Of a DNA stretch of 20,028 nt, positions 1 to 20,028 are shown piece by piece. The DNA is taken from the IMG/VR virus record IMGVR_UViG_3300037427_001144, positions 1 to 20,028 of that record; one strand, given 5' to 3'. Each line of letters starts with the position of its first letter. Position 1 is the stretch's first letter. The DNA is from a virus. Under the pieces are notes generated by a model. It saw only the letters and a list, made by a program, of their open reading frames with translations, was not told the origin of the DNA and searched no databases. The position numbers were made by a program, and so were the translations under genes.

Positions 1-747
1 ACCTTCACATTCATCATGACCCGCTAACATACCACCGATCATAACAAAGTCTGCACCAGCGGCATACGCCTTGACTATATCACCAGAGGAATTACAACCC
101 CCATCTGCAATTATATGTGCATTAAGTCCATGAGCTGCATCTGCACACTCTATGACTGCACTTAATTGAGGATACCCTATCCCTGTCTTGATTCGGGTGG
201 TACAAACACTCCCTGGCCCAACACCTACCTTCACAACATCACATCCAGACAGAATTAACTCAGCTGTCATGTCTGCCGTAACCACATTCCCAGCGATAAT
301 GGTAGAATCGGGTAAATGTTCTCTCAGGCGTTTGACCGTGTCAACGAAATTGACCGTATAACCATTTGCAACATCTAACCCCACAAATGCAATATCTGGG
401 TAGGTATTCTTGACCCCCTGTATTTCATTTATCTCAGTATCCGTAATACCAGACATAACACATAGTTTATTATGTCTTTCTGCATCATTCCAGAGTTGGC
501 CGTTCTTATTCCACATTCTAGCGATACATGTGACTATACCGTGTCTGGATACCTCATTATGCATCTCAAACGTCCCTGTAACATCCATATTGGATACCAT
601 AAGGGGTATACCTGTCCATTGCTTCCCAGACCACTTAAAGGTATAGGTTTTTTCCATCTCCACATCAAAGCGTGAAGTCAGTTCCGATCTTTTCGGACGA
701 ATCAGTACATCCGAATAGTCTAATTTAACCTCGTCATCTATTAACAC
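1..747 (-). CDS. guaC: GMP reductase, 3' end cut by window edge
   Basis: Converts GMP to IMP with NADPH and release of ammonia, feeding guanine nucleotides back into the purine pool. The 249 visible residues begin MLIDDEVKLDYSDVLIRPKR, nearly superimposable on the N-terminus of E. coli GuaC as I remember it. Further on, GVGPGSVCTTR carries the catalytic cysteine loop, and the visible end reads ADFVMIGGMLAGHDE, typical of the IMPDH/GMPR barrel. No CBS domains lie between, which favours GMP reductase over IMP dehydrogenase. The start is GTG at 747, directly after an in-frame TGA and about 7 bases after GAGGGAG; it overlaps the end of the upstream gene. E. coli GuaC has about 347 residues, so roughly 100 are missing beyond the window. 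IMPDH-like activity cannot be excluded without the rest. Confidence 0.9.
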   Translation of the reverse strand, partial: MLIDDEVKLDYSDVLIRPKRSELTSRFDVEMEKTYTFKWSGKQWTGIPLMVSNMDVTGTFEMHNEVSRHGIVTCIARMWNKNGQLWNDAERHNKLCVMSGITDTEINEIQGVKNTYPDIAFVGLDVANGYTVNFVDTVKRLREHLPDSTIIAGNVVTADMTAELILSGCDVVKVGVGPGSVCTTRIKTGIGYPQLSAVIECADAAHGLNAHIIADGGCNSSGDIVKAYAAGADFVMIGGMLAGHDECEG

Positions 748-1039
748 TCACATCTCCCTCACAGTTTGACCCGACCGTTTTAAGCTCTACTTCAACGATC
801 TCATTTAAGAATATATAGTCATACTTCCCCTTCTTCTCCACAGTAAGATACACAGTATCCTCATTCTTTGGTTTAACAGGAACATACTTCTTTGTTTTCT
901 TAGACCAGTACATTGCTACTCCGTCTTTCAACTGCATATCTTCATAAGAATCCATGTCAGATGAGACTTCAACAATAGTACCGCTTCGTAATTGTCCGTA
1001 TACATCTGTAAATTTAACGGTATCATTATAATTGAACAT
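734..1039 (-). CDS. Small hypothetical protein, possibly SH3-like
   Basis: I do not recognise this 101-residue protein. The N-terminal half (VKFTDVYGQLRSGTIVEVSS) alternates hydrophobic and polar residues with a turn, as in small SH3/KOW-type beta barrels, and the middle is lysine-rich. There is no signal peptide, membrane segment or cysteine cluster. The gene overlaps the 3' end of the gene before it (14 bases) and the GTG start of GMP reductase (14 bases), so it sits inside one translationally coupled early transcript driven by the promoter at 1324-1352. AACAAGG lies immediately before the ATG, with AGG further upstream. Coding status is supported by the tight packing; the barrel idea is only inference from residue pattern. 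Confidence 0.65.
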   Translation of the reverse strand: MFNYNDTVKFTDVYGQLRSGTIVEVSSDMDSYEDMQLKDGVAMYWSKKTKKYVPVKPKNEDTVYLTVEKKGKYDYIFLNEIVEVELKTVGSNCEGDVSVNR

Positions 1040-1316
1040 CCTTGTTACCTAATACAGCCATAGCTGCACCCTTTACTCTATTTGGGTATTGTTTAATGGC
1101 ATACCCAGAACCAGCTGACAGACCATCTCTGTCAATACACTTCTTGTGCCAATGTGTAATATCTTCCCATCGGATTAACAACTCCGAGCAAAGCCAGTCA
1201 TAATCCCCATCCGAAATAATGCTCTCATCCTTCTCATAGTACAGGAAAGAAGTCATTAGATACCAAGGGACTAGCATGTTGTAGTCAGAACCTATCTGTG
1301 TCTTGATATTATACAT
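1026..1316 (-). CDS. Small protein resembling the LigA Ia domain
   Basis: A 96-residue protein. The stretch YYEKDESIISDGDYDWL followed by CSELL resembles the N-terminal Ia helical segment of NAD-dependent DNA ligases (Y..YY..D.P.ISD.EYD.L..EL), but no adenylation domain follows, so it is not a ligase by itself. Similar stand-alone proteins of unknown role occur in marine T4-like phages, from memory. The promoter at 1324-1352 predicts a transcript start at about 1317, one base before this ATG. Either the mRNA is nearly leaderless or translation begins at the internal Met 14 (ATG at 1277, MLVPWYLM), which fits the family start I recall. No good ribosome site precedes either ATG. It overlaps the next gene by 14 bases. 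Confidence 0.7.
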   Translation of the reverse strand: MYNIKTQIGSDYNMLVPWYLMTSFLYYEKDESIISDGDYDWLCSELLIRWEDITHWHKKCIDRDGLSAGSGYAIKQYPNRVKGAAMAVLGNKDVQL

Positions 1317-1323
1317 TGTTTAC

Positions 1324-1352
1324 ATTATACCTGTTAAGTGCAAGAAAGTCAA
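1324..1352 (-). promoter_or_regulatory. Sigma-70-type early promoter (TTGACT-17-TATAAT)
   Basis: Read on the minus strand: TTGACT at 1352-1347, a 17-base spacer ending in GG, and a perfect TATAAT at 1329-1324. Predicted transcript start is A at about 1317. It drives the small genes at 1316 and 1039 and GMP reductase. It shares architecture with five other promoters in the window. Confidence 0.85.
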
Positions 1353-1484
1353 GAGAAAAAAGGGGGTAGGGGTATTTTTTTCTGGATACTTATTGCATTT
1401 ATAGATTAGCGGTTCCTTTTGATTAAAAACAACCACCCCACCCCAATAATAACACACACCACACACCATGCCCCTAATACTATT

Positions 1485-1517
1485 AGAGTCCCTACACCTG
1501 TCTGTCGGGGGGACTCT
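1485..1517. repeat. 8-bp stem hairpin AGAGTCCC/GGGACTCT
   Basis: A perfect 8-bp inverted repeat around a 17-base loop. It is immediately joined to a second palindrome, CTAATACTATTAG, at 1474-1486. It forms the 3' part of the candidate noncoding RNA when read on the minus strand. Confidence 0.5.
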
Positions 1518-1661
1518 CCACTACTCAATCATCCTTCCACATAGCGTTCCCATAGTAGTGGTATGGTACTTGCGGTTTTCGTCCACTGTGAGCTCTCAAC
1601 ACCTTATGTGTGGACTGCGGTGGTCACTCTAAACCATTAACATGGTACTCCTATATCTGGG

Positions 1662-1719
1662 GAGAGAGAAACAGTGGTGACTGAACACCCTAGTCCTAAC
1701 AGGACTCCAGAACTCTCTC
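1662..1719. repeat. Three-way-junction inverted repeats
   Basis: An outer 7-bp pair (GAGAGAG with CTCTCTC) encloses two perfect inner hairpins: GGTG-ACTGAA-CACC (1676-1689) and AGTCCT-AAC-AGGACT (1692-1706). The same pairing is possible in RNA from either strand. I checked for hammerhead core bases (CUGAUGA, GAAA) and they are absent. Confidence 0.55.
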
Positions 1720-1819
1720 GGCCTTTCCCGAATAACTTTGATGAGACACACGCAACCCCACAACCTCTATTGAGGAACTTTCCCAGTGGCCATCCATCCT
1801 TAAATCTCATCATATTATT

Positions 1820-1848
1820 AATGTACCACACTCAGAGAGGTTTGTCAA
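1820..1848 (-). promoter_or_regulatory. Sigma-70-type early promoter (TTGACA-17-TACATT)
   Basis: On the minus strand: TTGACA at 1848-1843, a 17-base spacer ending TGG, then TACATT at 1825-1820. The bases upstream of the -35 (TAAATGAAATTAGCT) are repeated almost exactly at the 9238-9266 promoter. It fires into the 1353-1819 region, which has no clear gene. Predicted start is about 1813. Confidence 0.75.
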
Positions 1849-1864
1849 GAGCTAATTTCATTTA
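1840..1864. repeat. 25-base repeat, copy 1 (copy 2 at 9258-9282)
   Basis: The two copies match at 24 of 25 bases (G at 1849, C at 9267). Each covers the -35 box and the AT-rich segment just upstream of it on the minus strand, so it is probably a conserved promoter upstream element or activator site, not a mobile element. Confidence 0.7.
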
Positions 1865-1927
1865 TTTTCATTTTATTTTCTCAGAGAATACTCATAGAAT
1901 ATAGTTGTTTTCACACTCTACATACAC

Positions 1928-1956
1928 ATAATACCCCATAGGGGGCGCTCTGTCAA
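1928..1956 (-). promoter_or_regulatory. Sigma-70-type early promoter (TTGACA-17-TATTAT)
   Basis: On the minus strand: TTGACA at 1956-1951, a 17-base GC-rich spacer ending GGGG, TATTAT at 1933-1928, predicted start near 1921. It lies about 100 bases upstream of the 1820-1848 promoter in tandem. Between 1957 and 2049, downstream of the DUF1289 gene, I see no gene. Confidence 0.8.
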
Positions 1957-1999
1957 GTCCCTTTCGTGATATTTTTCAGAGAATTCTGTGCGGTCAACT

Positions 2000-2041
2000 G
2001 AGTGGTTGGAGACTTTAAACACAACGACTCTATGTTTTTTT
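2000..2041 (+). terminator. Weak terminator-like hairpin with T7 run
   Basis: GAGTGGTTG (2000-2008) can pair with CAACGACTC (2022-2030) with one mismatch, followed by T7 at 2035-2041. The polarity would stop plus-strand transcripts, but no plus-strand gene ends here, so its role is doubtful. It could block antisense transcription into the minus-strand operon. Confidence 0.3.
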
Positions 2042-2049
2042 ATACCTTT

Positions 2050-2238
2050 TTAATGATCCTCCGCATTACCCTTCTTTATGATCTCATCTATATGCCTACC
2101 GCATCCTATACAGATATTATCCTCATTGAGTGTGCATGTGCCTATACAGGGAGAATCCTCTCGTATTTCCTTGTTGGTTCTGCGTAATTGTGTATACATT
2201 GTGTCCTCTGACATGTCTAAATCTTCATTCTTATACAT
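2050..2238 (-). CDS. DUF1289 family four-cysteine protein
   Basis: A 62-residue protein whose second half, SPCIGTCTLNEDNICIGCGR, matches the DUF1289 pattern PCI..C...E...C.GCGRT..EI. Four cysteines (C31, C35, C43, C46) suggest binding of a metal or iron-sulfur cluster; the family function is not established. It is the last gene of the long operon starting at 7553 and begins 3 bases after the sulfotransferase stop. The first ATG has no visible ribosome site. Met 14 (ATG at 2199) is preceded by AGAGGA and would give a 49-residue protein that keeps the whole domain. An A-type iron-sulfur carrier lies upstream in the same operon, so a shared iron-sulfur theme is possible but unproven. Confidence 0.8.
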   Translation of the reverse strand: MYKNEDLDMSEDTMYTQLRRTNKEIREDSPCIGTCTLNEDNICIGCGRHIDEIIKKGNAEDH

Positions 2239-2241
2239 AGT

Positions 2242-2808
2242 CTATGTTGGGTGACTAGAGGATTCTCTAAGATCAGCACTATATCCGAACATCTCAAACT
2301 CTCCCCTATATGCATTATATACCATCTCTTGTAGGTCATCATCATAGTATGTGTCAATGGGTGCATGGTCGGTCGTATTCATCCGTGTATCTGCAAAGCT
2401 GCATCCAACATACTTCTCTAATGCATACATGTTCTCAAAATAGAAGATTTTACAGTCATTGTCTCCTATCTTATCTGTTATATGCATCCACATGATATGG
2501 TCGGTCTTGGTCGATGTGATGTTTTTGATATACTGGGGAAATGTCCATTGTTTGTGAAATCTACGAAAATACCATGAAACTAATCGTGAATAGGGGTTGC
2601 GTACCATTGTGATCCATGTTATATTGTCTATTCCATGTTCATTCTTCCAATAGTCTATTGTCTGGTGTATCCATTGATCTCTTGTGTATTTCTCATCGGT
2701 GTCATATATGGGATGATTTACATTGATTTGTTGGGATAGACGATGTTTGAAATTGTGTCCTCCACATCTTGCATTATGCATGAACGCCCATTCATCTGTG
2801 TATATCAT
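2242..2808 (-). CDS. Sulfotransferase-family protein
   Basis: Predicted to move a sulfuryl group from PAPS to a hydroxyl or amine; the acceptor is unknown. The N-terminal FMHNARCGGHNFKHRL fits the 5'-phosphosulfate-binding loop, although the usual lysine is not obvious there. WITMVRNPYSRLVSWYF (about residues 64-80) is the 3'-phosphate-binding RxPxxR segment typical of Sulfotransfer_2 and related families. The end (YYDDDLQEMVYNAY...EMFGY) is also characteristic. I chose ATG at 2808, which overlaps the preceding stop as ATGA; the longer start at 2844 would overlap the oxygenase gene by 40 bases and adds a weak extension. In context, the upstream oxygenase and ATP-pyrophosphatase suggest a modification pathway. 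Which molecule is sulfated, or whether the protein is still active, cannot be told from sequence. Confidence 0.75.
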   Translation of the reverse strand: MIYTDEWAFMHNARCGGHNFKHRLSQQINVNHPIYDTDEKYTRDQWIHQTIDYWKNEHGIDNITWITMVRNPYSRLVSWYFRRFHKQWTFPQYIKNITSTKTDHIMWMHITDKIGDNDCKIFYFENMYALEKYVGCSFADTRMNTTDHAPIDTYYDDDLQEMVYNAYRGEFEMFGYSADLRESSSHPT

Positions 2809-3371
2809 GAGAATACCAAATGTGTTCTGGGTTTTGTCCCACAATTCACGAATGAATGGGGTTCTGTTGTATTGATGAAATATACATGCCCATCTGGGGG
2901 AATATGGAATAGTTGGGGATGTCCTTCTGGGAATATAAAATATGCATGAGGATTGGTGTCTATAGCCAGATGGTATCTAGGAGTCTTGTCTGTGTGTACT
3001 GTATATGATGATTTGGGTTTTATGGTCATCAGTCTCGCTCTTGTTCCCTCCCAATCACATAATATCTTGTCAAATAGGGTGTTCTCATATATGTCGTTTA
3101 TGAGACAAAATTCTTCTTCTGATTTGATTTCTGGAAATCTGTCTTGTATAGCGTCCTTCCCATTTGAACGAAACTTACCACAAGAGTCGGTATATTTGTT
3201 CTCGCAATAGAGGGAATACTGAACACTCACCTGTCCATATCTGTCGTCTGGTGGGACTATGGATTTCCATTCTGATATAAGACGATTCAGGTCTACCTTG
3301 TAATTAAGATTTGGGAAGAAATTCTTTTCCGACTCTTTCTCTATTCTTGATATGTTCTTCTTCAATTTCAT
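2805..3371 (-). CDS. 2-oxoglutarate/Fe(II) oxygenase, Asp/Asn hydroxylase-like
   Basis: A 188-residue protein with a double-stranded beta-helix pattern in its second half. YTVHTDKTPRYHLAI supplies the H126-x-D128 iron ligands, EPHSFVNCG supplies the distal H172, and R182 is placed to bind 2-oxoglutarate. This layout resembles the aspartyl/asparaginyl beta-hydroxylase branch; the substrate could be a protein side chain, lipid or small molecule. The N-terminal 100 residues are unassigned. The first ATG overlaps the nuclease gene by 68 bases and has no clear ribosome site, but no later start keeps the domain whole. Its stop overlaps the sulfotransferase start (ATGA), so the two are probably translationally coupled. 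Confidence 0.8.
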   Translation of the reverse strand: MKLKKNISRIEKESEKNFFPNLNYKVDLNRLISEWKSIVPPDDRYGQVSVQYSLYCENKYTDSCGKFRSNGKDAIQDRFPEIKSEEEFCLINDIYENTLFDKILCDWEGTRARLMTIKPKSSYTVHTDKTPRYHLAIDTNPHAYFIFPEGHPQLFHIPPDGHVYFINTTEPHSFVNCGTKPRTHLVFS

Positions 3372-3762
3372 TCTTTGACTGTCCCATATATTTCACCGCC
3401 AGGTGCTCTGATATTAGTGCATCGTTAACAGTTGTTTCCTGTATGAATGACTCGTTCATTTCACCGCCATCCATAAGGTGTTCACATACGAATTCACCTA
3501 ATATACGTCCGTATTTTCCTTTACCGTCTTTTTTTGTTCGTAATGTCTGCATAGAGTCAAGTGGTAATTTACTCAATACAAATTCCTTTGCAATGAGCCC
3601 GAATTTCTTCTCAGTAAGGTCTCTAGTCCTTGACTCTGGTGTATCAACACCGTATAGTCTGATTCGTTGTTTCTTTAACCAAACACCAAAACCAAGGTCT
3701 ATGTCCACATCAACTGTGTCTCCATCTACGACCTTGATTATCTTGCATGAATATTCATACAT
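3304..3762 (-). CDS. Staphylococcal-nuclease-like (thermonuclease) protein
   Basis: Calcium-dependent nuclease of the SNase fold. KIIKVVDGDTVDVDIDLG gives the D13/D15 metal site. RIRLYGVDTPES gives R35, D40, T41 and E43, and KYGRILGEF gives the second arginine, R86; these match the catalytic Arg-Glu-Arg set. At 152 residues it has the normal single-domain length. No signal peptide is seen, so it probably works in the cytoplasm, for example in host DNA breakdown or repair. ATG follows the lipoprotein stop directly (TAGATG) with AGAGGAG 6 bases upstream, a strong ribosome site inside the end of that gene. A 159-codon open frame on the opposite strand is a shadow of this conserved gene. Confidence 0.9.
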   Translation of the reverse strand: MYEYSCKIIKVVDGDTVDVDIDLGFGVWLKKQRIRLYGVDTPESRTRDLTEKKFGLIAKEFVLSKLPLDSMQTLRTKKDGKGKYGRILGEFVCEHLMDGGEMNESFIQETTVNDALISEHLAVKYMGQSKNEIEEEHIKNRERVGKEFLPKS

Positions 3763-4077
3763 CTATTTCTCCTCTGAACAATATGGATGACCTAAAAAGT
3801 CCCATTTAATCCAATCCTCGCACTCTAATGATGCGATATGGTCTACCTCTTCTTCTGGTGTCATACACACCTTTTCATTGTGTAATATTCTTGAAAATCT
3901 GCAATCCTTCTTAGTCACACCCGAAAGCGCATGTTCACCTGTTGATTTACCTGTTGATTTTATGGATATGAAATCAACACCTGTATGTGCAATTGATACC
4001 CAAGTGGGCACAATTCCACAACCACTAATCAACCAAACTGTTCCGAATGTTAGTAAAAGTACCTTTGTCAAAGACAT
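3763..4077 (-). CDS. Small lipoprotein
   Basis: A 104-residue protein with a lipoprotein signal: MSLTKVLLLTFGTVWLISGC, lipobox LISGC with the lipidated cysteine at residue 20. The mature part contains IKSTGKSTGEHALSGVTKKDC, which resembles a small conserved protein family I remember from alphaproteobacteria (GKS..DHALS..T..DC), where no function is established. Five further cysteine-containing positions follow the signal. The start overlaps the ATP-pyrophosphatase gene by 53 bases, but TAGGAG 7-12 bases upstream and the signal peptide itself support it. A phage lipoprotein could serve in exclusion of other phages, lysis or envelope change; none of these is shown. Confidence 0.8.
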   Translation of the reverse strand: MSLTKVLLLTFGTVWLISGCGIVPTWVSIAHTGVDFISIKSTGKSTGEHALSGVTKKDCRFSRILHNEKVCMTPEEEVDHIASLECEDWIKWDFLGHPYCSEEK

Positions 4078-5341
4078 CCCACACTCCTATTCTGTCGTAG
4101 TCTAAGACTTCATTCCTCTTGAAATACTTACCATCGTCCATAATCAGTTTATTCCTAATTTGTCCTAGTCCTACAGGGACAGTCTTAGGAAATGACGTTT
4201 CTTTGGTCTTGTTATGCAAATAATTATCGTCTTTGTTATACTCGTAAATGAACTCTTTGGAAGGCCACTTATAGGTCTTCCATGTTCCCTTATGTTTCAA
4301 ATCATGATTGAGTATAGACCATCTCTGGAAATCGTCACAATTGAAGAAACTTTCCATACTTCTCCAATCGGTTGGTGGTTCTAGATAACCGAACAGTCTA
4401 CGGTCTATCCATTGCCATTTAATGGAAAACGCTAACCACCAAGTAAAGTCAAATGTGTTCTTAATCTCAAAAGGACAAAGTTTATTGAATTCCTCACACC
4501 ACTCTATAAATGCATGATATAAAGGTCTATTTAGTGGTCGGTCATCTCGTATCTCATATATGTTATTTGAGTCGTCCCAATTGAATAGTTCTTTCCAAGG
4601 TTCGTTTATTTCCTCAATATGGTTCTCTACCACGAATGTCCCATACATGGGGTCGCCACATTCACCTGTTACATTAATCGTCCCATCAGAAAATCGTGAT
4701 ACATCCCACATATTTTCCTTGGTAGACCACTCCAATGGCAGTCCTAGTTTTTTGATTATGTCGTAATAGGTCGGGTTCTCTTCTATACTCTTATCTGACA
4801 AGAGTACACGAAGAGTTGTATCCTTTGGTTGATTTTGTATAAGTGCAGTAAGGGCAGTTGTTGAATCTATACCACCACTCCACCAGAGTCTTATGTCATC
4901 ACTCATACCCCATAGTTCTTGAGCTCTCTTATGACATACTTCTGGGAATGTCATGTTCCAATTGTCTGTTGATGGGATTGGGTTATGAAGAGTATTGAAT
5001 ATACTCCATGTATCAGTGCGATCAAATGGTAATGGACAACTAACTAATCTACCAGCTGCATATAGGAAGTTATTACCTAACTCCCCTATCCTTCTCCAAT
5101 CGCCCGCATATGGATTGCGTTTGATACCGTTAGAACGTGCATATTTGTATTGATTTTGTTCAGTGACAATAACTTGTCCCTTGGTATAGTGGGGATCACC
5201 TGTTAGTGGATTTAGAGGTTTACCTAGAGTTTTCCAATCTCTCTCATACTCTTTCCAATCATCTTCCATTTCCATACCCAATGGATTCCACTCAATCATT
5301 TCTGGATAAAATGTCGTGGAGAAAAACACCACTTTACTCAT
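4025..5341 (-). CDS. Asparagine-synthase-like ATP pyrophosphatase
   Basis: A 438-residue protein with one clear motif: RLWWSGGIDSTTALTALI (about 151-168), the SGGxDS PP-loop of ATP pyrophosphatases. GECGDPMYG (226-234) lines up with the GDGGDELFGG loop of asparagine synthase B. Such enzymes activate a carboxylate with ATP and release pyrophosphate before amide or other bond formation. There is no N-terminal Cys-2 glutaminase domain; the first 140 residues look unrelated, so ammonia or an amine would have to come from elsewhere. AAGGTG sits 7 bases before the ATG. Its neighbours are the small secreted-type protein upstream and the lipoprotein downstream. Other PP-loop roles (tRNA thiolation, cyclisation) are possible, but the second motif favours the asparagine-synthase branch. 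Confidence 0.75.
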   Translation of the reverse strand: MSKVVFFSTTFYPEMIEWNPLGMEMEDDWKEYERDWKTLGKPLNPLTGDPHYTKGQVIVTEQNQYKYARSNGIKRNPYAGDWRRIGELGNNFLYAAGRLVSCPLPFDRTDTWSIFNTLHNPIPSTDNWNMTFPEVCHKRAQELWGMSDDIRLWWSGGIDSTTALTALIQNQPKDTTLRVLLSDKSIEENPTYYDIIKKLGLPLEWSTKENMWDVSRFSDGTINVTGECGDPMYGTFVVENHIEEINEPWKELFNWDDSNNIYEIRDDRPLNRPLYHAFIEWCEEFNKLCPFEIKNTFDFTWWLAFSIKWQWIDRRLFGYLEPPTDWRSMESFFNCDDFQRWSILNHDLKHKGTWKTYKWPSKEFIYEYNKDDNYLHNKTKETSFPKTVPVGLGQIRNKLIMDDGKYFKRNEVLDYDRIGVWDVFDKGTFTNIRNSLVD

Positions 5342-5352
5342 AATTTTTCACC

Positions 5353-5622
5353 TTATATTTCTGTACCCTCTTTTGTTACTTCTTTTAGGAATTTTATATA
5401 TCTCGCCTTCTCTATACAATAGAATAAATTGGGGGTATCTGGTCTCATTTTATATTCTTTATTCACATGCATATTTAACGGTACGAAATTATCCCTGACA
5501 AAACTCTTGCACTCTGCTACAGTCTTAAATGTTGGTTTCTCAAATATATAGTTATCATGGTTATCTGTACCAGTGACAGACGCAACTATTATTACGATGG
5601 TCTTTAGGGATAATGCGTCCAA
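5353..5622 (-). CDS. Small protein with two conserved-looking cysteines, TTG start
   Basis: An 89-residue protein of unknown function. The hydrophobic start (LKTIVIIVASVTG) may be a short signal or anchor. Then TFKTVAECKSFVRDNF and LFYCIEKARY place two cysteines as in small exported proteins, giving the same general plan as the protein at 7719. The start shown is TTG at 5622, three bases past the end of the iron-sulfur carrier. No ATG allows the hydrophobic segment to be kept, and the ribosome site is weak (GGGG). The true start is uncertain, but reading-frame packing between flanking genes supports translation. Confidence 0.6.
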   Translation of the reverse strand: MDALSLKTIVIIVASVTGTDNHDNYIFEKPTFKTVAECKSFVRDNFVPLNMHVNKEYKMRPDTPNLFYCIEKARYIKFLKEVTKEGTEI

Positions 5623-5624
5623 TG

Positions 5625-5936
5625 TTATACCCCAAAACTCTCACCACAACCGCAAGAACTTGTGGAAGTCGGATTCTTTACTGCGAGAAAAGAACCGCCT
5701 AATTCTGTAACATAGTCAATGACACTACCTAATACATACACCTCTGCAAGAGGGTCTAACACCAATACATCTTCTATTGGTTCTGACCATTTTACATCTG
5801 GCCAGTTGTCCGAAAAGTCCCATACATATTGGAATCCAGAACAACCACCACCCTTCACGCCCAAAGAAACATATCGCCCTTGCGATACGTTCTTCAGATA
5901 GTTCTTTGCGTTATCTGTAAGAGTAACTGGTTGCAT
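5625..5936 (-). CDS. A-type iron-sulfur carrier (IscA/HesB family)
   Basis: A 103-residue protein, the usual length for A-type carriers, which hold and deliver [2Fe-2S] or [4Fe-4S] clusters to target enzymes. The three cluster cysteines are present: C32 in GGGCSGFQY and C95, C97 in SSCGCGESF. The family glycine and acidic positions around LDPLAEVYVLGSVIDYV also fit. It begins 4 bases after the ParB-like gene stop. No scaffold, desulfurase or target enzyme is next to it, although the DUF1289 protein at the end of the operon could be a client. HesB-like genes are known in marine T4-like phages, so this is a typical accessory metabolic gene. Confidence 0.93.
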   Translation of the reverse strand: MQPVTLTDNAKNYLKNVSQGRYVSLGVKGGGCSGFQYVWDFSDNWPDVKWSEPIEDVLVLDPLAEVYVLGSVIDYVTELGGSFLAVKNPTSTSSCGCGESFGV

Positions 5937-5940
5937 ATAA

Positions 5941-6972
5941 CTATTTAGTAGGAAGTTTCCCTGTATCTTTGTATGTTTTCAACTCTCCAAAAAGAGTAGG
6001 AAAAAATACTTCTTCGGGATATTCAAACGTACCGTTCTTTTTTGCATTGTGGATTGCAAGACCAGCAGCTTCAATTTCATCAAGTGTGCGTCCGATTGCA
6101 CCAGACTTTCTCTTCCGTATATCCTTGTGTTTTTTCACATCACCAGAGTTAAAGTACCAAAGATACTTAGTATAAGAAGTAAGAATAGAAGGGTCTTTGA
6201 TAATGTTCCTTATCATCTTGAGTGCGTTACGGGCTTCATAGTCCTCAGAAGTCCATTCCGCTGTAATCTTTTCTACTTTTGCGTTAGTGGTTTCCATTTC
6301 TGTGGCAACAATCCCATTACGTTCCTTTTCAGTAAGAGGAACCGCAATCTCTTTTGTAATACCCATTTCAGTCCAGATGACAGGAAGTGCTTTATTAATT
6401 TCTGATTCAGTAGCCTTCATATCTTTGAGGGCGTCAATGATATTCTTTCGTAGATTTTTCTTAGTAGAAGGAATAGTCTTTTCTGCAATCATATTCATAA
6501 TCTTGACAGGAAGGTCACGACCCTTTCTCTCATTCTTAACCATCTCTGTAGTCTTTGCGTTTTCACGGGCTTTCCACACACCTCTCCAATAGGCGGCAGA
6601 CTTACCCTCAAAGTCAAAGAATTCAACCACTACAAAATACATGGTAGGAATCTCAAGTCCATCGTGTGCAGTGACACGATGCCATCCAGTTTCAAGTGCA
6701 TACATAGAAACCCCATTCTTCAACTTTCCAGTAAAAGACATGGTAGGACCCATGTAAATCTTGGGGAGATAAGTACCATTCTTGATAGATGATTCAAATT
6801 CTGCAATTGTCTTGGGGGTATCATCAAGTTCAGAGCGAACATCGTTAGTCCAATCTTCAGTACCATAACCTTCAAGATATTTCGTATACTCAAAGTTATC
6901 AATAATACCTATAACTCGCATACCAGGCGACTTAGGAAGATTTTCATTTATTTCGGGTGGACGTATAACCAT
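5941..6972 (-). CDS. ParB-like domain protein
   Basis: A 343-residue protein. ETGWHRVTAHDGLEIPTMYFVVVEF (motif at about 94-103, ending TAH) matches the GxHRxxAh box of ParB/Srx-like domains, and IAEFESSIKNGTYLPKI before it fits their N-terminal helix. The C-terminal two thirds are charged and helical without a recognised motif. ParB-like domains can bind or cut DNA or hydrolyse CTP or ATP; which applies is unknown. Its ATG shares a base with the stop of the HNH-like gene (TAATG), with GAGG upstream, so the two are made together. Chromosome partition is unlikely in a lytic phage; a nuclease or DNA-modification partner role is inference. Confidence 0.6.
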   Translation of the reverse strand: MVIRPPEINENLPKSPGMRVIGIIDNFEYTKYLEGYGTEDWTNDVRSELDDTPKTIAEFESSIKNGTYLPKIYMGPTMSFTGKLKNGVSMYALETGWHRVTAHDGLEIPTMYFVVVEFFDFEGKSAAYWRGVWKARENAKTTEMVKNERKGRDLPVKIMNMIAEKTIPSTKKNLRKNIIDALKDMKATESEINKALPVIWTEMGITKEIAVPLTEKERNGIVATEMETTNAKVEKITAEWTSEDYEARNALKMIRNIIKDPSILTSYTKYLWYFNSGDVKKHKDIRKRKSGAIGRTLDEIEAAGLAIHNAKKNGTFEYPEEVFFPTLFGELKTYKDTGKLPTK

Positions 6973-7553
6973 TATATAACCTCATTCAAATATTTTTTCT
7001 CGTATTCTGTGAACCAATCTGGAACGAGATTTTCCAGTGCGAATGTCCCTTTAGGAACATAATTACCAGTTTTAGAGTTCAACCATCGTATTTTTTTGTA
7101 CTTATTTACAGTCAACTCTGGAACCTTGATTTCACCGTTAGTATTAATATAACGGGCATCTTCATTTTCTTTAGATGTCAACCATACAATAGTACGCAAA
7201 TCATAGAATGACTTCGCATAAAGTGCTTCGTCTTTCATAAGTTCCCTATTGGTGTCCATCATTGCAAGCCACCACATTCGGGGAGAAACAAAATGGTCGG
7301 GAGTCTTTTTCTTCAATCCCTTTGCATCAAACGAAACATATCCACTGTTATTGTAACCACAACGAGTTACCTTATACCAGAAGTCACCAGCTATAGCGGT
7401 TCTGTCATGCGAATCACGTTTGTCCCAAGTATCATATATGGATGTACCATTCATATATTCATTCCAGAGTGAGAACTTTCGTTCCCAATCCTCAAGGAGA
7501 TGCCCCTCAAGAATTTCTTTTCTTTCCAACTCTGTTATTACGTCTAATTTCAT
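6972..7553 (-). CDS. HNH-like protein, first gene of operon
   Basis: A 193-residue protein from ATG at 7553. KKKTPDHFVSPRMWW (about 81-95) followed by a helical stretch and TIVWLTSKENEDAR (121-134) resembles zinc-free HNH/endonuclease-VII-like proteins with a DH motif and a T..EN element, but the match is from pattern memory only. An upstream ATG at 7586 overlaps the -10 box of the promoter at 7578-7606 and cannot be used from that transcript; ATG at 7568 would be nearly leaderless. I therefore chose 7553, which leaves an 18-base leader with no strong ribosome site. The gene heads a roughly 5.5-kb operon reaching to 2050. Confidence 0.6.
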   Translation of the reverse strand: MKLDVITELERKEILEGHLLEDWERKFSLWNEYMNGTSIYDTWDKRDSHDRTAIAGDFWYKVTRCGYNNSGYVSFDAKGLKKKTPDHFVSPRMWWLAMMDTNRELMKDEALYAKSFYDLRTIVWLTSKENEDARYINTNGEIKVPELTVNKYKKIRWLNSKTGNYVPKGTFALENLVPDWFTEYEKKYLNEVI

Positions 7554-7577
7554 CTTATGTCTGTTCATTATAACTAT

Positions 7578-7606
7578 AGTATACACAATGGATTATACTA
7601 TGTCAA
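7578..7606 (-). promoter_or_regulatory. Sigma-70-type early promoter (TTGACA-17-TATACT)
   Basis: On the minus strand: TTGACA at 7606-7601, a 17-base spacer, TATACT at 7583-7578. Predicted start is A at about 7571. It drives the HNH-like/ParB-like/iron-sulfur/modification operon. Confidence 0.85.
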
Positions 7607-7607
7607 G

Positions 7608-7653
7608 TAAAAAGATTCAAGGGGATTTCATTTTTGAGGTTTCGGTATCCCCT
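7608..7653 (-). terminator. Candidate terminator of the 8871-7719 operon
   Basis: On the minus strand AGGGGAT (7653-7647) pairs with ATCCCCT (7626-7620) around a 20-base loop, followed by TGAATCTTTTT. The next promoter starts immediately after. A second inverted repeat, TTGCAC/GTGCAA (7666-7671 with 7684-7689), lies between this and the preceding gene. Confidence 0.5.
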
Positions 7654-7718
7654 AATTCAACCGATTTGCACTTCTTAATAGGTGTGCAATAACCATAGTC
7701 CAATAGTTCTTACCCCAT

Positions 7719-8006
7719 TCACCCTTCACATTCAAGAGCGCCAAATGGGCGTTTGCAATCCTCTTCTCTGTTGAGTCTGTCAATTTCTTCATACTCCTTC
7801 ATCTGATCTATTAAATCCATAAAGATTTCAAACATATTCCTAATTTTAAGAGTATCATCCTCTTTAGGAATACATAAAACCTTTGCATCTGGATCTTGTT
7901 TCATTATAGTTACTCTTGCATCCAAACAAGACTTCATGTTAGGCATCTCAGTAGTGTGATTTACTCCACCACCTAATGCGGTTATTATTAAAAGGGCCTT
8001 TATCAT
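7719..8006 (-). CDS. Small exported-type protein with cysteine pair
   Basis: A 95-residue protein of unknown function. It starts MIKALLIITALGGGVNH, a plausible short signal or anchor. It continues with MPNMKSCLDARVTIM and AKVLCIPKED, two cysteines about 22 residues apart, a plan shared by the 5353 protein; the C-terminus is charged with two further cysteines (EEDCKRPFGALECEG). I chose ATG at 8006, which has GGGAG 5 bases upstream and overlaps the previous stop (ATGA); the longer start at 8018 lacks a site and would add MGED before the hydrophobic segment. It is the last gene of the early operon behind the 8900 promoter. Confidence 0.7.
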   Translation of the reverse strand: MIKALLIITALGGGVNHTTEMPNMKSCLDARVTIMKQDPDAKVLCIPKEDDTLKIRNMFEIFMDLIDQMKEYEEIDRLNREEDCKRPFGALECEG

Positions 8007-8320
8007 ATCTTCTCCCATCCCATTGATTCACACTTATACTTATCTTTCCCGACAAGTATCATGTCACCAACACTAGTTGAACGACAACCCTTACCATCAA
8101 ACATCTTAGTAACTTCTGGGTTGTTGTACCACGCATCCTCTATAGAGTTTGTTTTCATAAATGCAAACTCCAATTTTTCCGTAGTAGTCATATCTGACTT
8201 TACTTCTACTATGGCAACAGTATGCGGTGTTTCATCAAAGGCTGCATGTATTACTGCAACCGTTTCTTTAGGGTTCTCTATCGCATCAAGAGTACCCAAC
8301 AATGCATCTAATTTACTCAT
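8003..8320 (-). CDS. Hypothetical protein with RSTSVGD motif
   Basis: A 105-residue protein. Its C-terminal half reads KLEFAFMKTNSIEDAWYNN and then RSTSVGDMILVGKDKYKC, a pattern found in many small phage and plasmid proteins (tN..w......RStSvGD.i......y.c...G), possibly related to YodL-type domains. Function is unknown. ATG at 8320 overlaps the stop of the 44-residue gene as ATGA and has GGTGG upstream, so I prefer it to the ATG four codons earlier. The next gene also overlaps as ATGA, so at least three genes here are coupled. Confidence 0.75.
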   Translation of the reverse strand: MSKLDALLGTLDAIENPKETVAVIHAAFDETPHTVAIVEVKSDMTTTEKLEFAFMKTNSIEDAWYNNPEVTKMFDGKGCRSTSVGDMILVGKDKYKCESMGWEKI

Positions 8321-8451
8321 CCAAACCACCATAATCCAAGAGGAAAACTTAAAAGTATTGCACAGAAAACTGTCTCACCAGCTATTCTGTTGAACCTTAC
8401 CCAAAAGGCTCTCTTTGCATGATACTTCTTTGCAATTTCTTCATTTGTCAC
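8317..8451 (-). CDS. 44-residue membrane peptide, GTG start
   Basis: A short gene that uses a GTG start. It encodes 44 residues beginning MTNEEIAKKYHAKRAFWVRF, followed by a single hydrophobic segment (about 27-42, VFCAILLSFPLGLWWF) that ends almost at the C-terminus. The basic N-terminal half and C-terminal anchor suggest an inner-membrane peptide with its N-terminus in the cytoplasm. AAGGAG lies 7 bases before the GTG, and the GTG shares its G with the upstream TAG. The stop overlaps the next ATG (ATGA). Packing on both sides and the strong ribosome site make it convincing; the function is unknown. Small phage membrane peptides often inhibit lysis or host functions, but nothing here shows that. 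Confidence 0.75.
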   Translation of the reverse strand: MTNEEIAKKYHAKRAFWVRFNRIAGETVFCAILLSFPLGLWWFG

Positions 8452-8657
8452 TAGGTTTCTCCTTCAATAATTTCCATTGCTTTCTTTGCAGACCACACTT
8501 CGTCCCACATCTCTTTCTTCCAGACTGCAAACGCATCAATTGTGCTGTTCTTGACACAGTATGGATTTTTCTCAATGAAGATTAGCACTTCCTCAAAAGT
8601 CATTCCAAGAAATTCTGCTTCTTTCTTCAAAATAGTTGTTGCACCTTTAAGACGCAT
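8451..8657 (-). CDS. Small hypothetical protein
   Basis: A 68-residue, probably helical protein that I do not recognise (FLGMTFEEVLIFIEKNPY, VWKKEMWDEVW). The first helices have a pattern that could fit a small DNA-binding or adaptor fold, but there is no diagnostic motif. AGGAGG lies 6 bases before the ATG, an excellent ribosome site placed inside the end of the upstream gene (11-base overlap). Confidence 0.7.
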   Translation of the reverse strand: MRLKGATTILKKEAEFLGMTFEEVLIFIEKNPYCVKNSTIDAFAVWKKEMWDEVWSAKKAMEIIEGET

Positions 8658-8871
8658 AATAAACCTCCTCTGTATAGTGACCGATAGGACTTAATTTACC
8701 AACGGCATCATTGATTTCACTCATCAACATCCAAGTATGAGAACCATTCTCCCACTTAACCTTAACTTCTGGGTTGGCAAAAGTTTCAAATGCAATATCA
8801 TCAACCTCACCAAAAGACAGTGGTATCATCGCACCGTAATTTCCAATAATTTTTGTTCCTAATTCAACCAT
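8647..8871 (-). CDS. Small hypothetical protein, first in early operon
   Basis: A 74-residue protein with beta-rich character (VKVKWENGSHTWML) and no recognised family. A GAGAGAG-type ribosome site precedes the ATG. The promoter at 8900-8928 gives a leader of about 20 bases, so this is the first gene of the set running to 7719. Confidence 0.7.
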   Translation of the reverse strand: MVELGTKIIGNYGAMIPLSFGEVDDIAFETFANPEVKVKWENGSHTWMLMSEINDAVGKLSPIGHYTEEVYYAS

Positions 8872-8899
8872 ATTTTCTCTCTCTCTTGATTATATTATT

Positions 8900-8928
8900 A
8901 GTATACCAGCTAGAATAAGGTTTGTCAA
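8900..8928 (-). promoter_or_regulatory. Sigma-70-type early promoter (TTGACA-17-TATACT)
   Basis: On the minus strand: TTGACA at 8928-8923, a 17-base spacer ending TGG, TATACT at 8905-8900, predicted start about 8893. It lies in the gap between the 9208 and 8871 genes. Confidence 0.85.
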
Positions 8929-8941
8929 GAAAAAAGCGACC

Positions 8942-9208
8942 TTATAAGTCCTTGATTTCATTGAGAATCCAAACTTTTTTCTTACTTTTTCCTACAGTAA
9001 ACTCAGAAAATCCCTCTGGAATGGGTATATTCCACCCATTTTTACGGGCGATTCCCACACTAGGAAACACACCAGATAGGTGCATTATGTGTGCCATTAA
9101 CCAATTATCCTCAATATGCCATGCAGAGTCCTTATCTTCCCAGAACCCGAAAGACTTCATATCCTTCTCTGACATTTTAGGATGGATGAAATTGAACTCG
9201 TTTGACAT
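8942..9208 (-). CDS. Conserved phage hypothetical protein (GVFPSVG type)
   Basis: An 88-residue protein containing DNWLMAHIMHLSGVFPSVG and ARKNGWNIPIPEGFSEFTVG. I recall this as a recurrent small protein of marine T4-like phages and some bacteria, with the signature H..GvfPSvg.ARKNGW..PIP.G...F.vGK; no function is known to me. AGAGAGG lies 7 bases before the ATG. The promoter at 9238-9266 lies just upstream, and another promoter lies directly after its stop. Confidence 0.8.
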   Translation of the reverse strand: MSNEFNFIHPKMSEKDMKSFGFWEDKDSAWHIEDNWLMAHIMHLSGVFPSVGIARKNGWNIPIPEGFSEFTVGKSKKKVWILNEIKDL

Positions 9209-9237
9209 ATTATAACCTCTCTCTTGACTATGTTCTT

Positions 9238-9266
9238 ATAGTACCATAGTCAGTAGAGTTTGTCAA
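9238..9266 (-). promoter_or_regulatory. Sigma-70-type early promoter (TTGACA-17-TACTAT)
   Basis: On the minus strand: TTGACA at 9266-9261, a 17-base spacer ending TGG, TACTAT at 9243-9238. Its upstream element is the second copy of the 25-base repeat and overlaps the last codons of the nitroreductase-like gene. Confidence 0.8.
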
Positions 9267-9282
9267 CAGCTAATTTCATTTA
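9258..9282. repeat. 25-base repeat, copy 2 (copy 1 at 1840-1864)
   Basis: Identical to copy 1 at 24 of 25 bases. Here it includes the stop codon of the nitroreductase-like gene, so the conserved bases serve both as coding end and promoter upstream element. Confidence 0.7.
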
Positions 9283-10064
9283 AATTGAGTTATTTTTCCC
9301 CAATAGGGTTTGGATCGGAATTTTCTACCATAATCACCTACTACATGTCCCAAACCTAGTAAAAATGCAAAGTTTTTAGTAAGGTCTGTACTCTTAGTTG
9401 CGTCTGGGAATAATGGTATTGTGGGTTTGTTCTTTATGAATCTTACACATTGACAAAATGATGCATCTATGTTATTTTGATTTGCAATGACAGCTATGGA
9501 GTATCCCACCATACTAGTAGCCATTATGAAATGTGTTTTCCAAGAGTTTTCATCAGAAATATACACATCAGACCTTCTATAGACTTTGGGTTCATATGTG
9601 AATTTGATTAACCAAGGTGCAAGAACCTGTGTATTAAATGCATATTCCATCTCTGGAACTTCATCATTCTCTTCTGTAGTATAACACCCCCTGTTCATGA
9701 CAACCTGTAATTTCTTCTCATCTGTATCTGGTTCTTCTTTTCTCAACTTAGTATACAGTTCTATATTCTCCATGTATTGTTTCCTATTCTTCTGAATAGT
9801 TTTCAAACTTAAATCTTTGGGTAGTTGTCGTCCATCACCATTCTTCAGACATATTGTATGGTCAAGGAGTTCTTCTTTCTCCTTCTTATATTTGGGCCCA
9901 TATACCTCTAATCTGAAATCATAACAGTCATTTTTTACAGGAGTATTTCTCACCGCATGGTCTATGATTTCTGTTATAGCTTGTTTGGAGGGAATTTTGT
10001 CTTGGTCAAATACACGGTAATTTTGTCTGCGTTTCAATCCGTGATCTATATCAATGAAGTCCAT
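9276..10064 (-). CDS. Nitroreductase-like protein
   Basis: A 262-residue protein. RRQNYRVFDQDKIPSKQAI near residue 12, followed by DHAVRNTPVKNDCYDFRLEVYG, has the layout of nitroreductase/flavin oxidoreductases (RRS.R.F....I....l..il..A...Ps..N.qPw...V). A hydrophobic helix with glycines (MATSMVGYSIAVIANQNN) falls where the dimer and flavin contacts usually lie. Key flavin-binding residues cannot be verified by eye, so it may have lost catalysis. Its ATG overlaps the kinase stop (TAATG), which puts it at the end of the baseplate operon. Why a redox-type protein should be made late, with tail genes, is unclear. Confidence 0.6.
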   Translation of the reverse strand: MDFIDIDHGLKRRQNYRVFDQDKIPSKQAITEIIDHAVRNTPVKNDCYDFRLEVYGPKYKKEKEELLDHTICLKNGDGRQLPKDLSLKTIQKNRKQYMENIELYTKLRKEEPDTDEKKLQVVMNRGCYTTEENDEVPEMEYAFNTQVLAPWLIKFTYEPKVYRRSDVYISDENSWKTHFIMATSMVGYSIAVIANQNNIDASFCQCVRFIKNKPTIPLFPDATKSTDLTKNFAFLLGLGHVVGDYGRKFRSKPYWGKITQFK

Positions 10065-10726
10065 TATCTTTTCTTCTTTTGCAACTCCATTGCAATCCAG
10101 TTCTTAGCTCTGGTGTTAGATACTTTTTTCCTCAGTAACCCTTGTACTCGTTTCCATACAGAACTGAATACGTCCTCACCAGCGTCATTATTATCTACTA
10201 CAACAAATCCTGACCTAAACATACTATTGAATTTACCTATATTAGCTTGTACATCTTTCCATGACTTGACTACTATAGGTTCTGGTACAGAACGAGGGCG
10301 TTCTGCATTACGTTGTAATGCGGTATCTAATGAGGTGTTGACAAATATCATATATGTGTCATATCCTAGTTCTTCTAGTTGTCTTTTCTGATAGAGTATC
10401 TTTTCTGATTCTCTACCTGTACCATCTATGATAAGTCCTAGTCTACCCTCTAGGTAGTTTTCTTTTCTCTTTGCAGTTATCTCTTTTGCACGACCACGAA
10501 TTTCATCCCTATCTTTCTCTTGGGACTTGGGCATCTTTAGAGACAAACCCGCCTGTTTCAACTTTCTCTCAAAGTCATCATCAGAATTAACTACTTTGAG
10601 TCCAGTTCCCCCTGTGGTGCGCCTGACAACATAGGATTTCCCACTGCCAGGCCCACCAGCTAGGAAAAACGCTTTAAATATATTGGGGTCGTAAACTCCC
10701 TCTTGTAATTCGTTGTACGTTTTCAT
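10064..10726 (-). CDS. P-loop kinase, zeta-toxin/polynucleotide-kinase-like
   Basis: A 220-residue P-loop NTPase. FFLAGGPGSGKSYVVRRTTGG (Walker A, GGPGSGKS at 24-31) is followed by VVNSDDDFE and, near residue 100, LIIDGTGRE, as in zeta-toxin and polynucleotide-kinase families, with a likely lid of basic residues (QKRQLEELGYDTYMIFVNT, ALQRNAERPR). Substrate is unknown: UDP-sugar, nucleic acid end or protein are all possible. The short N-terminal MKTYNELQEG is typical of such phage proteins as I recall them. No antitoxin-like partner is adjacent. The start overlaps the small basic gene by 53 bases and lacks a good ribosome site. Confidence 0.75.
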   Translation of the reverse strand: MKTYNELQEGVYDPNIFKAFFLAGGPGSGKSYVVRRTTGGTGLKVVNSDDDFERKLKQAGLSLKMPKSQEKDRDEIRGRAKEITAKRKENYLEGRLGLIIDGTGRESEKILYQKRQLEELGYDTYMIFVNTSLDTALQRNAERPRSVPEPIVVKSWKDVQANIGKFNSMFRSGFVVVDNNDAGEDVFSSVWKRVQGLLRKKVSNTRAKNWIAMELQKKKR

Positions 10727-10856
10727 TATCTGTCTCTACATCTCTGTCTTTAACCAACCTTTGTATAATGTATTTATGTTCTTCTGTAAGTGGAGTGTAA
10801 GTTCTGGTTTGCGATTGGAAGTTCATCTTCTTGATTCGGTTTTTAGTCTTAGCCAT
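10674..10856 (-). CDS. Small basic hypothetical protein
   Basis: A 60-residue protein, MAKTKNRIKKMNFQSQ then TYTPLTEEHKYIIQRLVKDRD. The frame is open for 34 more codons up to 10958, but that would overlap the gp27-like gene; AAAAGGA before ATG at 10856 supports the shorter form. The basic N-terminus suggests nucleic-acid or acidic-protein contact. It overlaps the kinase gene by 53 bases, which makes its coding status less sure than its neighbours. Confidence 0.5.
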   Translation of the reverse strand: MAKTKNRIKKMNFQSQTRTYTPLTEEHKYIIQRLVKDRDVETDNENVQRITRGSLRPQYI

Positions 10857-10923
10857 TTGTTCATTCCTTTTCAGTTTATATTGATTGGGTTTGGTTTTTT
10901 TTGTTGAGATGTGTAACTCCTTT

Positions 10924-12345
10924 CTATCCTTCAACAACATAAATGTCGTTGTATTCATGACCCTTATTAACAGGCCTTGGTTCTATTGAAACTTCAATCT
11001 CTTCATGTTCTACTGCAAAACTGTCTCTCACTAATTCCATATTCATTGTGTGATCCCCACCAAGAACGAAAGTATGTTTGATAGCTTTCACTAGGAACTG
11101 TCCTTGGACAAATGCATCAAATTTGTCCTTTTCTCCCTCTACCTTATCTGTTTGTTTCTTGGGTAAGTCTACATTCACCATATCGCCGGCACTAACAACA
11201 GTATTTCCCATTGCATCTAGTCTTATCGTGATTGCATCCATAATCTGATTGATTTGTGATTTCCTTCTCTGTACCCATGTTTCTGGTTTATAACCAACAA
11301 AACTGTTGTTACCCGCTCCATCTGAAAAGGATGGGTCAAAGAAATCATTTTGATGTTCTACGGTTGATGTCATTATTATTTTACCTACACCATCAGATAT
11401 TCTATCTTTACCATGTTTACTAATACCATGTCCAGACTTACTATACAGGGGATGACCACCCCCTATGTGTTGTTCATAGTCAAATCTATCTAGGTAATTG
11501 TAGTCTGTAACAGAGAATGACTTTGTATGTGTATTGTGTGTTATTAGTCTAGAGTTTAATACCCCTGTAGCCATATCCATCATAGAATCATTGGTTGAAA
11601 GTGTTAAACCCCGAATAGCTTGCAGTCCTTTTAGAATAGGTGGTTGTCCCTTAGTTAATTCCTTCTCCATTTCTATCTTTTTATAGTCCCATCTGGGTTT
11701 CTGTGCAATACAACTGTCTATAGTTCGGAAATGCATACCCTTAGTGGACTCCCAAAATGCATATACAGGACAGGGAGACATTTGAGTGGTGGTTCCACTT
11801 ATGGCTCTAGGTGCAAGTTTTCTAATAACATCAAAGGGTGATATGTTAGGTGCAATATATCTAATATTTCCATTGGATGGTTCTATATACCTATCCTTCT
11901 CACATTCTACCCTACCTAACATACTGGATACTATGGATGAGACAGAACCATCTAATGACTCTGATACTCTCATCCTAAGATTCCTCATAAGTTCAATAGA
12001 GACAAAATCCAACTTAATGACCTCAGTTTCATTAAGAACCTCTCTGTTTGCCATACCCCTAACATGAAATATATTTTCAGTGAAGTCTAATGACGCCTTA
12101 TCATCTGTCAAAGTCGGAGTCCCAAACTTAATTGAAAGAAACTCTTGACCTATTATTGGGGCGATGTTGGATAGGGAAAATGAGTTGTGTAGGATAAGTT
12201 CACCCGACATGCAACTTTGAAACATATTTTCATACAAAGTTACACCAATTATGTGTGGATGTAGGTTATGTTTTAGTCCAGTGGATGTTAGTAAGTTACA
12301 CTCTAAAAGATCCCACTGTCCAGCTCTCTGGATGGCATCAGTCAT
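10924..12345 (-). CDS. Baseplate hub protein, gp27-like
   Basis: A 473-residue protein, somewhat longer than T4 gp27 (391). MSGELILHNSFSLSNIAPIIG with EFLSIKFGTP is the strand pattern of the hub tube-like domain, and GQFLVKAIKHTFVLGGDHTM with MELVRDSF near the C-terminus matches the closing domain of gp27/VgrG-type hubs. The hub trimer joins the tube to the central spike. It follows the gp53-like gene with no gap (TAAATG). Assignment rests on pattern and position between baseplate genes; no spike (gp5) gene is in the window. Residues from about 215 to 330 may be an insertion relative to T4. Confidence 0.7.
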   Translation of the reverse strand: MTDAIQRAGQWDLLECNLLTSTGLKHNLHPHIIGVTLYENMFQSCMSGELILHNSFSLSNIAPIIGQEFLSIKFGTPTLTDDKASLDFTENIFHVRGMANREVLNETEVIKLDFVSIELMRNLRMRVSESLDGSVSSIVSSMLGRVECEKDRYIEPSNGNIRYIAPNISPFDVIRKLAPRAISGTTTQMSPCPVYAFWESTKGMHFRTIDSCIAQKPRWDYKKIEMEKELTKGQPPILKGLQAIRGLTLSTNDSMMDMATGVLNSRLITHNTHTKSFSVTDYNYLDRFDYEQHIGGGHPLYSKSGHGISKHGKDRISDGVGKIIMTSTVEHQNDFFDPSFSDGAGNNSFVGYKPETWVQRRKSQINQIMDAITIRLDAMGNTVVSAGDMVNVDLPKKQTDKVEGEKDKFDAFVQGQFLVKAIKHTFVLGGDHTMNMELVRDSFAVEHEEIEVSIEPRPVNKGHEYNDIYVVEG

Positions 12346-12873
12346 TTATAATACACTCTGTCCAATAAGTTTTTCAAACTCATCTGTTATTTGTTCTAGG
12401 TAAGAATCATCCAGTAATCGGATTTTCCTTTTCCTGTCTTGTTCGGACTCTTCATGTTCCAAATTAGTTATCGGTGTTGCACTAGGATAATCAGAATTAT
12501 CTGTTCCTATATCTATCTTGATGGTGGTATCACCAGATGTTTGTGCAATCTCATAATGGTGAATTCCACTTGCATTATCATATTTATCGTTTACATAGTC
12601 TAAAAATTGTGGTGTGCTAAGGGGCCAATCATGGTATCTGTCTGTTATGTTATTTAACATTAGAATAATCCAATGGTATTCTGAATTACCATATAACTTA
12701 TGTGCAATACTCTCTGGACTCTCACCTTCTCTTACATCATATGTATCAAACAACATAGTTTCAGATGCAACCTTAGACCTTAATGCAACTCGTTTTAATA
12801 GATTTGTGACAACTGTTTCTTGTCCATCACCGTATGCATCATACACATATAGAGGAAACTTTGAAAAATACAT
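12346..12873 (-). CDS. 53: Baseplate wedge protein gp53-like
   Basis: A 175-residue protein close to the T4 gp53 size (196). The N-terminus MYFSKFPLYVYD and the stretch ESIAHKLYGNSEYHWIILM followed by NNITDRYHDWPL are the characteristic gp53 region, which contains a LysM-like fold. In T4, gp53 binds the inner baseplate wedge and joins wedges around the hub. It sits between gp48-like and gp27-like genes with no intergenic bases, so it is co-transcribed from the late element at 14056-14063. Confidence 0.92.
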   Translation of the reverse strand: MYFSKFPLYVYDAYGDGQETVVTNLLKRVALRSKVASETMLFDTYDVREGESPESIAHKLYGNSEYHWIILMLNNITDRYHDWPLSTPQFLDYVNDKYDNASGIHHYEIAQTSGDTTIKIDIGTDNSDYPSATPITNLEHEESEQDRKRKIRLLDDSYLEQITDEFEKLIGQSVL

Positions 12874-14034
12874 TTAGAAACCCTCATCAATTCTTTGTCT
12901 TGTAAGTATTTCCATCTCTTGGAAAGTAAGTGCAAGAGTTGTTCTAGTAGGGGGAGCACCATAACCATGTAATCCTTGAGTTGGTCTATGTGCGGTAAAT
13001 CTGTCACCACCATATGTTACCCCAACTTCTTTTAGAAAACAGGTAGATATTTTATTAATAAAATTATTTCTTGCCTCTTGGTACATATACTCTATATCAA
13101 ATGTATCTGGTATACTCATTTCCCTACCTTTAGTACCCTCAACATAACTAGGATGTGAGTGAAACTTAAACATGTGTATGATATGGTCTATAGTCTTAGC
13201 TTCCTGTTCACTTTTGGGCATGAATACAAAATTGAAACTGAAACTTCTACGATTAACTTTCTCAAAAGACAGTTCCATTTTATCACTGAATATCTTACCC
13301 GCTTGTATTTGGGCTTGAGCTCTGATGCCAGGTGCAACTGTATCCAGAGTATTCATCGCCATTTTCTTAATACCCTGTTCTAGATTTTGTCCAGAATTAC
13401 CTAATTTAACCTTTGATGCTTTCATATTTCCAGATGAAAATTGTTTCAGTGCATCAAACATATCTTTAAGTCCCTCACCAAATGCACCAATATTTACATC
13501 AGAATAATCTAGACTATATGAAGCCTGTACTTGTGCGGGCATGTATAGTGCAATAGAGGTCGCAAGTCTAGTAAAAGATTGTTGTTCTTTGTATAGAGAA
13601 TACTCCGCACCACCAATAGCCGCTCCAGTTGACGCACCTGTTAGGAGTTTATCTCTTTTTTCTCTTCCCGCCTTGTCTACCTTGACAATGGCGACACCAT
13701 CTCCCATATCTTTTTCTTTACCCTTACCAAATTCCTTATTTGCAGACTTTTTAATCGTATCTGCGTGTTTACTCTTTTGACTTCTTTTAACTTTTGGGCG
13801 ACTAATCTCATTGATATGGAAAAGGATGTAGTGACCTTGCATTGGGTCTGTCTCTACATCCATAGGATAGGATAGGTTATTGGTAAAATACTTACTCTTA
13901 TTCTGTACACCAGATCCAGAGGAGTTGTCGGAACCCCTACCATTAATCATACCTCTCGCATTATTGGCGAGGTTGCCTATCAAACCTTTGGTGAATTGTC
14001 CTGCTAATCCCGAAACTACTTGTCTAACTGCCAT
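12874..14034 (-). CDS. 48: Baseplate tail tube cap protein gp48-like
   Basis: A 386-residue protein (T4 gp48: 364) that caps the hub and, with gp54, starts tail tube polymerisation. SIALYMPAQVQASYSLDYSD and the C-terminal TRTTLALTFQEMEILTRQRI are hallmarks of gp48 in T4-like marine phages as I recall them. A central glycine/alanine-rich, low-complexity part (about 125-150) and a beta-rich second half fit a tube-like fold. AAGGA lies 9 bases before the ATG in a 16-base leader from the late promoter element. It is the first gene of the minus-strand late operon. Confidence 0.88.
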   Translation of the reverse strand: MAVRQVVSGLAGQFTKGLIGNLANNARGMINGRGSDNSSGSGVQNKSKYFTNNLSYPMDVETDPMQGHYILFHINEISRPKVKRSQKSKHADTIKKSANKEFGKGKEKDMGDGVAIVKVDKAGREKRDKLLTGASTGAAIGGAEYSLYKEQQSFTRLATSIALYMPAQVQASYSLDYSDVNIGAFGEGLKDMFDALKQFSSGNMKASKVKLGNSGQNLEQGIKKMAMNTLDTVAPGIRAQAQIQAGKIFSDKMELSFEKVNRRSFSFNFVFMPKSEQEAKTIDHIIHMFKFHSHPSYVEGTKGREMSIPDTFDIEYMYQEARNNFINKISTCFLKEVGVTYGGDRFTAHRPTQGLHGYGAPPTRTTLALTFQEMEILTRQRIDEGF

Positions 14035-14049
14035 GTCTAAATATCCTTA

Positions 14050-14057
14050 TATAAGTA
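14050..14057 (+). promoter_or_regulatory. Late-promoter-like element TATAAGTA
   Basis: Seven of eight bases match the T4 late -10 element TATAAATA. Predicted start near 14063, five bases before the gp4-like ATG, giving a nearly leaderless mRNA with no ribosome site. Confidence 0.45.
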
Positions 14058-14063
14058 TTTATG
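14056..14063 (-). promoter_or_regulatory. Late promoter element CATAAATA for gp48 operon
   Basis: CATAAATA on the minus strand fits the NATAAATA late consensus of T4-like marine phages. The predicted start at about 14050 leaves a 16-base leader containing AAGGA before gp48. It overlaps the divergent plus-strand element by two bases. Confidence 0.65.
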
Positions 14064-14067
14064 CACC

Positions 14068-14514
14068 ATGAGTTACAAAGGCAAATATAAACCAAGAAAT
14101 ACCAGAAAATATAGGGGTGATCCTAACAGGGTTATATACCGTTCTCTCTGGGAGCGTAAATTTATGGTGTATTGTGACGAATCAGACGCAATACTTGAAT
14201 GGGGTTCTGAAGAAATCATCATACCCTATTTATCACCTTGGGATGGTAAAATGCATCGTTACTATCCAGATTTCTATATAAAAGTTAAACAGGCGAGTGG
14301 TAAAAAGGTAAGAATGATAATAGAGATAAAACCTAAGAAACAATGCAAACCCCCACCAGAGAACCCCAAAAGAAAAACCAAAAAATGGTTGACTGAAGTG
14401 AAGAATTGGGGTGTTAATAGTGCAAAATGGAAGTATGCAACCAAATTTTGTGAAAATAATGGTATGGAGTTTAGGGTTCTAACTGAAGACCATTTGAACA
14501 TATCATATAAATAG
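14068..14514 (+). CDS. 4: Head completion nuclease gp4-like
   Basis: A 148-residue protein, the size of T4 gp4 (about 150). VIYRSLWERKFMVYCDES, ILEWGSEEIIIPYLSPWDG, then RYYPDFYIK and MIIEIKPKKQ form the TnsA/restriction-like nuclease core, with E at the strand after the helix, D in YPDF and E-x-K in EIK as catalytic residues. In T4, gp4 trims DNA and lets heads join tails. It is the first gene of the plus-strand late operon and is divergent from gp48. No ribosome site is seen before the ATG. Confidence 0.9.
   Translation: MSYKGKYKPRNTRKYRGDPNRVIYRSLWERKFMVYCDESDAILEWGSEEIIIPYLSPWDGKMHRYYPDFYIKVKQASGKKVRMIIEIKPKKQCKPPPENPKRKTKKWLTEVKNWGVNSAKWKYATKFCENNGMEFRVLTEDHLNISYK
14506..14513 (+). promoter_or_regulatory. 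Exact TATAAATA late-promoter motif
   Basis: A perfect T4 late -10 sequence made of the last codons of the gp4-like gene. The expected start would be the A of the next ATG at 14519, so a transcript for that gene would have no leader. It may serve genes further downstream or be chance. Confidence 0.35.
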
Positions 14515-14518
14515 TAAT

Positions 14519-15076
14519 ATGGCACAGTCAAAATATATAAAAAGTGTACAAGATGCAGCTAGGGGTCGCCCCAAATCCACCGCATGGTATCAAGATAAGA
14601 TTAAAGAGTTTGGTAAGCCTGGCGCACAAGATTTAATACGAGATGGTAAACGGGCATCTGCACCGTTCTACGGTAAACTAAACATGTTTTTTTATAATCC
14701 AAAACATAAAAAGACTCTACCCTATTACGATACCTTCCCCCTAGTGTTACCTCTAGAATCATACTCTGATGGATTTCTTGGTATAAACTTTCATTACCTT
14801 CCTGTTGGTTTGCGTATGAGATTACTGGATAGGTTAGTAGACTTCAGTAACAATGTCAAATTTGATGAATCTACATTACTGAAAGTCAACTATAAAAAAG
14901 TCCAGAAAATAAACCTAATTCGTCCTACCATCCATAAATACTTAAAAGGTTATACTATGTCACAGTTTCGTAGGATTGATGCAGATGAGTTCACTATTGC
15001 AACACTTCTACCAGTACAAAGATTTAAGAAGGCATCAGACAAAGAGGTCTGGAAAGAGTCTAGAGGGATGATCTAA
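14519..15076 (+). CDS. Conserved T4-like phage protein, probable assembly role
   Basis: A 185-residue protein. MFFYNPKHKKTLPYYDTFPL followed by DGFLGINFHYLPVGLRMRLL is a pattern I recall from a widespread protein of T4-like phages, always near structural genes and without an agreed function. A DNA-end or head-tail joining role is possible from its position after gp4, but nothing proves it. The N-terminal SVQDAARGRPKSTAWYQDKI is basic and may bind DNA. Its stop overlaps the gp54-like start (TAATG). Confidence 0.75.
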   Translation: MAQSKYIKSVQDAARGRPKSTAWYQDKIKEFGKPGAQDLIRDGKRASAPFYGKLNMFFYNPKHKKTLPYYDTFPLVLPLESYSDGFLGINFHYLPVGLRMRLLDRLVDFSNNVKFDESTLLKVNYKKVQKINLIRPTIHKYLKGYTMSQFRRIDADEFTIATLLPVQRFKKASDKEVWKESRGMI

Positions 15077-15831
15077 TGGTTGCAAGTTTTATAGAAAGTA
15101 CAGGTTTTGGATTACTGAATGATGTTCTTGGTGCATTTAGGTCAGATGAAGGACATGCACTACCCTCTAAGTATGAGATAGAGATTGCACCACCCGCTGG
15201 AATAGGTGCTGGGGGTGGAAATAAAGGTCGTAATAGTCTTGCAAATGTATTCTCATCCTTCCTACCTTCTGGTATCAGTCCATTTGGTGGTAATAGTGCT
15301 GGAGGTGCAAGAAGTGTTGCATTAAAGGCGGAGTCGGTTCAGTTGCCTGGACGAAATCTAGAAACAATTGATGACCCTAATGTATACGGGCCAATACGTC
15401 AACCTGTAAATGGAGTTAACTTTGCAGAAGATATACAAGTAATATTTCAATGCAGTAATGAGTTACAAGAGAGAAAGTTTTTTGAGAATTGGCAGACTAC
15501 AGCTTATAATACAGATACATGGAATGTGAACTATTATAATGAGTATTGTGGAACGCTAAGTATATTCTTACTAGATAAGAATAATACTAAACGGTATGGT
15601 CTGAAGTGTTGGGAATGTTTTCCTAAGACAATTGGTGGTGCAGATTTAAATGCAACACCCGCTCAAGACATACTAAAAATTACTGTTGGTTTCAATTTTA
15701 GATATTGGGAAGCAATAGATAAAGAAAGACTTGGTGGAAAATCCTCAGTATTTGAGAACATGGCGAATACAGTTATTAATAACGCTGAGAGAAATATAAT
15801 GAGGAATGTTCCGAAAGTATTTAAATTATAA
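15076..15831 (+). CDS. 54: Baseplate tail tube initiator gp54-like
   Basis: A 251-residue protein with the tail-tube fold pattern shared by gp54 and gp19. SVQLPGRNLETIDDPNVYGP, then DIQVIFQCSNELQERKFFEN, a WNVNYYNEYCGTLSIFLLD segment and CFPKTIGGADL near the end match marine gp54 homologues as I recall them. gp54 forms the ring on gp48 from which the tube grows. The glycine-rich insert at residues 40-75 is probably a flexible loop. It could instead be a tube-protein paralogue; the main tube and sheath genes are not in the window. The start overlaps the previous stop by one base. Confidence 0.82.
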   Translation: MVASFIESTGFGLLNDVLGAFRSDEGHALPSKYEIEIAPPAGIGAGGGNKGRNSLANVFSSFLPSGISPFGGNSAGGARSVALKAESVQLPGRNLETIDDPNVYGPIRQPVNGVNFAEDIQVIFQCSNELQERKFFENWQTTAYNTDTWNVNYYNEYCGTLSIFLLDKNNTKRYGLKCWECFPKTIGGADLNATPAQDILKITVGFNFRYWEAIDKERLGGKSSVFENMANTVINNAERNIMRNVPKVFKL

Positions 15832-15842
15832 GAGGATAGATA

Positions 15843-16553
15843 ATGGCATTACCTAGAATGGATTCGGTAACTTATTCTTTAAAGTTACCGTCAACTGCTG
15901 AGGAGTTAAAATATAGACCCTTCACAGTTAAAGAACAAAAGGCATTATTGATTGCAAATGAATCAGAGGATGTTGATACTATTCAAAATGCAATTGGTGG
16001 TGTGATTAAAGACTGTTGTTTTGAAAAGGTAGACCCTTGGGTCTTACCCGCTTTTGATGTTGAGTTTATATTTTTGCAAGTAAGAGCTAAGTCCGTAGGT
16101 GATAAGGTTGATATACAAGTTCAATGTCCAGATGATAATGAGACTATGGTTCCTGTCTCAATTAAAATATCAGAAGTAAATGTAGAAATGCATGTTGGAC
16201 ATACGAATGAAATACAACTAACGGACACCATTAAACTAATCATGAAATATCCAACACTAAAGGATATTGGAATGGTTCAAACAATGGAAGGTGGACAGAC
16301 TGCACAGATATTTGATTTAATTGAAGCCTGTGTACAACAAGTTATTGAAGGTGAAGAAATACATGAACGCATTGATATGAGCACAGAAGATTTAAACGGT
16401 TTCATAGAAAGTTTAACTAACGAACAGTTTGATTTGGTTACAGCTTTCTTTGACACCATGCCTAAACTTAGTCATGCAGTTAAAGTGAAAAACCCTAACA
16501 CTGGTAAAACTGGTGAGGTTGTATTGGAGGGTTTTCAAAGTTTTTTCGCATAG
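15843..16553 (+). CDS. 26: Baseplate hub/tail assembly protein gp26-like
   Basis: A 236-residue protein. MALPRMDSVTYSLKLPSTAE followed by LKYRPFTVKEQKALLIANES is the conserved start of the gp26-type T4 baseplate proteins, and VEFIFLQVRAKSVGDKVDI also fits. In T4, gp26 acts with gp51 in hub assembly. The gene ends QSFFA-TAG, with the slippery run T TTT TTC directly before the stop, so part of the ribosomes may shift -1 and add 63 residues. The product would then be about 298 residues. AGAGGATAGATA precedes the ATG. Confidence 0.88.
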   Translation: MALPRMDSVTYSLKLPSTAEELKYRPFTVKEQKALLIANESEDVDTIQNAIGGVIKDCCFEKVDPWVLPAFDVEFIFLQVRAKSVGDKVDIQVQCPDDNETMVPVSIKISEVNVEMHVGHTNEIQLTDTIKLIMKYPTLKDIGMVQTMEGGQTAQIFDLIEACVQQVIEGEEIHERIDMSTEDLNGFIESLTNEQFDLVTAFFDTMPKLSHAVKVKNPNTGKTGEVVLEGFQSFFA

Positions 16554-16569
16554 CCCTCTCACATGAGAG
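16541..16569 (+). promoter_or_regulatory. Candidate programmed -1 frameshift site
   Basis: The zero-frame heptamer T TTT TTC (16541-16547) has the X XXY YYZ form. An 8-base spacer containing the zero-frame TAG is followed by a small hairpin: CTCTC (16556-16560) pairs with GAGAG (16565-16569), loop ACAT, or six pairs if A-T closes a two-base loop. Shifted reading enters the 63-codon frame ending at 16738. Confidence 0.65.
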
Positions 16570-16738
16570 TGTTGAAAACTATATCAAGACTAATTTTGGG
16601 ATGATGCAACATCACAAATATAGTTTAGAAGATTTAGAAAATATGATGCCATGGGAGAGGGAAGTATATGTTGGATTACTTATACAATGGTTGGAAGAGG
16701 AACAGAAGAGGATTGAGGCAGAGAGTAAAAGGAAATAA
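16547..16738 (+). CDS. gp51-like -1 frame extension of gp26
   Basis: The -1 frame stays open from inside the gp26 gene to TAA at 16738. It encodes 63 residues, starting RIALSHESVENYIKTNFGMM and continuing QHHKYSLEDLENMMPWEREV to a charged helical C-terminus. This MQHH.YSL..LE.M.PWERE.Y segment is one I recall from gp51/gp26-type proteins of marine T4-like phages. The first ATG in this frame is at 16601, has no good ribosome site, and would drop 18 residues that look like part of the domain. Fusion by frameshift therefore fits better than separate translation. The next gene starts 3 bases after its stop. Expression is not shown by sequence alone. Confidence 0.75.
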   Translation, partial: RIALSHESVENYIKTNFGMMQHHKYSLEDLENMMPWEREVYVGLLIQWLEEEQKRIEAESKRK

Positions 16739-16741
16739 CCA

Positions 16742-17113
16742 ATGGTTCAGAAGAAACTACAAAAGGGAAGTGAGTATGAACACCTAGATGTGGATGGCGA
16801 TGGTATTGTTACTGATGAGGAGCTTGAGATGGATAGAAAAATGTTAGAACTTCAAGATTTGAAGTCTGATATTGAAAATGAGGACAAAAAAGAAGATGCA
16901 CAACGGAATATGGCATGGTTTGCATTAGCAGGGATGTTACTATATCCTTCTTTAGTTGTGTTGGCTTATCTTATTAACTTAGATCAAGCGGGTAAGGTGT
17001 TGGGAGATATGGCGGCTACCTATTTCGTATCCGTTGCAGCTATTGTCGCTGCCTTCTATGGTAAGGAAGCATATGCCAAGAGTAAGGTGAAGGATACCTC
17101 ACCTAAAAAATAG
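16742..17113 (+). CDS. EF-hand protein with two membrane segments
   Basis: A 123-residue protein. The EF-hand loop DVDGDGIVTDEE (residues 16-27) has all calcium ligands in place: D16, D18, D20, G21, hydrophobic V23, E27. A charged helix (28-55) follows, then two hydrophobic segments at about 57-78 and 88-107, giving a hairpin in the membrane with basic ends (KEAYAKSKVKDTSPKK). It lies between the gp26 extension and the tape measure with gaps of 3 and 9 bases, so it is a late gene. It could be a virion protein delivered to the host membrane at infection, or a helper of tape measure insertion. Calcium binding is likely from the motif but unproven. Confidence 0.8.
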   Translation: MVQKKLQKGSEYEHLDVDGDGIVTDEELEMDRKMLELQDLKSDIENEDKKEDAQRNMAWFALAGMLLYPSLVVLAYLINLDQAGKVLGDMAATYFVSVAAIVAAFYGKEAYAKSKVKDTSPKK

Positions 17114-17122
17114 GATACTATT

Positions 17123-19042
17123 ATGGCTAAAAAATACGATGGTTCAGATGCAAACCCAATGATTGTCAAAGACATCAAGGTAGTTGAGAAAACTTCAACT
17201 GGCTTTAAGGAATTGGCACACAGATTTTCCAAAGAACATAAGGTAACAAGGGCACAAGAAAAACTACAAGCCAAGCTTGCAGAAAAACAATTAGCTGAAC
17301 AGAAGGAAGAAACAAAAAAATTAGTTCAAAGTCAAGATAGTCTGAACCAATCAATGTCTGATATGCAAAGGACGGCAGGAGATGGACAAAGGAGTAATGA
17401 AGAACATTTGAAAATGGTGCGTCAGGCTTTCGGTAATTTTAGTAAAGAAGCCAAAGATACTCAAGCGGAAATGAAACTCCAAGGGGATAAATTTGAGCCC
17501 AACAATGAAAAAAATATGGTACAAAATACCGATATGATGGTAAAGTTTCAAGAAAGACAGCTTGAACAAGCAAAGAATATAGATGAGGCTAAACAACAAG
17601 AAGAAACCTATCAAAAAACCATAGATGCAGAAAAGAGAAGGGAAGCAGGAGTAGGACAGAAGTTAATTCTTGGATCTCTTAAAAAAATGGGTGGTTATAT
17701 GAAAGGTATGTTTGACTCTACTATGAAGGTTGCAACTACTGGTATCAAGGGTGCCTTCATTGCATTAGGTATAATGGCTCTTTTAGAGTTCTTAGAGAGT
17801 GAAACATGGAAGAATTTGAAACAGAAAATGACAGAATGGATGCCAAAGATGCAAGGTTTCTATGATTATCTTTTCAAAGAAGAAACAGGACTATTCCCAA
17901 GAATAGGAAAGATATTTGATTATTTCAAAGATGATAAAACAGGTGAATTTGATTTCCTTGGTGGGTTGAAAAAAGTATGGGATAAATTTAGTGGTATAGA
18001 ACTACTAATTGGAGGTCTAGCCCTTGCATTAATATTACCTAAAACCTTGTCATTACTTGTATTTAAAGGTGCATGGAAACTTGTCACAGGTGCATTAGGG
18101 TTGACTATGAAACTCTTTCGTGGTTTAGCATCCTTGATTAAGGGAGATACTAAGAAGTTAGCGAAAAAGGTTCCTACCAAACCAACAGTAGTTGATAAAG
18201 TTAAAAAAGCCACCACATCTGTCAAAGAAACTGCCAAAAAGGTAGGAACTAAAGTTTCAACTGCGACTACAGCTGCAAAGACAGCTGTAACATCAGCGGG
18301 AGCTAAAGTTGCAACCACAGCTGGTGCAATGTCTCAAGCTGGAGCACAAAAAGTTAGTGCAATGAAATCTGCTGTTGGAAAGTTAGCTCACCTAAAAAAA
18401 TATCCTGGCTTGTTGAAAGCCGCAAAAAGAATTCCTCTACTCGGCCCCATTCTTAGTGGTGCTATGGTTGCACAATTATTGTTGAGTGATGCATCCCATG
18501 AAGAGAAAGTCAAAGGTATTGGTGGAATTATAGGTGGTGGTTTAGGTTCTGCTGGATTTGGTATGGTTGGTGCAGCTATGGGTTCTGTCTTTCCTGGCCC
18601 TGGCACCGTTATAGGTGGAATTCTTGGTAGTTTAGGTGGTTGGTTTGGTGGAGAATGGTTAGGTACTAAACTCGCTGGTTTCTTAATGGGTGATAAAGCA
18701 GCCAAAATTGATAAACCAAATGTACCTAAAGGAAAGGGTGGCCCACCACCCAAAATGGGTATGTCGCCTGGACATCCTTCACAAGTAAAACCCACACCCG
18801 CTGTTGTCGGTGGTTCAGAACCAGATAGTACAGCTGCAGCTCAAATGAGTGCAAATGCATCAGCTAATGATGCACTAAGACGTACTCAAGGTGATACTGC
18901 TGGTGGTGGTGATACAATGGCAGTAGCCGCACCTACTACTCAACAGACAACTAATAATACAACAGTTATGTCAGATTCCGCAACACCTACAGATCGTAGA
19001 TTAATGTCATTAAATCATAATTGGGTGCCTGGCTCATACTAG
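17123..19042 (+). CDS. 29: Tape measure protein, gp29-like
   Basis: A 639-residue protein, close to T4 gp29 (590), the ruler inside the tail tube. Residues 30-175 are charged and rich in Q, E and K, as in coiled coils (QEKLQAKLAEKQLAEQKEET). Hydrophobic segments follow near 205-225 and 290-330. A lysine/threonine/alanine-rich linker lies at about 345-415. A glycine-zipper stretch (about 465-520, GGIIGGGLGSAGFGMVGAAM) can insert into membranes. The C-terminus is low-complexity and hydrophilic. This order and its place after gp26/gp51-like genes support the call. The main gap is that detailed homology cannot be checked here. Confidence 0.82.
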   Translation: MAKKYDGSDANPMIVKDIKVVEKTSTGFKELAHRFSKEHKVTRAQEKLQAKLAEKQLAEQKEETKKLVQSQDSLNQSMSDMQRTAGDGQRSNEEHLKMVRQAFGNFSKEAKDTQAEMKLQGDKFEPNNEKNMVQNTDMMVKFQERQLEQAKNIDEAKQQEETYQKTIDAEKRREAGVGQKLILGSLKKMGGYMKGMFDSTMKVATTGIKGAFIALGIMALLEFLESETWKNLKQKMTEWMPKMQGFYDYLFKEETGLFPRIGKIFDYFKDDKTGEFDFLGGLKKVWDKFSGIELLIGGLALALILPKTLSLLVFKGAWKLVTGALGLTMKLFRGLASLIKGDTKKLAKKVPTKPTVVDKVKKATTSVKETAKKVGTKVSTATTAAKTAVTSAGAKVATTAGAMSQAGAQKVSAMKSAVGKLAHLKKYPGLLKAAKRIPLLGPILSGAMVAQLLLSDASHEEKVKGIGGIIGGGLGSAGFGMVGAAMGSVFPGPGTVIGGILGSLGGWFGGEWLGTKLAGFLMGDKAAKIDKPNVPKGKGGPPPKMGMSPGHPSQVKPTPAVVGGSEPDSTAAAQMSANASANDALRRTQGDTAGGGDTMAVAAPTTQQTTNNTTVMSDSATPTDRRLMSLNHNWVPGSY

Positions 19043-19047
19043 AGACC

Positions 19048-19080
19048 AAAATCCCCTCTACTAGAGAGGGGATTAGGTTT
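19048..19080. terminator. Bidirectional intrinsic terminator
   Basis: AATCCCCTCT (19050-19059) pairs perfectly with AGAGGGGATT (19065-19074) around a five-base loop. GGTTTTG follows on the plus strand and TTTTGG on the minus strand. It separates the convergent tape measure and gp32 genes, 44 bases apart. Confidence 0.88.
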
Positions 19081-19086
19081 TGAGGG

Positions 19087-19986
19087 TTATTCGTCCTCTG
19101 CAAGTTTCTCAAAGTATGATATAGTATCATCCTCTGAATCATCCGAAACATCTACAGTTGGAGCTTCCTCTGCTTTGGTATCAACCGTAACAGTAGTATC
19201 CACTGGTTCATCATCAATTGTAGTAGTAGCTGCACTACCTACTGTAGTCACACCAGCGAGAACAGCATCCAAGCGTTTCTTCAACTCATCATAAGACTTG
19301 AAGTTCGTGGTTGCAGTAAACTCAGATAGAGCATACTGTTTACCCCACACTTCCTCAAGTTTATCATCATCATCAAACAATTCAGATGGTGCTTCAAACT
19401 CTGACTTATCATAGTTCCAATAACCATCTACCTTACGAATTTTCAACTTGAAGTTCGCACCCTTCCAAAAATCAAAGGGATTGATAGGAGTTTCATCCTC
19501 AAAAGCGGGTTGCATCGCTTCCATACATTTGTCAAAAATCTTCTTACCAAAACGGAACAAGAATACTTTACCCTCATTCTCTGGGTGTTTTGGATCACTG
19601 ACAACATATATGTTAGAGAAATATTGCAATTTCCTCTTCTGTTTACGAGCGATTTCCTTATCGGATTCAATACCAGAATTCCAATAAGCGGTATTCAACT
19701 CAGACACAGGGTCTTTCTGATTGACTGTGGTGAGAGAGTTCTCAATATACCACTGTCCTGTAGGGCCTTGGAACGCATGGTTCCATACCTTTGCCCAAGG
19801 GAGTTCTTCACCCTTGACGGCAGGAAGAAAACGAATAACTGCATAACCATTACCAGTTTTATCTAGTTGTGGTTTCCAGATTCTTTCGTCCACATAGGAC
19901 TTCTTTTCAGAAGGTTTGTTTTCGGACTCAACTGCACCTAACAGTTTGTCCAACGAGTTTTGCTTCTTTAGCGTTGCTAACGACAT
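19087..19986 (-). CDS. 32: Single-stranded DNA binding protein gp32-like
   Basis: Coats single-stranded DNA during replication, recombination and repair. The 299 residues are near T4 gp32 length (301). The basic N-terminus (MSLATLKKQNSLDKLL) serves cooperative binding. NGYAVIRFLPAVKGEELPWA, WNHAFQGPTGQWYIENSLTT and NIYVVSDPKHPENEGKVFLF form the OB-fold core. The C-terminus is a long acidic tail (about 255-299), as needed for partner contacts. The T4 zinc ligands (three cysteines and a histidine) are absent; only one cysteine occurs in the protein, as in cyanophage-type gp32. AAGGAG lies 7 bases before the ATG. In T4 it represses its own translation; no clear operator structure is seen in the 42 bases upstream here. 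Confidence 0.95.
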   Translation of the reverse strand: MSLATLKKQNSLDKLLGAVESENKPSEKKSYVDERIWKPQLDKTGNGYAVIRFLPAVKGEELPWAKVWNHAFQGPTGQWYIENSLTTVNQKDPVSELNTAYWNSGIESDKEIARKQKRKLQYFSNIYVVSDPKHPENEGKVFLFRFGKKIFDKCMEAMQPAFEDETPINPFDFWKGANFKLKIRKVDGYWNYDKSEFEAPSELFDDDDKLEEVWGKQYALSEFTATTNFKSYDELKKRLDAVLAGVTTVGSAATTTIDDEPVDTTVTVDTKAEEAPTVDVSDDSEDDTISYFEKLAEDE

Positions 19987-20028
19987 ATTATTTCTCCTTA
20001 TGTTAATGTATATTATCGTATGTTAAAG

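Follow-up and report, generated by a model that had tools for sequence, protein, structure and literature searches.

Organization of the locus

The DNA analysed here, referred to as the window, is a stretch of 20,028 nucleotides from the IMG/VR virus record IMGVR_UViG_3300037427_001144. It contains a gp26-like gene of 236 codons with the 3' end AGT TTT TTC GCA TAG, which agrees with the original prediction that this frame ends T TTT TTC GCA TAG (16541-16553), and the run TTTTTTC lies in the gp26 frame in the phase T TTT TTC, corresponding to X XXY YYZ (Table 1). The -1 frame had been described as open across the heptamer and encoding 63 residues, and it is indeed open from 16517 (a TGA occupies 16514-16516) to 16738, where it meets a TAA stop at 16739-16741. 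Decoding with a -1 slip would produce 235 residues through the end of the heptamer followed by 63 more, a product of 298 residues, and the codons of the extension start CGC AT.., the first base of which is the last base of the heptamer.

Table 1. Features of the chaperone locus in the window
Feature	Position	Strand	Basis
TAC-N, short tail assembly chaperone, 236 aa	15843-16553	+	PF12322 (T4_baseplate) E 1.4e-64; phrog_150 E 2.6e-64; AlphaFold pLDDT 87; 2ob9 Z 8.1
TAC-NC, 298-residue frameshift product, predicted equivalent of whole T4 gp51	15843-16738	+	fusion-profile match
GGAGG, Shine-Dalgarno-like, within the TAC-N gene and 10 nt 5' of the heptamer; candidate stimulator	16526-16530	+	GAG bias; anti-SD energy
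Slippery heptamer T TTT TTC	16541-16547	+	in frame in 50/51 dereplicated relatives
-1 extension, C-terminal segment of TAC-NC	16547-16738	+	phrog_634 E 1.3e-27; tblastn; third-position divergence
TAG, 0-frame stop and terminator of TAC-N, 3 nt past the heptamer	16551-16553	+	sequence; stop positions in relatives
CTCTC-ACAT-GAGAG inverted repeat, probably not a general stimulator	16556-16569	+	present in the window; no consensus structure in relatives
Probable tape measure protein	17123-19042	+	phrog_23574 (tail length tape measure) E 1.9e-8; same order in HTVC008M

The locus very probably encodes the two tail assembly chaperones of a marine myovirus of the T4-like group, TAC-N (236 aa) and TAC-NC (298 aa). 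The match of the gp26-like protein to PF12322 scores 218 bits, the Pfam gathering cut-off being 24.5. The -1 extension matches phrog_634, "baseplate hub assembly catalyst", and also prolongs the phrog_150 profile over positions 232-276; Pfam holds no model of this C-terminal segment, its sole match there being a sub-threshold one to Stealth_CR2. By tblastn the extension matched 539 phage records, lying in the -1 frame wherever this was checked. Records of relatives annotate the TAC-N gene as "baseplate hub gp26" and the extension as "gp51, baseplate hub assembly catalyst".

One small open reading frame (16742-17113) separates the chaperone from the tape measure-like gene, and the order TAC-N, -1 extension, small open reading frame, tape measure is common to the window and HTVC008M, whose record names the corresponding gene a putative tail tape measure. 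The small open reading frame (+ strand) encodes 123 amino acids, including hydrophobic segments and a calcium-loop-like DVDGDGIVTDEE, and has a weak holin-like Pfam match below the cut-off; a hypothetical gene stands at its place in HTVC008M.

Conservation of the slippery heptamer and the -1 frame

A scan of IMG/VR yielded 80 relatives, to which named phages were added, and dereplication at 85% identity left 51, with a mean pairwise identity of 37%. An in-frame T TTT TTN is found at the same place in 50 of the 51 (N is C in 36, T in 11 and A in 3); because the sequences are related, these counts cannot be treated as independent observations. All 51 keep an open -1 frame, and in the 50 with the heptamer the extension is 55-73 residues long. 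The 0-frame stop is located 0-9 nt past the heptamer in 50/50 relatives, and 3 nt past it in 38 of these. An internal control is provided by the other Phe-Phe pairs of the same genes, which take the form T TTT TTN in 3 of 53 cases.

Over the 54 nt that directly follow the heptamer, the differences among relatives number 496 at codon position 3 of the -1 frame, versus 246 at position 1 and 195 at position 2, and the third-position excess also covers the stretch ahead of the first ATG. Of the 21 differences counted between the window and its closest relative, 18 affect the third position of -1-frame codons. Judged by this pattern of divergence, the -1 frame after the heptamer is under protein-level selection, and protein-level conservation in that frame already covers the stretch between the heptamer and the first ATG. 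The original prediction had a conserved -1 segment beginning before any usable ATG, and this is what we find: the -1 frame of the window contains no ATG, GTG or TTG ahead of the ATG at 16601.

Public records treat the -1 open reading frame as a separate small gene, gp51, with starts at differing ATGs. It would then be translated from an internal ATG (16601 here) through coupling or reinitiation, and the heptamer would be incidental, a reading that draws some support from relatives in which the gp26 stop overlaps an ATG (TAATG or TGATG), e.g., Vibrio D509 and 1.255.O. It is nevertheless very unlikely, as the conserved -1 peptide starts at the heptamer, ahead of any start codon in nearly all relatives; the -1 open reading frame lacks a start codon up to the heptamer in 46 of 50, and a -1 stop codon directly abuts the heptamer in eight. 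The first -1-frame ATG is scattered from 2 to 128 nt after the heptamer, mostly with no Shine-Dalgarno sequence upstream, and in several relatives it is absent or deep within the conserved core. Moreover, the heptamer occurs well above the codon-usage expectation, and T4 gp51 holds both parts as one protein. On the start-codon and conservation evidence, a small gene starting at the ATG at 16601 was rejected.

It is most unlikely that the frame change results from slippage of RNA polymerase on the T run. The run comprises 6 to 8 T, as such slippage might favour, but in 39 of 50 relatives it has just 6 T, its position in the phase X XXY YYZ does not vary, and the upstream Shine-Dalgarno-like element fits ribosomal rather than transcriptional slippage. 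Homopolymer runs are generally error prone, and a sequencing or assembly error could have split one long gene in the window; the probability of this is practically nil, and it is already refuted because the same arrangement is present in dozens of independent contigs and in finished genomes including P-SSM2, S-RSM4 and HTVC008M.

Programmed -1 ribosomal frameshifting, by which the phage would make a short and a long chaperone from one gene, is very probably the best explanation of the evidence as a whole. The original prediction of such an event upstream of the tape measure region, with a short and a long protein as its outcome, is supported by the heptamer in 50 of 51 relatives and the open -1 frame in all.

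Candidate stimulatory elements

Upstream of the heptamer is the motif TTG GAG GGN, which in the window places GGAGG 10 nt 5' of the heptamer. The Glu codon of this conserved Glu-Gly motif is biased toward GAG, 21:3 versus 266:762 (26%) in the rest of these genes (Fisher p 7e-10), and the mean anti-SD duplex energy at the element is -6.6 kcal/mol, versus -4.8 kcal/mol for synonymous shuffles. About one relative in two has no such element or only a weak one. The codon bias is strong evidence that GGAGG is a selected element, and by analogy with dnaX it is likely to act as a Shine-Dalgarno-type frameshift stimulator.

The -1 signal of Escherichia coli dnaX consists of the heptamer A AAA AAG, an upstream Shine-Dalgarno-like element and a strong downstream hairpin. 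It resembles the window in having such an element approximately 10 nt 5' of an X XXY YYZ heptamer, whereas the strong downstream hairpin of dnaX has no conserved equivalent among the relatives of the window.

A hairpin had been proposed as well, and CTCTC-ACAT-GAGAG does start 8 nt after the heptamer, but it is not conserved: the window and relative L001 have it complete, L041 keeps most of it, and most other relatives have lost it, and RNAalifold on 17 relatives found no consensus base pair downstream of the heptamer. Across the relatives the heptamer and the -1 frame are conserved, and the hairpin is not. Compared with synonymous shuffles, the downstream regions fold somewhat more stably on average (mean z -1.17, Wilcoxon p 1.4e-5), but they share no structure; single-sequence folding places strong hairpins 5-8 nt past the heptamer in P-SSM2, L015, L046, L050 and L074, and other lineages lack them. 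A downstream hairpin was rejected as a conserved signal, the strong hairpins being lineage-specific, and GGAGG is a better-supported candidate stimulator than CTCTC/GAGAG.

Predicted fold and homology to T4 gp26 and gp51

The AlphaFold model of the 236-residue protein was compared with solved structures, and the leading matches were 2ob9, the tail assembly chaperone of HK97 (Z 8.1), 3fgx (Z 7.7) and YqbN 3klu (Z 6.7), the next being at 4.9; we take 3fgx and 3klu to be TAC-type proteins. Residues 1-85 align with 2ob9 at Z 8.1 and an rmsd of 3.9 over 83 residues, a moderate similarity that speaks to fold and not to function. A Foldseek search of the PDB gave no significant match (HK97 chaperone, E 2.6), the gp26-like profile retrieved nothing related among PDB sequences, and a search of NCBIfam gave no match. 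By its match to 2ob9, the modelled N-terminal domain appears to have the TAC fold, with a moderate score.

When a profile was built from the decoded fusion, T4 gp51 matched it across positions 23-281 of 296 and RB49 gp51 across 23-290, while the matches of the T4 and RB49 gp26 proteins cover positions 10-236 only, ending at the slip point. Both T4 gp26 and T4 gp51 are strong PF12322 matches, and gp51 reaches the end of phrog_150; by these matches, the two are paralogues, gene 26 providing the short form and gene 51 the long form. T4 and the window share the same family (PF12322/phrog_150), the same short and long forms and the same C-terminal segment in the long form. They differ in that T4 has two separate genes on opposite strands, whereas the window has one gene and a -1 frameshift.

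The product had been described as a fusion of gp26 with a gp51-like tail. Its 298-residue length stands, but gp26 and gp51 are paralogues and not two different proteins joined, and the "gp26-gp51 fusion" is an artefact of naming, because gp26 matches TAC-N and gp51 matches the entire frameshift product. The marine "gp51", as annotated, would be only the C-terminal segment of the frameshift product, and the equivalent of gp51 would be the whole product.

Relatives without the canonical heptamer

The single dereplicated relative without the canonical heptamer is L071. Other named phages without it, vibriophages and members of the Ackermannviridae, were examined apart and are not among the 51. 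In L071 and the vibriophages D509 and 1.255.O (L085, L095) the heptamer is replaced by CTT TTC or CTT TTT, and the stop of the gp26-like frame overlaps a -1-frame ATG (TAATG). This overlap suggests reinitiation as an alternative or a supplement to slippage, and the C-terminal segment might be a free protein in this group instead of part of a fusion. The Ackermannviridae (L087, L088, L094, L096; Kuttervirus, Taipeivirus) have ATT TTC ATT TAA, without a canonical heptamer, together with a homologous -1 extension. It is possible, if doubtful, that a single chaperone family employs several interchangeable routes: Shine-Dalgarno-assisted slippage at T TTT TTC, as in the window and the majority of marine relatives, gene duplication in T4, and TAATG overlap or non-canonical slippage in D509, 1.255.O and L071 and in Kuttervirus.

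Discussion

Sequence comparison shows the frameshift signal, a -1 frame that is open and under selection, and the homology to T4 gp26 as the short form and gp51 as the long form, and from these we propose the following model. Most ribosomes would terminate at the TAG at 16551 and release TAC-N of 236 aa. A fraction would pause with two Phe tRNAs on T TTT TTC while GGAGG contacts their 16S rRNA, and these would move back one base to make TAC-NC of 298 aa, with its 63-residue added tail. If the analogy with lambda G/GT holds, many copies of TAC-N and few of TAC-NC would cover the tape measure protein and recruit tube subunits to it.

A -1 frameshift in the tail genes of long-tailed phages, including lambda G/GT, was reportedly found to be conserved by Xu, Hendrix and Duda in 2004. 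Lambda resembles the window in making a short/long pair by a -1 frameshift just ahead of the tape measure gene, and in the TAC-like N-terminal domain. The slip in lambda is at G GGA AAG and in the window at T TTT TTC, and the N-terminal protein of the window is larger than that of lambda, with mixed alpha/beta structure past the TAC-like first 85 residues.

The equivalence of the T4 hub proteins to lambda G/GT, the headline of the original prediction, is right in substance and has already been published: as described in PMC10885494 and PMC12846349, the gp26 and gp51 genes of T4-like phages were identified as chaperone genes equivalent to G/GT by Vladimirov, Gautam and Davidson (2022, Virology 566:9-15). 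By those accounts, that work also covers the poly-T -1 signals that some T4-like chaperone genes carry. The frameshift strategy and the chaperone role are thus already described for T4-like phages, and the window adds a member. Pseudomonas phage Adele (Vandenendeviridae/Andersonviridae) has a TAC locus with a GTTTTT motif (PMC12846349); these are other phage families than that of the window, but as in the window the poly-T -1 signal is at the end of TAC-N and the -1 frame is open toward the tape measure gene.

An annotation error is corrected by this analysis: the "gp51 hub assembly catalyst" of cyanophage, pelagiphage and related records would be the tail of a frameshifted chaperone. The mis-annotation is widespread, and "gp51" entries in such records carry inconsistent start codons. 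Cyanophage gp51 was found to be approximately 20% of the usual length, with the first approximately 200 residues missing (Sullivan et al. 2010, PMC3037559), which is accounted for if the marine "gp51" is the C-terminal segment alone. With their frameshifted chaperones, marine T4-like phages would join lambda, P2 and others in which frameshifting sets the stoichiometry of the tail chaperones.

Other genes in the window

Four genes on the minus strand are recorded here as separate observations. The gene at 4025-5341 encodes a 438-aa protein without a Pfam match; it contains SGGIDSTTAL, a motif characteristic of PP-loop ATP pyrophosphatases. The gene at 10064-10726 encodes a P-loop kinase-like protein that matches AAA_33 and Zeta_toxin and is probably a polynucleotide kinase-like enzyme and not a toxin. 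A sulfotransferase-like protein (2242-2844; PF03567, E 1.2e-8) is a possible auxiliary gene product, and an IscA/HesB-like iron-sulphur carrier (5625-5936; PF01521, E 5.9e-8) may represent an auxiliary metabolic gene.
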